Assembly: GCF_003633715.1 (NCBI RefSeq)
Contig: NZ_RBIE01000001.1
Location: 1 to 64,000 of the forward strand
Direction of reading: 5' to 3'
Length of the DNA: 64,000 bases
From: Thermovibrio guaymasensis
GTDB lineage: Bacteria; Aquificota; Aquificia; Desulfurobacteriales; Desulfurobacteriaceae
Program-made: the position numbers and the translations under genes
The notes under the pieces: model-generated
Told to the model about the DNA's origin: nothing
What the model saw: the letters and a program-made list of their open reading frames with translations, nothing else
The model's database searches: none
Part shown: positions 1 to 64,000 of the stretch, piece by piece
How positions within the stretch are numbered: the stretch's first letter is position 1
Layout: the number at the start of each line of letters is the position of its first letter

Positions 1-92
1 AGCCGGTAGCTATAGAGGAAGGATTAAGGTTTGCTATCCGTGAGGGTGGAAGGACAGTAGGTGCTGGTGTTGTTACTGAAATTCTTGACTAA
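1..92 (+). CDS. tuf: Elongation factor Tu, C-terminal fragment
   Basis: The reading frame that enters from the left edge (first full codon at base 3) encodes 29 C-terminal residues and then TAA. It carries the EF-Tu ending: [16 protein letters not shown], then RTVGAGVV, then TEILD. EF-Tu delivers aminoacyl-tRNA to the ribosome in the cytosol. Its place just before rpmG, tRNA-Trp and secE is the usual order at the head of the nusG/rplKAJL/rpoBC block. Only the end of domain 3 is in the window, so length and GTP-binding motifs cannot be checked. Confidence 0.93.
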
Positions 93-109
93 TTAATGGG
101 AGAGAGGAG

Positions 110-274
110 ATGGCAAAGAAAGGACCCCGTGAAGTAATACAGCTTGCCTGTACTGAGTGTAAGAGAAGGAACTACTCTACAACAAAGAATAAGAGGAATA
201 CTCCGGACAGACTTGAACTGAGGAAGTACTGTCCTTGGTGCAATAAACATACCTTGCACAGAGAGGTGAAGTAG
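110..274 (+). CDS. rpmG: 50S ribosomal protein L33, zinc-ribbon form
   Basis: This 54-residue frame starts at ATG 110, 17 bases after the tuf stop, behind an AGAGAGGAG ribosome binding site. It has the L33 pattern of two CxxC pairs, C14-TE-C17 and C41-PW-C44, which marks the zinc-binding (C+) version rather than the zinc-free paralogue. The middle section is basic, with YSTTKNKRN at residues 22-30. L33 sits near the exit site of the large ribosomal subunit. The gene is probably co-transcribed with tuf upstream and tRNA-Trp and secE downstream. Confidence 0.95.
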
Positions 275-295
275 GCTATATTTTCTACTGTAGGT

Positions 296-371
296 AGGCC
301 AGTAGCCCAATTGGTAGGGCTCCGGACTCCAAATCCGGCGGTTGGGGGTTCGAGTCCCTCCTGGCCTGCCA
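296..371 (+). tRNA. trnW: tRNA-Trp (anticodon CCA)
   Basis: The cloverleaf folds fully. The acceptor arm AGGCCAG (296-302) pairs with CTGGCCT (361-367), followed by discriminator G and an encoded CCA (369-371). The D stem is GCCC/GGGC. The anticodon stem CCGGA/TCCGG carries the loop CTCCAAA with anticodon CCA at 329-331. The T arm contains GTTCGAGTC. It lies between rpmG and secE, where tRNA-Trp is often found, and is probably processed from the same transcript. Confidence 0.96.
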
Positions 372-402
372 CTTATTTTTTCCTTTTAAAAAAAGAAAAA
401 AT

Positions 403-432
403 TTGTTAAAATCCATCCATCAATTCTAAAAA
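403..432 (+). promoter_or_regulatory. Possible weak promoter before secE
   Basis: The AT-rich gap between tRNA-Trp and secE holds TTGTTA (403-408) and TAAAAA (427-432), separated by 18 bases. The match to sigma-70 consensus is partial and the region is AT-rich enough for chance hits. Just upstream, a run of T, CC and T followed by a run of A (375-400) is a near-palindrome that could act as a weak terminator or processing site after the tRNA. Confidence 0.3.
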
Positions 433-460
433 TCCCCTGAAAATTTAAAGAGGTTTTACT

Positions 461-643
461 ATGTCTCCTTTTCAATTTTTAAAGGAAGTAAGAGAGGAAC
501 TCAGTAGGGTTACGTGGCCAGGTAAAGAAGAGGTAATAGAGGCGACCTTCGGTGTAGTCGTTTTCTGTGCTTTTGTTGCAGTTTACTTCTGGGTACTTGA
601 TCTGTTCTTCTCTAATGTCCTTGAGTTAATAATCGCAAAGTAA
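461..643 (+). CDS. secE: Preprotein translocase subunit SecE
   Basis: This 60-residue protein is the short, single-span form of SecE. An amphipathic N-terminal helix (about residues 4-22) contains the conserved RVTWPGKEEV segment, followed by one membrane helix (about 28-52). SecE clamps the two halves of SecY in the membrane translocation channel. It lies directly before nusG, as in most bacteria. The ATG has an AAAGAGGT site about 8 bases upstream. Confidence 0.95.
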   Translation: MSPFQFLKEVREELSRVTWPGKEEVIEATFGVVVFCAFVAVYFWVLDLFFSNVLELIIAK

Positions 644-653
644 GGAGAAACCG

Positions 654-1394
654 ATGGCAGAGAAAAAGTGGTACAGCCTTCACGTTCAGTCAGGCTTTGA
701 GCACAGGGTAAAGGCTAATATAATGAAGGCTCTTAAAGAGGCAGGTCTTGAGGATAAGGTTGAGGAGATTTTCATTCCGGCAGTTGAGAAGGTTGTTTTT
801 AAGGTAAAAGGTAAGGAAAAGGGGGAGCTCCCTTTAAGAGCTGAGGAACCAAAGGTTTTTGAAGTAGAAGGTGAGGATGGAAAGAAGGTCGTTTTTAGAG
901 TTGAGGATGGAAAAGTTTGGGTTGAAGAGTGTCAGTGTGAGAAGAAGAAGTGTGAGCCGGAGAAACCTATAGAGAAGATAGGACAGAAGATAAAGTGTCC
1001 TGAAAATAAAGTTGAGGCTAAAATTGAGCTCCGCGACCGTCTTTACCCAGGCTACATCTTTATAAAGGCTGACCTTAACGAAGACCTTCAGGGGATAATA
1101 AGGAGAGTTCCTAGGGTTTTAGGCTTTGTAAGTGCAGGTGGAAGGCCCGTTATCGTTCCTGAGAGAGAGATTCAGGCAATTAGGGAGAGGATTAAGAAGG
1201 GAGTTCCGAAAGTTAGGAAGCTTAAGTACGATATCGGAGACAAGGTTAAAATCAAAGAGGGGCCATTTATTGGCTTTGAAGGGACAATTTCAGAGATTGA
1301 CCCTGAGCATGGAAAGCTTATAGTTTTGGTGAACATTTTTGATAGGCAAACTCCGGTTGAACTTGAGTTTGACCAAGTAGAGAAAATAAGTTAA
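654..1394 (+). CDS. nusG: Transcription antitermination/termination factor NusG with inserted domain
   Basis: This 246-residue NusG is about 65 residues longer than the E. coli protein (about 180). The NGN domain starts normally ([11 protein letters not shown] at 6-16), is interrupted from about residue 46 to 124, then resumes at [15 protein letters not shown] (128-142). The KOW domain is at about residues 190-246 ([19 protein letters not shown]). An inserted beta-rich domain in NGN is known from Aquifex NusG. Here the insert also carries four cysteines (93, 95, 100, 115), which could bind a metal. NusG links RNA polymerase to Rho or the ribosome. The ATG at 654 follows AAGGAG overlapping the end of secE. 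Confidence 0.95.
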
Positions 1395-1407
1395 TTCGGA
1401 GGAAGTC

Positions 1408-1833
1408 ATGGCAAAGAAGGTAGTAGCTGAAGTAAAGCTGCAGCTACCTGCCGGAGAGGCCACTCCAGCGCCACCAGTAGGACCGGCTCTCGGTCAGCAC
1501 GGCGTTAACATTATGGAGTTCGTTAAGGCCTTCAACGCGGCAACTGCAGACAAGAAAGGTTTAGTAATTCCTGTAATTATCACAATCTACGCAGATCGTT
1601 CCTTTGACTTCGTCCTCAAAACTCCACCGGCTTCAGTTCTCATCAAGAAGGCTGCCGGTATTGAGAAGGGAGCTCACATGCCAAAGAGGGAGTGGGTAGG
1701 ACAGATTACAAAGGAGCAGCTCAGGCAGATTGCAGAGACAAAGATGCCTGACCTTAACTGTTACGACATTGAAACTGCAATGAAGATCATTAAGGGAACC
1801 GCTGAGAACATGGGAGTTAAGGTAGTTGACTAA
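1408..1833 (+). CDS. rplK: 50S ribosomal protein L11
   Basis: This 141-residue protein has the normal L11 length. The N-terminal domain opens with [20 protein letters not shown], the flexible region touched by release factors, EF-G and thiopeptides. The C-terminal rRNA-binding domain includes the TKMPDLN segment near residues 111-117. L11 binds 23S rRNA at the GTPase-associated centre. It is followed by rplA, as usual. Its start is set by GGAGG just before ATG 1408. Confidence 0.97.
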
Positions 1834-1843
1834 TCCTTTAAAC

Positions 1844-1876
1844 CTACCACCGGTAGAGGTGGAAGGCTAAAAAGCC
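1844..1876 (+). other. Small hairpins between rplK and rplA
   Basis: CCACC (1847-1851) can pair with GGTGG (1858-1862), or CTACC (1844-1848) with GGTAG (1852-1856). A second hairpin, GGC/GCC around a run of A, follows near 1865-1876, just before the rplA ribosome site. L1 autoregulates translation by binding its own mRNA in several bacteria, so an L1 site here is possible, but I do not see the full L1 consensus. Confidence 0.25.
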
Positions 1877-1891
1877 GACGGGAGGTAAGAG

Positions 1892-2614
1892 ATGCCAAAG
1901 CACGGAAAGAAGTATATGAACGCTCTAGCTCTGGTTGACAGGAAAAAGCTCTATCCACTTAAGGAAGCTTTAGAGCTTGTTAAGAAGATGGCTGACGTTA
2001 CAAAGAGGAACTTTGACCAAACTGTTGAAATGGCCGTAAGGTTAAACGTTGATCCGAAGTACCAAGACCAAATGGTTAGGGGAAGCGTTGTTCTGCCCCA
2101 CGGTTTAGGAAAGGAGAGGAAAGTAGCTGTAATTGCTCAAGGTGAGAAGTTGAACGAGGCTAAGGAGGCCGGCGCTGATTTCGTAGGTGGTGATGACCTT
2201 ATTCAGAAAATTCAGCAGGGTTGGTTAGACTTTGACGTCCTAATTGCTACTCCTGACATGATGGGTAAGGTCGGTAGACTTGGTAGAATCCTCGGTCCAA
2301 GGGGATTGATGCCTAACCCGAAGACGGGAACTGTTACTTTTGACGTAGCTAAAGCAGTAAAAGAAGCAAAGAGCGGTAAGGTAGACTTTAAGGTTGAAAA
2401 AGCTGGTATCGTTCACGCTCCGATAGGAAAGGTTTCTTTTGACGCTGAAAAACTCTATGAGAACGCAGTAGCCCTTATGAAGGCAATCTTGGCTGCTAAA
2501 CCTTCAGGTGCTAAAGGACAGTACATTAAGACGATTGCTGTAGCTGCAACGATGGATCCTGGTGTTAAAGTTGACGTTTTTGATGCAGTTAACGCTGCAC
2601 AGCAAGCAGAATAG
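1892..2614 (+). CDS. rplA: 50S ribosomal protein L1
   Basis: This 240-residue protein has typical L1 length. The signature segment with [10 protein letters not shown] (about residues 145-154) is intact. L1 forms the mobile L1 stalk next to the ribosomal E site and in many bacteria represses its own operon. The ATG follows GGGAGGT by a few bases. It ends just before a promoter and a structured leader that serve rplJ. Confidence 0.97.
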
Positions 2615-2616
2615 GG

Positions 2617-2644
2617 TTGACACTTAGGAAAATTTCCATAGAAT
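2617..2644 (+). promoter_or_regulatory. Sigma-70-type promoter for rplJ-rplL
   Basis: TTGACA (2617-2622), a perfect -35 box, is followed after 16 bases by TAGAAT (2639-2644). The expected start near 2651 falls at the beginning of the structured L10 leader. The -35 starts three bases after the rplA stop, so rplJL can be expressed independently of rplKA. Confidence 0.75.
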
Positions 2645-2650
2645 TACCGC

Positions 2651-2798
2651 CAGCGTTTACTGGCCGGTTGAAGAGGGTAGGTGCATAGGCTTAAACGCTC
2701 GTAAGAGCGGCCTACTGAGACCGGGAGAGATTCATTCCCGCCAACCTATGCCCTCCCTCTTCAAAGAACCGCCTTAAACCCCCAAAGGAGGGAGTCCG
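2651..2798 (+). ncRNA. Ribosomal protein L10 leader RNA
   Basis: The 150-base leader before rplJ folds into a multi-branch structure. The outer stem pairs GAAGAGGG (near 2673) with CCCTCTTC (near 2755), and a next stem pairs GCATAGGC with CCTATGC. Inside are CGCTC/GAGCG and CGGGA/TCCCG hairpins. Its position and three-way layout match the L10 leader, where the L10(L12)4 complex binds to repress rplJ-rplL translation. The exact L10 contact bases were not aligned. Confidence 0.75.
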
Positions 2799-3338
2799 TT
2801 GAAAACGAGGAAATATAAAGAACAGATAGCAAAGGAACTTAAGGAGAAGTTTGAAAAGGCTTCCCTTGTTGTCCTTACAAACTTTCAAGGTATGACTGTT
2901 GCTGAAACAAACCAGTTAAGGCGTAAGCTAAGGGAAGCAGGTGCCGAATATAAGGTAGTAAAGAACACCCTTATGAGGTATGCATACCCTGGAACTCCTG
3001 TTGAGCAGATTAAGGACGCCTTTGTAGGACCTACAGGAATTGTCTTTGCATATGAGGATATCGTTTCTGCTGCCAAAGCTCTCAAGGAGTTCATGAAGGG
3101 AGAAGGTAAGGAGGAGCCTAAACTCAAGTTTAAGGCAGCCGTTGTTGAGGGTAAGGTTGCTGACTTTGAAATGATTAATCAGCTTGCTGAACTTCCATCA
3201 AGGGAAGAGCTCCTCGGTCAGCTTGCCTTTACCCTTAAGTACCCTGTTAACGCTATGGCGTGGAGCCTTGAAAACCTATTTACAAAGCTTGTTGCAGTCC
3301 TTGAAAACGTTAAGTCTGAAAAAGAAGGAGCAGCTTAA
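2799..3338 (+). CDS. rplJ: 50S ribosomal protein L10
   Basis: This 179-residue protein starts with TTG at 2799 behind AAAGGAGGG. Its N-terminal domain (LVVLTNFQGMTVAETNQLRR) binds 23S rRNA. The C-terminal helix (after about residue 135) is the platform for L7/L12 dimers. Length is normal. A TTG start plus the structured leader suggests tight translational control. rplL follows 30 bases later on the same transcript. Confidence 0.96.
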   Translation: MKTRKYKEQIAKELKEKFEKASLVVLTNFQGMTVAETNQLRRKLREAGAEYKVVKNTLMRYAYPGTPVEQIKDAFVGPTGIVFAYEDIVSAAKALKEFMKGEGKEEPKLKFKAAVVEGKVADFEMINQLAELPSREELLGQLAFTLKYPVNAMAWSLENLFTKLVAVLENVKSEKEGAA

Positions 3339-3368
3339 AAACTTTAAAAATATTAAGGAGGAAGTAAG

Positions 3369-3755
3369 ATGGCTGAAATCACAAAAGAGCAGATCATTGA
3401 AGCTATCAAGAACATGACTGTACTTGAGCTAGTTGACCTCATCAACGCTATTAAAGAGGAGTTTGGCGTTTCAGACATGCCTGTAGTTGCCGCAGGTGCT
3501 GTTGCAGCTCCAGGTGCTGCTGGTGGAGCGGCTGCTGAGGAGAAGACTGAGTTTGACGTTATCCTCAAGTCTCCAGGTGCTAAGAAGATCAACGTTATTA
3601 AGGTTGTAAGAGAGATTACAGGACTTGGCCTTAAGGAAGCTAAGGAGCTTGTAGATAACGCTCCAAAGCCAGTTAAGGAAGGGGTTTCCAAGGAAGAAGC
3701 TGAGGAGATCAAAAAGAAGCTTGAAGAGGCTGGAGCCGAAGTAGAAATTAAGTAA
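3369..3755 (+). CDS. rplL: 50S ribosomal protein L7/L12
   Basis: This 128-residue protein has an N-terminal dimerisation/L10-binding domain (about 1-35), an Ala/Gly-rich hinge (about 40-56) and a C-terminal domain (about 57-128) that recruits translational GTPases. The C-terminal domain contains [23 protein letters not shown]. L7/L12 is the stalk protein, present in several copies per ribosome. The start is well placed after AAGGAGG at 3356-3362. Confidence 0.97.
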
Positions 3756-3759
3756 CCAC

Positions 3760-3788
3760 TTGAAATTTTGCCTAGAAGGTAATATAAT
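3760..3788 (+). promoter_or_regulatory. Strong promoter between rplL and rpoB
   Basis: TTGAAA (3760-3765) and a perfect TATAAT (3783-3788) are separated by the ideal 17 bases, just after the rplL stop. The predicted start, about 3795, lies at the foot of the hairpin at 3798-3825. It would let rpoBC be transcribed independently of the ribosomal protein genes. Confidence 0.78.
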
Positions 3789-3797
3789 TTATCAGCT

Positions 3798-3825
3798 GGG
3801 AGACTGCCTTATGGGGTAGTCTCCC
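3798..3825 (+). terminator. Hairpin in the rplL-rpoB gap (attenuator or processing site)
   Basis: GGGAGACT (3798-3805) pairs perfectly with AGTCTCCC (3818-3825) around a 12-base loop. The tail is TTCTGCTATTT rather than a run of T, so it is a weak terminator at best. In E. coli the same gap holds an attenuator and an RNase III site. It could also protect the 5' end of transcripts from the promoter just upstream. Confidence 0.55.
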
Positions 3826-3869
3826 TTCTGCTATTTAACCCCAAAAAACTCTCGCAGGAAGAGGAGACT

Positions 3870-6800
3870 ATGGGAAAAGTTCAAAAAACCACCCCCACGC
3901 CACAAAAAGAAAGAATAACTACCTTCCCAAGAAAAAGTTTCGCAAAAAGGGAAGAGATTTATCCGGTTCCAGACCTTCTTCAGTTTCCCTTTGAGTCTTA
4001 CGAAAGGTTCTTACAGTTAAACAAAGCTCCCCATGAAAGGGAAAATGTAGGTCTTGAGTCTGCATTTAGACAGGCTTTCCCGATTATTGATGAATCAACG
4101 GGAGTTGAGATTCACTATAAAGGATACGAAATCGGTGACTGGTACTGTAAGTGTGGAAGGTTTCAGGGGCTTGGCGGAAAAGGAGTTGTCTGCCCCAAGT
4201 GTGGAATGGAAGTTGTGTTCAGACCTAAGTACACTCCCGATGAGTGTAAGGAGAGGGGAATTACTTACAGTGCTCCTTTAAGGGTTCTCTTTGAGCTACA
4301 CGTATGGCAAAAGGATCCAAAGACGGGAGAGAAGATAGCTCCAATCATCAAAGAAAATAAGATGTACTTTGGGGAAATTCCCCTTATGACCGATAGGGCC
4401 ACCTTCATAATCAACGGAACCGAGAAGGTGGTCGTAAGTCAGCTCCACCGTTCTCCAGGTCTGTTCTTTAAAAACGAAGTTTCAAAGACAACCCAGGTTG
4501 CAAGGATTATTGATATAGCAAGCATTATCCCTGCAATGGGATCCTGGCTTGAGTTTGAAATTCCTTACAACGATATTCTCTACGCAAAGATAGATAGGAA
4601 GAGAAGGTTTATCGGTACTTACCTTCTTAGGGCTTTTGGCCTTAAGACTGATGAAGAGATATTGAGCGTCTTCTACGGTGATGCTATAGAGACTCTCAGG
4701 GTGGAGAATGGCGAAATAGTTGACGCTGAAACTGGAGAGGTTAAGAAACCTGAGGAACTTACAGATTATTACCTGGTTTCAGACGTAGTTGATCCTGAAA
4801 CTGGAGAGGTTATTCAGGAGGCCTACGAGGAGCTCTCAACGAGTTCAAGGAAACTTCCTGAAGGAGCCGAGTTTAAAGCAATAAGTAAGAAGAAGACTCC
4901 ATACGGAGCCGTAATAGTTAATACCCTTAGAAAAGAGAAAAGGGATAGGGTTCGCGAGAAGATAGAGGACCCTCTCATTGCCGCTTACGTTGAGATCTTC
5001 AGGAAGGTTCGTCCTGGGGATACTGCAACTGTTGAAGGAGCGAGGAAGCTCTTTGAATCAATGTTCTTCAGCACTAAGAACTACGACCTATCAAGGGTTG
5101 GTAGGGCCAAAATTAACGAAAAGGTCTATCCAAAGGAGAAGTTAGAAAAATTAACCAAAGAAGACCTTAAACAGATAGAGTGGTTACCTCCTCTAAGGCT
5201 TGCAGAGGACATCCTTAACGAAGAAGGAGACATCGTTGTTCCTAAGGGAACCTTAATAACCCCTGAAGTTGCCCTTAAACTTGCCGCTCAGGATAAGGAA
5301 GAGTTTAAAGTAGAGCCAGATTACGATGATGCTGGAAGGATTCTCCACAAGGCGGATATTGTAGGTGCAGTTAAGGCTTTAATGGAAGTTCATGCTGAAA
5401 TCCGTCCCTACGACGACATTGACCACCTCGGAAACAGAAGGGTAAGGGGTGTTGGAGAGCTTGCAGAGATAGCCTTTAAATCGGGACTCTTTAAGCTTGA
5501 AAAAGCGGTAAAGGAGAAGTTGGCAGTTGCAGATATTGATTCTGTAATGCCTCAGGACTTAATAAATCCAAGGACTGCCCTCAATCCCCTTAAGGAGTTC
5601 TTCACTTTAACCTCCCTTTGCCAGTTTATGGACCAGACGAACCCCCTTGCCGAGACGACCCACAAGAGGAGGCTTTCTGCTCTAGGTCCTGGTGGACTAA
5701 CGAGGGAAAGGGCAGGATTTGAGGTCCGTGACGTTCACCCCTCACACTACGGAAGGATCTGTCCAATTGAGACTCCCGAAGGCCAGAACATCGGTCTTAT
5801 TAACTCACTTACAACTTACGGAAGGATTAACTGGCTCGGCTTTTTAGAGACTCCTTATAGGAAAGTTGTTAACGGAAAGGTTACTGATGAAATCGTTTAC
5901 ATGACTGCCGACGAGGAGGAGAACTACGTAATAGCTCAGGCTAACGCTCCTGTTGATGAGAACGGCTACATTAAGTCTGATACTGTAATGGCCCGCCATA
6001 AGGCGGAGTTTAAGCTGGTTAAGAGGGAAGAAGTCCAGTTCATGGACGTTTCTCCAAAGCAGGTATTTTCCGTTTCTTCTTCGTTAATTCCATTCCTTGA
6101 GCACGACGACGCAAACAGGGCCCTTATGGGTTCTAACATGCAGCGTCAGGCAGTTCCGCTCATTAAGACAGAGGCTCCCTTTGTTGCAACTGGAATGGAG
6201 AAAGAGGTTGCACTCTACAGCCGTAGTGCTGTAGTTGCCAAGCGTTCAGGTGTTGTAGAGAGCGTTACTGCAGACAAGATAATTGTCAAGGTTGATCCAG
6301 AGGAGATTGAGGAGAGCGGTCTTTCTGTTGATACCGGATTTGACGTTTACAACCTCAAGAAGTTCCAGAAGTCAAACCAGAAAACCTGTATAAACCAGAG
6401 GCCAATAGTTAAGAAGGGTCAGAGGGTTAAGAGAGGTCAGATTATCGCCGACGGACCTTCAATGGAAAATGGAGAGCTGGCCCTCGGTAAGAACGTCCTT
6501 GTAGCCTTCATGCCGTGGAGAGGTTACAACTTTGAGGACGCCATCTTAGTTAGCGAAAGGCTCTTGAAGGACGACGTCTATACCTCTATACACATTCAGG
6601 AGTTTGAGTGTGAAGCAGTAGAGACGAAGTTAGGAAAAGAGGAAATTACCAGAGACATTCCTAATGTTTCTGAGTCGGCCCTTAGGCACCTTGATGAGTC
6701 TGGAATAGTTAGGATTGGAACTTACGTTAAGCCTGGAGATATTCTCGTCGGAAAGGTTACTCCTAAAGGTGAGCAGGTCTTAACTCCTGAGGAGAAACTC

Positions 6801-8204
6801 CTTCAGGCAATCTTTGGAGAGAAGGCTAAAGGAGTTAAGGATACCTCCTTAAGGGTTCCCCACGGAGTTGAGGGAGTTGTAATTGACGTAAAGATCCTCT
6901 CTAGGAAAGGAGAGGAGAAGGATCCTAGAACTCAGCTTATTGAGGCTGAAGAGAAGGCAAAGCTTGAGAGGGAAAAGCAGGAAGAGATTAACCTTATTAA
7001 AAAGGACAGGGATAGGAAGGCGGCTGAGCTTATTCTCGGTAAGAGGGTAAGAGAGGACGTTTACGATGCTGCTGGAAACCTCTTAATCTCCGCTGGTGAG
7101 GAAATTACAGAGGATAAAGTTGATGAGCTTGTCTTCTTTGCCCTCAGGAAGCCTTCAATAATTGACGATGAGAAAGTAGTTGAGGAGCTTAAGAAGATTA
7201 GGCTCAGGGCCGTTGATAAGATTGCCTTAGTGGAGAACATCTACGAAGAGAAGAAGGCAGCAATTGAGATGGGTCATGAGCTGCCGGCAGGCGTTAACAA
7301 GAAGGTTAAGGTTTACATAGCCACAAAGCGTAAGCTGACGATCGGTGATAAGATGTCAGGTCGCCACGGAAACAAAGGTGTTATTTCCCAAATTAGGCCT
7401 GTTGAGGATATGCCCTTCCTTGAGGATGGAACTCCTGTAGACATTGTTCTTAACCCTCTCGGCGTTCCCTCACGTATGAACGTTGGACAGATACTTGAAG
7501 TTCACCTTGGGCTTGCTGCTAAAGAGCTTGGAAAGAAGATAGAGAGGTTGATGAAAGAAGGTTTAGATAAGGTTCGTCAGGAGATTAAGGCTATCTACAA
7601 CGATGAGAGGATTAACAAGCTGATTGATAGCCTTTCTGATGATGAGCTTAGAGAGGTTGCTAAGAAACTCTCTAAGGGAATCAGGTTTGAGTCTCCGATA
7701 TTTGACGGAGCTACAGAGGAGGAGATTAAAGCTCTACTTAAGAGGGCAGGGCTTCCTGAAACAGGACAGCTTACCCTCTACGATGGATTAACCGGAGAGC
7801 CTTTTGACCAGGACGTTACAGTTGGTTATATGTACATGCTCAAGCTAATTCACCTTGCTGACGATAAGATTCACGCCCGTTCAACGGGTCCTTACTCCCT
7901 CATTACACAGCAGCCTCTCGGTGGTAAGGCTCAGTTTGGAGGACAGAGGTTCGGTGAGATGGAGGTGTGGGCACTTGAAGCTTACGGTGCAGCCTACACC
8001 CTCCAGGAGATGCTAACCGTCAAGTCTGACGATGTTGAAGGACGTTCAAGAGTTTACGAGGCAATTGTTAAAGGTAAGTACTCCTTTGAGCCGGGACTTC
8101 CTGAGTCCTTCAACGTTCTTGTTAGAGAACTCAAAGCTCTCGCCCTTGACGTTAAGTTCATAAAGGAGCTTGAGGAAGAAGAGGGCGAAGGAGAGGTTAA
8201 CTAA
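3870..8204 (+). CDS. rpoB: DNA-directed RNA polymerase beta subunit, with inserted zinc-ribbon motif
   Basis: This 1444-residue beta subunit is longer than E. coli RpoB (1342). Family landmarks are present: [10 protein letters not shown] near 130, the fork/rifampicin region around [10 protein letters not shown] with [13 protein letters not shown], and [11 protein letters not shown] near the C-terminal third. Between GYEIGD (85-90) and [12 protein letters not shown] there is a short insert with cysteines 93, 95, 108 and 111. Their spacing is identical to the zinc ribbon of RpoC in this window. A further charged segment (about 1025-1090) is also extra. ATG 3870 follows a GGAAGAGGAG site. Confidence 0.97.
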
Positions 8205-8213
8205 GAACTTTTC

Positions 8214-8233
8214 GGGGGCTTTGTCCCCCTTTT
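8214..8233 (+). terminator. Terminator-like hairpin between rpoB and rpoC
   Basis: GGGGG (8214-8218) pairs with CCCCC (8225-8229) around a six-base loop and is followed by TTTT (8230-8233). The stem has only five pairs, so it is weak, but it sits where it would uncouple rpoC from rpoB. The rpoC ribosome site CTTAGGAGG lies just after it. Confidence 0.4.
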
Positions 8234-8258
8234 AAACCCCCCTTAGGAGGAGCTCAAA

Positions 8259-12680
<4,422 letters not shown>

Positions 12681-12703
12681 CCGAGAAGTTTGAAGCTAAA
12701 TTC

Positions 12704-12730
12704 AGCCCCGCCTCGCGCGGGGCTTTTTTA
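12704..12730 (+). terminator. Rho-independent terminator after rpoC
   Basis: AGCCCCGC (12704-12711) pairs perfectly with GCGGGGCT (12717-12724) around a CTCGC loop, followed by six T. It closes the rplKAJL-rpoBC block. On the other strand the same hairpin would follow gatA but lacks a T run, so termination there would be poor. Confidence 0.9.
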
Positions 12731-12776
12731 TTTTATAGTGAACCTGCACGGAAGGAAGAGTACGGGGCGAGTATAG

Positions 12777-14240
12777 TTAAAGGGATGGAGTAAGGTTAAG
12801 GGAGAGCTCCTTTTCTACTGTGTGGGCAACTTTTAGAATTGTTTCTTCATCAAAAGCTTTTCCGATTAGCTGGAGTCCAATTGGAAGGTTCTTACTATCA
12901 AATCCGCAGGGAATAGATATCGCCGGAAGTCCTGCAAGGTTCACGGCAATCGTGAAGATGTCTGAGAGGTACATCTTTATAGGGTCGTCCGTCTTCTCTC
13001 CTATTTTGAATGCGGTTTCTGGAGTTACTGGGGTAATGAGGAAGTCTACCTCCTCAAAGGCCTTTTGGAAGCCCTGGTAAATTAGAGTTCTAACTTTTTG
13101 AGCCTTTAAGTAGTAGGCGTCGTAGTATCCGGCGCTTAGAGTGTAGGTTCCTATCATTATTCTCCTTTTAACTTCGTTTCCAAAACCTTCAGCCCGGGTC
13201 TTCTTGTACATGTCTATCAAGTCTTTGTAGTCTTTTGCTCTGTAGGTGTACCTTACTCCGTCAAACCTTCCCAAGTTTGAAGAGGCCTCTGCTGGGGCAA
13301 TTATGTAGTAGGTCTCTACTGCGTACTTCGTATTAGGTAGGGAAACTTCAACTATTTCAACTCCGAGGGATTCCAGCTTCTTTACTGCGCTTAAAACGGC
13401 CTCTTTAACTTCAGGATCAACTCCCTCTATGAAGTACTCCTTTGGTAGACCTGCTTTAAGGCCTTTTACCTCCCCGTTAAGAGCCTCAAGGAAGTTGGGA
13501 ACCGGAACTTTTGCTGAAGTTGCATCCTTTGAGTCCTGACCTGAGATAAGGTTTAAAAGGTATGTTGCATCCTCTACGTTCTTGGTTATAGGGCCTATCT
13601 GGTCAAGTGAGGATGCAAAGGCGGTAAGTCCATATCTTGATACCCTGCCGTAAGTCGGTTTTAGACCTACAACTCCGCAGAACGCAGCCGGCTGTCTGAT
13701 TGAACCTCCGGTGTCTGAACCTAAAGAAGCAATGGCAGAGCGGGCGGAAACTGCTGCGGCGCTACCTCCCGAAGAACCTCCAGGAACCCTTTCTAAGTCC
13801 CAGGGGTTTTTTGTAGGGCCGAAGTATGAAGTCTCGGTTGAGGAACCCATTGCGAACTCGTCAAGGTTGTTCTTACCTACAAATATTGCTCCTCTTTCCC
13901 TTAACCTTTTAACGACTGTAGCATCGTAGGGAGATACGAAATTCTCAAGCATCTTTGAGGCGCAGGTCATCCTTACGCCTTCAACGTTTATGTTGTCCTT
14001 TATTGAGATTGGGATTCCAAAGAACTCCGGCACTTCATCTTCATTGAGTCTTGTAAGTTCTTCATCAAGGATTTCAGCCTTTTTGCGGGCTTTCTCTTCA
14101 AAAACGGTTATGTAGGCGTTGAGCTTAGATTCTGTCTCCTCTATTCTTTTAAGGAGCTCCTCCAAAACCTCGCTAGGCTTAACCTCTTTTTTCTTTATAA
14201 GTGTGTGGAGCTCTGTCAAACTCTTATTTATAAGTTCCAT
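12777..14240 (-). CDS. gatA: Aspartyl/glutamyl-tRNA amidotransferase subunit A
   Basis: This 487-residue amidase has the Ser-cisSer-Lys triad of GatA: K81 in SIKDN, S156 in GGSSGGS and S180 in DTGGS. It frees ammonia from glutamine and passes it to the GatB site, where Glu-tRNA(Gln) or Asp-tRNA(Asn) is amidated. gatC lies directly upstream in the same operon; gatB is not in this window. The ATG follows GGAGGAGGAA. Confidence 0.96.
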
Positions 14241-14249
14241 TTCCTCCTC

Positions 14250-14540
14250 CTATTTCTTAACAACTTTTGGAACTATGAAGTACTCACCGTCGGTTTCAGG
14301 TGCGTTCATAAAAACTTTTTCCCTTGGTAAAGACACAGATGGGACGTCTTCCCTGAGTACATTTTCAGGTGGAATAACGCTGAACTTCGGGTCAATTCCC
14401 TCTGTGTCAAGCTCGTTTAACTTCTCAACGAAGGAAAGAATTTCTGACAGCTCCTTCCTAAACTTTTCAACTTCTTCTTCCTTTAATTCAATTCTTGCAA
14501 GGTGGGCGATGTGTAGAACTTCCTCTCTACTCAGCTTCAT
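14250..14540 (-). CDS. gatC: Aspartyl/glutamyl-tRNA amidotransferase subunit C
   Basis: This 96-residue protein starts with the GatC helix KLSREEVLHIAHLARIELKEEE and ends with a stretch containing DGEYFIVPKVV, as is usual. GatC wraps around GatA and stabilises the GatAB complex. Its ATG overlaps the stop of the upstream gene as ATGA, which suggests coupled translation. gatA follows 9 bases later. Confidence 0.93.
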   Translation of the reverse strand: MKLSREEVLHIAHLARIELKEEEVEKFRKELSEILSFVEKLNELDTEGIDPKFSVIPPENVLREDVPSVSLPREKVFMNAPETDGEYFIVPKVVKK

Positions 14541-14857
14541 CTCCTACTCCTTAAATAGGCTTTTATCCTCCTTCCGACCTCTTCAATCTCGTATCTCATG
14601 ATAGGGTCGGAGGAGTGGCTAACAATTTTAACATCAGGGTTAAGTTCAACCTCTCCGGTGTATACTGCCTCTTCAAGCCACTTAATGAAGTCTATTCCGT
14701 TTCCTCCAAAGTAAGAGTACTCCTCAAGGTAGTTATCAAGGTCAAGGACTTCTATCTCCTTCCCGTATCTCTTTACTAAATCTTTTAGCTGATTTACCGT
14801 CTTAACTCCTGTGTAACCTGGGGGTGGTTCTCTCCAGTCATCAAGGTATACTTTCAA
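14537..14857 (-). CDS. Receiver-like domain protein, probable cyclic-phosphate-processing (cREC) family
   Basis: This 106-residue single-domain protein begins KVYLDDWREPPPGY, keeps a central LDLDNYL segment and a GxxFIKWLEEAV helix, and has IVSHSSDP before its last helix. That layout matches the cREC group of receiver-like domains, predicted to act with nucleotide-processing or RNA-repair enzymes. No response-regulator output domain is attached. The start is TTG at 14857, chosen because AAGGAGG lies 6 bases upstream and no better start exists. Its stop overlaps the gatC start. Family assignment is by recalled pattern, so the function is uncertain. Confidence 0.6.
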   Translation of the reverse strand: MKVYLDDWREPPPGYTGVKTVNQLKDLVKRYGKEIEVLDLDNYLEEYSYFGGNGIDFIKWLEEAVYTGEVELNPDVKIVSHSSDPIMRYEIEEVGRRIKAYLRSRR

Positions 14858-14883
14858 TGAAAACCTCCTTAAGGGAGTTAACC

Positions 14884-15090
14884 GTGGGAAAAATTTTAGT
14901 TGAACTTGAAGGAAAAGAAAGGGAAGTTGAGTTTAAAGGGAAGAGGATAAGGGTTGATAGGTTGCTTGACCTCCTTAACATCTACCCTGAGACGGCGGTT
15001 GTAGTAAAGGGGAAAGAGCTCCTTTGTGATGACGACCTCCTATCGGACGGGGAGAGAGTTAAGGTAGTAGTAGCAACCTCAAAGGGGTAG
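14884..15090 (+). CDS. ThiS/MoaD-like small beta-grasp protein
   Basis: This 68-residue protein has the shape of ubiquitin-like sulfur carriers: two short strands, a helix (VDRLLDLLNI), then VVVKGKELL, DDDLLSDGERVKVV and a glycine-ended tail. The last residues are TSKG rather than the GG needed for thiocarboxylate formation. GTG 14884 is preferred because GGGAG lies 6 bases upstream; an in-frame ATG at 14857 has no good ribosome site. ruvX follows after 3 bases and mnmA, a tRNA-thiolating enzyme, comes next. A role as a sulfur carrier is possible but not shown. Confidence 0.65.
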   Translation: MGKILVELEGKEREVEFKGKRIRVDRLLDLLNIYPETAVVVKGKELLCDDDLLSDGERVKVVVATSKG

Positions 15091-15093
15091 AAA

Positions 15094-15519
15094 ATGAGGG
15101 TAATGGCCCTTGATGTCGGTTTTAAAAGGATAGGAGTGGCCATTTCAGACCCTCTGGGCCTTACAGCTTCACCCTACACCATTATACATAGGAAGAGTAA
15201 TAGGGAGACTTTTAAGGAGCTCTTAAGGATAATTGATGAAAAGGGAGTTGGAAAAATAGTTGTAGGGATTCCTGTTAATAGGGAAGGGAAAGTTACTCAG
15301 ATCGGCCAGAAGATAAAGAAATTTGCCTCAAAACTTGAAGAATTCTTAAAGGAAGAGGGAAGAAAAGTTGAGATAACCTTCTGGGATGAAGCTTACTCTA
15401 CAAAGGAGGCTCAAGAGATCGCAAGGAGCTTGGGAAAGAAGAAAGAGGAACTTGACGACTACGCGGCAGCTCTAATTCTAAGGGAGTTCCTTGAACAATT
15501 GCAGTCTAAAGGGCAGTAG
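15094..15519 (+). CDS. ruvX: Putative pre-16S rRNA nuclease / Holliday junction resolvase-like RuvX (YqgF)
   Basis: This 141-residue RNase H-fold protein starts with MALDVGFKRIGVAISDPLG, which contains the first acidic catalytic residue. Later it has VVGIPVN and, in its second half, FWDEAYSTKEA and ELDDYAAALIL, which carry the remaining acidic residues. YqgF-family proteins mature the 5' end of 16S rRNA. The gene follows the ThiS-like gene without a gap, and a terminator lies about 115 bases downstream. Confidence 0.9.
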   Translation: MRVMALDVGFKRIGVAISDPLGLTASPYTIIHRKSNRETFKELLRIIDEKGVGKIVVGIPVNREGKVTQIGQKIKKFASKLEEFLKEEGRKVEITFWDEAYSTKEAQEIARSLGKKKEELDDYAAALILREFLEQLQSKGQ

Positions 15520-15557
15520 CATAGATTAATAATCCCTAACTTTACCTCCTTATGGGG

Positions 15558-15586
15558 TTGACAAAACCGATATTGATAACTATTAT
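15558..15586 (+). promoter_or_regulatory. Promoter for a possible short RNA after ruvX
   Basis: TTGACA (15558-15563), perfect, and TATTAT (15581-15586) are exactly 17 bases apart. The only thing between the predicted start (about 15593) and the terminator at 15634 is a C-rich tract, so the promoter does not obviously serve a protein gene unless transcription reads through to mnmA. Confidence 0.65.
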
Positions 15587-15592
15587 TATTAA

Positions 15593-15664
15593 CAGACACC
15601 CCCTATCCCCCTCCCTCCTCCCCATAAGTCTTTAAGGGGCGCCTCAGGCGCCCCTTCTTTTTTT
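15593..15664 (+). ncRNA. Candidate small RNA with C-rich tract
   Basis: A transcript from the promoter at 15558-15586 would be about 70 bases: a C-rich stretch (15599-15623, containing CCTCC, the complement of Shine-Dalgarno sequences), then a strong terminator hairpin. CCCCATAAG (15620-15628) is also the reverse complement of CTTATGGGG (15549-15557) upstream of the promoter. A read-through ruvX transcript could therefore fold the C-rich part away. No protein frame fits. This is a prediction only; the segment could instead be just the terminator region of ruvX. Confidence 0.45.
15634..15664 (+). terminator. Rho-independent terminator before mnmA
   Basis: AAGGGGCGCC (15634-15643) pairs perfectly with GGCGCCCCTT (15647-15656) around a TCA loop, followed by C and seven T. 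It ends the ThiS-like/ruvX operon and the candidate small RNA. Confidence 0.9.
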
Positions 15665-15724
15665 CTCTCTTGGGAAAGTTCTATAAAATTCTGCACTAAT
15701 AAATTGAGAAATTAGGTTATAAGT

Positions 15725-16774
15725 ATGGGAAAGAGAGTTTTACTTGGGTTCAGCGGCGGAGTTGATAGCTTTTACAGTGCCTATCTACTGAGAGAGAAGA
15801 GTTTTGACGTCCACTTGATTTACTTTAAGCTCCTTAAAACGGCAAATCCAGAGAGGGTTAGAAAGAGTGCTGAACTCCTTAAACTTCCTCTAACAGTTAT
15901 AGACCTATCAGATGAGTTTAGAAAGGCGGTAATAGATTACTTCATCCGTTACTACAAGTTGGGTCTAACTCCGAACCCCTGTGCAGTGTGTAATAGGGAA
16001 ATAAAGTTAAAGTACCTGTACAGGTTGATGAAGGAGCTCTCCTTTGACTTTATTGCAACCGGCCACTACGCAAGGGTAGTTTACGTTCCGGAGTTTAGGA
16101 GGAACCTAATTTCAAGGGGAGTAGATAGGAGGAAGGAGCAGTCTTACTTCCTTTCCCTTGTAGAGAGAGAAGTTTTTGATTCTTTACTCCTCCCTTTAGG
16201 TGATTTTACTAAAGAAGAAGTTGTAAAGAGGGCAAAAGAGCTAGGGTTTGAGTATAGGGGGGAGAGTCAGGATATATGCTTTATTCCTGGAGAGTATACA
16301 GAGTTCCTTAAAAGGTTCATAAAGCCAAGACCCGGTTACTTTAGGCTCAGAGATGGAACCGTTCTTGGAAGGCACAAAGGCCTCTTTTACTACACCGTTG
16401 GTCAAAGGAGAGGACTTGGAATTCCCTATAAACATTCCCTCTACGTCCTAGAACTCTTACCGGAGGAGAATGCTGTAGTTGTTGGAAGTAAGGAAGAGAT
16501 TCTGAAGGATGAGATTTTAGTTTGGAAGTTAAACTGGCACGTAAAACCTGAAGAACTTGTGGGTAGAGAAATTGAAGTTCAGATAAGGTATAGGGCGAAA
16601 CCGGTAAAAGTTAGAGAATTAAAGTATTTAAATTCTGACTTTTATTGTGTAAAATTAGCGGCGAAAGTAGAAGCTCCTGCTCCGGGGCAGGTCTGCGCCT
16701 TTTACAACGGAGATCTGCTTATCGGAGGGGGAGAAATTACAAGGGAAGGAGCCGGGAGATGGAAGGAAGCATAG
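15725..16774 (+). CDS. mnmA: tRNA-specific 2-thiouridylase MnmA
   Basis: This 349-residue protein thiolates uridine 34 of tRNA(Lys, Glu, Gln). The PP-loop GFSGGVDS is at residues 8-15 and adenylates the uridine. The catalytic cysteines are in NPCAVCNREIKL (C89) and SQDICFI (C185), with GHYARV between. The C-terminal part has the usual substrate-gating barrel. No clear Shine-Dalgarno sequence precedes the ATG. Its last 16 bases overlap the first ATP synthase gene. Confidence 0.94.
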   Translation: MGKRVLLGFSGGVDSFYSAYLLREKSFDVHLIYFKLLKTANPERVRKSAELLKLPLTVIDLSDEFRKAVIDYFIRYYKLGLTPNPCAVCNREIKLKYLYRLMKELSFDFIATGHYARVVYVPEFRRNLISRGVDRRKEQSYFLSLVEREVFDSLLLPLGDFTKEEVVKRAKELGFEYRGESQDICFIPGEYTEFLKRFIKPRPGYFRLRDGTVLGRHKGLFYYTVGQRRGLGIPYKHSLYVLELLPEENAVVVGSKEEILKDEILVWKLNWHVKPEELVGREIEVQIRYRAKPVKVRELKYLNSDFYCVKLAAKVEAPAPGQVCAFYNGDLLIGGGEITREGAGRWKEA

Positions 16775-17196
16775 TATCAATAGACTGGACGCTGGCCGTC
16801 CAAGCAGTCAACTTCCTGGTTTTTATGGTTTTAATTAACAAGTTCCTCTTTAAGCCCCTCCTTGAGCTTATGGAGGAGAGAGAGAGGGAAGTTGGGGCTG
16901 TTTACTCTGAAGTTGAAGCTTTGAAAGAGAAGGCAAATTCCCTCTTTTCACAGGTTGAGGAGCTCCTAGCAAGGGCAAAGGAAGAGGCTAAAGCGAAAAT
17001 TGATGAGGCCGTAAGGGAAGCAAGAGAGGAGAGGGAAAAGATACTTTCTGAAGCTCAAGAAGAAGCTCTCAAGAAGGTAGAGAAGGCTAAGGAAGAGATT
17101 TGGAAGTCCTTTGAGGAAGAGAAGGCTAAGCTTGAGAAGGAAGCTGAAAGGATAGCAGAGGAGATAGTTAAGAAAATTCTTGGAAAAGTTGCTTAG
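16759..17196 (+). CDS. atpF: F0F1 ATP synthase subunit b (first of two b-type subunits)
   Basis: This 145-residue protein has one N-terminal membrane helix (about residues 8-30, DWTLAVQAVNFLVFMVLINKF) followed by a long charged coiled coil. It forms the peripheral stalk joining F1 to F0. ATG 16759 was chosen because a membrane anchor begins there and AAGGAG lies upstream, although an open frame extends further 5' inside mnmA. A second b-type gene follows after 8 bases, so the stalk is probably a b/b' heterodimer as in Aquifex and cyanobacteria. Confidence 0.88.
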   Translation: MEGSIVSIDWTLAVQAVNFLVFMVLINKFLFKPLLELMEEREREVGAVYSEVEALKEKANSLFSQVEELLARAKEEAKAKIDEAVREAREEREKILSEAQEEALKKVEKAKEEIWKSFEEEKAKLEKEAERIAEEIVKKILGKVA

Positions 17197-17204
17197 GGGG
17201 AGAT

Positions 17205-17678
17205 ATGGAACACGGAGGACACCTTCTATTTTGGAAGACCGTAAACACTATAATCCTCTTCGCAATCCTCTATTGGCTTCTTAGGAAACCTGTTTCAAAC
17301 TTTATTTCAAACGGTATTGATTCAATAGTTAATAAGTTTGAAAAGGCAAAGAAAGAAAAAGAAGAAGCTTTAAACTTGCTTAAAGAAGCTGAGAAGAAGC
17401 TAGAAGAGGCTAAAGAGGAAGCTCAGAGGATAGTTTCCTACGCTGAAGAAGTGGCTCAGAGGGAGAAGGAACAGATAATAAGTGATGCGAAGCAGACTGC
17501 CGAAAGGGTTATAAAGATGGCAGACGAGGAGATTGAAAAGGAAGCTTACAAGGCCAAAGAGGAGCTTAAGAAGTTTGCAGTTCAGAAGGCAATTGAGATT
17601 GCCGAAGGAAGGATAAAGTCGTCTATTACTCCTGAGCTCAATAAAAAACTTATAGAGTCAAGTCTTGAAAAGCTTTAG
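17205..17678 (+). CDS. atpF: F0F1 ATP synthase subunit b (second b-type subunit)
   Basis: This 157-residue protein begins with a hydrophobic helix (LLFWKTVNTIILFAILYWLL) and the b-subunit RKPVSNFI turn, then a coiled coil rich in Lys, Glu and Ala to about residue 140. It is the partner of the preceding b-type subunit; which is b and which b' cannot be settled from the sequence alone. atpH follows after 14 bases. Confidence 0.9.
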   Translation: MEHGGHLLFWKTVNTIILFAILYWLLRKPVSNFISNGIDSIVNKFEKAKKEKEEALNLLKEAEKKLEEAKEEAQRIVSYAEEVAQREKEQIISDAKQTAERVIKMADEEIEKEAYKAKEELKKFAVQKAIEIAEGRIKSSITPELNKKLIESSLEKL

Positions 17679-17692
17679 GAGGGGTCAAGTAG

Positions 17693-18226
17693 ATGAGACC
17701 GGAAGTTAGAATCGCCAGAAGGTACGCTAAAGCCCTGGCAGAGGTTTTACCAGACGAGAAGTTGGAGAAAGTTTTAAAGGAGGTTGAAGCTCTCCTTCAG
17801 TTCTTTGACGAGAAGGCTCTAAAGTACTTTAAGAGCCCCGTTGTGCCGGTTGAGAAGAAGAGAGTTCTCCTTGAGCAGGTCCTTTTAAAGGTTGAAGTTA
17901 CTGACGAGCTAAAGAAAATCCTCCTCTTGATGGCTCGGAGAAACAGGTTAGGCCTTCTAAAGGACTTCAAAGAGGAGTTTGAGAGCTTCGTAAACTCTAG
18001 ACTCGGTATCGTAAAGGCAGAGATTACTTCAGCCTCTGAACTTGACCAAGAGACTCTGGACAAGATAGCGAAGAAGATAGAGGAGCTCTTCGGTAAGAGA
18101 GCAGAGATAGTTGTAAAACTTGACCCCTCCATAATAGGTGGTTTCATAGTTAAAGTCGCCGATAAAGTCCTTGATGCTTCAATAAAGACTCAGCTGGAAA
18201 ACTTAAAGAAAGCTATTGCAGATTAA
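17693..18226 (+). CDS. atpH: F0F1 ATP synthase subunit delta
   Basis: This 177-residue protein matches delta (OSCP) in length and pattern: VRIARRYAKALAEVL at the N-terminus for binding alpha, and a C-terminal segment containing DPSIIGGFIVKVADKVLD, the family signature. Delta caps F1 and holds the b-type stalk. The gene sits between the b genes and atpA as usual. Confidence 0.95.
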   Translation: MRPEVRIARRYAKALAEVLPDEKLEKVLKEVEALLQFFDEKALKYFKSPVVPVEKKRVLLEQVLLKVEVTDELKKILLLMARRNRLGLLKDFKEEFESFVNSRLGIVKAEITSASELDQETLDKIAKKIEELFGKRAEIVVKLDPSIIGGFIVKVADKVLDASIKTQLENLKKAIAD

Positions 18227-18253
18227 CATAAAAACAGATAGCGAGGTGGAAAG

Positions 18254-19762
18254 ATGCAACTGAGGGCAGAAGAGATTTCAGAGTTAATAAGGAAGCAGAT
18301 TGAAGAGTTTGAATCCTCTGTAAAGCTTGATGAAACGGGAATCGTTATCAAGGTCGGTGACGGAGTCGCAAGGGTTTACGGTCTTGAGAACGTTGAATTT
18401 GGAGAAGTTGTAGAGTTTGAAGATGGCACGGAAGGTGTTGCTTTTAACCTTGAAGAGGACAACGTAGGTGTTGTTCTCCTTGGTGAAGGAAGAGGTATCG
18501 TTGAAGGAGGAAAGGCTAAGAGGACTGGAAGAATCCTTGACATGCCTGTTGGTGACGGCCTCATTGGAAGGGTTCTTGACCCTCTAGGAAATCCGATAGA
18601 TGGAAAGGGAGACATTGAGTACGTTGAAAGAAGAGCAGTTGAGCGTATTGCTCCTGGAATTGTTACGAGAAAGCCGGTTCATGAACCTCTCCAAACGGGT
18701 ATTAAAGCTATAGACGCCCTGATTCCAATCGGAAGGGGACAGAGAGAGCTTATCATTGGTGACAGGCAAACCGGTAAAACAACCATTGCCGTAGATACAA
18801 TCCTCAACCAGAAGAGGGAAGGGGTTATCTGCGTCTACTGTGCAGTAGGCCAGAAGCGTTCAACTGTTGCCCAGACTGTTCAGCTCTTAAAAGAGCTTGG
18901 CGCTATGGATTACACAATAGTTATTTCTGCTACTGCATCTGACCCTGCTGCCCTCCAGTACCTTGCTCCTTACGCAGCCTGTACTGTTGCCGAGTACTTT
19001 AGGGATACAGGAAGGGCAGCTCTCATAGTTTATGACGATCTCTCAAAGCAGGCAGTAGCCTACCGTGAAATGTCACTCCTCCTCAGGCGTCCACCTGGAA
19101 GGGAGGCTTACCCTGGAGACGTCTTCTACCTTCACTCAAGGCTCCTTGAAAGGGCAGCAAAGCTTAACGATGAGCTTGGAGCAGGTTCTCTTACAGCTCT
19201 TCCAATAGTTGAAACGAAGGCTGGAGACATTTCAGCTTACATTCCAACAAACGTAATTTCAATTACGGACGGACAGATCTTCCTTGAAACAGACCTCTTC
19301 TACAAGGGTCAAAGGCCAGCCATTAACGTTGGTCTTTCTGTTTCAAGGGTCGGTGGTGCTGCTCAGATTAAGGCTATGAAGCAGGTTGCAGGTAAGCTGA
19401 GACTTGAGCTTGCAAGGTATAGGGAACTTGAAGCCTTTGCCCAATTTGCTTCCGACCTTGACCCTGCTACAAGGGCACAGCTTGAGAGGGGTAGGAGGTT
19501 AATGGAGCTCCTCAAGCAGCCTCCTCACAAGCCAATTCCCGTTGAAAAGCAGATTGTTGCTTTCTTTGCTGCTATTAACGGCTACCTTGATGACCTTCCT
19601 GTTGAGGCAGTTACGAAGTTTGAGTGGGAGCTCTACGCATTTATGGATGCTAAGTACTCTGACGTTCTAAACGAGATTCTTGAGAAGAAGCAGCTTGACG
19701 ATGAGCTTACGGAGAAGCTCCACAAGGCTATTAAGGAGTTTAAGGCCACCTTCACCGCTTAA
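18254..19762 (+). CDS. atpA: F0F1 ATP synthase subunit alpha
   Basis: This 502-residue protein has the non-catalytic nucleotide-binding P-loop GDRQTGKT at 169-176 and the alpha signature [14 protein letters not shown]. It alternates with beta in the F1 hexamer. It has the normal length and sits in the normal order after atpH. The ribosome site is GCGAGGTGG before ATG 18254. Confidence 0.97.
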
Positions 19763-19776
19763 TTGGAGAGGTAAAA

Positions 19777-22091
<2,315 letters not shown>

Positions 22092-22104
22092 GGGAGAAAG
22101 GTAG

Positions 22105-22530
22105 ATGGCTACCGTGAAAGGAATTCCTACAACTATGAAGTTTCAGCTGGCTTCGGCCACAGGTAAGCACTACGAGTTTGAAGTAAGAGAAGTCTACATT
22201 GAAACGGAGGATGGAGACCTAGGAGTCTTACCTGGCCACCAGCCTGAGTTCTACTCTGTAGGTGCGGGCTTTGTTGTCTGCAGAACGGCTGACGGACAGG
22301 AAGTAAAGAAGCTCCTCTACTCCGGTTTTGTTCAGGTTGAACCTGACGTTGTTAGGATCGGAGTTCAGGAGATTTATGAGCCGGGAGAAGTTAACGTAGA
22401 GCTCCTTGAAGAGGAAGTTAGTCAGCTTAAGGAGAAACTAACTTCACTCTCAGAAGAGGAAGAAGAAGCTAGGTCTCAGATAGAAAGGGAAATTAGAAGG
22501 AAGGAAGAGCTAATCAAGAAGGCCCGCTAA
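22105..22530 (+). CDS. atpC: F0F1 ATP synthase subunit epsilon
   Basis: This 141-residue protein has an N-terminal beta-sandwich (with GDLGVLPGHQPEFYSVG, the family signature region) and a C-terminal helical hairpin rich in Glu and Lys that can inhibit F1. Its stop codon overlaps the stop of the convergent gene on the other strand. The terminator hairpin is made from its last codons. Confidence 0.93.
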   Translation: MATVKGIPTTMKFQLASATGKHYEFEVREVYIETEDGDLGVLPGHQPEFYSVGAGFVVCRTADGQEVKKLLYSGFVQVEPDVVRIGVQEIYEPGEVNVELLEEEVSQLKEKLTSLSEEEEEARSQIEREIRRKEELIKKAR

Positions 22531-22545
22531 GGGCCTTCTTTCTTT
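22516..22545 (+). terminator. Terminator built into the ends of two convergent genes
   Basis: AAGAAGGCCC (22516-22525) pairs perfectly with GGGCCTTCTT (22531-22540) around GCTAA, which contains both stop codons. Trailing T-rich bases favour the plus strand, ending the ATP synthase operon. The stem could also act for the minus-strand gene, though without a clear T run. Confidence 0.8.
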
Positions 22546-22856
22546 AATTTCCAAATAAGAATTCCTATTCCTACCGAAAGTCCCATCAAGATAATAATTA
22601 CCAGGGTAAACAAGGGAGGGTAGCTCTTTTGGGGTATCTTGCTAACCGGTTTGGGGATTTCCTCCTTACTGAGGTGTGGCCTTATCTCGTAAATTTTCCC
22701 TGAGGCGGTTTTAATCTTAACGACTTCTATAACTTTGTCTCCTTCCTGTTTGTAGACTATCCAGGCCTCAATTGGCCTATCTTCCTTTACTTCCTGCGAG
22801 TAGGAAGGAACAAATAAAATAAGAGGTATTAGAATTGCAAGTATCAGCTTTTTCAT
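22527..22856 (-). CDS. Small secreted or membrane-anchored protein of unknown function
   Basis: This 109-residue protein has a clear signal peptide (MKKLILAILIPLILFVPSYSQ, probable cleavage after the small residues near 19), a polar middle with IEAWIVYKQEGDKVIEVVKI, then a C-terminal membrane helix (about residues 81-103) and a basic tail. The middle would face the periplasm. The start is ATG 22856, 5 bases after AGGAGG; an upstream GTG is too close to that site. I do not recognise the family. It diverges from an amino-acid permease 40 bases away. Confidence 0.7.
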   Translation of the reverse strand: MKKLILAILIPLILFVPSYSQEVKEDRPIEAWIVYKQEGDKVIEVVKIKTASGKIYEIRPHLSKEEIPKPVSKIPQKSYPPLFTLVIIILMGLSVGIGILIWKLKKEGP

Positions 22857-22896
22857 GACCACCTCCTAATTAGAAATTATTACAAATGGAAGAGAC

Positions 22897-24192
22897 ATGG
22901 AAAAGGGGAAACTTACCTTCTGGCAAGCTGTTGCACTAGCTGTTGGGACGATGATCGGAGCAAGTATTTTTTCAATCTTTGGGGAGGGAGTGAAGGTTGC
23001 AGGGAACGGTCTACCTATTGCTTTCTTTATAAGCGGTATCTATGCCCTTATGGTAGCCTACTCCTACGCTCATATGGGAAGTAAACTGATTTCAAACGCC
23101 GGTCCTATTGCATTCATTGAGAGAGGATTTGGAAGTTCTCCTGTAGTAGGTTCCCTTTCAATCTTAATGTGGTTTAGTTACGTTATTTCAATAGCTCTCT
23201 TTTCAATAAGTTTTGCCGGTTATTTCCTTCCCTTGATTCATCTAAATTATCTACTGGCTTATACAACGGTTGAGGTTCTCGTTGTTGCCCTTTTCGGGGC
23301 TCTTAATTACTTTGGTGGAACGAGGGCCGTTGGAAAGTTTGAGTTCTGGATAGTTTTAACGAAAGTATTAATACTTCTGGTTTTCATAGTTGCCGGCCTT
23401 TGGGTTCTACATCCTGAATACTTAAAACCTCACCCCTCTCCTGAGTACTTTAAGGGAATTTTAACGGCTTCTGTTGTTTTCTTTCTCTCCTACACGGGCT
23501 TCGGCCTTATAACAAACGTTAGTGAGAACGTAGTTAATCCGTCAAAAACTATCCCTAGAGCAATTTATGCGAGTATTTCCATAGTTATGACTATTTACGT
23601 CTTTGTAAGTATTGCAGCTTTAGGGGCCCTCCCTGCAGAAGAGATAGAAAAGTACGCAGAGAACGCACTTGCAGTTGCAGCAAGGCCTGCCTTGGGAGAT
23701 TTCGGTTTCCTCCTTTTGAGCCTCGGAGCCCTCGTAAGCATAATCTCAGCCCTAAACGCAACTATATATACGGGTGCAAATGCAGCCTACGCCTTGATGA
23801 AGGAAGGGTTTATTCCCTTTCCTGAAAAGTTGGTAAGGAAGGAGTGGATGAGCGAGCATACAGGTTTGTACCTTACCTGCAGTTTAGGGCTCTTATTTAC
23901 CCTCTTTTTTAACGTAACTTCAGTTGCTTCAATGATTAGCCTCATAACAACAGTTCTTTACCTTGGTGTAATTCTCTCCCACCTGAGGCTCTGTGAGGAG
24001 GTTGGAGGTAAGAGGGGAATTATATTTTTCAACTTAATTGTTATAACTTTTGTAGCGGTTGAGATTCTCATCTACCAGTACAGGATGAGCATAACTACCG
24101 GACTTATTTTTACTGCATCCTTCCTCCTTGAGCTTCTCTACTATGGGAGGAGGAGGAGCTCCCCGATTATTAGACACGTTAGGGGTTGCTGA
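22897..24192 (+). CDS. APC-family amino-acid permease
   Basis: This 431-residue protein is very hydrophobic, with about 12 membrane helices. It opens with FWQAVALAVGTMIGASIF, the conserved first helix of amino acid-polyamine-organocation transporters, and has SYTGFGLITNVSENVVNPSKTIPRA near the middle, the helix 6-7 region with the typical E-N-P motif. It should import an amino acid or similar amine by proton or sodium symport; substrate cannot be read. It stands alone, followed by tRNA-Gly. Confidence 0.88.
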   Translation: MEKGKLTFWQAVALAVGTMIGASIFSIFGEGVKVAGNGLPIAFFISGIYALMVAYSYAHMGSKLISNAGPIAFIERGFGSSPVVGSLSILMWFSYVISIALFSISFAGYFLPLIHLNYLLAYTTVEVLVVALFGALNYFGGTRAVGKFEFWIVLTKVLILLVFIVAGLWVLHPEYLKPHPSPEYFKGILTASVVFFLSYTGFGLITNVSENVVNPSKTIPRAIYASISIVMTIYVFVSIAALGALPAEEIEKYAENALAVAARPALGDFGFLLLSLGALVSIISALNATIYTGANAAYALMKEGFIPFPEKLVRKEWMSEHTGLYLTCSLGLLFTLFFNVTSVASMISLITTVLYLGVILSHLRLCEEVGGKRGIIFFNLIVITFVAVEILIYQYRMSITTGLIFTASFLLELLYYGRRRSSPIIRHVRGC

Positions 24193-24214
24193 TAGTTGGT
24201 GGGATGACTAATAT
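24186..24214 (+). promoter_or_regulatory. Probable promoter for tRNA-Gly
   Basis: TTGCTG (24186-24191) and TAATAT (24209-24214) are 17 bases apart, 17 bases before the mature tRNA. The -35 overlaps the end of the permease gene. Other AT-rich hexamers in the same stretch could serve as the -10. Confidence 0.4.
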
Positions 24215-24230
24215 ATATTAACTGAAAAGG

Positions 24231-24306
24231 GCGGGCGTAGCTCAGTTGGTAGAGCATCAGCTTCCCAAGCTGAGGGTCGCGGGTTCAAGTCCCGTCGCCC
24301 GCTCCA
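24231..24306 (+). tRNA. trnG: tRNA-Gly (anticodon CCC)
   Basis: The cloverleaf folds fully: acceptor GCGGGCG (24231-24237) with CGCCCGC (24296-24302), discriminator T, encoded CCA (24304-24306). The anticodon stem TCAGC/GCTGA holds loop TTCCCAA with anticodon CCC at 24264-24266, which reads GGG. The T loop has GTTCAAGTC. Confidence 0.95.
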
Positions 24307-24334
24307 TTTAACTTAAACTACAAAAAGGAAAGAA

Positions 24335-25069
24335 TTGGGGAGACTGCTAAGGGTTGATTTCGTTTCTTTTTTACTATCCCTGTTAATCCACTTTACTTTC
24401 CTTTCTATTTTTTCCTTTAAAGAGGTTCTTTCCTCAAAAACTTATCAGATAGTTGACGTAGTTCCTATCTCTTTCGACACAAAGGTTGAGTCAGATTTTA
24501 TCGGAGTAAAGTCCGTTAAAGGAAATTCAAAGGACGGGGGAAGTAGAAGGAGTTCAACGGTTCCTGAAGGAAAGCGCTCGCTGTGGCGGAACCAGAGTTT
24601 AAACCGGGTGAAAGTAAAGGCCCAGGAAAGGGGAGAGATAGAGAGAGGTGTAGAGGAAGGTTCTGTTGGCAGACTCGGGAGTTACACCTGGAAACGGTTA
24701 ACTACCGGTAAGGGCGGTAGGCTCATTTCGCTCTCAGTTGATATACCTGGGAGTAAGAGCTCCAAAAGACTTTCATCTGTTTCTTACGATAAGTTGGTTC
24801 CCTACCTAATAAAAGTAAGGGATAGGATAATGAGGAACTGGGTTCCACCTTACTACAAGAGTGCAGGCGACAGGAGAAGAGTTGTAGTCTCCCTTAAGGT
24901 AAACAGAGAAGGTTCAATAAGTGAAATAAACATAATAAAATTTTCACCCGATATAGCTTTTAACCGCTCTGCAGTAAGGGCAATTTATGCTAGTGAACCT
25001 TTCGGTAAATTCCCAGAGGGTACAAAGGTAAACCAGGTGAAGATAAAGGTAAACTTTGAGGTTAGATAA
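24335..25069 (+). CDS. TonB-like periplasmic energy-transducer protein
   Basis: This 244-residue protein has one N-terminal membrane anchor (about residues 10-29), a long polar linker and a C-terminal TonB/TolA-like domain (about 150-244) with YLIKVRDRIMRNWVPP, then VVVSLKVNREGSISEINI and a final strand. Such proteins span the periplasm and pass inner-membrane energy to outer-membrane receptors or stabilise the envelope. The linker lacks the proline-rich repeats of classical TonB, and no exbBD are adjacent. The start is TTG 24335 after AAAAGGAAAG. It overlaps the next gene by 14 bases. Confidence 0.72.
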   Translation: MGRLLRVDFVSFLLSLLIHFTFLSIFSFKEVLSSKTYQIVDVVPISFDTKVESDFIGVKSVKGNSKDGGSRRSSTVPEGKRSLWRNQSLNRVKVKAQERGEIERGVEEGSVGRLGSYTWKRLTTGKGGRLISLSVDIPGSKSSKRLSSVSYDKLVPYLIKVRDRIMRNWVPPYYKSAGDRRRVVVSLKVNREGSISEINIIKFSPDIAFNRSAVRAIYASEPFGKFPEGTKVNQVKIKVNFEVR

Positions 25070-25667
25070 GGTAGGAGCTCTTTTAACAGTCTCAAGGTTC
25101 CTTCTAAAGACTTTAAAGGTTAATGTTGATTTCCTATCTCCTCCCCGTTTTCCTTCAATAGTTGCCTTTTGGCACGGTAGGATGTTCCTCCTTCCCTTTA
25201 CCCTCAGGAAGTACTCTGAGAAGGTTTCAATCCTTATCAGTCGCCACAGAGATGGAGAGCTTGTAGCCCAACTTGTTGAAAGGTTAGGTTTTAAAACTGT
25301 TAGGGGGTCAACCGGTAAGGGGAAGGGAGGAGCTAAGGCTTTTCTTAAGATGCTAGAGCTCCTTGAAGAAGGTTATTCGGTAGCTATAACGCCTGACGGC
25401 CCCCGAGGACCTAAGGAAGTTGTTAAGCCGGGGATAGTGAAGCTTTCCATGAAGTCTGGAGTTCCAATTTATCCTTTAACTTTTGGCTGTAGTAAGTATA
25501 AAAAGTTGAACTCCTGGGATGAATTTGTCGTTCCCTATCCTTTTTCAAAGTGCAGGGTGATTCTTGGGGAGCCAATAAGTCCTAGCGATTTTAAAAGTGA
25601 AGAGGAAATGAGGAGAGCTTTAGAGGTGAGTTTGAAGGATTTAACAAGGCAGGCAGAAGGGGGATGA
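25056..25667 (+). CDS. DUF374-type lysophospholipid acyltransferase family protein
   Basis: This 203-residue protein has the acyltransferase pattern: AFWHGRMFLLPF (with the active-site histidine), ISRHRDGELVA, RGSTGKGKGGAKA and ITPDGPRGPKE. This matches the DUF374 branch, thought to acylate lipid A-like or phospholipid precursors at the inner membrane. It starts with TTG 25056 inside the end of the TonB-like gene, so the two are translationally coupled. The lipid substrate is not identifiable. Confidence 0.82.
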   Translation: MRLDKVGALLTVSRFLLKTLKVNVDFLSPPRFPSIVAFWHGRMFLLPFTLRKYSEKVSILISRHRDGELVAQLVERLGFKTVRGSTGKGKGGAKAFLKMLELLEEGYSVAITPDGPRGPKEVVKPGIVKLSMKSGVPIYPLTFGCSKYKKLNSWDEFVVPYPFSKCRVILGEPISPSDFKSEEEMRRALEVSLKDLTRQAEGG

Positions 25668-25668
25668 G

Positions 25669-26436
25669 ATGAAGGGTCTAATTGCAATTCTTTCTGACTT
25701 TGGACTGAAGGACCACTACGTTGGAACTATTCACGGGATAATAAAGGATGTAGCCCCTGAAGCGGAAGTTGTTGATATAACTCACTATGTTAGGCCTTTT
25801 GACATTGTAGATGGAGCCCTTAAGCTTAAGTGGTCCTATAAGTATTTCCCTGTTGGAACGATATTTCTATGTTTAGTTGACCCTGATCCGATGGCGATTC
25901 CAGTCATTGTCTCAACCGAGAAGTACTTTCTTGTCTGTCCTAACAACGGAATAGGAAGTTTAATGTTTGAGGAAGAACCACCTGAAGCTGTTTATAAGAT
26001 TACTGCAGAGCACTACTTTATTGAGGGAAAGGGAAACTTTAGAGGTAGGAACCAGCTTACTCCCATTGCGGCGGAGCTCTCAAGGCTCCAGTCAGCAGTT
26101 CACCTTGGAGAGGAAATTGACCTTAAGCTCTTAAAGAGGTTTAAACTTCCTGATCCAAAGCCTCTCGGTAACGGTACCTATGAGGCGATAGTTATAGACG
26201 TTGACTACTTTGGAAATTTGATTTTGAACTTAACGTATAATGGGAAACTTCCAAAGAGCGTTGAGGTTAACGGGGTTAAGATTGAGAGGTCATCAGAAGG
26301 TTTTGGAGGTTTCCAAAAGGGAGAGCTCTTTATAAGCGTTCACCCTGAAAACCATATTCAGATAGTTGCCTATATGGCCAGTGCGGCTAAACTTTTAAAG
26401 GCCACCAGAGGCGCAAAAGTAAAGGTTAGCTTTTAG
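25669..26436 (+). CDS. S-adenosylmethionine hydrolase family protein (DUF62)
   Basis: This 255-residue protein begins IAILSDFGLKDHYVGTIHGI and contains VVDITHYVRPFD, VDPDP and CPNNGIGS, the signature of the DUF62/SAM hydroxide adenosyltransferase family, related to fluorinase. These enzymes split SAM to adenosine and methionine using water; the Asp/Arg/His features near the N-terminus appear intact. Its physiological purpose is unclear. It lies between an acyltransferase and mnmG in a tight operon. Confidence 0.87.
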   Translation: MKGLIAILSDFGLKDHYVGTIHGIIKDVAPEAEVVDITHYVRPFDIVDGALKLKWSYKYFPVGTIFLCLVDPDPMAIPVIVSTEKYFLVCPNNGIGSLMFEEEPPEAVYKITAEHYFIEGKGNFRGRNQLTPIAAELSRLQSAVHLGEEIDLKLLKRFKLPDPKPLGNGTYEAIVIDVDYFGNLILNLTYNGKLPKSVEVNGVKIERSSEGFGGFQKGELFISVHPENHIQIVAYMASAAKLLKATRGAKVKVSF

Positions 26437-26445
26437 GGAGTAGCC

Positions 26446-28353
26446 GTGTGGGACGAAGTCTTTGACGTAATAGTTGTAGGAGCGGGGCACGCCGGTTGTG
26501 AGGCAGCGCTTGCGGCTGCAAGGATGGGCTGTAAGACCGCCCTCTTTACGGTTAACGTAGACAAGATTGCTGAAATGTCCTGTAACCCTTCCATCGGGGG
26601 TGTCGCAAAGGGGACGGTTGTTAGGGAGATAGACGCCCTCGGTGGTGAAATGGCAAAGAACATTGATGAGACCGGGATACAGTTTAGGATACTTAACAAA
26701 AAGAAAGGGCCTGCTGTTAGGGCCCCAAGGGCTCAGGCGGACAAGGAGGAGTACAGAAATAGGATGCGCCGGGTTATTGAAAGTACTCCCGGTTTGCAGG
26801 TAATCCAGCAGATAGTTGACGACATAATAGTTGAGGATGGAAGAGTAAGGGGGGTTTTAACCCACATAGGGGCACGCTACGGTGCAAAGGCGGTGGTGGT
26901 TACCGCCGGAACTTTCCTCAGGGGAAAAATCTTTATAGGGTTTAACGAGTTTGAAGGGGGGAGGATGTGGGAGCCCCCCGCTAATAAGCTTTCTGAGTTT
27001 TACGAGAGGCACGGTTTTAGGGTGAGCAGACTGAAAACCGGAACGCCGACCAGAATTGACGGAAGGACTATAGACTTTTCAAAGATGGAAAGGCAGGATG
27101 GGGATGAACCTCCTCCTTTCTTCTCCTACTGGACAGAGCCAAGGGAAGTAGAGCAGCTTCCTTGCTGGTTAACCTATACAACTCCGGAGACCCACAGGAT
27201 AATAAGGGAGAACCTGCACCGTTCCCCTATGTACGGGGAGAGGAGGCTTATCAGCGGTGTAGGGGTAAGGTATTGTCCTTCAATAGAGGACAAAATTGTT
27301 AAGTTCCCAGATAAGGAGCGTCACCACGTTTTCGTTGAGCCTGAAGGAAGGAATACAGTAGAGTTTTACCCTAACGGAACTTCAACTAGCCTTCCTTACG
27401 ACGTTCAGGTGGCCATAATCCGTTCTATTCCTGGCCTTGAGAATGCAGAAATAGTAAGACCGGCCTACGCTATAGAGTACGACTTTATTGATCCCCGTCA
27501 CCTCTACCCAACCCTTGAGACAAAGATAGTTAAGGGGTTGTTTAATGCTGGGCAGGTTAACGGAACAACAGGTTATGAGGAGGCTGCAGGTCAGGGGATT
27601 GTTGCTGGGATAAACGCTGCCCTTTATGCCCTTGGTAAAGGTGAAAGGTTCGTCCTAGGGAGAGACGAGGCTTACATAGGAGTTATGATTGATGATCTAG
27701 TAAATAGAGGAGTTAAGGAGCCTTACCGCCTCTTTACCTCAAGGGCCGAGTATAGGCTACTCCTCAGGTACGATAACGCCGATTACCGACTTGCGAAGTA
27801 CGGTTATAAGTTTAGACTACTCACGAGGGAACAGTACGAAAGGGTTAAGAGGAAGTACGAAACTGTTAGGGTCTTCATTAATAAGCTCAAAGAAATTAAG
27901 TTGAAGCCCAATGAGGTTAATCCAATCCTTAAAAAGGAGGGCTCAACTCCCGTTAAGGAGAGTAAGAGTGCCTATGAGCTCTTAAAAAGGCCTGAGGTTA
28001 AACTTGAGGATATCCTTAACCTAATTCCCCTAGATCTAGACGTGGAGGACGAGAAACTTCTAAAGGAAATTCTTGAAGAGGTAGAGATAGAGGTTAAGTA
28101 CGAAGGGTACATAAAGAGGCAGCTTGAAGAGGTTAAGAAGTTTAGGAAGTTGGAGAACATAAAGATCCCTGAGGACTTTGACTACGATCTTGTTCCGATT
28201 TCTGTTGAGGAGAGACAGAAGCTAAAGGAGATGAGGCCTCTTACTTTAGGTCAAGCTGCAAGACTTGAAGGGATAAGGCTTGCTTCCATTCCTATTTTGG
28301 CCATTTACATTGAGAAGTGGAGGAAGGGGGAGCTTAAGGGTGGAAAGGCTTAG
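26446..28353 (+). CDS. mnmG: tRNA uridine-5-carboxymethylaminomethyl modification enzyme MnmG (GidA)
   Basis: This 635-residue FAD protein starts with GTG 26446. The FAD fold [20 protein letters not shown] is near residue 10, the conserved [25 protein letters not shown] follows at about 45-70, and there is [18 protein letters not shown] about residue 380. With MnmE it installs the cmnm5 group on wobble uridine 34. mnmE is not in the window, but mnmA, which thiolates the same base, is at 15.7 kb. Confidence 0.96.
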
Positions 28354-28957
28354 AGAGCTCTGCAGGTTAAACGGAATTGAGCTAAAAGAAGAGCACTACG
28401 AGAAGTTAGAGAAGTTTAAGGAGCTCTTAAAGAAGTGGGGAAGGAGGATAAACCTTACTTCACTTTTAGAGGATAGGGAAATAGAGGAGAAACACTTCTT
28501 TGACTCTCTCCTCGGTTTAAAGGCTTTTAAAGAGGTTGGTATAGAGGTGGAGGGAGTTCCTATCTGCGACGTCGGTTCGGGAGGAGGTTTTCCCGGAATT
28601 CCCCTTTCTGTGGTCCTTGAAACTTCCCCCTTTACTCTGGTTGAACCGAGGAAGAAGAGGTGCGTCTTCTTAGAAGAGGTTAAGAGACAGCTAAAGCTTA
28701 AAAACGTAACTGTTGAGTGTAAGAGGATAGAGGAAGTTGACGGCGACTTTAAGCTCTTAACTATGAGGGCAGTTGAAGACCCAGAGGATGCTGTGGAGAT
28801 AACAAAACACCTCTTGGAGAAGGGGTCGGTCTTATGCATCTATAGGGGAAGGGAGAGTTTTGGGGGGGAGCTCCCCGGCTACAGGGTTAGTGAGGTAACA
28901 GTAAGACCAAAGGGAGTTGATTTTATTCGCCGTTTCCTCTTCGTTGAGAAAATCTAA
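28340..28957 (+). CDS. rsmG: 16S rRNA (guanine-N7)-methyltransferase RsmG (GidB)
   Basis: This 205-residue SAM methyltransferase has [18 protein letters not shown] (SAM site, about residues 70-88) and [13 protein letters not shown]. RsmG methylates G527 of 16S rRNA. GTG 28340 was chosen over an upstream in-frame ATG because the family starts close to the VERLRELC helix and the longer form would run deep into mnmG. The overlap with mnmG is 14 bases. The mnmG-rsmG pair is a widely conserved neighbourhood. Confidence 0.9.
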
Positions 28958-28991
28958 TACAATTTCTCTATCCTGAATAGAAGGAGAGAAA

Positions 28992-29885
28992 ATGGAGTTT
29001 AAAGTATCTGTTCCTGCATCTACGAGTAACTTAGGTCCAGGTTTTGACGCCCTTGGCCTTGCTCTTAAGCTCTACAACGACTTTATAGTTGAGCCCTCAG
29101 ACTTTTACTCTGTAGAGATAGAGGGAGAGGGGGCTGATACACTTCCAAAGGATGAGAAGAACCTCTTTTTAAGGGCTTATCGCTCTACTATGGAGTACTT
29201 GGGTAAGAGCCAACCAATTAAAGTTAAACAGGTTAACAGAATACCTTTAGGTAGAGGGCTCGGAAGTTCGGCAACTGCAATAGTAGGGGGAATTTTAGCT
29301 GCAGAGAGGATTTCAGGAAAGGAGCTTTCCCTTCCGGAAGTTATAGATGTAGCCTTTAAGTTTGAACCTCACCCGGATAACGTCCTTCCAGCCTACACTG
29401 GCGGTTTTGTGGTTGCTGCAACGAACGGGGACCTTACCTACGTAAAGCTTAACTGGCCTGAAGAGCTGAAAGTAATAATTGTTGTTCCTGAGCTTTTCCT
29501 ATCTACTGAGGAGTCTCGGTCGGTTCTCCCTGATAGTTACTCAAGGGAAGACGTAATCTTTAACATCCAGAGGGTAGCCCTTCTACTTGGAGCCCTCCAG
29601 AAGAAGGACTTTGGCCTCCTAAAGGAGGCTGTGAAGGATAGGATTCACCAGCCCTACAGGTGTGACCTTATTCCCTCATTCTGGGAAGTTCTCTCTGAAG
29701 GCTACAAGGCTGGGGCTTACGCAGTTTACCTCTCTGGAGCTGGAAGCTGTATTGGAGCCCTTGCCGACAAGAACTTTGATGAAATTGGAAGGGCAATGTG
29801 TAACGTCTTTGACTCCTTGGGGATAGAGAGCAGGTATTTAGTTTTGGACGTTGATGAAGAGGGAGCGAAAATAGAGGATATTTAG
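28992..29885 (+). CDS. thrB: Homoserine kinase
   Basis: This 297-residue GHMP kinase opens with VSVPASTSNLGPGFDALGLAL and has the ATP-binding GRGLGSSATAIVGG (about residues 87-100) and a C-terminal LSGAGSCIGALA. It phosphorylates homoserine in threonine synthesis. GGAGAG precedes the ATG. Its stop overlaps the stop of the convergent ABC gene by 4 bases and no terminator hairpin is visible between them. Confidence 0.94.
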   Translation: MEFKVSVPASTSNLGPGFDALGLALKLYNDFIVEPSDFYSVEIEGEGADTLPKDEKNLFLRAYRSTMEYLGKSQPIKVKQVNRIPLGRGLGSSATAIVGGILAAERISGKELSLPEVIDVAFKFEPHPDNVLPAYTGGFVVAATNGDLTYVKLNWPEELKVIIVVPELFLSTEESRSVLPDSYSREDVIFNIQRVALLLGALQKKDFGLLKEAVKDRIHQPYRCDLIPSFWEVLSEGYKAGAYAVYLSGAGSCIGALADKNFDEIGRAMCNVFDSLGIESRYLVLDVDEEGAKIEDI

Positions 29886-30655
29886 TGTTTATCCCATATT
29901 AGGAATATCGGGCCTGCCTCCGTGCGGGCTATCTCTACTTCTATTTCGTAGATCTCTGAAAGGAGCGCCGGGTTTAAGATCTCTTCCTTATTACCTATGA
30001 AGAATTTCCCTCCGTATCCTAGGAGAATTACCTTATCAATGTACTGCCATACTGTGCTTATTTCGTGGGTTACCATGCAGATTCCAAATCCCTTCTCCTT
30101 GTGGAGCCTGTCAAGGAGCTTAAGGATCTTCCTGGAACTCTTTAAGTCAACTCCGTTTGTAGGTTCGTCAAGGAAAATGTAGTGGGGAGAGCTGACCAGG
30201 GCCCTTGCTATTAAGACTTTCCTCTGCTGACCTCCGGAGAGCTGGTTAAACTTCCTGTTCTTTAGTGGGGAGAGTTCCAAGACTTTAAGCCACCTGTTTA
30301 CCTCCTCTACTTCCTCCTTTCCGATTTTCTGGAACCTTCCAAGCCTTGGAAATAGACCTGACAGTACCAGTTCAAAAACTGTTGATGGGAATGAGCGGGA
30401 GTAGTTCTCCATCTGTGGAACGTAGCTTAGGTACTTCCTCTCTTCACACCAGCTTGTACAGTTTTTACCGTGGATTAGGATTCTTCCTGAGATAGGTTTT
30501 ATGATTCCAAGAAGCGTTTTTATTAAGGTGCTCTTTCCGGTGCCGTTGGGACCTACTACAACCCAGAACTCTCCCTCTTTCATGTGAAAGGAGAGCCCAG
30601 ATACTAGGGGCTCTCCGTATCCTATCGTTAAGTTCTCTACTTTAACTCCTTCCAT
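29882..30655 (-). CDS. ABC transporter ATP-binding protein (metal-type)
   Basis: This 257-residue ATPase has Walker A GPNGTGKST (about residues 34-42), signature LSGGQQRKVLIARAL and Walker B YIFLDEPTNGVD, then an H-loop in MVTHE. It resembles the ATPases of zinc/manganese/iron chelate importers (ZnuC/MntB group). Starting ATG 30655 overlaps the upstream stop as TGATG; a GTG one codon earlier is also open. No membrane partner gene is adjacent, so the permease must lie elsewhere or be shared. Confidence 0.82.
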   Translation of the reverse strand: MEGVKVENLTIGYGEPLVSGLSFHMKEGEFWVVVGPNGTGKSTLIKTLLGIIKPISGRILIHGKNCTSWCEERKYLSYVPQMENYSRSFPSTVFELVLSGLFPRLGRFQKIGKEEVEEVNRWLKVLELSPLKNRKFNQLSGGQQRKVLIARALVSSPHYIFLDEPTNGVDLKSSRKILKLLDRLHKEKGFGICMVTHEISTVWQYIDKVILLGYGGKFFIGNKEEILNPALLSEIYEIEVEIARTEAGPIFLIWDKH

Positions 30656-31560
30656 CACTTCATCTTGAGCACTTGATCTATAGGTTTAAACCCGACAATT
30701 ATGTAGCCTTTGTCCTTTTCACCCTCTGGAATGTAAATTATGCTGGGAGTCGCATGGACTCCTTTTTTAACTAAGTCGCTCTTAAGCTGGTTAAAGAAAG
30801 TTTTAAGCTGTTCCTGATCTCTCTTTGAGAGTTTCAGTTCTTTATTTTTTAGTTCCTTCATGTAAGCTCTAAAGTCTCCGTTCCCCATCTTGTAGAGCTC
30901 TTTAAAAGCCTCAGTAGTTCCTTTCTCCCTTGCCAGTTGGGTGTAGTAGAGTAGACCTTTAATTGAATTCTCTCCGTGAATTGGGAAAGGTATCATGTGA
31001 ATTTCAACTCCGTTTTCCTTAGCGACTTCCTCTATTTGATTAAAGTGGCTGTAGCAGAACGGGCAGAAGACGTCCCAAACTATGTAGATTTTCCTATCAG
31101 ATTTGCCGATTACGTGGGGAACGTTCATTTCACTTAGTTTCTTATCAATTTCCTTTACCCATGAAAGGTCAACTTTCAACTGCTTTTCTGGATTTTTCGG
31201 CCTTATGGGCTTAATGTGTATCTCTTTTCCTTTTTCACTAACCTGGAATACCTCTAAAGTTAAGTATCTATCGTCGGGAGATAGGAAAATATACCTTTTT
31301 ATTTCCCTTGAGTTGGGTTTATCAATTAAGGTTACTTCAAAGGCTTTAAACCCTGGAACTTTTACTCCCTCGGCCGGTTTAACTTCCTTTACTTCAATCC
31401 CTCTAACTTTTAATGGCTCTAGGAGGGCTCTTACTATTTTCTCTTCTTTACTTCCTACCTTCTCCTTCTTACTCTTTACTGTTCTGTTTTCGGTTTGGGT
31501 AGCCTTTGAGCAGGAGGTAAGCAGTAGGGGAATAACAAGTGCGGCGGTCAGAAGCCTCAT
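30655..31560 (-). CDS. DsbC/DsbG-like thiol-disulfide lipoprotein
   Basis: This 301-residue protein has a lipoprotein signal (LLLTSC, lipidated Cys17), a polar linker, an N-terminal domain to about 140 and a thioredoxin fold with CPFC at C166-C169 and the cis-proline TP at 271-272. It is probably anchored in the envelope and isomerises or transfers disulfides, or handles metal or haem ligand cysteines. It lies directly upstream of, and overlaps, an ABC ATPase. The ATG has GGAGGG upstream. Confidence 0.83.
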   Translation of the reverse strand: MRLLTAALVIPLLLTSCSKATQTENRTVKSKKEKVGSKEEKIVRALLEPLKVRGIEVKEVKPAEGVKVPGFKAFEVTLIDKPNSREIKRYIFLSPDDRYLTLEVFQVSEKGKEIHIKPIRPKNPEKQLKVDLSWVKEIDKKLSEMNVPHVIGKSDRKIYIVWDVFCPFCYSHFNQIEEVAKENGVEIHMIPFPIHGENSIKGLLYYTQLAREKGTTEAFKELYKMGNGDFRAYMKELKNKELKLSKRDQEQLKTFFNQLKSDLVKKGVHATPSIIYIPEGEKDKGYIIVGFKPIDQVLKMK

Positions 31561-31609
31561 TTTTCCCTCCAGAATTTATTTCACTTATTCTAAGCCTTTC
31601 CCAAAAATT

Positions 31610-31636
31610 AAAAAAGGGGGCGCGGGGCCCCCCTTT
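31610..31636 (-). terminator. Rho-independent terminator after ppdK
   Basis: Read on the minus strand: AAAGGGGGG, a short GC-rich loop, CCCCC, then six T and further T-rich bases. It separates the glyQ-glyS-ppdK operon from the DsbC-like gene, which is transcribed in the same direction. Confidence 0.85.
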
Positions 31637-31659
31637 CCTTAAAATTATAGTAAATACCT

Positions 31660-34347
31660 TTAAAGTTCTCCCTTCTTCTGCCTGATTTTGGCCTGAGCAG
31701 CTGCAAGCCTTGCTATTGGAACTCTGAAGGGAGATGGACTTACGTACTGAACTCCTACTTTCTGGAAGAAATTTATGGAGCGTGGGTCTCCTCCGTGCTC
31801 GCCACATACACCGGTCTTCATTCCCGGTCTTGTTCTGTTTCCAAGCTCAATAGCAGTCTCTATCAGCCTTCCAACGCCGTTTTCGTCAATGTGCATAAAC
31901 GGGTCACCTTTGAGAATTTCAAGCTCAATGTACTTACCTATGAACTTTCCGGCATCGTCCCTTGAAAGGCCAAAGGTCATCTGGGTTAGGTCGTTTGTTC
32001 CGAAGGAGAAGTACTCTGCATAGCGGGCAAGCTGATCTGCTATTAGAGCAGCCCTAGGTACCTCTACCATAGTTCCAACTTGGTATGGAACTTCTACTCC
32101 AGTTTCAAGGAACACTTCAGCTGCTACCCTGTCTATGAGTTTCTTGAGCTCTTTAAGTTCCCTATCGTCTGCAATGAGGGGTAGCATTATTTCAGGTAGA
32201 ACTTCAATTCCGTTCTTCTTACACTCGCAGGCGGCTTCAAGGATTGCCCTAACCTGCATCTCGTAGATTTCTGGGAATGTGATTCCTAACCTTGAACCTC
32301 TCAGTCCAAGCATAGGGTTAACTTCTTCAAGCTCCTCAGCCCTCTTCTTTATCTCTTCAACTGGAAGTCCCATCTCCTGAGCAGTTCTCTGGAACTCCTC
32401 TTCAGTCTTTGGTAAGAACTCGTGGAGTGGTGGGTCTAGGAGCCTTATGTTGACGGGAAGGCCGTTCATAACCTCAAAGATTGCGATAAAGTCGTTCTTC
32501 TGCATTGGAAGGAGCTTTTCAAGGGCTCTCTTCCTCTCCTCCTCAGTTTTGGCAAGGATCATTTCCCTAACTACTGGGATTCTCTCCTCTTTGAAGAACA
32601 TGTGTTCTGTCCTACATAGTCCTATACCTTCAGCTCCAAACTCCCTTCCCTGTTTTGCATCTTCTGGAGTATCTGCGTTAACCCTAACTTTGAGGTCCCT
32701 AATCTCATCTGCCCACTTCATTAACTCTTCAAATTCGCCGGAAATTTGGGCTGGAATTGTCTTTAGCTCTCCGTGGAAAACTTCACCTGTTGATCCATCA
32801 AGAGTTATAACCTCTCCCTTCTTAACTACAACGTCTCCGACTCTAAATTCCTCTTTATCGTAGTCAACGTAGATTGACTCGGCACCTACTATGCAGGTTT
32901 TACCCATTCCCCTTGCAACAACGGCTGCATGGGAAGTCATTCCTCCCCTTGCCGTTAAGATTCCTTCAGCTGCATGCATTCCGTGGATGTCCTCAGGGGA
33001 AGTCTCGTGGCGGACGAGTATTACCTTCTCTCCCTTCTCGGCCAGTTCAACTGCCTCGTCTGCGTTAAAAACAACTTTACCGCTGACAGCTCCAGGAGCA
33101 GCCGGAAGTCCCCTTGCTATTAACCTTCCTTCCTCTATTGCCCTCTTCCTTTCCTCCTCGTCAAGCATAGGGTGGAGGAGCTGATTGATGAGGGTCGGAT
33201 CTATCCTTAGTAGAGCTTCCTCCTTGCTGATTAGCCCTTCCTTAACAAGGTCTACTGCTATCTTTACTGCTGCCCTTGCAGTTCTCTTACCTGCTCTTGT
33301 CTGGAGCATCCAGAGACGGCCGTTCTCAATTGTGAACTCTATATCCTGCATATCTTTGTAGTGTTTTTCTAAGATGTCTCTTACTTTGAGAAGCTGCTGG
33401 TAGACCTCTGGAAACTCCTCTTCTAGTGAGACCTGTTCAGGGCTTGTCTTCTGGGCTTTTGTGAGTGGTTGTGGAGTTCTGATTCCTGCAACAACGTCTT
33501 CACCTTGGGCGTTCTTGAGGTACTCTCCGTAGAAGACGTTCTCTCCAGTTGAAGGGTTCCTTGTAAAGGCAACGCCTGTTCCGGAGGTGTCACCCATGTT
33601 TCCGAAGACCATTGCTACTATGTTTACAGCAGTTCCGTAGTCTTCAGGTATCTTGTTAATTTCCCTGTACTTTATTGCCCTTGGGTTGTTCCAGGAGTCA
33701 AAGACCGCCTTTATTGCCATTTTAAGTTGTTCGTAGGGGTCTTGAGGGAACTCCCTTCCGGTTTCCTTTTTAACAAGCTCTTTGTATCTCTTTACAACAT
33801 CCTTAAGGTCTTCTGCTGTGAGGTCAACGTCGGCTTTTGCTCCAACTTCCCTCTTCTTGGCCTCTAGTATTTCCTCAAACTTTTCGTGAGGGATTCCCAT
33901 TACAACGTTTCCGAACATCTGAATGAAACGGCGGTAAGAGTCCCAAGCAAACCTTTCGTTTCCTGTAGACTCTGCAAGTCCTTTTACAGTTTCATCGTTA
34001 AGGCCAAGGTTTAAAATCGTGTCCATCATTCCGGGCATTGAGACTGGAGCTCCAGAACGGACGGAGACTAGGAGAGGGTTTCTCTTGTCCCCAAACTTCT
34101 TTCCCATCTCCTCTTCAATTTTCTTCATTCCCTCTAGAACCTGTTCCCACATTCCTTCGGGGAACTTCTGGCCCAGCTCAAAGTACTCTTTACATACCTC
34201 TGTTGTTATCGTTATTCCAGGTGGAACCGGAAGCCCCAAGTTTGTCATTTCGGCAAGGTTTGCTCCCTTGCCACCGAGGAGAAGTTTCATGTCGGCACTT
34301 CCTTCAGCCTTTCCACCGCCGAAGTAGTAAACCATCTTTTTAGGCAT
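31660..34347 (-). CDS. ppdK: Pyruvate, phosphate dikinase
   Basis: This 895-residue enzyme interconverts pyruvate, ATP and phosphate with phosphoenolpyruvate, AMP and pyrophosphate. The N-terminal ATP-grasp domain starts KMVYYFGGGKAEGS; the swivelling domain has the phospho-histidine motif GGMTSHAAVVARGMGK; the C-terminal PEP barrel has the VGTMVEVPRAAL segment and FGTNDLTQMTFG and ends near CGEHGGDPRSI. ATG 34347 was chosen: it follows a G-rich ribosome site and matches family length. It lies 13 bases after glyS, an unusual partner. In an autotroph it would feed gluconeogenesis. Confidence 0.95.
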   Translation of the reverse strand: MPKKMVYYFGGGKAEGSADMKLLLGGKGANLAEMTNLGLPVPPGITITTEVCKEYFELGQKFPEGMWEQVLEGMKKIEEEMGKKFGDKRNPLLVSVRSGAPVSMPGMMDTILNLGLNDETVKGLAESTGNERFAWDSYRRFIQMFGNVVMGIPHEKFEEILEAKKREVGAKADVDLTAEDLKDVVKRYKELVKKETGREFPQDPYEQLKMAIKAVFDSWNNPRAIKYREINKIPEDYGTAVNIVAMVFGNMGDTSGTGVAFTRNPSTGENVFYGEYLKNAQGEDVVAGIRTPQPLTKAQKTSPEQVSLEEEFPEVYQQLLKVRDILEKHYKDMQDIEFTIENGRLWMLQTRAGKRTARAAVKIAVDLVKEGLISKEEALLRIDPTLINQLLHPMLDEEERKRAIEEGRLIARGLPAAPGAVSGKVVFNADEAVELAEKGEKVILVRHETSPEDIHGMHAAEGILTARGGMTSHAAVVARGMGKTCIVGAESIYVDYDKEEFRVGDVVVKKGEVITLDGSTGEVFHGELKTIPAQISGEFEELMKWADEIRDLKVRVNADTPEDAKQGREFGAEGIGLCRTEHMFFKEERIPVVREMILAKTEEERKRALEKLLPMQKNDFIAIFEVMNGLPVNIRLLDPPLHEFLPKTEEEFQRTAQEMGLPVEEIKKRAEELEEVNPMLGLRGSRLGITFPEIYEMQVRAILEAACECKKNGIEVLPEIMLPLIADDRELKELKKLIDRVAAEVFLETGVEVPYQVGTMVEVPRAALIADQLARYAEYFSFGTNDLTQMTFGLSRDDAGKFIGKYIELEILKGDPFMHIDENGVGRLIETAIELGNRTRPGMKTGVCGEHGGDPRSINFFQKVGVQYVSPSPFRVPIARLAAAQAKIRQKKGEL

Positions 34348-34360
34348 AGCCGCGCCCCCT

Positions 34361-36427
34361 TTAAAAAACGAGTTTTGAGAAGTCAATCAATTTAGTGAGT
34401 TCGTCTGATATGGTTTTAAGAAGGCTTAACCTTCTAATCCTTACAGTTTCATCCTTGTCCATAACCATAACGTTGTCAAAGAAAGCGTTAACCTCAGGTT
34501 TTAGCTCTTTAATGAGGATTAGAGCTCCTCTGTAGTCCTTTTTAGAGATCTTATCTTCTATCTCTCCTTTAAGCTGGCTAAACTTTTCGTAGAGGTTCTT
34601 TTCGTAATTCCCAACAGGAGTAAATTCTTTAGGTTCAAAGCCTTCAGGAATTATGTTAACGACCCTTCTCATCGTAATTAAAACTTCCTCAAACTCCGGA
34701 TTGGCCCTCAGGGACTCAACTGCTTTCGCCCTTAAAAGGGCATCGTAGGGGTCGTTAACGACGGATAGAACTGCTTCAACGGTATCGGGCTTAAAGCCCC
34801 TTTCTCTGAGGACTCCCCTTAACCTCTCCTTTACGAAGGAGAGGGTTTCTACAGGTGTATCCGAACTGAGCTCTACTCCCTGTTCTCTGTAAAGCTCCTC
34901 AGCCCTTTCAATGACTCTCTTAAGGTCCAGAAAGAGCTCCCTCTCAATTAGAGTCTGAATTAGTCCTAAAGCGTTCCTCCTTAGGGCAAACGGGTCGGCT
35001 GAACCGGTTGGTTTTAGACCTGCACCTATAAAGCCTGTTAGGTTATCAATTTTCTCTGCTATTGAAAGTGAAATCCCCGTAGGAGTTTGGGCTAACCTAT
35101 CTCCTGAGAAGCGGGGAAGGTAGTGCTCCTCTATTGCAAGGGCTACCTCTTCCCTCTCCCCGTCAAGGAGGGCGTAGTACTTACCCATTACTCCCTGAAG
35201 TTCGGGAAACTCGTTAACCATCTCCGTTAGAAGGTCTGCCTTGCACAGGTAGGCTGCTCTTGTTGTATCGTCCTTTACGTTAAATCTGAGCTCATCTGAA
35301 ATAAAAGGAGCAAGGCTTTCAAGTCTGACCGTCTTTTCAAGCATGTTTCCGAGTTTTTCGTGGAAGACTATTCCCTCAAGCTGTGGTACTCTCTCTTCAA
35401 GCTTCTTCTTCCTGTCCTCGTTAAAGAAGAATAGGGCATCCTTTAACCTAGCCCTTAAGACCTTTTCGTATCCTAGCCTTACGACTGTTTCATCAGGTGG
35501 CTTTAAGTTTGAGACTCCGATAAAGTAGTTCTTCAGGTTACCACTCTCATCAACAATTGAGAAGAACTTCTGGTGCTCCTTCATTACTGTAATTGGAACC
35601 TCTTTAGGTAAAGAGAGGAACTCCTCTTCAAATGAGCCTAGAATCGGGTATGGAAATTCTGTAAGGTTTGCGTTCTCTTCAAGGAGCTCCTCATCTTCAA
35701 GGAGCTTCCCGCCTACAGTTCTTGCCAAGTCTTTTGCCCTGTCAACTATTAAGGCTTTTCTCTTCTCTATATCGGCAATCACAAACCTATCTTCAAGCTC
35801 GGTTATGAAGTCGTAAGGGTTATCAACTGTGAAGGGTTCAGGTGATAGGAACCTGTGGCCGAAGGAGAGGTTGGAGCTCCTTATACCGTCTACTTCAAAA
35901 TCTACCGTTTCACTTCCGTAGAGGGCTATAATCCACCTTATAGGCCTTCCGAACCTAATTTTCTTATCTGCCCAGCGCATACTCTTTTTAAATGGAATTG
36001 AGAGGATTAGCTGAGGGAGGACTTCCCTTAAAACCTCTACTGCATCCTTTCCCTTTATGAGCTTCTTTACTGCAACGTACTGTCCCTTTTTCCCTTTAGG
36101 GTTTTCAACTACTATTAGGTCCTCTACTCCCACTCCCTTTGAGCGGGCAAACCCCTCTGCGGCCTTTGTAGGTTTTCCTTCTTTAAAGGCTGCTTTAACT
36201 GAAGGACCTACAAAGAGCTCTTCCCTGTCCGGCTGTTTCTCTGGAACGTCGTAAGCTAGAACTATCAGCCTCCTTGGAGTCCCGAAAGTCTCAATGGAGG
36301 AAGGGGTAAGGTAGTTCTCTTTTAGTTTTTCGCCTAGCTTACTTTTTAAGTACTCAAGAGCCGGCTCTATGAATGATGCCGGGAGCTCCTCGGTCCCTAT
36401 CTCAAGAAGTAACCCTTTCGCTTTCAC
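34361..36427 (-). CDS. glyS: Glycyl-tRNA synthetase beta subunit
   Basis: This 688-residue protein starts with GTG at 36427 and opens with [19 protein letters not shown], the beta-subunit signature. The C-terminal part is the anticodon-binding domain ([18 protein letters not shown]). With GlyQ it forms the alpha2beta2 enzyme that charges tRNA-Gly. It overlaps the end of glyQ by 26 bases. Confidence 0.96.
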
Positions 36428-37274
36428 CTTTACCCTCTTTTAGCTCTAAATACTTATTTGCACATTTGCTTGCAAGCCTTCTAACCCTTCCTATAAACGC
36501 CTGCCTTTCTGCCACAGAAATTGCACCTCTTGCATCAAGGAGGTTAAAGACGTGGGAACACTTGAGGCAGTAATCGTAGGCCGGGAGGACCAAGTTCTCC
36601 TCAACCAGCCTGGAGCTCTCCCTTTCAAACATGTTGAAGAGCTCAAAGAGCATCTTTGTGTCTGCCTCTTCAAAGTTGTAGATTGACCACTGGCGCTCAT
36701 TCTCCCTGTAGAGGTCTCCGTACTTTACTCCTTTTGTCCACTCTATGTCGTAAACGCTGTCAACTCCCTGTATGTAGGTAGCTATACGCTCTAAGCCGTA
36801 GGTAATTTCAACGGATACCGGGTCTAGCGTAATTCCTCCCGCCTGCTGAAAGTATGTAAACTGTGTAATCTCCATTCCGTCAAGCCATACTTCCCATCCA
36901 AGTCCCCAGGCTCCCAGAGTTGGGGATTCCCAGTCATCCTCAACGAACCTTACATCGTGCTCCTTAAGGTTGATTCCCAAGGCTTCCAGACTTCCTAGGT
37001 AGAGCTCCTGGGAGTTTTCGGGAGAGGGTTTTAGGATGACTTGAAACTGGAAGTAGTGCTGGAGCCTGTTGGGGTTTTCACCGTAGCGCCCGTCAGCGGG
37101 CCGGCGGCATGGTTGAACGTAGGCTACTTTCCAAGGTTCCTTTCCAAGGACCTTTAGGAAAGTAAATGGGTGCATCGTTCCTGCACCCTGCTCAACGTCG
37201 TAGGGTGATGCTATTATGCATCCCTTTGACGCCCAGTAGTTCTGAAGTGTAAAGATTATTTCCTGGAAGGTCAA
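36402..37274 (-). CDS. glyQ: Glycyl-tRNA synthetase alpha subunit
   Basis: This 290-residue catalytic subunit begins [18 protein letters not shown] and contains [32 protein letters not shown] and [18 protein letters not shown], all typical of GlyQ. It forms glycyl-adenylate. The start is TTG 37274, supported by AAGGAGAGG upstream on the minus strand. The last codons (after the family's usual end at about 280) run into glyS. Confidence 0.96.
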
Positions 37275-37371
37275 CTTGCCTCTCCTTTTAGGCCTATTGT
37301 TCGGCGTAATTTTAATTAAAAATCTTTCATTGAGAAAGGTTATTATTAAAGTGAGAAATCTGGAGGAAACT

Positions 37372-38079
37372 ATGGAAAGGGCGGTTGTTATATTTTCCGG
37401 AGGTCTTGATTCAACTACTGCCCTCTACTGGGCAAAGAGGGAGTTCAAGGAAGTTTATGCCATAACTTTCGTTTACGGCCAGCGCCACAGTATTGAAGTT
37501 GAAATGGCAAAGGTAACGGCAAAGAACGCCGGAGTTAAAGAGCACCTTATATATGAAGTTGACCTGTCAAAGATAGGTTCATCTGCCCTAACAGACTTCT
37601 CAATAGAGGTTCCTCAGCCAAGGAGCGTTGAGGAGATTAAGGAAAGGGGAGTTCCTGTTACTTATGTTCCCTTTAGAAACGGGATTTTTATATCTATAGC
37701 TGCAGCTTACGCTGAAAGTAAAGGAACTACTCACCTTGTTGGAGGTTGGAACGTAGTTGATTACTCCGGGTATCCCGACTGTCGTCCTGAGTTTTTAGAG
37801 GCTATGGAGAGGGCCCTTGACCTTGGAACCAAGCTGGGAGCTGAAGGGAATAAGTGGCACATTCACGCTCCCTTAATTAACCTTACGAAAGCTGAGATAA
37901 TCAAGCTGGGGCTTGAGCTTGGAGCCGATTACTCCTATTCAGTTTCCTGCTATAGGGGTGGAGAAGTTCCGTGCGGTAAGTGTGATAGTTGTCTTTTAAG
38001 GGCAAAGGGCTGGGCTGAGGTAGGTCAGGAGGACCACCTCATAAAGAGGTTAAAAGAGGAGGGTAAGATAGTTGAGTAA
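37372..38079 (+). CDS. queC: 7-cyano-7-deazaguanine synthase QueC
   Basis: This 235-residue PP-loop enzyme has [17 protein letters not shown] at its N-terminus and the zinc ligands [19 protein letters not shown] near the C-terminus. It makes preQ0 for queuosine. ATG 37372, 5 bases after GGAGG, is preferred to an upstream open stretch that would begin inside the glyQ promoter region. Its last 8 bases overlap selD. Confidence 0.94.
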
Positions 38080-39109
38080 GAAGTTTAAACTCACTCAAAC
38101 TGTTAGGGCTTCCGGCTGAGGGGCTAAACTTAGCCCGGTCGGGCTTTCCAGAGCTCTTGAAGGTATAGAGTTCTTCAAAGATTCTAACTTGATTATAGGA
38201 ATAGAGACCTGTGAGGATGCGGGAGTCTACAAGATAACAGATACTCTTGCTCTCGTTCAGACTGCAGACTTTATTACTCCCGTTGTTGATGACCCTTACG
38301 TTTACGGCCAGATAGCCGTTGCAAATGCCCTTTCAGACGTTTACGCTATGGGAGCAAAGCCCTTAACTGCAGTTAACCTTGTTATGTTTGACACGTGTAA
38401 AGTTCCGTTTGACTATCTGAAGGAGATTATAAAAGGAGGAGCCGATAAGCTTAGGGAAGCTGAAGTTACCCTAGTTGGCGGCCACACTGTTGAGGATTTA
38501 GAGACAAAGTACGGTCTGTGTGTTGTTGGAACGGTTCATCCGGAGAGGATAGTTAGGAACTCTACTGCAAGGCCAGGAGATGTTCTAATATACACAAAGC
38601 CCCTGGGTATTGGAGTTTTGACAACAGCTATAAAGGCGGATATGGCCTCAGAGGAGGAAGTTAAAGAGGTTAGTAGGGTTATGTCAACTTTAAATAGAGC
38701 TGCGAGTGAGGCTATGGTTGAAGTTGGCGTTAGTGCTTGTACTGACGTTACAGGCTTCGGCTTTTTGGGACACCTCTTTGAGATGGTTAAGTTTAGTGGC
38801 GTTTCAGCCACTATCTATTCAGATAGGATTCCCCTTTTAAAGGGGGCTAAGGAATACGCTTCAATGGGGCTCCTTCCGGCTGCAACTTATGAGAACGTTG
38901 AGTACGTTGGTAGTTCAGTCTCGTTTCCAGAAGGTTTTGATGAGGACTTAAAGCTTCTCCTTTACGACCCCCAGACCTCAGGAGGCCTTTTGATTTCTGT
39001 TCCTGAAGAGAGGAAGGGAGAGCTCCTATCCCTTTTGAAAGAGAGGGGAGTTGAGTGGGCAAGTGAAGTTGGTAAGATTGAAGAAGGAGAGGGCATTAAA
39101 GTAGTTTAG
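38072..39109 (+). CDS. selD: Selenide, water dikinase SelD, selenocysteine-containing (in-frame UGA)
   Basis: Reading from TTG 38072 (GGAGGG 8 bases upstream; the preceding codon is a stop in this frame) gives 345 residues with one in-frame TGA at 38117-38119, codon 16. The context is [16 protein letters not shown], aligning with E. coli SelD LTQYSHGAGCGCKISP, where that position is the active Cys17. Codon 16 is therefore selenocysteine. The second Cys of E. coli is Ala here, and the catalytic Lys is kept. The body has [13 protein letters not shown] and DPQTSGGLL. SelD makes selenophosphate. A caller that stops at TGA would wrongly start at 38189. Confidence 0.92.
38120..38145 (+). promoter_or_regulatory. 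SECIS-like hairpin for selD UGA recoding
   Basis: Directly after the UGA, AGCCC (38132-38136) pairs with GGGCT (38141-38145) around a GGTC loop (38137-38140) whose GGU resembles the SelB-binding loop of E. coli fdhF. The loop starts 17 bases after the UGA, close to the fdhF distance. An alternative hairpin, GGGCTA (38121-38126) with TAGCCC (38131-38136), uses the same bases and would exclude the SECIS form. Confidence 0.7.
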
Positions 39110-39119
39110 GAGAGGATTT

Positions 39120-40418
39120 GTGAAGAAGAGAGTTGCCGTTATTAGCCTTGGATGTCCTAAGAACTGGGTTGATACTGAGACTATAGTTGGCCTTTTGAAG
39201 GCTACGGGAGAAGTCACGTTTGTTAGCGATTTAAAGGAGGCAGACGTAATCCTTGTGAATACCTGCGGTTTTATTCAGCCTGCAAAGGAAGAGTCAATAG
39301 ATGAGATCTTAAACGCCATTGAGGAGAAGAAGGAAAACCCTGAGAAAAAGGTCGTTGTTGCCGGCTGTCTCTACGAAAGGTATAAGGAAGAGCTGAAGAA
39401 GGAACTTCCTGAGGTAGACGCCTTTATAGGTGTAAATGAGCTCCTTGAAAGTGTAGAAAGGATACTGAATAGGAAAGTTGCCTTTAGAAAACCTTACCTT
39501 TTGAGGGAAATTCTAACTCCAAACCACCTTGCTTATCTGAAAATATCTGAGGGCTGTTCAAACGCCTGCACTTACTGTGCAATTCCCTTAATAAGGGGAC
39601 CTTTAAGGAGTAGGCCTATTGATGAGGTCCTTGATGAGGCAAAGAGGCTGGCCGATTTGGGAGTTAAGGAGCTCTACGTTATAGCCCAGGATACTACGGC
39701 ATACCTCTACGATAGGAGAGAGAGGGAAGGCCTTTTAAAGCTCCTTAAAGAGCTTGAGAAGATAAAGGGTATAGAGTGGATTAGGCTAATGTACACCTAT
39801 CCTTCCCACATAACTGATGATCTCATTGACTACATGGCCTCTTCGGAGAAGCTGGTTAAGTACATAGACGTTCCCCTCCAGCACGTTAACGATAAGGTTC
39901 TCTCCTCAATGGGAAGGAAGTACACAAGGAGGCAGGCTGAGGAGCTGATAGAGAAGTTGAGGAAAAGAGTTCCCGGCATAGCTATAAGGACGACTTTTAT
40001 AGTCGGCTTTCCCACTGAGGGAGAAAGGGAGTTTGAAGAGCTCCACTCATTCTTGAAGGATTATGAGTTTGACTGGGCAGGGTTCTTCAAGTACTCAAGG
40101 GAGGATGGGACGGTAGCCTACAGGCTTGGAGACCTTCCGGAGGAAGTTAAGAAGTCAAGGTTAGAGCTCCTTGAGGAGACCCAGTTCTGGATTTACGAGA
40201 AAAGGAATAGGGAACTGATAGGTAAGGAAGTTCAGCTAATAGTTGACTCTTCCACCTCAGAGCTTCCAGGCTACAGTGAGGCAAGAAGTTACAGGAACGC
40301 CTACGAGATAGACGGAATAGTTTACCTAAAGGGCCACTTTAGGCCTGGCCGGTTTGTTAGGGCAAAGGTAACTGAGCTTGCAAGTAACGTTGACCTTATT
40401 GCTGAACCGGTTAAGTAG
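39120..40418 (+). CDS. rimO: Ribosomal protein S12 methylthiotransferase RimO
   Basis: This 432-residue radical-SAM enzyme starts with GTG 39120 after AGGAGAGG. The N-terminal domain binds an auxiliary 4Fe-4S cluster via C12 (SLGCPKNWVDTE), C49 and C83. The radical-SAM cluster cysteines are C146, C150 and C153 (CSNACTYC). A TRAM domain closes the protein. The GCPKNxVDxE opening separates RimO from MiaB. It thiomethylates Asp of ribosomal protein S12. Confidence 0.93.
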   Translation: MKKRVAVISLGCPKNWVDTETIVGLLKATGEVTFVSDLKEADVILVNTCGFIQPAKEESIDEILNAIEEKKENPEKKVVVAGCLYERYKEELKKELPEVDAFIGVNELLESVERILNRKVAFRKPYLLREILTPNHLAYLKISEGCSNACTYCAIPLIRGPLRSRPIDEVLDEAKRLADLGVKELYVIAQDTTAYLYDRREREGLLKLLKELEKIKGIEWIRLMYTYPSHITDDLIDYMASSEKLVKYIDVPLQHVNDKVLSSMGRKYTRRQAEELIEKLRKRVPGIAIRTTFIVGFPTEGEREFEELHSFLKDYEFDWAGFFKYSREDGTVAYRLGDLPEEVKKSRLELLEETQFWIYEKRNRELIGKEVQLIVDSSTSELPGYSEARSYRNAYEIDGIVYLKGHFRPGRFVRAKVTELASNVDLIAEPVK

Positions 40419-40462
40419 TAGGCCTATACTTTATTCATAACACCAAAGGCGGAGAGAGTTTG

Positions 40463-41677
40463 ATGGCAGAGCAGTTTAAGGTTGTTAAGACCTACGAGGA
40501 GATAAACGAGAAGATTAGGAAGGGAGAGGCGGTTGTAGTTACTGCTGAGGAGATGATAGAGATAGTTGAAGAGCTCGGCGTAGTGAAGGCAGCTCAGGAA
40601 GTTGACGTGGTTACAACTGGAACCTTCGGGGCAATGTGTTCCTCTGGGGCCTTCCTAAACGTTGGCCACACGAAGCCTAGGATGAAAATGGAGGAAATCT
40701 ACCTAAACGGAGTTCCTGCATACGGAGGAATTGCCGCCGTTGACCTCTACATCGGTGCTACCGCCTTACCGGAGAACGACCCGAGGAATGAGGTCTACCC
40801 TGGAAAGTTTGAGTACGGGGGAGCTCACGTTATAGAGGAGCTGATAGCAGGTGAGGATATAGAGCTTGAAGCCTACGCCTACGGGACAGATTGCTACCCT
40901 AGGAGGGAAGTAAGGAAGCTTATAAACATTAAGACAATAAACGATGCAATACTGTGTAGTCCCAGGAACGCTTACCAAAACTATAACGTTGCAGTTAACA
41001 AGTCTTCAAGGACTGTTTACACCTACATGGGAACTTTAAAGCCGAACTTTGGAAATGCTACCTACTCAGGAGCAGGTCAGCTTTCCCCCCTTATGAACGA
41101 CCCCTTTTTTGAAACGATAGGAGTTGGAACGAGGATCTTCTTAGGAGGTGGTGTAGGGTACGTGGCCTTCCACGGAACGCAACACTCCCCATTTGGAGTT
41201 AAGAGGAGTAAGAAGGGTCAACCTATGGAGGGGGCGGGAACTCTAATGGTTGTTGGAGATATGAAGAAGATGAGCACAGACTTTATAAAGGCAGCCTCAA
41301 TTCTCGGTTACGGCGTTTCAATGTTTGTGGGGATTGGCATTCCAATTCCTATCTTAAACGAGAGGATTGCCTACTACACCTCAGTGAGGGATTATGAGAT
41401 ATTCGCTCCTGTAATGGACTACTCCGTTGACTACCCTTCAGGGAACGCCAAGCCCTTAAAGTACGTAAGCTACGGGGAGCTCCGGAGAGGGTATATAGAG
41501 CTTAACGGGAAGAAAGTCCCAACCTCCCCGGTCTCCTCATACTACAAGGCTAGGGAGATTGCCAACATTCTCAAGGAGTGGATAAAGAGCGGAAAGTTTG
41601 AGATAAGTAAACCTGCTGAAACGTTACCGGCTCCTGAGCCCAACGTAAAAATTGAATACGACGAGAGGAAAGGTTGA
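40463..41677 (+). CDS. DUF39/HcyBio homocysteine biosynthesis protein
   Basis: This 404-residue protein has the DUF39 pattern: TTGTFGAMCSSGAFLNVGH (C59), AYGTDCYPR (C144) and FLGGGVGYVAFHGTQH. In methanogens this family, with a ferredoxin-like partner, makes homocysteine from aspartate semialdehyde and sulfide; two cysteines are essential there and appear to be C59 and C144 here. The partner gene is not adjacent. ATG 40463 is preferred to TTG 40460 because of spacing from GGAGAG. It fits an anaerobe living on sulfide. Confidence 0.85.
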   Translation: MAEQFKVVKTYEEINEKIRKGEAVVVTAEEMIEIVEELGVVKAAQEVDVVTTGTFGAMCSSGAFLNVGHTKPRMKMEEIYLNGVPAYGGIAAVDLYIGATALPENDPRNEVYPGKFEYGGAHVIEELIAGEDIELEAYAYGTDCYPRREVRKLINIKTINDAILCSPRNAYQNYNVAVNKSSRTVYTYMGTLKPNFGNATYSGAGQLSPLMNDPFFETIGVGTRIFLGGGVGYVAFHGTQHSPFGVKRSKKGQPMEGAGTLMVVGDMKKMSTDFIKAASILGYGVSMFVGIGIPIPILNERIAYYTSVRDYEIFAPVMDYSVDYPSGNAKPLKYVSYGELRRGYIELNGKKVPTSPVSSYYKAREIANILKEWIKSGKFEISKPAETLPAPEPNVKIEYDERKG

Positions 41678-41685
41678 CTAAAGGG

Positions 41686-42381
41686 TCATTGATTGGCCCT
41701 CTTAAGGTATTTTGTAATTAACCTTGCAACTGGATAGTTCTTAACCTCATTTGCAAGTTGGAGGGGAGTTTTTCCCCTTTTGTTTTTAATCGTTGGGTCT
41801 GCTCCGTTCTCAAGTAGGACTTTTGCGGTTGGGGCTGTTCCGAAGGTTGTTCCGCAGTAGTGAAGAGGGGTATTTCCGTAGTTATCCTTAGCGTTAACGT
41901 CAGCTCCGTTCTCTATTAGGAGCTTGGCAATTTTTGGCCTGTTATAGATTGCTGCAAGGTGTAGTGGAGTATAGCCGTAGTTATCCTTGGCGTTAACCTC
42001 TGCTCCGTTCTTTATTAAGAACTTTGCTACTTTGTAACTTCCACTTATAACGGCTTGATGTAGGGGAGTTATGCCGAAGAAGTCTTTGGCGTTAACGTTA
42101 GCTCCATGCTTAACTAGGAACTTGGCAAACTCTACGTTGTCGTTGTTTACTGCGTAGAAAAGAGGGGTCTGGTTAAACTTATTCCTAAAGTCCACAGGTA
42201 TTTTGCCACTGGCTATGAGCTCTTCAGCCTTTTTAAAGTCTCCACTTCTGAGGGAGAGGAAGAACTCCCTCTTTACTTTCCTGTCAACTTTTAACTGTTG
42301 AACTCCTTTAGGAGTTCCTGCAATGGCTGGAGCTCCAAGGACAATATTAGCGGCTAGAAGAACTGTTAGTACTCTCTTCAT
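41686..42381 (-). CDS. Secreted ankyrin-repeat protein
   Basis: This 231-residue protein has a signal peptide (residues 1-21, ending APAIA) and about five ankyrin repeats from about residue 57 to 225. Clear units read GITPLHQAVISG, GYTPLHLAAIYN and GNTPLHYCG, each preceded by GADVNAKD-like turns. Ankyrin stacks bind other proteins; here the site is probably periplasmic. The gene overlaps the end of mfd by 35 bases. GGAG lies upstream of its ATG inside mfd. Confidence 0.88.
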   Translation of the reverse strand: MKRVLTVLLAANIVLGAPAIAGTPKGVQQLKVDRKVKREFFLSLRSGDFKKAEELIASGKIPVDFRNKFNQTPLFYAVNNDNVEFAKFLVKHGANVNAKDFFGITPLHQAVISGSYKVAKFLIKNGAEVNAKDNYGYTPLHLAAIYNRPKIAKLLIENGADVNAKDNYGNTPLHYCGTTFGTAPTAKVLLENGADPTIKNKRGKTPLQLANEVKNYPVARLITKYLKRANQ

Positions 42382-45300
42382 TTTTCAGCTCCTCGACTAT
42401 TTTTAGTAGTTCATCAAGGTCTTTTACTTCGGTGTACAGCTTTCTATCTGGTGTGAAGGTTGCTCCCCTTTCCTTAACGAACTGGACGAGCCTTTCTGGT
42501 GAAGCGGAAGTTTCCTGTCCGAAAACTATTATAGCCTTTCCCGTAGGAGAAACGGAAATTTCCTTTATTCCAAGTTCCTTAGCCATTCTCTTTAGCTTCA
42601 TAGTCTTAAACAGGTTTACCAGAGGATCAGGTAGAGCTCCCCTAACTCTCTCAATTTCCTTCATAACCTCTTCGGGCTCTTTAGATGAGGCCAGCTGGGA
42701 GTAGAGCTTTACTTTCTCCCTGCTGTCCTCAACGAAATCGTCGGGAATGAAGGCCTCAAAGGGCAGGTTGAGTTTTACATCCTCTTCCTCCTTCTCCTCC
42801 TCAATGACTTCTTTAAAGAGCTTTGTGTAGAGCTCCAGTCCAATACTCTCTACAAAACCGCTCTGTTTAGGACCAAGTAGGGTTCCTGCTCCCCTTATCT
42901 CAAGGTCTTTAAGGGCAAGCTGGAAACCTCCTCCAAGGGGAGCTAACTTCTTCATTGCCTCAAGCCTCTTGACCGCTTCTGGAGTTAGCTTGGCCTTCGG
43001 CGAGGTTAAAAGGTAGCAGTAGCCCTTCTCAACGCCCCTTCCTACTCTTCCCTTTAACTGGTAGAGCTGGGAGAGTCCGAAGTTCTCAGCCCCTATAACT
43101 ATGAGAGTATTTGCCGAGGGAACGTCAAGTCCAGATTCAACTATGGAAGTTGAGACGAGGATGTCAATTTTCCCTTCAAAGAAGGAGTGCATTATCTTTT
43201 CAATCTCTGAGGGCTTCATCTGTCCATGGACAATCTCAACCTTTGCCTGTGAGAAGAAGGAGAGAACCTTTTCTTTCAATAGGGGGAGCTCGGAGATATC
43301 GTTGTGGACTAAAAATACTTGGCCTTTTCTGTTTAACTCTCTCTCTATTGCTCCTTTAAGAACTTCATCAGTGTACTTTGTTACAACTACTTTTGTTCCT
43401 CTCCTTCCAGGCGGTGGAGTTTCAATTACAGAGATATCCCTGAAACCTGAAAGTGCAGAGTAGAGGGTTCTTGGTATTGGAGTTGCTGAAAGGTATAGGA
43501 CGTCAATGTTGCTCTTTAACTTTGTCAACTTCTCCTTTGTCTTTACTCCAAACCGGTGCTCCTCATCTATTATTAAAAGCCCAAGGTCTTTAAATTCAAC
43601 GTCGTCCTGGACAAGCCTGTGGGTTCCTATGATAATGTCAATTTCTCCCCTCTTTAACCTATCAATTATCTCCTTCTGCTCCTTTTTAGTTCTAAACCTT
43701 GAAAGCATTTCAATTTCTACGGGAAAGCCTTTAAACCTCTTTTTAAAAGTTCTGTAGTGCTGGTCTGCAAGGACTGTTGTGGGAGCTATTACTGCAACCT
43801 GCTTCCCTGAAGTTACGGCCTTCATGGCCGCCCTCATTGCAACTTCTGTCTTTCCAAAGCCTACGTCTCCACACAGGAGCCTATCCATAGGTTTTTCAGA
43901 CTCCATGTCCCTGTAGACGTCTTTAACTGCCTTAGCCTGGTCTGAGGTGAGTTTGTAGGGAAATCTCCTTTCAAACTCCCTTATTATTTGAGGGTCTCCG
44001 CTTAACCTCTCTCCTACTGCAGTCTTCCTCTCTTTGTAGAGCTGGGCGAGCTCCTGTGCAAACTTTGCCATTGAGGCTTTAATTTTCCTCTCAAGGTTTT
44101 TCCAAGAGGTTCCACCGAGCCTGTCAAGTTTAGGCCTCTTTCCCCTATAGCCTGAGTACTTATAGATCCTGTCTATCTGGGTAAATGGAGCGTATAACTT
44201 CTCCCCGCCTGCGTACTCAATTTCTATAAAGTCAAACCTTTTCCCGCCTATTTCCCTGCTTACTATTCCCTGAAATATTCCTATTCCGTAGTCCCTGTGA
44301 ACTACTAGTTCTCCAGGTTCCAGGGAAGAGATATCTTCCTGTTTCTTCACGTCAAACTGAATTTGACTTTCAGTTAGCCAAGCAACTTTCCTCTCTTCAA
44401 ACTTGAAGCCGCCGGAAGATATTCCCTTTTCGCTATCTACCTCTGCTCCGGCAAGTTTTAGCTCCTTTTCGGCTTCCTCCTTTAAGGTGGAGCTCTGGTA
44501 GATTAGCCTTACTCTGTAACCTGAGAGGCTTTTTGAGATTTCCTTTAAGTTTTCCTCGTCAACTGACGGGAGTGGTTTTACTCCGAAGTCAATTCCGCCC
44601 TTTACTGGCTTTTCGTAGATGTAGAAGAGGACTTCAGGCTTAACCTCAGATATAAACTCTTCAGGCTTTGAAGAAGGTATACCTTCTCTCTTTAAGAGCT
44701 GGTATCCCTCTTTAACCTGCTTTAGGAAGTTCTCTCCCTGGATTCTAACCTGTTCGTTCTCTACAACTACTGCCTTTAAATCTCCAACGTACTCTGTTAT
44801 TGGAACTAGCTTGAAAACGCGAGGTAGCAGTTTCTCTGCACCGCTTAACTCTCCCAGGAGGAGGTGTCTCTCTGCAAGTTCTGGGTAGAGCTCCTCTATC
44901 GGTTTTAACAGCTTCCTATCCTGTGGAAGTTCAAGGAGTGGAACGAGGGTAAATTCCTCAACTTCTTCACCGTTAACCTTTAACCCTTCAACTTCATCTC
45001 CAAAGAAGTATACTTCAACCTCTTCATCGGGAGTAACGATGTTGAGGAAGTCCCCCTTTAAGGAAAACTCTCCGACTTCAGGTTCGCTTTCTATTCTCCT
45101 AAAGCCCATAGCCGTTAACCTATGGGCAATCTCAGAGTACTCAACTTCACTGCCTTTTTTAAAGGTTATGGAAAACTCTATCAACGCTTCAGGAGGAATT
45201 GTCTTATGAAATAGGGAAGTTGGTGTTAAGACTATAAACTCAAAGTTCTCGTTAAGAGACCTGTATAGGGATTTTAGCCTCCTGTACTGGGAAGAGGAGA

Positions 45301-45550
45301 GAGGAGAGGAAACGTCAAGGGGAGGAACGTCAAGTGCGGGAATGTAGAGGGATTTAAGCTTAAGTCTGTTTAGATCTTCCGTTAAGGCTTTAGCGTTCTG
45401 CTCTGTTGGAAGGATTATCAGTGAAGGAGAAATGATTTTCTTTATCTCTTTAAATAGAAAGGCTTTTGACCCTCCTGGAAGGCCGTAACAGGAAGGCTTT
45501 TTACCCTCTTTTAAAGAACCGCTTAGGATTTTAATACTTCTTTCAAACAT
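42347..45550 (-). CDS. mfd: Transcription-repair coupling factor Mfd
   Basis: This 1067-residue protein has the UvrB-like N-terminal module, the RNA polymerase-interacting domain around LEPGELVVHRDYGIGIFQGI, and RecG-like translocase motifs (Walker A CGDVGFGKTEVA, Walker B LLIIDEEHRFG, SATPIPRTL). A C-terminal autoinhibitory domain follows. Mfd removes stalled polymerase and recruits UvrAB. It starts 4 bases after the small unknown gene, with only a weak ribosome site, suggesting coupling. Confidence 0.96.
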   Translation of the reverse strand: MFERSIKILSGSLKEGKKPSCYGLPGGSKAFLFKEIKKIISPSLIILPTEQNAKALTEDLNRLKLKSLYIPALDVPPLDVSSPLSSSQYRRLKSLYRSLNENFEFIVLTPTSLFHKTIPPEALIEFSITFKKGSEVEYSEIAHRLTAMGFRRIESEPEVGEFSLKGDFLNIVTPDEEVEVYFFGDEVEGLKVNGEEVEEFTLVPLLELPQDRKLLKPIEELYPELAERHLLLGELSGAEKLLPRVFKLVPITEYVGDLKAVVVENEQVRIQGENFLKQVKEGYQLLKREGIPSSKPEEFISEVKPEVLFYIYEKPVKGGIDFGVKPLPSVDEENLKEISKSLSGYRVRLIYQSSTLKEEAEKELKLAGAEVDSEKGISSGGFKFEERKVAWLTESQIQFDVKKQEDISSLEPGELVVHRDYGIGIFQGIVSREIGGKRFDFIEIEYAGGEKLYAPFTQIDRIYKYSGYRGKRPKLDRLGGTSWKNLERKIKASMAKFAQELAQLYKERKTAVGERLSGDPQIIREFERRFPYKLTSDQAKAVKDVYRDMESEKPMDRLLCGDVGFGKTEVAMRAAMKAVTSGKQVAVIAPTTVLADQHYRTFKKRFKGFPVEIEMLSRFRTKKEQKEIIDRLKRGEIDIIIGTHRLVQDDVEFKDLGLLIIDEEHRFGVKTKEKLTKLKSNIDVLYLSATPIPRTLYSALSGFRDISVIETPPPGRRGTKVVVTKYTDEVLKGAIERELNRKGQVFLVHNDISELPLLKEKVLSFFSQAKVEIVHGQMKPSEIEKIMHSFFEGKIDILVSTSIVESGLDVPSANTLIVIGAENFGLSQLYQLKGRVGRGVEKGYCYLLTSPKAKLTPEAVKRLEAMKKLAPLGGGFQLALKDLEIRGAGTLLGPKQSGFVESIGLELYTKLFKEVIEEEKEEEDVKLNLPFEAFIPDDFVEDSREKVKLYSQLASSKEPEEVMKEIERVRGALPDPLVNLFKTMKLKRMAKELGIKEISVSPTGKAIIVFGQETSASPERLVQFVKERGATFTPDRKLYTEVKDLDELLKIVEELKNEESTNSSSSR

Positions 45551-45554
45551 TTAC

Positions 45555-45797
45555 TTACTTAGATTCCAGTAGTTTAGCCTCTCTCTGCATTAGTCTGTTA
45601 AAGAGGGTATCCCAGAAGATAGTCATATCTCCAGAAGAGCGTTCCCTAAAGTAGGTTACTGCATCTTCAAGTTCTCCTTTTAGGAGCTCAAAGAAGTTAT
45701 CGTTCATCAGTCCCTTATCAATTTTATCTGGGTTGTAGAGGAAGAAGTCAGCAACGACCGTCCTTGCGAGTCTTTCTACCTTACTTTTGGATTCCAT
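45555..45797 (-). CDS. Small conserved-looking protein of unknown function
   Basis: This 80-residue helical, charged protein contains VERLARTVVADFFLYNPDKI, then GLMNDNFFELLKGELEDAVTYF. I recall similar short domains in anaerobic bacteria but cannot name a function. ATG 45797 has GGAGG 5 bases upstream and overlaps the accD stop region, so accD, this gene and mfd form one operon. No cysteine, signal or membrane segment is seen. Confidence 0.7.
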   Translation of the reverse strand: MESKSKVERLARTVVADFFLYNPDKIDKGLMNDNFFELLKGELEDAVTYFRERSSGDMTIFWDTLFNRLMQREAKLLESK

Positions 45798-45798
45798 T

Positions 45799-46641
45799 TT
45801 AACCTCCAAATAGGGAAAGAAGATTGGATATTACTCCCTTAAGTTTCTTCCTTTCAACTACCATATCTATAAGTCCGTGTTCAAGTAAGAACTCTGAGCT
45901 TTGAAATCCTTTTGGTAGCTTCTGCCTTATTGTTTGTTCAATTACCCGGGGGCCGGCGAAACCTATAAGAGCCTTAGGCTCTGCAATAATCACGTCCCCA
46001 AGGAAAGCAAAGCTTGCCGATACTCCACCCATTGTTGGGTGGGTTAGTACAGAGATGTACGGCACCCCCCTTTCCTCAAGGCGCGTAAGGGCGGCTGAGG
46101 TCTTTGCCATCTGCATTAGGGAGACTATCCCTTCCTGCATCCTTGCTCCTCCACTGGCTGTTACGCAGATGAAGGGAATTCCCTCTTCAGCCGCCCTTTC
46201 TATGTTTCTAGTTACCTTCTCGCCGGCCACCCGGCCCATACTACCGCCCATGAATCGGAAGTCAAAACAGCTGACGAGGGCTTCCCGTCCGCCGATCTTC
46301 CCTCTTGCATTGACAACAGAATCCTTAAGACCCGTCTTTTCCTGGGCCTCCTCTATCCTCTGGGTGTAAGGTTTCCTATCTTTAAATTCCAGTATGTCTT
46401 CCGGTTCAAGTTCTGTGTCAAGCTCTATGAAGTTTCCGTTGTCAAAGAGCATGTAAAGTCTGTCCCTTGCCGGAACGGGGAAGTGGTATCCGCACTTTGG
46501 ACATACCCATAGGGAGCTCTCAAGCTCTCCTTTAAAGAGGAGCGATTTACACTCCTGGCACTTTATCCAAAGACCGGTAGGTAAGTTAGAGCTCCCTTTA
46601 GGCTCCTCTAACCTCTTTTTCCTGAAGAGCTTTTCAAGCAT
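45799..46641 (-). CDS. accD: Acetyl-CoA carboxylase carboxyltransferase subunit beta
   Basis: This 280-residue subunit has the N-terminal zinc ribbon (CQEC and CPKCGYHFP, about residues 28-51), then the carboxyltransferase core with FDFRFMGGSMGRVAGEK, SGGARMQEG and HPTMGGVSASFA. With AccA it transfers carboxyl from biotin to acetyl-CoA, the first step of fatty-acid synthesis. accA lies 10 kb away, after dnaE. It follows an ArsR-type regulator gene by 4 bases. Confidence 0.96.
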   Translation of the reverse strand: MLEKLFRKKRLEEPKGSSNLPTGLWIKCQECKSLLFKGELESSLWVCPKCGYHFPVPARDRLYMLFDNGNFIELDTELEPEDILEFKDRKPYTQRIEEAQEKTGLKDSVVNARGKIGGREALVSCFDFRFMGGSMGRVAGEKVTRNIERAAEEGIPFICVTASGGARMQEGIVSLMQMAKTSAALTRLEERGVPYISVLTHPTMGGVSASFAFLGDVIIAEPKALIGFAGPRVIEQTIRQKLPKGFQSSEFLLEHGLIDMVVERKKLKGVISNLLSLFGG

Positions 46642-46645
46642 TTAG

Positions 46646-46957
46646 TTAACCCCTAAAGCACGCGATTTGAGGGAGGAGGTTTAAAAGCTCTCTAAAGGCT
46701 TCAGACGATATCGTGTAATAAACTTTATTCCCCTTCCTCGTCTTTGCAACTATCCCTTTGTACCTGAGGGTCCTTAAGTGCTGGGAGAGGGAAGATTGAG
46801 AGATTCCTAGTTCTTGCTCAAGGTCTGTTACGCACATAGGCTTTTCCTTAAGGGTAAATAGGATTTTGAGCCTTACAGGTGAAGCTAAGGCTTTTAGGCA
46901 TTCGGCTCCTTCTTCAATCCTCTCATCGTCAAGTATGATTTTCTCCTTCTCAGCCAT
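46646..46957 (-). CDS. ArsR/SmtB-family transcriptional regulator
   Basis: This 103-residue winged-helix protein has LKALASPVRLKILFTL, MCVTDLEQELGISQSSLSQHLRTL (recognition helix) and a wing VAKTRKGNKVYYTI. Cysteines are at 20, 42 and 100. C42 in the helix 3 region and C100 in the last helix are placed like the paired thiols of persulfide sensors BigR/SqrR, although metal sensing is also possible. It is first in an operon with accD. AAGGAGG precedes the ATG. Confidence 0.87.
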   Translation of the reverse strand: MAEKEKIILDDERIEEGAECLKALASPVRLKILFTLKEKPMCVTDLEQELGISQSSLSQHLRTLRYKGIVAKTRKGNKVYYTISSEAFRELLNLLPQIACFRG

Positions 46958-46985
46958 AGTTCCTCCTTAATGGCTTTTTATGTAA

Positions 46986-47014
46986 ATTTTATCTTTCTAT
47001 AGTTAAAAATACAA
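46986..47014 (-). promoter_or_regulatory. Promoter for the ArsR-accD operon, with nearby palindrome
   Basis: On the minus strand TTGTAT (47014-47009) and TAAAAT (46991-46986) are 17 bases apart. The AT palindrome ATATTTAAAATAT (47014-47026) lies just upstream of the -35 and could be the regulator's own operator, but AT-rich palindromes are common by chance. Confidence 0.45.
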
Positions 47015-47059
47015 TATTTAAAATATAAGATATACAGAATTGAAACTTAAAATTGTTCA

Positions 47060-47089
47060 TTGGCTAATATAGAATTAACAAAGTATACT
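47060..47089 (+). promoter_or_regulatory. Possible promoter for ridA-rsmI
   Basis: TTGGCT (47060-47065) and TATACT (47084-47089) are 18 bases apart, ending about 30 bases before ridA. The gap is very AT-rich (46958-47121), so alternative boxes such as TAATAT/TAGAAT just upstream cannot be excluded. Confidence 0.4.
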
Positions 47090-47121
47090 TTCAAGAGGAT
47101 TATTTAATTAGGAGGTTCTGA

Positions 47122-47502
47122 ATGAAGGTTATAGAAACGAAGGGAGCTCCCTCCCCCGTTGGTCCCTACTCCCAGGGAATACTTTATGGAAACCTAATAT
47201 TCACTTCTGGCCAGATAGGAATTGACCCTGAAAGCGGTAAGCTTGTAGAAGGTTTTAAAGAACAGGCTTTAAGGGCTTTAAACAACTTAAAGGCAGTTGT
47301 TGAAGCTGCAGGAGGGAGCAAGTGTAGTATTGTAAAGGTTACCGTCTACGTTACCGATTTGGAAAAATTTAAAGAATTTAACGATATTTATGAGGAGTTC
47401 TTTAGGAACTGCCCCTTTAAGCCTACGCGGGTAACGGTTGGGGTTAAAGAACTACCTCTGGGAGCTTACGTGGAGGTTGAATGCATAGCGGTAAGGGGTT
47501 AG
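47122..47502 (+). CDS. ridA: RidA family enamine/imine deaminase
   Basis: This 126-residue protein shows the RidA pattern: GAPSPVGPYSQGI at the N-terminus, FTSGQIGIDPESGKLV, and NCPFKPTRVTVGVKELPLGAYVEVE at the C-terminus, with the active-site arginine in PTR. RidA hydrolyses reactive enamines made by PLP enzymes. AATTAGGAGG precedes the ATG. It overlaps rsmI by 22 bases. Confidence 0.93.
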   Translation: MKVIETKGAPSPVGPYSQGILYGNLIFTSGQIGIDPESGKLVEGFKEQALRALNNLKAVVEAAGGSKCSIVKVTVYVTDLEKFKEFNDIYEEFFRNCPFKPTRVTVGVKELPLGAYVEVECIAVRG

Positions 47503-48326
47503 GGGAGCTCTACGTTGTTGCTACTCCCATAGGAAACCTTAAGGATATTACGCTAAGGGCTCTTGAAGTTCTTAAGGAAGTTCCGGTTATTGCCTGTGAG
47601 GATACGAGGAGGGCCCTAAAGCTCCTCAGCCATTTCCAGATTTCGGGTAAAAAGCTCATTCCTTACCACGAGCACAACGAAAAAGAATCGGCTGAAAAGG
47701 TTGTTAAACTTCTAAAAGACGGAACATCCGTTGCTCTCATATCGGATGCGGGAACTCCTACTATAAGTGATCCAGGTTACAGGCTCGTTAGGAGGGCGTG
47801 GGAGGAAGGGATAAGGGTTGTTCCCGTTCCAGGCCCCTCTGCAGTTATAGCTGCCCTTTCAGCTTCAGGCTTTCCGACGGATAAGTTTCTCTTCTTCGGT
47901 TTCCTTCCAAGAAAGGAGGCGAAACTAAAAGAGGCGTTAAAGGAGATCGTATCTTACCCTTTTACCGTTGTTGCCTATGAATCACCCCACAGAGTTGAGA
48001 GGACCCTTGAAGTCCTTTCAGAAGTATCTCCCAGTAGACCCATAGTTGTTGCTAGGGAACTTACGAAGTTGAATGAGGAGTTTATTAGGGGTAAGCCTGG
48101 AGAAGTTTTGGAAAAGCTGGTTGAAGGAGAGAAAGTAAGGGGCGAGTTTGTTTTACTTTTTCCTCCTTCAAAGGAGGAAAAGAGAGAGGTTAACGTTGAG
48201 GAGCTATTGAGTGAACTTAAAAGAGAAGGGCTTTCAATGAAAGAGGCTGTTAAGAAGTTAAGGGAAGAACTGAAGCTCCCTAAGAGGGAAGTTTACTCAA
48301 AGGCTTTGAAAATTTTTAAAGGATAG
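47481..48326 (+). CDS. rsmI: 16S rRNA (cytidine-2'-O)-methyltransferase RsmI
   Basis: This 281-residue protein has LYVVATPIGNLKDITLRAL, CEDTRRALKLL, LISDAGTPTISDPGYRLVR and the VVPVPGPSAVIAALS loop, all RsmI signatures. It methylates C1402 of 16S rRNA. ATG 47481 lies inside ridA with GGAGG directly upstream, supporting this start. A perfect terminator palindrome follows the stop. Confidence 0.94.
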   Translation: MHSGKGLGELYVVATPIGNLKDITLRALEVLKEVPVIACEDTRRALKLLSHFQISGKKLIPYHEHNEKESAEKVVKLLKDGTSVALISDAGTPTISDPGYRLVRRAWEEGIRVVPVPGPSAVIAALSASGFPTDKFLFFGFLPRKEAKLKEALKEIVSYPFTVVAYESPHRVERTLEVLSEVSPSRPIVVARELTKLNEEFIRGKPGEVLEKLVEGEKVRGEFVLLFPPSKEEKREVNVEELLSELKREGLSMKEAVKKLREELKLPKREVYSKALKIFKG

Positions 48327-48355
48327 GGGGCAGTTGCCCCCTAAACTTATTTTTC
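48324..48355. terminator. Bidirectional terminator between rsmI and speD
   Basis: TAGGGGGC (48324-48331) pairs perfectly with GCCCCCTA (48336-48343) around AGTT. On the plus strand it is followed by AACTTATTTTT. On the minus strand the stem follows the speD stop and leads into TCCTTTAAAAATTTT. It serves two convergent genes and overlaps the rsmI stop codon. Confidence 0.8.
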
Positions 48356-48874
48356 AATAGACGGTTTACAGGGTATAAGCTCTCCGTTTTTGTACTCGTA
48401 AGCTTTGATTATACAAGGACCGCCTATGTACCTCTCAACGTCAACGAAGGAGGCATAGTCAACTTTAAACCACTTTATCGTAAGTTCAAATGCGTCCATT
48501 GGGTTAAAGTCCTTGCAGCTGTAAGCGTCAAGGCTGAAGAATTTCTCCTCAGGCCATGTGTGAATTGTACAGTGGCTCTCAAGCCAGATTGAAACTCCTG
48601 AAACACCACTGTCTTCGGTAGCCCTTCTCTTTAAGGTTTCCTCCATAAACTCTAAGGTTTTACTCTTAACGTTTTCTTCAGAGAGCTTCTTAACGAACTG
48701 TTCAAGCTCTGACTGGGCAAAGGGAAAACGGGCTACGATTGGAGGGTATACCAGCGTCATATCAAGCTTTCTGGCAAGCTCCTCCATGTAATCGTAGATA
48801 GGTTGAATGGCGTTTATACAGCTTATATCTGAAACGGTTGCGTCCATCATTATGTGTCTTCCAACAAATTCCAT
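48347..48874 (-). CDS. speD: S-adenosylmethionine decarboxylase proenzyme-like protein, long variant
   Basis: This 175-residue protein keeps the SpeD core: GRHIMMDA at the start and [21 protein letters not shown]. The cleavage serine S100, proton-donor H105 and C120 have the same spacing as S63, H68 and C83 of the Thermotoga enzyme. Between the first strand and the core lies about 40 extra helical residues. After self-cleavage, S100 would become the pyruvoyl group. ATG 48874 follows GGAGG. No speE is adjacent; some SpeD homologues act on other substrates. Confidence 0.82.
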
Positions 48875-48898
48875 GGTAACCTCCAAAAAAAGGGTTAC

Positions 48899-49351
48899 TT
48901 ACCTCTTGAGAGGTACTACATCAACTGTCACTGTTGCTTCAATGTCCTTAAACAGGTGAATTTTTACCTCGTAAGTTCCGGTCTCTCTAATTGGCTTTTC
49001 AAGGATAATCTGTTTCTTCTCAATGTCTTCAAATCCTGCTTTGTGGAGGGCTTTTTCAATCTGTGATGTTGTAACTGAACCAAAGAGTTTACCCTCTTCT
49101 CCGGCTTCGTGTTCAATGGTAACTCTGGTTGTGTTTAGCTTCTCTGCTAGTTCCTTAAACCTTGCAATCTGCCTTTCAGCTTTCTTTCTCAAGGACTGGA
49201 GCTCATTCCTAACCCTTGCAACGTTTGACTTTGTTGCAGGTAGAGCAATTCCGCTAGGAATTAAGTAGTTCCTTGCGTATCCATCCTTAACTTTTACGAT
49301 ATCTCCAACTTTGCCGAGGTTTTCCATATCCTTAAGTAGAATTACTTCCAT
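48899..49351 (-). CDS. rplI: 50S ribosomal protein L9
   Basis: This 150-residue protein begins MEVILLKDMENLGKVGDIVKVKDGYARNYLIP, the L9 signature, has the long central helix and a C-terminal domain (after about 75). ATG 49351 was chosen because AAGGAGGAG lies just upstream and it matches the family start; five more codons are open. It overlaps the DUF2232 gene by 20 bases. Confidence 0.96.
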   Translation of the reverse strand: MEVILLKDMENLGKVGDIVKVKDGYARNYLIPSGIALPATKSNVARVRNELQSLRKKAERQIARFKELAEKLNTTRVTIEHEAGEEGKLFGSVTTSQIEKALHKAGFEDIEKKQIILEKPIRETGTYEVKIHLFKDIEATVTVDVVPLKR

Positions 49352-50123
49352 CTTCTCCTCCTTCATTTAGTTTTCTGAAGTTTAACCAGTTGTCAAGGAA
49401 GCCAAGAATAACTGCTGCCGTTAAAAATCCAAGAGGAAAAATAACTACTGTGATTAGAATTATCAACCTGATTAAGGGAGATACTCTGTTTATCAGGTAG
49501 AGCATTATGGGAATTCCCTGTCCGGCAAACAGCGATAGGGTTGCTATTAGTCCGTTTATTACTAATTCCCTATAGAAAAAGTCTGGTATTAAACTGAGAG
49601 CTCCAAGGACGAGGAACAGTGGGACGGGCCAAAAACCGAAATTGATCTTTAAGAAGATTTCCCCTTTCCTGATTGTTAGAAGGGCTATTCCGTAAGTGGC
49701 TTCTGAAAAGAGAAGTGCTGTGAAGAAGTAAACTCCCCACCTGTAGGCGTAGAAGGGGAAATCCTTGACCTCCGGAGGGAGGCCGAGTAGGAGCTCCTCA
49801 ACAACTGCCGCAGAAAATAGAATAACTGTAGCGATTAAAAGGGAAAGCTCAGGTTTCTTGTACCGCCTGCTAAATAGAACTCCGATAACTTGAAAAGGAA
49901 GGACTTCAAAAGGAGCTCTTAGGCTGTAGAGAGCAAGGATTCCAAGCGAAGTTACTGAGGTTAATAAGGCTAAAAGGGTATTCTCTCTTATTGAAATAAG
50001 TAAAAGTGCCGGAATAAATAAAGAGAGCCCCGCAGAGAGTAGTACCCACTGGGAGCTCTCTGCCGTTATTCCGGTTAGAACCGTTATAAGCCCATAAATC
50101 GCCGAAGCTTTTAAACCTTTCAT
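49332..50123 (-). CDS. DUF2232 integral membrane protein (YybS-like)
   Basis: This 263-residue protein has about eight hydrophobic helices and matches the DUF2232/YybS type by position and topology. It sits between rpsR and rplI, the same neighbourhood as in Bacillus and many other bacteria. The function of this family is not established. The hydrophilic C-terminal tail overlaps the rplI start. Confidence 0.75.
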   Translation of the reverse strand: MKGLKASAIYGLITVLTGITAESSQWVLLSAGLSLFIPALLLISIRENTLLALLTSVTSLGILALYSLRAPFEVLPFQVIGVLFSRRYKKPELSLLIATVILFSAAVVEELLLGLPPEVKDFPFYAYRWGVYFFTALLFSEATYGIALLTIRKGEIFLKINFGFWPVPLFLVLGALSLIPDFFYRELVINGLIATLSLFAGQGIPIMLYLINRVSPLIRLIILITVVIFPLGFLTAAVILGFLDNWLNFRKLNEGGEDGSNST

Positions 50124-50128
50124 CGCCC

Positions 50129-50368
50129 TTAGTCAATCTTTACGAATGGTAAGAGGGCGAGGTGCCTTGCTCTCTTAACCGCCCTTGCAAGCTGCCTTTG
50201 ATGCTTTGAGCAAACTCCCGAAATTCTCCTTGGAATAATCCTTCCCCTTTCAGAGATAAAGGACTTCAGAAGATCAACGTTCTTATAGTCAATTTTCTCT
50301 ATCTTTTCAGCACAGAACTTGCAGTACTTCTTCCTCCTTATGAACCTTCTCTGCTGAATATTTGCCAT
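50129..50368 (-). CDS. rpsR: 30S ribosomal protein S18
   Basis: This 79-residue protein has YCKFCAEK at the N-terminus, [25 protein letters not shown] and [23 protein letters not shown], the S18 signature. The Cys-rich form (CxxC plus C53/H56) can bind zinc. S18 pairs with S6 on the 30S platform; both are in this operon. Confidence 0.96.
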
Positions 50369-50379
50369 GGCTTACCTCC

Positions 50380-50757
50380 TTAAAATTCAATGTCATCAAT
50401 TTCTTCAAGCTCTTCTGAAACTTCCCTCTTAGGGTCAAGGGCAACTACTCTATCAGCCCTTACCTCTATCTTACTCCTCTTCTCGCCCCTATCTGTTTCC
50501 CAGGTTGACTGCCTTAAGCTTCCTTCCACCAGAACTCTCGTTCCCTTGTTAAATCGGCTTACAGCTCTATCGGCAGCTTCACCCCAGATAACAACGTCTA
50601 TAAATAGGGTTTCCTCCTTCCAGTTACCATTCCTATCCCTATAGGGACGGTTAACTGCAATTCTAATGCGACTGAAGGGAGTTCCTCCCTGTGTGTGCTG
50701 TAGTTCCGGGTCAGCAACAAGTCTTCCGATTAGAAAGACCTTATTAAGGCTTGCCAT
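50380..50757 (-). CDS. ssb: Single-stranded DNA-binding protein
   Basis: This 125-residue protein has the OB fold opening LNKVFLIGRLVADPELQ and the VVIWGEAAD strand, ending in the acidic tip DDIEF, which recruits replication partners. It is short, with almost no disordered linker between the OB fold and the tip, unlike the E. coli protein (178). Its ATG overlaps the rpsF stop as TAATG. The rpsF-ssb-rpsR order is classic. Confidence 0.95.
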   Translation of the reverse strand: MASLNKVFLIGRLVADPELQHTQGGTPFSRIRIAVNRPYRDRNGNWKEETLFIDVVIWGEAADRAVSRFNKGTRVLVEGSLRQSTWETDRGEKRSKIEVRADRVVALDPKREVSEELEEIDDIEF

Positions 50758-51140
50758 TAAGCTTCTCCCTTATTCTCGTTTGCGCTAACTTCTGCCTTTT
50801 CCTCTCCTTTTTGTTCAAGCTTAGCCTTAAGCTCTTTAACTTCTGATGGCTTAAGCCTAAAGAGTAAGAACCTAATAACGTCTTCGTTTATCCTGAAGAA
50901 GTTTTCCATGTTCCTGACGAAGTTCCTATCGTTAGTCCTTATGTACTCAAGGACGTAAAAACCTTTATCGTAGTCGTTGATTGGGTAGGCAAGCTGTCTC
51001 TTACCCCACTTGTCAACCTTTAAAACTTCGCCACCGAACCTCTCAACCTGTGAGTTAACCTTCTCTATTGCTGCGCCTGTTTCCTCATCGCTCATAGTTG
51101 GTCTTAGTATGTAAACCATCTCGTAGTAGTACTCTCTCAT
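50757..51140 (-). CDS. rpsF: 30S ribosomal protein S6
   Basis: This 127-residue protein has YYYEMVYILRPTMSDEE, KWGKRQLAYPIN and GFYVLEYI, typical of S6, and a charged C-terminal tail. It forms a heterodimer with S18. In many bacteria this pair binds its own leader; here rpsF follows pth by one base, so such a leader would have to lie within pth. Confidence 0.95.
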   Translation of the reverse strand: MREYYYEMVYILRPTMSDEETGAAIEKVNSQVERFGGEVLKVDKWGKRQLAYPINDYDKGFYVLEYIRTNDRNFVRNMENFFRINEDVIRFLLFRLKPSEVKELKAKLEQKGEEKAEVSANENKGEA

Positions 51141-51141
51141 C

Positions 51142-51717
51142 CTAAACCTCCGTATTGCATTTGTTTATGAGTTTTTGGTCAATCTCTCCCCTTCTAATTG
51201 CTTCAATAAGGCAGTTAGCAGCCCTTTTAACTGCCTTTTCAACTGCTGGGAGCTCATCCTCTTTAAAGGGAGAGAGGACAAAGTCAACTACCTCTTCTTT
51301 CCTTTTAGGCCTTCCGATTCCGATCCTTAACCTTGGGAACTCTTTGGTCCCGAGAGAGTTTATTACAGACTCAACTCCTCTGTGGCCGCCTGAACTTCCC
51401 TTCAACCTTAACCTTACATTCCCTAAAGGTAAGTCAAGGTCATCGTAAATAACGATGAGTTCAGACGGCTGAAGTTTGAAAAAGCGGTAAAACTGTCCTA
51501 CCGCTTCTCCACTTCTGTTCATGTAGGTAAGGGGTTTTAAGAAAATCACTTTTCCTTTTGGCGTAGAGTATTCACCGTAGAGGGCCTTAAACTTTTCCCT
51601 TGAAAAGTCAAAGCCAAGTTCCCTTGCAACTTCGTCAAGAACCCACCATCCAACGTTGTGGCGGGTTCTTTCATACTCCTTACCGGGATTCCCCAAACCT
51701 ACTACCAGCCTTAACAT
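51142..51717 (-). CDS. pth: Peptidyl-tRNA hydrolase
   Basis: This 191-residue protein begins LVVGLGNPGKEYERTRHNVGWW, with the catalytic histidine in RHNVG, and has PLTYMNRSGEAV, YDDLDLPLG and GSSGGHRGVESV. It frees tRNA from stalled peptides. Its ATG overlaps the rplY stop as TAATG, a conserved rplY-pth pairing. Confidence 0.96.
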   Translation of the reverse strand: MLRLVVGLGNPGKEYERTRHNVGWWVLDEVARELGFDFSREKFKALYGEYSTPKGKVIFLKPLTYMNRSGEAVGQFYRFFKLQPSELIVIYDDLDLPLGNVRLRLKGSSGGHRGVESVINSLGTKEFPRLRIGIGRPKRKEEVVDFVLSPFKEDELPAVEKAVKRAANCLIEAIRRGEIDQKLINKCNTEV

Positions 51718-52310
51718 TACTCTTCCTTAGCCTCTTCCGTTCCCTCTTCTTCACCTGCGGTTTCTTCAGGTTCAGCAACTACGACTACTGTTTCATCTGG
51801 ACTATCAACTAGTTTAGCTCCTTCAGGAAGAGGAATATCTCCAACGTGGAGAGCATCGCCGGCGTGTAAGTTTGAGATGTCAACTGTTATCTTCTCCGGA
51901 ATCTCCTTTGGGAGAGTTTCAATTGTTATTTCCCTTTTGAGGATTTCAAGAACTCCTCCCTCTTCTGAAACGCCAACGGGAGTTCCTACAAACTCAAGCT
52001 CAACTGTTACTTCAATTGTTTCTCCAAAAGTTACTTCCTGGAAGTCAAGGTGAATAGGTACATCACCAAGCCAGTTGTACTGGATGTCTTTGAGGATACA
52101 CATCCTCTCTTCACCATCAAGGTTGAGCTTGATTAGACCGTGGTGGTGCTTTAACCTCTTTACCTCTTTAGCAGGAACGGCAATGTGAGTTGCCTCTGGT
52201 CTTCCGCCTCCGTAAATAACGGCAGGCAGAAGGCCTTCCCTGCGTAACTTCTTGGCTACCTGTTTTCCGGTTTTCTCTCTCTTGGTAGCCTGCACTTCCA
52301 GTACTTTCAT
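51717..52310 (-). CDS. rplY: 50S ribosomal protein L25 (general stress protein Ctc type)
   Basis: This 197-residue protein has the N-terminal 5S rRNA-binding domain (REKTGKQVAKKLRREGLLPAVIYGG) and the C-terminal Ctc/TL5 domain, giving the long form rather than the 94-residue E. coli form. The acidic tail is rich in Glu. It is the first gene of the eight-gene operon ending with speD. AGGAGG lies 6 bases before ATG. Confidence 0.95.
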   Translation of the reverse strand: MKVLEVQATKREKTGKQVAKKLRREGLLPAVIYGGGRPEATHIAVPAKEVKRLKHHHGLIKLNLDGEERMCILKDIQYNWLGDVPIHLDFQEVTFGETIEVTVELEFVGTPVGVSEEGGVLEILKREITIETLPKEIPEKITVDISNLHAGDALHVGDIPLPEGAKLVDSPDETVVVVAEPEETAGEEEGTEEAKEE

Positions 52311-52349
52311 CTACTACCTCCTAATCTTGTTTTGCGGGAAAGCAGCCAA

Positions 52350-52378
52350 TATTTACATTCCAAAAGGAAATTTGTCAA
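52350..52378 (-). promoter_or_regulatory. Promoter for the rplY operon
   Basis: On the minus strand TTGACA (52378-52373), perfect, is followed after 17 bases by TAAATA (52355-52350). The -10 is imperfect. The -35 lies 13 bases from the -35 of the divergent csp promoter, so the two would compete for polymerase. Confidence 0.65.
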
Positions 52379-52391
52379 GAGTTTTTTAGGG

Positions 52392-52420
52392 TTGACAATT
52401 GAAAATGTTCTATATAAGAT
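52392..52420 (+). promoter_or_regulatory. Promoter for the cold-shock leader/csp
   Basis: TTGACA (52392-52397), perfect, and TAAGAT (52415-52420) are 17 bases apart. The predicted start is near 52427, at the beginning of a leader that holds an antiterminator/terminator arrangement. Confidence 0.7.
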
Positions 52421-52426
52421 TCGTCT

Positions 52427-52507
52427 TGTAGGATTTAAGAAGGCAGCACGACGGAAACAGATAGCCCCAGAAGGCATGCCGTTTCTGCCTTCTGGGGCTT
52501 TTTAATT
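52427..52507 (+). ncRNA. Leader RNA with mutually exclusive hairpins upstream of csp
   Basis: The leader contains AGAAGGCAG (52438-52446), and AGAAGGCA recurs at 52469-52476. Either copy can pair with the single TGCCTTCT (52486-52493). Pairing with the second copy makes the terminator; pairing with the first (CTGCCTTCT at 52485-52493, helped by GAAAC/GTTTC) makes an antiterminator. It may be a regulatory leader or a short terminated RNA. No small peptide frame is obvious. Confidence 0.55.
52463..52505 (+). terminator. Strong intrinsic terminator in the csp leader
   Basis: AGCCCCAGAAGGCA (52463-52476) pairs perfectly over 14 bases with TGCCTTCTGGGGCT (52486-52499) around a nine-base loop, followed by TTTTTAATTTT. 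It lies between the promoter and the csp ribosome site, so csp needs read-through or another promoter. Confidence 0.85.
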
Positions 52508-52537
52508 TTAAAGACTTTTAAAGAGAGGTAAGGACAC

Positions 52538-52744
52538 ATGGAGAAGCTCACAGGAACAGTTAAGTGGTTTGATTCAAAGAAAGGGTACGGCTTTATCACA
52601 GCCGACAGCGGACAGGACGTATTTGTCCACTACACCGGAATTCAAGGTGAAGGCTTTAAGACTCTTGAGGAAGGAGAGAGAGTTTCCTTCAGCATAACTG
52701 AGAGTGATAAGGGTCTTAAGGCAGTAAACGTAGAAAGGCTTTAA
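52538..52744 (+). CDS. csp: Cold-shock domain protein
   Basis: This 68-residue protein is a single cold-shock OB fold with RNP1 KGYGFITAD and RNP2 VFVHYTGI, and the opening [14 protein letters not shown]. It binds single-stranded RNA and melts secondary structure. AGAGAGGTAAGG precedes the ATG. It is followed by a DEAD-box helicase, a functional partner in RNA unfolding. Confidence 0.95.
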
Positions 52745-52772
52745 GTCTGAACTAAATTTAACTTAAAATTAG

Positions 52773-52819
52773 TTGCCACGGTTTCCGTCTGAAACGGCGG
52801 CGGAGCCGTGGCAATTTTT
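52773..52819 (+). terminator. Branched terminator-like hairpin between csp and the helicase gene
   Basis: TTGCCACGG (52773-52781) pairs perfectly with CCGTGGCAA (52806-52814), followed by TTTTTATTT. Within the loop GTTTC/GAAAC form a second arm. It ends csp transcription at least in part; the helicase ATG lies only 18 bases after the T run, so it may act as an attenuator. Confidence 0.8.
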
Positions 52820-52837
52820 ATTTAACAGGAGTGAGAA

Positions 52838-54094
52838 ATGGAAGAGTTTAGCTTTAAACAGCTTGATGAGAAGGTTCAAAGGTCCCTTGAAGAGATGGGA
52901 TTTGAGGAGCCTACGCCGATTCAAAAGGAAGCCATTCCGGTAGCTCTTAAAGGTGAGGACATCGTCGGTCAAGCTCAGACTGGAACGGGGAAAACTGCAG
53001 CCTTTGGGATTCCGATAATTGAAAGGATTAGCCCGAGAGAAAGGGGAGTTAAGGCTATTATCCTTACGCCAACTAGAGAACTGGCAATACAGGTTGCCCA
53101 CGAGATCTCCTTGATGGGTAAGCATAAGGGGATTTCAGCCTATCCAATTTACGGCGGCGTTTCCATTGATAGGCAAGCTAGTATTCTGAGGAGAGGTAAA
53201 AATCAGGTAATAGTGGGAACTCCCGGAAGGGTTAAGGATCTAATAAACAGGGGAATTCTGAAGCTTGATAGGGTAAGGTTTGCTGTTCTTGATGAAGCAG
53301 ACCAAATGCTTGATATGGGTTTTATTGAGGACATTGAGGAGATTTTGAGTAAGACTCCTAAAGAAAAGCAGACTATGCTCTTTTCAGCTACGATGCCCTA
53401 TGAAATCAGGAAGTTAATAGATAACTACTTAAAGCCAGGTTATAAAACTGTAAAGGTTGGTAAGCAGCTCATTACACCTAAGGTTAAACAGAAGATCTAC
53501 CTCGTTAGGAGTGAGGATAAGCTAAAAGCCCTTGAGAAGCTGCTTAAGGAGAATAGGGATACTTCAACTATCGTTTTCGTTAAGACGAAGAGGGATGCAG
53601 CAGAGATTGAAAAGGAGCTCCAGAAAAGGGGCATTAATGCTAGGGCCATACACGGTGATCTCTCTCAGAGGCAGAGAGAGACGGTTATGAGGTCATTTAA
53701 AGAAGGTAGAGTAAAAGTTCTTGTTGCAACTGATGTTGCTGCAAGGGGAATTGACATTAAGGATGTAGGTCTTGTTATCAACTATGAACTTCCCGAAAAC
53801 CCTGAAAGTTACGTTCACAGGATCGGTAGAACAGGAAGGGCAGGCAAGGAAGGAACGGCAATCAGCCTTGTTGCTGAGAGTGAAAAGAGAAGGATGTACA
53901 GAATTAAAGGGCTGAAAGGAGTAAGGCCGGAAAGGTTCAAGATTAACGACCTTAAAGAACTTAAGGAGAGGTTTGATAGGAAGAGTCTCGAAAAAGTTCC
54001 CGAAAGGGTAAAAAAGTTTGCCAAGGAACTACTTTCAGAAAGGGATCCCGAGGAAGTTGTTTCTCTTTTAATTGATGAGCTCTTGAGGAGATAA
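52838..54094 (+). CDS. DEAD-box ATP-dependent RNA helicase
   Basis: This 418-residue helicase has all family motifs: Q motif (FEEPTPIQ), Walker A AQTGTGKT, PTRELAIQ, GTPGR, DEAD in VLDEADQMLDMGF, SAT, ATDVAARGIDI and HRIGRTGRAG. The C-terminal extension is short, and no DeaD-type dbpA RNA-binding domain is visible, so it is nearer to RhlE/CshA core helicases. It unwinds short RNA duplexes in ribosome assembly or decay. Its pairing with csp suggests a cold response. Confidence 0.94.
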   Translation: MEEFSFKQLDEKVQRSLEEMGFEEPTPIQKEAIPVALKGEDIVGQAQTGTGKTAAFGIPIIERISPRERGVKAIILTPTRELAIQVAHEISLMGKHKGISAYPIYGGVSIDRQASILRRGKNQVIVGTPGRVKDLINRGILKLDRVRFAVLDEADQMLDMGFIEDIEEILSKTPKEKQTMLFSATMPYEIRKLIDNYLKPGYKTVKVGKQLITPKVKQKIYLVRSEDKLKALEKLLKENRDTSTIVFVKTKRDAAEIEKELQKRGINARAIHGDLSQRQRETVMRSFKEGRVKVLVATDVAARGIDIKDVGLVINYELPENPESYVHRIGRTGRAGKEGTAISLVAESEKRRMYRIKGLKGVRPERFKINDLKELKERFDRKSLEKVPERVKKFAKELLSERDPEEVVSLLIDELLRR

Positions 54095-54106
54095 ACGTTC
54101 CTTTAT

Positions 54107-54140
54107 TTGGGGAGCTCCCAACGGCTCCCCAAAAACTTTT
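54107..54140 (+). terminator. Terminator-like hairpin after the helicase gene
   Basis: TTGGGGAGC (54107-54115) pairs with GCTCCCCAA (54124-54132); the tail is AAACTTTTCC, so the T run is delayed and short. The remaining gap up to 54281 holds AT-rich sequence with possible promoter boxes (TTGTTC 54233-54238, TATATC 54255-54260) for the next gene. Confidence 0.6.
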
Positions 54141-54281
54141 CCAATTCCACTAGATAGGAATCCATCCCTTCAAATAAACTCAAGTTTTTTATAAACGAAG
54201 TTAACGTTTTTGCCTGTTGGCTTGCTGCAACTTTGTTCAAATTCTTTGCTAATATATATCTGCAAACCTATAGAGGAAGTT

Positions 54282-55601
54282 ATGTTTGAGAAAACTTTGG
54301 ATATTTCTCGGTTTTTGCTTGCGGTTTCCTCCACCAACAGTTTGGCAGACCCTGTTTTGAATAACCATAACTACCGTGTTGCTTATATCTCCTTTGTTTT
54401 ATCCCGTAGGCTTACCTACGACAATGACTTTCTTTCAAACATTATTATTTCCGGTCTTCTACACGATATTGGCCTTTTGCTGTTTTCCTCTTCAGAGGAT
54501 ATTCTTATAATTAGAGCTCCTGAATCTGAGGAATTTAGCAAAAGGATACACCTTCATGCCGAAGTTGGGTACAGGCTTCTAAAGAACTTTCCCCTTTTTT
54601 CTAAAGTTGCTTTAGCCATTAAGTACCATCATACTCCTTTTAAGAAGTTTTTGGATTTTGGGCATAAGGTACCTTACGCTTCTCAAATTATTCATTTGGC
54701 AGATAGGATAGATGTTTTTGTTTCAGCTAAACTTGAAGGGAAAGAGCCTTATAAAGAAATACCTAATTTCTGTGTTGATCTTAAGGACTTTCTTTTGCGT
54801 TCAGCCTATAAAAGACTTTTAGACCCTAGATTGGTTAGGCTTTTTTTAAAGGAGATCTCTCCGAAAGAGGCTTTCTGGTTTGAGCTTTTCAATAAGGAAT
54901 TTTTGAAGGAAAGTCTTAGGAGTTTCCTTGAGAACTATTCTATGAAACTTCCTTTTGAGGCTTTTTTCTCCCTTTCTCAAGTACTTGCTTACCTTATAGA
55001 TTTTAAAAGTCCTTTTACTGCAACCCATTCTTCAGGAGTAGCTCAAGTTGCAACTTCCCTTGCTTCCCTCTTTAACTTCACTTCTCCGGATTTGAAGAAA
55101 ATCAAGGTAGCAGGTTTACTTCATGATATCGGTAAAGTAGCCATTCCAAATGAAATTTTGGAAAAGCCTGGGAAATTAACTAGAGAGGAGATGTCTTTAA
55201 TGAAATCTCACGTTTACTATACGTTTAAGATTCTTTCCCAGCTAGCTTTTGATGAAAACATAGTAGAGTGGGCTTCTTACCACCATGAAACTTTAGATGG
55301 GGAGGGATATCCTTTTAAGCTTAAAGCTAGGGAACTCCCTTTAGGTTCTAGGATTATGGCCGTTGCAGATGTCTTTACTGCTTTGATGGAGGACAGACCT
55401 TACAAGAAAGGGTTTCCACTTGGAAAGGCTTTGGAAATTTTAGACTCTTTAGCGCGGAAGAAAAAGTTAGATAAACGGGTAGTTAATGCTTTGAGAAATA
55501 ACCTTGAGAAAGTAGAAGTTAGCAGGAAAACGGCCCAAAGTAGGGCCAGAGAGATCTACGATTCTTTGCGAAAACTAGTTAAGGAATTCACACGTTCCTA
55601 A
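54282..55601 (+). CDS. Tandem HD/HD-GYP domain phosphohydrolase
   Basis: This 439-residue protein has two HD domains. The second is a complete HD-GYP: H281-D282 in LLHDIGKVAIPNEILEKPGKL, H310, H334-H335 and DGEGYP (339-344), expected to degrade cyclic di-GMP. The first (H61-D62, H92, H116-H117, HLADRIDVF at 138-146) keeps metal ligands but lacks a GYP loop. No sensor or membrane segment is attached. ATG 54282 follows AGAGGAAG. The coding strand is unusually T-rich for this window. It overlaps accA's end by 14 bases, convergent. Confidence 0.88.
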   Translation: MFEKTLDISRFLLAVSSTNSLADPVLNNHNYRVAYISFVLSRRLTYDNDFLSNIIISGLLHDIGLLLFSSSEDILIIRAPESEEFSKRIHLHAEVGYRLLKNFPLFSKVALAIKYHHTPFKKFLDFGHKVPYASQIIHLADRIDVFVSAKLEGKEPYKEIPNFCVDLKDFLLRSAYKRLLDPRLVRLFLKEISPKEAFWFELFNKEFLKESLRSFLENYSMKLPFEAFFSLSQVLAYLIDFKSPFTATHSSGVAQVATSLASLFNFTSPDLKKIKVAGLLHDIGKVAIPNEILEKPGKLTREEMSLMKSHVYYTFKILSQLAFDENIVEWASYHHETLDGEGYPFKLKARELPLGSRIMAVADVFTALMEDRPYKKGFPLGKALEILDSLARKKKLDKRVVNALRNNLEKVEVSRKTAQSRAREIYDSLRKLVKEFTRS

Positions 55602-56514
55602 ACTTTCTATACCTCTCTTCAACTAATTCCTTGGGAGAAAGTCCTTTAAGTTCGTTAAGGGCTTTTGAGACGAATTCTTTGAAGTTCCTGAAAGTGGTTT
55701 CCCAGTCTCTGTGAGCGCCCTCTAAGGGTTCTGGAATTATTTCATCAACTATTCCCATTTCCTTAAGGTCTTTTGCTGTTAGTTTGAGGGCCTCTGAAGC
55801 CTCTTTAACTTTTTCCTGAGACTGCCACAGGATTGCTGCACAGCCTTCGGGGGAGATTACTGAGTAAACAGCGTTTTCAAACATTAAGAGCCTGTTTGCA
55901 ACGCTGATTGCAAGGGCTCCTCCGCTTCCTCCCTCTCCGATAACAACACTAACAATGGGAACCTTCAGCTTTGCCATTTCAAAGAGGTTCCTTGCAATCG
56001 CCTCAGACTGACCGTGTTCCTCAGCCTCTATTCCGGGAAAAGCCCCCGGTGTATCAACAAGGGTAATTATCGGCTTTTTAAATTTCTCTGCAAGTTTCAT
56101 TACCCTTAAGGCCTTTCTGTAGTCCTCAGGAAGGGGCATTCCAAAGTTCCTTGCTATCTTCTCCTTCGTCTCCCTTCCCTTTTCCTGTGCGATGACGCAG
56201 ACGCTCTCTCCGTTGAACTTTCCAAATCCTGCTATTATCGCCTTCCCGTCGCCGCAGTGCCTATCTCCATGAAGTTCAACAAAATCCTCAAAGAGAGCTT
56301 TTATAAAGTCAATTGAATGGGGTCTATCTGGATGGCGGGCAAGCTGAACCCTGTCCCAAGCAGAGAGGTTTGAGTAAAACTCTTCAATTTTCCTCATAAA
56401 CTTTCTCTCTATCTCCTCAATTACTGCCGGCTGGTGCTTTCCCAACTTTTTCAGTTCCTCTATTTTCTTTCTGAGCTTCTCTACCTTCCTTTCAAACTCT
56501 AACAGTCCTTCCAT
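55588..56514 (-). CDS. accA: Acetyl-CoA carboxylase carboxyltransferase subunit alpha
   Basis: This 308-residue subunit has the N-terminal helices (LEFERKVEKLRKKIEELK), DRPHSIDFIKALFEDFVELHGDR, and the core with VDTPGAFPGIEAEEHGQSEAIA and GEGGSGGALAI. It pairs with AccD (46 kb) to make malonyl-CoA. It lies 10 bases after dnaE, a pairing seen in many bacteria. Confidence 0.96.
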   Translation of the reverse strand: MEGLLEFERKVEKLRKKIEELKKLGKHQPAVIEEIERKFMRKIEEFYSNLSAWDRVQLARHPDRPHSIDFIKALFEDFVELHGDRHCGDGKAIIAGFGKFNGESVCVIAQEKGRETKEKIARNFGMPLPEDYRKALRVMKLAEKFKKPIITLVDTPGAFPGIEAEEHGQSEAIARNLFEMAKLKVPIVSVVIGEGGSGGALAISVANRLLMFENAVYSVISPEGCAAILWQSQEKVKEASEALKLTAKDLKEMGIVDEIIPEPLEGAHRDWETTFRNFKEFVSKALNELKGLSPKELVEERYRKFRNV

Positions 56515-56524
56515 TTTTTCAACC

Positions 56525-59500
56525 TCAGGCTATCCTTATTCTCTCTTTCGGCAACAGTTTTTGAAGGCCTCTTAATACTTCTCTATCAATGGGTAAACGG
56601 TAGTCAGGGTTGATTTGCAATTTTACAAAACAGTCTGGAAGCTCCGCCTCAACTATGAGTGGTTTCCCTTGAGGGCTTGAGTTCTCCTCAATAAACCTTT
56701 TGAGCTCTTTTAAGAACTGATCAGTAACCTCCTCTCCTTTTAGCCTTAAAACTATTGTGTTAACCTTACTTCCTATTTCGTCTTTAAGGTAGGATATCTC
56801 CTTTGCGATTACACTCTTACTCTCCTCCTCTTCCCTAACGGTTCCCTTAATTAGGACGACGTTTCCCTCAGTTAAGAGCTCCATAACTTCCCTGTAGAGG
56901 TTAGGAAAGACGAGGACTGAAGTTGTTCCGTCTAAATCGGATATCTCAACGGTAGCCCAGAGATCTCCCCTCTGTGTTCTCTTCACTTTAACTTCTGTTA
57001 TTGCACCTGCTAAAGTTATCTCCTGTCCGTCTTTCCACTCTTCCTTCTCCGATGTAGAGTTAAAGCCGAACTCAACTATTTCCTTAAACTCAAGGAGGGG
57101 ATGGCCTGATAGGTAAAAGCCTATTGCCTGTCTCTCGTACTCTAACTTAACGTTGTCGGGCCACTCCTCAATTTGGGGAAACTCCTTGTCAATAACCTCA
57201 CTGTCGTCTCCAAAGAGGCTCATTAGGCCTTTGTTTTGGCTCTTCTGGATACTCTGGGCAACGCTCATTGCTTTATCAAGGACGGCCATGTTAACTGAGC
57301 GGGGGATTCCTGTTGAGTCAAAAGCTCCTGCCTTTATAAGGGCTTCTATTACCTTCCTGTTGACAGTTTTAAGGTCAACCCTCTGGCAGAAGTCGTAGAT
57401 GTCCTTAAACTCTCCTCCCTTCTTCCTCACTTCCTCTATGTGCTGGGCAGCCTTCTCCCCAACCCCCTTTATTCCTGCAAGGCCGAACCTGATAGATTCT
57501 CCTTCAATTTTAAAGAGAGCTCCGCTTCTGTTTATATCAGGGGGAAGGACGTTGATACCGTTCTCTTTACAGTCCTTTATGAACTTTACGATTTCGTCTG
57601 TTTTGTCGTAGTCAATTGAGAGCATTGTTGCAAAGAGCTCTTTCGGGTAGTGGGCCTTTAGGTAGGCTGTAACGTAGGCTAAGAACCCGTAGGCGGCAGA
57701 GTGGGATTTATTAAAGCCGTACTCTGCAAACTTTGCTATATCGTCAAAGAGCTTTTCTATTTTATCTTTTGGATATTCTCTTTCAACTGCCCTACTTACA
57801 AATATTCCCCTCTGCTCATCCATAATCTCCTTTTTCTTCTTACCCATTGCTCGCCTTAGAAGGTCAGCCTCTCCCAGTGAGTAACCTGCTAGGATGTTTG
57901 CAATCTGCATAATCTGTTCCTGATAGATAAAGAGGCCGTAAGTCTCTTTAAGGACCGGTTCAAGCTCGGGGAATATGTAGTCAACTTCCTCTTGACCGTG
58001 CTTTCTCCTTATGTAACTTTCAGCCATTCCGGAGTTTAAGGGACCCGGTCGGTAGAGGGCAACGAGGGCGATTATGTCCTCAAAGGTTGTAGGCTTGAGC
58101 CTTCTCATTAAGTTTCTCATTCCACTTGATTCAAGCTGGAAGACACCTATCGTATTTCCTTCCTGTAGGAGCTTAAAGGTCTTTTCATCGTCAAGGGGCA
58201 GTTTTGTCGGAACTATCTCTACTCCGTGCCTCTCCTTTATCAATTTAAGGGTTCTATCAATTATTGTGAGCGTCTTCAGGCCAAGGAAGTCCATCTTCAG
58301 GAGGCCGAGTGACTCTACCTGTCCCATGTCGTACTGTGTAGTTACGTCCCCGTCCTTACTCTTTGCAAGGGGTATGTAGTCTGTAAGGGTTTCGGGGGCT
58401 ATCACCACTCCTGCTGCGTGGACGCCCGTTTGCCTTGTAAGTCCCTGAAGTCGCTTTGCAATCGTTATCAGCCTGTTTATGGTCGGGTCTTTCTCTGCAA
58501 GCTCCTTTATTTCGGGAGCTCTCTCAACTGCGTCCTCAACGCTCTTTGCGTCGTTCGGAATGAGTTTTGCTAGCTTATCTACCTCTTTTGGAGGGATGCC
58601 AAGGACCCTTCCAACGTCCCTTACGACCATCTTTGTCTTAAGGGTTCCGAAGGTAATGATTTGACAGACTTTATCCTCTCCGTACTTCTTCCTAACGTAT
58701 TCAATTACTCTATCCCTTCCCTCCTGACATATGTCAACGTCAATATCGGGCATGGTTACCCTTTCAGGGTTTAAGAACCTTTCAAATAGGAGGTTAAACC
58801 TTAAAGGGTCTATGTCTGTGATTCCGATTGCGTAAGCAACCAGAGAACCTGCTGCAGAACCTCTTCCTGGACCTACCGGTATTCCGTTTCTCTTTGCCCA
58901 GTTTATAAAGTCCCAAACGATCAGGAAGTAACCGGGGAATCCCATGTTGTTTATTATCTGTAGTTCGTGCTGGAGCCTTTCGTAGTACTTCTTCTTTGTC
59001 TCACCGTCGGTTATTCCCTTTTCCTTAAACCTCCTTTCAAGTCCCTTCTCTGCAAGTTCTTTAAGGTATGTGAAGTAGTCGTAGCCTTCTGGGACTGTGT
59101 ACTTGGGAAGTAAATACCCTTTGTTTTCAAACGTGTCCAGCTTAGCCTCTACTTTCTCTGCTATATCTAGAGTGTTAAATACTGCTTGAGGAACTTCCCT
59201 GAAGATCTCCATCATCTCCTGGGCATTCTTGAAGTAGAATTCCTTGCTGGGAAAGCGCATCCTCTTTTCGTCTGCTAGTTTCTTTCCAGTCTGGAGGCAA
59301 AGGAGAACGTCGTGGGCTTCCCAGTCCTCCTTGTTCAAGTAGTGGGCATCGTTTGTGGCCACCAGCTGTATGTCAAGTTTCTTTGAGAGCTCTATTAGGA
59401 ATTTGTTTGCCCTTTCCTGTTCTTTGATTCCGTGGTATTGAACTTCAAGGTAGAAGTCATCTCCGAAGATTTCCTTGTACCACTTAGCTGCCTCAACTGC

Positions 59501-59974
59501 TTCTTTTTCCTTTCCAGTTAAGTATAGGAGTGGAACTTCTCCCTGGATGCACGCCGATAGGGCGATAAGGCCTTCTGAGTATTTCTCAAGGACCTCTTTA
59601 TCTATACGGGGTTTATAGTAAAAGCCTTCAATAAAACCGATTGAACTTAACTTCATAAGGTTTTTTAGTCCTTTATCGTTCTTTGCTAGAAGGACTAAAT
59701 GGTAACTTCCCTTTTCTCCCTCCTTCCTGTCAAATCTACTTCCCTTTGCTATGTAAAACTCCTGACCAATTATTGGTTTGATTCCTTGCTCTTTACAGGT
59801 CCTGTAGAGCTCGTAAGAGGCAAACATGTTTCCGTGGTCGGTTACTGCAACTGCCGGCATTCCTAGCTCTTTTGCCTTATCAACCAAGTCTTTTATCTTT
59901 ATTGCCCCGTCAAGGATTGAATACTGGGAGTGGAGGTGAAGGTGGACAAAGTCTCCCTTCCTTACGCTTTCCAT
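56525..59974 (-). CDS. dnaE: DNA polymerase III subunit alpha (DnaE)
   Basis: This 1149-residue replicative polymerase has the N-terminal PHP domain (FVHLHLHSQYSILDG, VTDHGNM), the palm with MPDIDVDICQEGRD (about residue 400) and the fingers with RRAMGKKKKE and NKSHSAAYGF, then a C-terminal OB fold near ITLAGAITEVKVKRT. It is the DnaE1 type; no proofreading exonuclease is built in. AGGAGAGCTC precedes the ATG. Confidence 0.97.
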   Translation of the reverse strand: MESVRKGDFVHLHLHSQYSILDGAIKIKDLVDKAKELGMPAVAVTDHGNMFASYELYRTCKEQGIKPIIGQEFYIAKGSRFDRKEGEKGSYHLVLLAKNDKGLKNLMKLSSIGFIEGFYYKPRIDKEVLEKYSEGLIALSACIQGEVPLLYLTGKEKEAVEAAKWYKEIFGDDFYLEVQYHGIKEQERANKFLIELSKKLDIQLVATNDAHYLNKEDWEAHDVLLCLQTGKKLADEKRMRFPSKEFYFKNAQEMMEIFREVPQAVFNTLDIAEKVEAKLDTFENKGYLLPKYTVPEGYDYFTYLKELAEKGLERRFKEKGITDGETKKKYYERLQHELQIINNMGFPGYFLIVWDFINWAKRNGIPVGPGRGSAAGSLVAYAIGITDIDPLRFNLLFERFLNPERVTMPDIDVDICQEGRDRVIEYVRKKYGEDKVCQIITFGTLKTKMVVRDVGRVLGIPPKEVDKLAKLIPNDAKSVEDAVERAPEIKELAEKDPTINRLITIAKRLQGLTRQTGVHAAGVVIAPETLTDYIPLAKSKDGDVTTQYDMGQVESLGLLKMDFLGLKTLTIIDRTLKLIKERHGVEIVPTKLPLDDEKTFKLLQEGNTIGVFQLESSGMRNLMRRLKPTTFEDIIALVALYRPGPLNSGMAESYIRRKHGQEEVDYIFPELEPVLKETYGLFIYQEQIMQIANILAGYSLGEADLLRRAMGKKKKEIMDEQRGIFVSRAVEREYPKDKIEKLFDDIAKFAEYGFNKSHSAAYGFLAYVTAYLKAHYPKELFATMLSIDYDKTDEIVKFIKDCKENGINVLPPDINRSGALFKIEGESIRFGLAGIKGVGEKAAQHIEEVRKKGGEFKDIYDFCQRVDLKTVNRKVIEALIKAGAFDSTGIPRSVNMAVLDKAMSVAQSIQKSQNKGLMSLFGDDSEVIDKEFPQIEEWPDNVKLEYERQAIGFYLSGHPLLEFKEIVEFGFNSTSEKEEWKDGQEITLAGAITEVKVKRTQRGDLWATVEISDLDGTTSVLVFPNLYREVMELLTEGNVVLIKGTVREEEESKSVIAKEISYLKDEIGSKVNTIVLRLKGEEVTDQFLKELKRFIEENSSPQGKPLIVEAELPDCFVKLQINPDYRLPIDREVLRGLQKLLPKERIRIA

Positions 59975-60032
59975 TTGAGCTCTCCTAAAAGAGATTTCCT
60001 GCTAAAGAGGAAATTATGAAATTTGCCGTTAG

Positions 60033-60061
60033 TTTACACCCTCCCTCCCCTTTGCTAGAAT
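60033..60061 (+). promoter_or_regulatory. Promoter for pstCAB
   Basis: TTTACA (60033-60038) and TAGAAT (60056-60061) are exactly 17 bases apart, about 25 bases before pstC. The spacer is almost entirely pyrimidine. No clear Pho-box repeat is seen here, unlike downstream of pstB. Confidence 0.65.
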
Positions 60062-60086
60062 TTGGCCGAAATAAGGGAGAGGAAGT

Positions 60087-61010
60087 ATGAGGAAGGACTT
60101 TTTAGTTGACTGGACTTTTGGGAAAGTAGCTCTCCTTTCAGCATTAATAGTTGTTTTCATTTTAGTTTCCCTCTTTATCGTCCTTTACAAAGAGTCCTCT
60201 TTAGCTGTTAGTACTTTTGGAGTTTGGAAGTTCATAACTTCTACTGTTTGGAATCCTCCTATGGAGAAGTTTGGGGGAGCTCCTGCGATTTTCGGAACTA
60301 TCGTTAGTACTGTAATTTCAATAGCTATCGCAGTTCCTGTAGCTATTGGTATTGCTATATTCTTAACAGAAATTGCTCCTCACTTCTTAAGGACTCCGGT
60401 CGGCGTTGCTATAGAACTCCTTGCAGCAATTCCAAGTATTATTTACGGTATGTGGGGACTGTTTTTCTTTGCTCCATTCATGAGGGATAAGGTTCAGCCA
60501 GTAATCCATGCAACTCTAGGTAAGTTACCTGTAATCGGCCAATGGTTCTCAGGTTACACCCCCGGAATAGGTCTCTTAACGGCTTCAATAGTCCTTTCTA
60601 TAATGATCCTTCCCTTTACAGCCGCAATTTCAAGGGACTCCTTCAACATGGTTCCCGACATCCTGAAAGAATCTGCCTACGCCCTTGGAGCTACAAAGTG
60701 GGACGTTATGAAGGACGTTGTAATACCTTATGCTAAGCTTGGAGTAATTGGGGGAATCATTCTCTCTTTGGGAAGGGCCCTTGGGGAGACGATGGCGGTT
60801 ACGTTTGTTATGGGTAACCAGCCGGTAATTCCAAAATCCCTTTTAGAGCCTGCTACTTCAATTACTGTTACACTTGCAAATGAGTTTACAGAGGCTGACA
60901 CTGATCTATACCTTTCAAGCCTTTTCTACCTAGCCCTTATTCTCTTTGTTATGAGCTTTATAGTTATAGTTATAGGTAAATTCCTCTTCCTAAAGAAAGT
61001 TGAGAGGTAA
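60087..61010 (+). CDS. pstC: Phosphate ABC transporter permease PstC
   Basis: This 307-residue permease has six to seven membrane helices and the coupling-loop region DILKESAYALGATKWDVMKDVVIPYAKLG that contacts PstB, plus GRALGETMAVTFVMGN. It imports phosphate as half of the PstCA channel. No periplasmic PstS gene lies upstream. GGGAGAGGAAG precedes the ATG. Confidence 0.93.
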   Translation: MRKDFLVDWTFGKVALLSALIVVFILVSLFIVLYKESSLAVSTFGVWKFITSTVWNPPMEKFGGAPAIFGTIVSTVISIAIAVPVAIGIAIFLTEIAPHFLRTPVGVAIELLAAIPSIIYGMWGLFFFAPFMRDKVQPVIHATLGKLPVIGQWFSGYTPGIGLLTASIVLSIMILPFTAAISRDSFNMVPDILKESAYALGATKWDVMKDVVIPYAKLGVIGGIILSLGRALGETMAVTFVMGNQPVIPKSLLEPATSITVTLANEFTEADTDLYLSSLFYLALILFVMSFIVIVIGKFLFLKKVER

Positions 61011-61012
61011 GG

Positions 61013-61852
61013 GTGGACGCCTTTAAAAAGAGAAAGTTAGTAAATAACATCGTTCTAATTCTCTCAACTCTTGCTGCCCTCCTTGGCCTCCTTTGGCTCT
61101 TCTGGATCTTAGGAACGCTCCTCTATAAGGGGCTTGGCTCACTTTCTCTTGAGGTGATAATCGGGGATCCGCCTTCTCCTGGAGATAACCATGGAGGTTT
61201 AAAGCACGCAATAGTGGGGCAGACTTTAATAGTCCTTACGGCTACGGTTATCGGAATTCCCCTTGGAATTCTTGCGGGAACTTTCCTTTCGGAGTATGGG
61301 AAGAACGGCCGAATAGCCAACATCATCAGGGACTTGTCCGACATAATGATGAGCATTCCTTCTATCGTGGTAGGTACTTTCGTTTACGCTCTGATGGTTA
61401 AGCCCCTCGGCCACTTTTCGGGCCTTGCAGGTTCGGTGTCCCTTGCAATTATGATGATTCCAATCATAGTAAGGACTACAGACGACATGTTAAGGATGGT
61501 TCCTCCAGAACTTAGAGAGGCTGCGTACGCTCTCGGAGCTACCAAGTATAGAGTTATTAAAGACGTCGTCTACAAGGCTGCAATTACTGGAGTAATAACG
61601 GGAGTTATCCTGTCAGTTGCTAGGATAGGTGGAGAGACTGCTCCGCTACTCTTTACCTCTTTTAATAACAACTTCTTCACTCTAAACATGTTCCAGCCTA
61701 TGGCCTCTTTAACGGTTACAATGTACGATTACGCGATGAGCCCCTACAAGTACTGGCAGGACCTTGCCTGGGCTGCTGCGATTCTTCTAACCTTTGGAGT
61801 CCTCGGTGCAAATATCCTAGGAAGGGTAGTAGCACATAAGTTTAAGAAGTAG
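61013..61852 (+). CDS. pstA: Phosphate ABC transporter permease PstA
   Basis: This 279-residue permease starts with GTG 61013, 2 bases after the pstC stop. It has about six membrane helices, the coupling loop VPPELREAAYALGATKYRVIKDVVYKAA and SVARIGGETAPLLFTSFNN. It pairs with PstC. Confidence 0.93.
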   Translation: MDAFKKRKLVNNIVLILSTLAALLGLLWLFWILGTLLYKGLGSLSLEVIIGDPPSPGDNHGGLKHAIVGQTLIVLTATVIGIPLGILAGTFLSEYGKNGRIANIIRDLSDIMMSIPSIVVGTFVYALMVKPLGHFSGLAGSVSLAIMMIPIIVRTTDDMLRMVPPELREAAYALGATKYRVIKDVVYKAAITGVITGVILSVARIGGETAPLLFTSFNNNFFTLNMFQPMASLTVTMYDYAMSPYKYWQDLAWAAAILLTFGVLGANILGRVVAHKFKK

Positions 61853-61864
61853 GAGGAAGGTTAA

Positions 61865-62662
61865 ATGGAACTGAATACGCAGGAGCGTTTCATAATAGAA
61901 CCTAAAGAACCGGCAAAAATTGTTGTTGAAAACCTCAACTTCTACTACGGTGAGAAGCACGCCTTAAAGAATATTTCCTTTAAGGTTCCTGAAAAGAAGG
62001 TAACAGCTCTGATAGGGCCTTCAGGCTGTGGAAAGACAACTCTCCTTAGGTGTTTTAACAGGATACACGATCTCTATCCAGGTAACAGGTATGAAGGGAG
62101 GATCCTCTTAGACGGAGAAAACATCCTTGAAAAGGACTACGACCTTATAAAGCTTAGAAGTAGAGTTGGAATGGTTTTTCAAAAGCCTACAGCTTTTCCC
62201 ATGTCAATTTTTGACAACGTTGCTTACGGTTTAAGGTTAAAGGGAATAAAGAATAAGAGTGAACTTGAGGACAGGGTTGAAAAGGCCCTTAAGGATGCAG
62301 CCCTTTGGGATGAAGTTAAGGACAGGTTAAAAGACCCAGCATCTGGGCTTTCGGGGGGGCAACAGCAGAGGCTCTGTATTGCCAGGGCTATAGCCGTTGA
62401 ACCTGAGGTTCTACTCTTTGATGAACCTACAAGTGCCCTTGACCCTATTTCAACTGCAAAGATAGAGGAGCTCGTTGTGAGCTTTAGGGACAGGCTAACA
62501 ATAATAATTGTTACTCACAACATGCAGCAGGCAGCTAGGGTTTCTGACTACACAGCCTTTATGTACCTTGGGGAGCTTATAGAGTTTAACAGGACGGAGG
62601 ACATCTTTATAACTCCTAAAGTAAAACTTACAGAGGATTACATTACTGGAAGGTTCGGTTAA
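61865..62662 (+). CDS. pstB: Phosphate ABC transporter ATP-binding protein PstB
   Basis: This 265-residue ATPase has Walker [10 protein letters not shown], the PstB-specific [12 protein letters not shown], the signature [16 protein letters not shown], Walker [15 protein letters not shown] and the H-loop [13 protein letters not shown]. It powers phosphate import. TAGGAGGAAGG precedes the ATG. No phoU follows. Confidence 0.96.
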
Positions 62663-62742
62663 GATATCAAACTTCTAATTTTAGACTTCCTTAATACCTT
62701 GACCTTTAGGTTTTCTTTATCTTAAAATTCTCTTATGAATCT

Positions 62743-62781
62743 TTTACAAATCGTTTACAAATTCTTAACATTTTGATAACA
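62743..62781 (+). promoter_or_regulatory. Four-repeat PhoP/PhoB-box-like array
   Basis: TTTACA (62743-62748), TTTACA (62754-62759), TTAACA (62765-62770) and ATAACA (62776-62781) recur at exactly 11 bases, one helical turn. This matches the B. subtilis PhoP box pattern of TT(A/C/T)ACA repeats spaced about 5 bases. It lies after pstB and before nuoA. Which gene it controls, and whether a PhoP-type regulator binds it, is inference. Confidence 0.5.
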
Positions 62782-62782
62782 T
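62754..62782 (+). promoter_or_regulatory. Possible nuoA promoter inside the repeat array
   Basis: TTTACA (62754-62759) and TAACAT (62777-62782) are 17 bases apart and could be a sigma-70 promoter with a start near 62789, about 30 bases before nuoA. It overlaps the 11-base repeats, so a bound regulator would block or replace the -35 contact. Confidence 0.45.
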
Positions 62783-62818
62783 AGTGTACTGACCGGTAAT
62801 TTCAGTTAGGAGAGGGTT

Positions 62819-63154
62819 ATGCTGTACAACTTCATCGTATTTGTTGGGGTTATAGCTGCTATTGGGCTTATTCTCTGGATCGTCTCGGTTGCAGTAGCTC
62901 CGAGGGACCCTCACCCTGTTAAGGAGGATACTTACGAGTGTGGCCTTCCGGCTCCAGAACCCATTATCTCAAGCGTTAACTTCCAGTACTACTTCTATGC
63001 GATCATCTTTATCGCTATGGATATAGCAGGGGTATTTTTTGTCCTCTACTCTGTAGGTAAGGGAGATCCAAAATTTGGTTGGGTCTTTATTCTCTTTTCT
63101 CTCCTTCTGATGGTTCCCCTCTCCTACATAATGATTGGAGGAAACAGGAAATGA
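62819..63154 (+). CDS. nuoA: NADH-quinone oxidoreductase subunit A
   Basis: This 111-residue protein has three membrane helices and the NuoA loop DTYECGLPAPEP between the first and second, plus SVNFQYYFYAIIF and DIAGVFFVLY. It is part of the membrane arm near the quinone site of complex I. AGGAGAGGG precedes the ATG. Its stop overlaps nuoB as ATGA. Confidence 0.95.
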   Translation: MLYNFIVFVGVIAAIGLILWIVSVAVAPRDPHPVKEDTYECGLPAPEPIISSVNFQYYFYAIIFIAMDIAGVFFVLYSVGKGDPKFGWVFILFSLLLMVPLSYIMIGGNRK

Positions 63155-63621
63155 TTTTAAAGTTTTTTGATTGGAGCCGTTCAAACTCTCCCTGGGGAGT
63201 TCACTTCTGTAGCGGCTGTTGTTCTTTAGAGGTTTTAGCCTTAATGGGCCCCAGGTTTGACTGGGAAAGATACGGTTTTATGATGACACCAAGTCCAAGG
63301 CAGGCAGACTTCATAATCGTTACAGGATTGGTTTCAAAGAAAGTTCTGCCTGTACTCCTTAGGGTTTATCAGCAGATGCCTGAGCCCAGGTACGTTTTTG
63401 GAATGGGTGCCTGTGCAGCAGGAGGCGGTCCCTACTGGGATTCAGACTTCGTTGCTGTTGACGTTTCCCAGTACATACCGTTTGACGTTTTCGTTGCAGG
63501 TTGTCCGCCAAATCCAGAAGCAACTTTAGAGGGTCTGTTAAGGCTTAAGGAAATAATACTTAGGGACAGGGAAAACGCTGCTAAGAAGTATCCCAACAGG
63601 ATGGAAGAGATACCTTACTAA
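63151..63621 (+). CDS. nuoB: NADH-quinone oxidoreductase subunit B
   Basis: This 156-residue subunit holds the N2 iron-sulfur cluster, with ligands in CSGCCSLE, GMGACAAGGGPY and VAGCPPNPEA. ATG 63151 overlaps the nuoA stop; a longer frame upstream reads through nuoA out of phase and is rejected. N2 passes electrons to quinone. Confidence 0.96.
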   Translation: MILKFFDWSRSNSPWGVHFCSGCCSLEVLALMGPRFDWERYGFMMTPSPRQADFIIVTGLVSKKVLPVLLRVYQQMPEPRYVFGMGACAAGGGPYWDSDFVAVDVSQYIPFDVFVAGCPPNPEATLEGLLRLKEIILRDRENAAKKYPNRMEEIPY

Positions 63622-63633
63622 AGAGGAACTGCC

Positions 63634-64000
63634 ATGCTTGAGGATGTAAAGGTGAAAGTAAAGGAAACTTTCGGTTTTGAAAGCGAACCCTACGATACGA
63701 ACGTTCTGTTGATCCACGCAGAGAGGAACTCTGTTAGAAAGCTCCTTGAGTTCCTTAAAGAACAAGGTTTTAACTACCCTCATACTGTTTCGGTGGTTGA
63801 TTACATTCCTAAGGGTGAAGGCTTTCAGGTTAACTACATTTTAGAGAACTTATCTGAGAAGAAGTTTGTAATGGTTAGGGTTAATCTGACTGAGAGTGAC
63901 TTAACAGTTCCCAGTGTCCACGACATATTTCCTCCACTTCAACCCCATGAGAGGGAAGCCTGGGAGATGTTCGGTATTGAGTTCATAGGAAATCCAAGGC
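63634..64000 (+). CDS. nuoC: NADH-quinone oxidoreductase subunit C, N-terminal part
   Basis: ATG 63634 opens a frame that runs off the right edge after 122 codons. It has the 30-kDa subunit pattern: HTVSVVDYIPKGEGF..NYI, then VPSVHDIFPPLQPHEREAWEMFGIEFIGNPR, the NuoC signature with W and EMFGI. Whether it continues into a NuoCD fusion cannot be seen. AGAGGAAC precedes the start. Confidence 0.92.
   Translation, partial: MLEDVKVKVKETFGFESEPYDTNVLLIHAERNSVRKLLEFLKEQGFNYPHTVSVVDYIPKGEGFQVNYILENLSEKKFVMVRVNLTESDLTVPSVHDIFPPLQPHEREAWEMFGIEFIGNPR

Follow-up and report, generated by a model that had tools for sequence, protein, structure and literature searches.

A zinc-ribbon-type insert in the RNA polymerase beta subunit of Aquificota and other bacteria, likely derived from the beta-prime zinc-binding domain

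Background

The closest known counterpart of the element described here is the zinc-binding domain (ZBD) at the N-terminus of the beta-prime subunit of RNA polymerase (RpoC, or gamma), the cysteines of which, in E. coli, are C70-C72-C85-C88. A second point of reference is provided by the lineage-specific insertions of RNA polymerase, in the nomenclature of Lane and Darst. Like these, the RpoB ribbon is inserted between conserved blocks of the beta subunit and is found in some phyla only, but it is set apart by its size of 28 residues combined with a putative metal site. The numbered insertions of E. coli and Thermus beta, namely, beta-i4, i9, i11 and i12 (PMC2939025), all differ from the ribbon site; given that the E. 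coli insertion Si1 is named beta-i4 (PMC6970531), lower-numbered beta insertions exist, and one of those in the Lane and Darst catalogue may be the ribbon site. The BEAN insertional domains of the beta subunit are likewise inserted in RpoB at lineage-specific places, but consist of helices and strands arranged in two bracket-like elements, whereas the ribbon insert has short strands only in AlphaFold2 models; the text on the BEAN domains mentions neither zinc nor a ribbon (PMC11515920). No zinc site in RpoB is mentioned in the literature searched, to which the older surveys by Lane and Darst (2010) and by Iyer et al. (2004) do not belong; the novelty of the RpoB ribbon is uncertain.

Results and discussion

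The insert and its place in the polymerase

The window, that is, the whole stretch of 64,000 nucleotides from Thermovibrio guaymasensis that was analysed, encodes RpoB, the beta subunit, of 1444 aa (3870..8204, plus strand; open reading frame; NCBIfam TIGR02013 rpoB, 1710.8 bits), with the gene for the beta-prime subunit RpoC, of 1473 aa, next downstream (8259..12680, plus strand). Alignment with E. coli K-12 RpoB using MAFFT delineates an insert of 28 residues, 91-118 (4140..4223, plus strand), at a point where E77 of the E. coli protein is directly joined to P78. The insert contains the four-cysteine zinc-ribbon motif C93-x-C95-x12-C108-x2-C111 (4146..4202, plus strand; translation of the open reading frame and AlphaFold2), codon 93 starting exactly at 4146 and codon 111 ending exactly at 4202. 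The spacing of the cysteines, C-x-C-x12-C-x2-C, is identical to that in the beta-prime ZBD, C70-x-C72-x12-C85-x2-C88 (8466..8522, plus strand), the likely source of the ribbon. Thus, the translation and the E. coli alignment bear out the coordinates, the spacing and the ribbon-less E. coli RpoB that had been given in an earlier note on this DNA. The likeness also includes the leading W/Y, C-G after the first cysteine pair, Y/F, and G-V/I-V ahead of the third cysteine followed by C-x-x-C-G-x-E-V, with 12 of 25 residues identical between the RpoB ribbon and the RpoC ZBD over the stretch from W to V.

The insert had been assigned to the beta lobe, but both the alignment and the structure comparison move it to the beta1, or protrusion, domain. 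AlphaFold2 models, run without zinc on 34 sequences, contain short strands at the ribbon both in RpoB 1-614 (mean pLDDT 81.5, rising to about 90-91 over residues 91-120) and in an 84-residue piece (mean pLDDT 83). A Foldseek search with the model matched RpoB chains including that of 3mlq, a crystal structure that combines a Thermus beta1 fragment and the Mfd interaction domain, so that the ribbon site belongs to the beta1/protrusion domain and not to the lobe; the ribbon itself is apparently present in none of the PDB matches listed for RpoB. The same domain of the Thermovibrio protein includes I-K-E at residues 160-162 (4347..4355, plus strand), aligned with I117-E119 of E. coli beta, an I-K-E motif that contacts Mfd. 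The beta1 domain, identified as such in 3mlq, binds Mfd (PMC7672476), and the protrusion contacts NusG (PMC6391919) as well as Mfd (PMC7864632).

The NusG of Desulfurobacteriaceae (654-1394 in the window) has an insert of its own, at 930-998, with four cysteines (residues 93, 95, 100 and 115), and in the remaining Aquificota NusG proteins read, this insert contains two. This NusG insert was considered as a general partner of the ribbon and rejected, the other carriers for which NusG was found having no such insert.

Spread among bacteria

The insert is present in all 79 Aquificota loci read, and all 54 distinct inserts among these have the four cysteines, so that the motif is not due to chance. 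It comes in two forms: C-x-C-x12-C-x2-C in Desulfurobacteriaceae and one other sampled family of the same order, and a C-x2-C form with a longer loop in Aquificaceae, Hydrogenothermaceae and one further family. Beyond Aquificota, a small separate phylum, reached via loci L056 and L057, has the insert in all nine genomes (eight read across it and one cut by a contig end), and single ribbons are found in further, distantly related lineages, for example L227-L231, L234-L237 and L239, the ZBD-type ligand pattern C-x-C-x12-C-x2-C being present also in non-Aquificota lineages with a single ribbon. In L242, L243 and L246-L251, the ribbon takes a longer, double form that mostly has eight cysteines, the first and last cysteine pairs being separated by a second CxxC-rich stretch. 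In yet other lineages (L232, L233, L238, L240 and L241), the length of the insert and the L-G-G loop are kept, but the ligand cysteines are gone, three of them or all four. That most or all of the ligands disappear together in these lineages, while all four are retained in every distinct Aquificota insert, suggests that they are selected jointly, as a metal site. Surveys within the phyla of two carriers covered groups of one and five genomes, too few to give a prevalence.

The insert is missing in the loci read from Bacillota, Actinomycetota and Latescibacterota and in a clade of 14 rows in the RpoB tree, and no carriers were found among the viral contigs scanned. It is, accordingly, a lineage-specific insertion of the polymerase, with one site at which some bacterial lineages have it and others do not. 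That it is a trait of Aquificota and Campylobacterota was not supported: a genome of the Campylobacterota type with a fused rpoB-rpoC gene of 2903 aa (L169) lacks the insert, and many other lineages have it. Such fusion has been reported for Helicobacter and Wolinella (PMC1557499).

Two side observations concern particular records. At the same RpoB site, L252 and L253 (the same places as L208 and L209) have a different-looking cysteine-rich stretch, e.g. CKNCPQIKLRKKCLFDDC; the one of the two that was placed in the RpoB tree falls among rows without the insert. On a contig labelled Gammaproteobacteria (L073; QOAS01000133.1), the RpoB insert region is almost the same as the one in an Aquificota family, and this record is probably misnamed.

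A neutral loop and the likely role of the ribbon

Apart from its location, the RpoB ribbon differs systematically from the ZBD in one respect only, the loop between the cysteine pairs. The net charge of this loop is +4.51 in RpoC (99 sequences, range +3 to +5) versus +0.18 in RpoB (22 sequences, range -3 to +2), with 4.7 and 1.3 lysines or arginines, respectively, in the same sets. In place of the basic loop that characterizes the beta-prime ZBD, and that the RpoB ribbon lacks, there is L-G-G/A: L and G are invariant at ribbon positions 11 and 12, and the next position is mostly G.

This change bears directly on a possible but doubtful scenario under which the ribbon, while of the same origin, would be a second arm opposite the beta-prime ZBD and would touch upstream promoter or duplex DNA. 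The upstream duplex indeed borders the protrusion (PMC7864632, PMC6391919), and the Thermovibrio ribbon includes several basic residues (K94, R97, K105, K110 and R118); across lineages, however, the loop is on average neutral, and in some lineages the insert is kept without its cysteines. Because the loop is neutral in RpoB and basic in RpoC, a copied nucleic-acid contact is disfavoured, and a structural or protein-docking knob is favoured. Judging from the sequences, then, contact of the RpoB ribbon with DNA via the loop is unlikely, and the ribbon is probably a zinc-stabilised knob that docks proteins.

Specific likeness to the beta-prime ZBD

The view of the insert as a zinc ribbon resembling, specifically, the beta-prime ZBD was upheld by each of several comparisons. 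When a 53-aa RpoB stretch alone was searched against PDB with phmmer, only beta-prime or gamma chains appeared among the best 60 matches (best E 9e-5), and the ribbon of a second lineage again retrieved only such chains among the matches listed. In an NCBIfam scan with window-type ribbons from four lineages, only RpoC/gamma models matched, with best E values from 1.7e-5 to 0.012. A ZBD profile built solely from bacteria without the insert was then run on all reading frames of 28 whole genomes. RpoC was the top match in every one, and the RpoB ribbon was the second match in 14 of the 16 carrier genomes, those in which the ribbon is of the CxC type, single or double, at E values from 2.7e-8 to 6.8e-3 (2.6e-7 in T. 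guaymasensis), and was weak in the other two (G207, E 0.27; G423, E 0.42). No place besides RpoC and the RpoB ribbon fell below E 0.07 in the 28 genomes, and in those of them without the insert, with lost cysteines or with the Aquificaceae form, the profile did not match RpoB. The similarity between ribbon and RpoC persists (z 4.4-5.6) when everything but the fixed Cys and Gly is shuffled.

These results also speak to the unlikely alternative that an unrelated small zinc ribbon in RpoB converged on the ZBD, both being C-x-C/C-x2-C knuckles. Zinc ribbons are short and recurrent, and the CxxC...CxxC form of Aquificaceae and Hydrogenothermaceae is not recognised as ZBD-like, matching instead archaeal Rpo12 (subunit P) and other generic ribbons. 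The best PDB match of this form is the zinc ribbon of archaeal Rpo12/eukaryotic RPB12 (E 1.7e-4), which, in contrast to the RpoB ribbon, is a separate small subunit and is absent among the matches listed for the window-type (CxC) ribbons; the TerY_C metal-binding domain of Pfam gives a sub-threshold match to two RpoB ribbons. Convergence is, however, hard to square with RpoB being the sole additional ZBD-like place in 14 genomes, or with a match that reaches beyond the ligands to W, Y/F, G-V-V and E-V. The comparison involves approximately 25 residues, a length over which homology is not provable against strong convergence, and derivation of the RpoB insert from the beta-prime ZBD is the likeliest reading of the sequences.

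Age of the proposed copy

In a tree of 25 columns only, 17 RpoB ribbons lie on one side of a branch (SH-aLRT 97.7) that separates them from 72 RpoC ZBDs. The RpoC of its own genome is never the best match of a ribbon, ranking from 5 to 76 of 99, so that the copying appears to have been old, and the DNA identity of only 57% (43 of 75 bases) between the RpoB-ribbon and RpoC-ZBD stretches speaks against a recent copy. On both figures, a recent origin from the neighbouring rpoC, whether by duplication or by gene conversion, was rejected. A recent duplication is also at odds with ribbons of all lineages sharing one branch apart from the RpoC ZBDs and, in general, not being closest to their own RpoC. 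It had been allowed that the motif could prove to be an ancient feature of RpoB with a fold unlike that of the RpoC ribbon; ancient it is, but it is related to the latter in sequence.

For the history of the insert across bacteria, an RpoB tree was built from 91 rows and 1156 columns leaving out the N-terminal region with the insert (a quick search, with open forks, unrooted). On this tree, the state of the insert requires six changes, and neither a single clade of all carriers (p-AU 0.76) nor one of the carriers together with the fused genome (p-AU 0.89) is rejected, so a single gain, unproven as it is, would suffice. It is improbable that RpoB already had the ribbon in the ancestor of all bacteria, with later loss on the other side of the tree: parsimony on an unrooted tree with an arbitrary root cannot separate gain from loss, and the stretch in L252 and L253, at least one of them across the tree, is possibly related, but Bacillota, Actinomycetota and Latescibacterota have no ribbon at the site in the loci read, and the resemblance to beta-prime points to a derived copy.

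Conclusions

Taken as a whole, the observations are probably best explained by a single, ancient copying of the ZBD into the beta protrusion, where it became a zinc-bound docking or structural knob. Under this scenario, approximately 28 codons of rpoC would have been copied once, long ago, into the beta1 (protrusion) domain of the neighbouring rpoB; the ribbon would then have been inherited mostly vertically in Aquificota and several other phyla and lost in some lineages. The four RpoB cysteines would bind one zinc, holding a rigid knob, and in the copy the basic loop of the ZBD would have turned into the conserved neutral L-G-G/A loop. This knob would most likely serve as a structural element or as a dock for proteins on the upstream face, at which NusG, Mfd and the upstream duplex meet, and not as a second copy of the nucleic-acid contact of beta-prime. 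The broader proposition, to which we give about even weight, is that a domain was duplicated from one catalytic subunit of bacterial RNA polymerase into the other, an ancient ZBD of beta-prime having been moved into the beta protrusion and repurposed as a docking site in several phyla; the repurposing could have involved neutralisation of the loop, addition of a second cysteine-rich ribbon in some lineages and stripping of the cysteines in others.

The model RNA polymerases, those of E. coli, Thermus, Bacillus and mycobacteria, have no such ribbon, and mechanistic models therefore omit a putative metal site close to NusG, Mfd and the upstream DNA. The spread of the ribbon, along with its double-ribbon and cysteine-loss forms, also provides a rare shared character that bears on how Aquificota and related phyla branch, which has long been disputed. 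If the proposed scenario is true, the upstream face of the polymerase would offer a docking site in several phyla for which no polymerase structure appears to have been solved.

Follow-up and report, generated by a model that had tools for sequence, protein, structure and literature searches.

A conserved candidate small-RNA gene with a C-rich core and a predicted Fur-family operator in Desulfurobacteriaceae

Introduction

Does the intergenic space between ruvX and mnmA of Thermovibrio guaymasensis encode a regulatory RNA and, if so, what would turn it on and which mRNAs might it silence? Regulatory small RNAs (sRNAs) are hardly known in Aquificota. A survey of noncoding RNAs in Aquificales put forward novel candidates for Aquifex aeolicus only (Lechner et al. 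2014; PMC4227106), and a recent study of D. thermolithotrophum physiology is proteomic, with no mention of an sRNA in its main text (PMC12724263). The locus lies in a 64,000-nucleotide stretch of the genome (contig NZ_RBIE01000001.1, positions 1 to 64,000), hereafter the window. An earlier note, made from the letters of this DNA alone, had read the space as a candidate sRNA gene consisting of a near-consensus promoter, a C-rich tract able to pair with Shine-Dalgarno (SD) sequences and a strong terminator. Here, we follow up this reading by computational analysis of the locus and its relatives.

Results

Architecture of the locus

The features of the locus are collected in Table 1. The promoter described in the earlier note matches the sigma-70 consensus at 11 of 12 positions, and TTGACA-N15-19-TATTAT occurs a single time in the 64-kb window versus 0.04 occurrences expected by chance. 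The terminator is likewise as strong as described, with G-C in 8 of its 10 stem pairs and CTTTTTTT directly after the stem, but the distance from the end of the -10 hexamer to the stem is 47 nt, not the 48 given there. The C runs, CCTCC among them, were read correctly, as was the lack of coding capacity: there is no plausible protein frame between ruvX and mnmA. The predicted RNA folds into an open 5' tail followed by the terminator hairpin, which accounts for nearly all of the folding signal (z = -4.3). The core has a predicted mean unpaired probability of 0.95 at 37 C and 0.99 at 70 C, and the anti-SD seed CCUCCUCCC is present once, within the unpaired tail. What is expected of an sRNA gene is thus found here, i.e., its own promoter and terminator, no open reading frame and a unit kept regardless of its neighbours.

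Table 1. Coordinates of the predicted sRNA gene (15558-15664) and its neighbours in the window
Feature	Position	Strand	Remarks
Sigma-70-type promoter, TTGACA-17-TATTAT	15558..15586	+	-35, 15558-15563; -10, 15581-15586
Fur-family (PerR-like) 7-1-7 operator TGATAACTATTATTA, predicted	15574..15588	+	Overlaps the -10; one mismatch to TGAKAAYNRTTMTCA
Predicted sRNA, ~70 nt	15593..15663	+	Boundaries predicted from the -10 (5') and the terminator (3')
C-rich core CCCCTATCCCCCTCCCTCCTCCCCA, 25 nt, predicted unpaired, includes CCUCCUCCC	15600..15624	+	Identical in 21/21 genomes
Intrinsic terminator (GC-rich stem of 10 bp, U tract)	15634..15664	+	Stem, 15634-15656
ruvX, upstream neighbour, outside the RNA gene	15094..15519	+	TIGR00250 over cut-off
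mnmA, downstream neighbour, outside the RNA gene	15725..16774	+	NF001138 over cut-off

Conservation across Desulfurobacteriaceae

Of the 22 Desulfurobacteriaceae genomes, 21 have promoter, C-rich tract and terminator as one unit, and the sole genome without a match is 83% complete. The earlier note had held that its candidate would be refuted if promoter and tract were not conserved in close relatives. The feature passed this test, and an sRNA gene with a C-rich anti-SD seed is strongly supported. BLASTN against 60 relatives recovered the stretch from 20 of the 21 other family genomes and yielded no convincing match outside the family. A search of 136 Aquificota genomes with a 24-nt core (up to 3 mismatches) returned 21 exact matches, every one within Desulfurobacteriaceae; the conserved unit is absent from the 114 other Aquificota, where only two 3-mismatch matches to the core were found. 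Since viral contigs contained no exact core match, a phage origin of the RNA was rejected.

Alignment of the carriers revealed that none of the 25 positions of CCCCTATCCCCCTCCCTCCTCCCCA, not even the UAU and single-U interruptions, varies among the 21 genomes, which span 35% to 52% G+C. Almost no variation is seen in the -35 hexamer and around the -10 either, whereas the flanking genes, the flanking sequence and part of the terminator vary, and the sequence beyond the RNA unit is largely unrelated between genomes. With the unrelated perR-like gene as a yardstick (one mis-framed locus set aside), third codon positions are 32-62% identical between this genome and other family members. Pairing in the terminator stem is maintained through a G-C to C-G exchange in one genus and G-C to A-U exchanges in others, compensatory changes that lend modest support because few distinct sequences are involved. 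Together, we are highly confident that the locus is a real, conserved sRNA gene.

A predicted Fur-family operator at the promoter

The earlier note missed the predicted Fur-family operator that covers the -10 hexamer, which is new here; through this operator the RNA would receive its likely signal. The palindrome TGAKAAYNRTTMTCA is commoner than its reversed pattern in much of the family (e.g., 15 versus 1 in genome G008 and 16 versus 2 in G013; 7 versus 4 in the genome of the window), and its only perfect copy in T. guaymasensis lies directly upstream of the second Fur-family (perR-like) gene. Related boxes precede perR-like and peroxiredoxin genes in most family genomes, with control sites inside genes nearly always scoring worse. 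In T. guaymasensis, two peroxiredoxin genes have similar boxes, as do sufC and the perR-like gene. A further box lies upstream of a flavodiiron protein gene. We scanned 464 kb of the genome with an operator matrix trained on the peroxiredoxin and perR boxes alone, none of them from the RNA. The RNA's own box TGATAACTATTATTA ranked first of all sites, followed among intergenic, gene-upstream matches by the two peroxiredoxins, which belong to the training set, and sufC, which does not.

Two Fur-family proteins are encoded in this genome (C1:420918-421343 and C1:165016-165291), and both best match PerR models, at scores below the equivalog cut-offs. The autoregulated one has Asp at the PerR Asp104 (D104) position and Glu at the Asp85 position. 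Control of the RNA by a Fur-family, PerR-like regulator is therefore likely on the basis of its box and regulon. An iron-sparing RNA of the RyhB/FsrA/IsrR type, made under iron scarcity, with the box read by an iron-sensing Fur, and sparing iron-containing enzymes, would account for several of the same observations. The RNA's box also resembles iron-Fur boxes (H. pylori-type Fur consensus), a box is present at sufC, and the candidate targets korAB and cytochrome c peroxidase specify iron proteins. Moreover, FsrA and IsrR direct C-rich regions at SD sequences (PMC9410917). However, no convincing box was identified in the feoAB promoters examined, so feoAB was rejected as a member of the regulon; peroxiredoxins carry the box through most of the family, as do perR-like genes; and the best models for the regulator are PerR. 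On these grounds, a PerR-like repressor is favoured over an iron-uptake Fur as the putative reader of the box, and an iron-sparing RNA seems unlikely.

Several observations on the box and its regulon stand beside this question. In G008, a second copy of the box, with its own TTGACA, lies in tandem upstream of the sRNA promoter (G008:C9:40026-40064, L006). One T. guaymasensis peroxiredoxin gene (G000:C1:498569-499180, L343) has an in-frame TGA that possibly encodes selenocysteine. It adjoins a TGA-free paralogue, whose nearest NCBIfam model is PrxU, and a PerR-like box is placed ~11 bases upstream of the start codon of each. In genus g6 (L240, L241, L243, L262 and similar loci), many good palindrome matches are located within or between genes whose functions are unrelated, which could mean a larger regulon there or the involvement of a second motif. 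Finally, a promoter TTGACA-17-TATTAT with TGAGAACTATTATTA, nearly identical to that of the sRNA, is located ~240 nt upstream of a gene for a 613-aa secreted protein with no Pfam match (G000:C2:242889-243165; L147, 2390-2670, - strand). Its leader contains CTCCTCCCTCTACCTCCTCCCTATAC, which could pair with the ribosome-binding site AAGGAGGAGGTAT of the same gene, making it a possible self-masking leader.

Pairing potential and candidate targets

The target analysis covered a 464-kb sample of the 1.62-Mb genome and the start regions of 487 genes. Duplex energies with these regions are about 1 SD better for the core than for shuffled cores. In contiguous complementarity to the 487 ribosome-binding sites, the core exceeds the shuffles on average but equals the reversed core, so the pairing is not statistically significant genome-wide, and part of the signal reflects SD composition. 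When up to 2 mismatches over 17 nt were allowed, near-perfect complements of the core proved neither commoner than those of the reversed control pattern nor located at ribosome-binding sites. The SD pairing proposed in the earlier note is plausible.

Uninterrupted 9-bp matches to the core were identified in korA, korB, and genes for a di-haem cytochrome c peroxidase, a universal-stress-type protein and a NuoK-like subunit, among others; the kor and cytochrome c peroxidase identities are backed by Pfam. At the korA site, 7-10 bp of complementarity are kept in all but one of the 12 genomes in which korA was found. Of the 11 genomes read for korB, 7 have GGGAGGGAG at its site; because this site and the end of korA overlap, its conservation may in part reflect protein coding. 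For both ribosome-binding sites, most of the genomes read preserve a complementarity of 7-10 bp. Enrichment of haem and iron-sulfur proteins among the candidate targets is weak (CxxCH, p = 0.02, uncorrected), with no enrichment of other iron motifs. The best candidate target is korAB, specifying 2-oxoglutarate:ferredoxin oxidoreductase. As a separate observation, the korA-korB ribosome-binding sites have unusually extended G/A tracts, AGGAGGGAGAG and GGGAGGGAGAG (G000:C2:134069-136487), which are kept in several relatives.

Hfq is encoded in 21 of 22 family genomes, the exception being 62% complete. Besides the canonical hfq gene, located elsewhere in the genome, T. guaymasensis has two adjacent genes for larger proteins (~170 aa) with Hfq-like domains (G000:C1:171944-172614), a pair that occurs in nearly all family genomes.

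The RNA probably acts by pairing with ribosome-binding sites, and blocking of these sites is the most economical mechanism. Alternatively, the pyrimidine-rich tract might titrate Rho, a cold-shock protein or Hfq and pair with no mRNA at all. Rho binds unstructured, G-free, C-rich RNA, which this RNA is, and such a role would fit a pairing excess that is not significant genome-wide. Yet these proteins tolerate substitutions, whereas 25 of 25 core positions are invariant in 21 genomes, which makes protein titration improbable.

Autonomy of the RNA unit

The earlier note had suggested looking for the tract between ruvX and mnmA in relatives. The tract is conserved, its location only in part: ruvX and mnmA flank the unit in some genomes, and elsewhere unrelated genes do, also in the opposite direction. 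Such variation of the neighbours indicates that the unit is autonomous rather than a leader of mnmA. As judged from the alignments, the RNA gene stands alone, and selection on the exact core sequence is strong.

The remaining explanations fare worse against these data. The locus might serve as a DNA element in which a G-quadruplex on the G-rich minus strand adjusts promoter activity, with the RNA as a by-product. The minus strand GGGGAGGAGGGAGGGGGATAGGGG has sufficient G runs for this; however, a quadruplex requires G runs and not an exact invariant sequence, and it leaves the dedicated conserved terminator unexplained, so that we consider this role very improbable. A role as leader or attenuator is suggested by mnmA following the unit in the window and in roughly half of the relatives. 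It is contradicted by synteny, as the other relatives have a different or oppositely oriented next gene next to an unchanged RNA unit, and deserves still less credence. A minus-strand microprotein running through the core (NTG, then GGG AGG AGG GAG GGG GAT AGG, open in aligned relatives) was ruled out on account of zero third-position variation, with neither a ribosome-binding site nor a promoter and a frame that would extend into the operator.

Discussion

Our findings point to 15558-15664 as a PerR-repressed, trans-acting sRNA that would block ribosome-binding sites, to which, conserved gene, control and pairing taken together, we assign a probability of roughly 0.6. Its conservation, its architecture and the operator it has in common with other genes are read directly from the genomes. 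An invariant C-rich tract and, at the promoter, a box belonging to oxidative-stress genes together suggest that the RNA is probably a stress-induced translation brake.

For its transcription, induction, pairing and targets, we infer the following course. Under iron-replete, reduced conditions, a PerR-like Fur-family repressor would sit on TGATAACTATTATTA over the -10 hexamer and keep the RNA off. Oxygen, peroxide or iron limitation would release the repressor and turn the RNA on, along with peroxiredoxin, suf and the perR gene. The RNA, a terminator hairpin preceded by an unstructured, C-rich 5' tail, would then act in trans: the tail, in which the seed CCUCCUCCC lies, would pair with extended SD sequences (e.g., AGGAGGGAG) of selected mRNAs and, probably with Hfq, block translation starts. 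Iron-rich or oxygen-sensitive enzymes such as 2-oxoglutarate:ferredoxin oxidoreductase would be the likely targets. In a global variant, which we regard as rather unlikely, the RNA would be a decoy of the 16S anti-SD sequence, masking many G-rich ribosome-binding sites upon oxygen exposure. If true, translation of the whole anaerobic proteome would be slowed by a PerR-controlled brake in a deep-branching thermophile.

Rfam contains no family that the RNA matches at the gathering threshold. The weak covariance-model hits (RF00519 suhB, 18.1 bits versus a gathering score of 41; RF02344 ar14, 9.8 versus 58.8) were discarded as chance or terminator-driven. The closest likeness in the seed is to the alphaproteobacterial cuckoo/alpha-r14 RNAs (NfeR1; SmelA075, SmelA099), in which the exact, ultraconserved and unpaired CCUCCUCCC is retained while stems diverge, and which reporter assays have shown to silence mRNAs through this seed at the translation initiation region (PMC3927594, PMC10746234). 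They present the seed several times, each in the loop of one of 3-4 hairpins, whereas the RNA described here has it once, in an invariant 25-nt open tail before the terminator; it shares with them the unpaired seed but neither the several hairpin loops nor a gathering score with the covariance model, and both phylum and operator differ.

FsrA of Bacillus and IsrR of Staphylococcus are alike in combining Fur-family control with C-rich regions that pair with SD sequences (PMC9410917). Unlike the single open tail found here, they have several stem-loops, the RNA has no Rfam match at the gathering threshold, and its regulon looks PerR-like rather than devoted to iron uptake. A CCUCCUCCC-like seed is also a feature of CcsR1-4 of Rhodobacter sphaeroides. 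These photooxidative-stress sRNAs affect central carbon metabolism and bind Hfq (PMC8307010). They are processed from the ccaF1 3' UTR under alternative-sigma-factor control, in contrast to the own promoter and operator of the Desulfurobacteriaceae RNA. OxyS and RyhB-type RNAs are redox- or iron-controlled, trans-acting stress RNAs; the likeness to them is a functional analogy alone, with no Rfam match at the gathering score. The RNA would belong to the class of stress-controlled, C-rich anti-SD RNAs and, by analogy, resembles FsrA, IsrR and NfeR1 in its proposed working; homology to any named family is not supported.

To conclude, the locus would give Desulfurobacteriaceae an RNA that is present in single copy throughout the family and has a readable on-switch; it may be the first sRNA placed under a PerR-like repressor in Aquificota. 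Its seed is common to the alphaproteobacterial cuckoo RNAs, to which homology was not found, and would represent convergence on the same solution. If the RNA is indeed under such a repressor, it would connect oxygen or iron stress with the way in which hydrothermal-vent anaerobes control carbon fixation at the level of translation.
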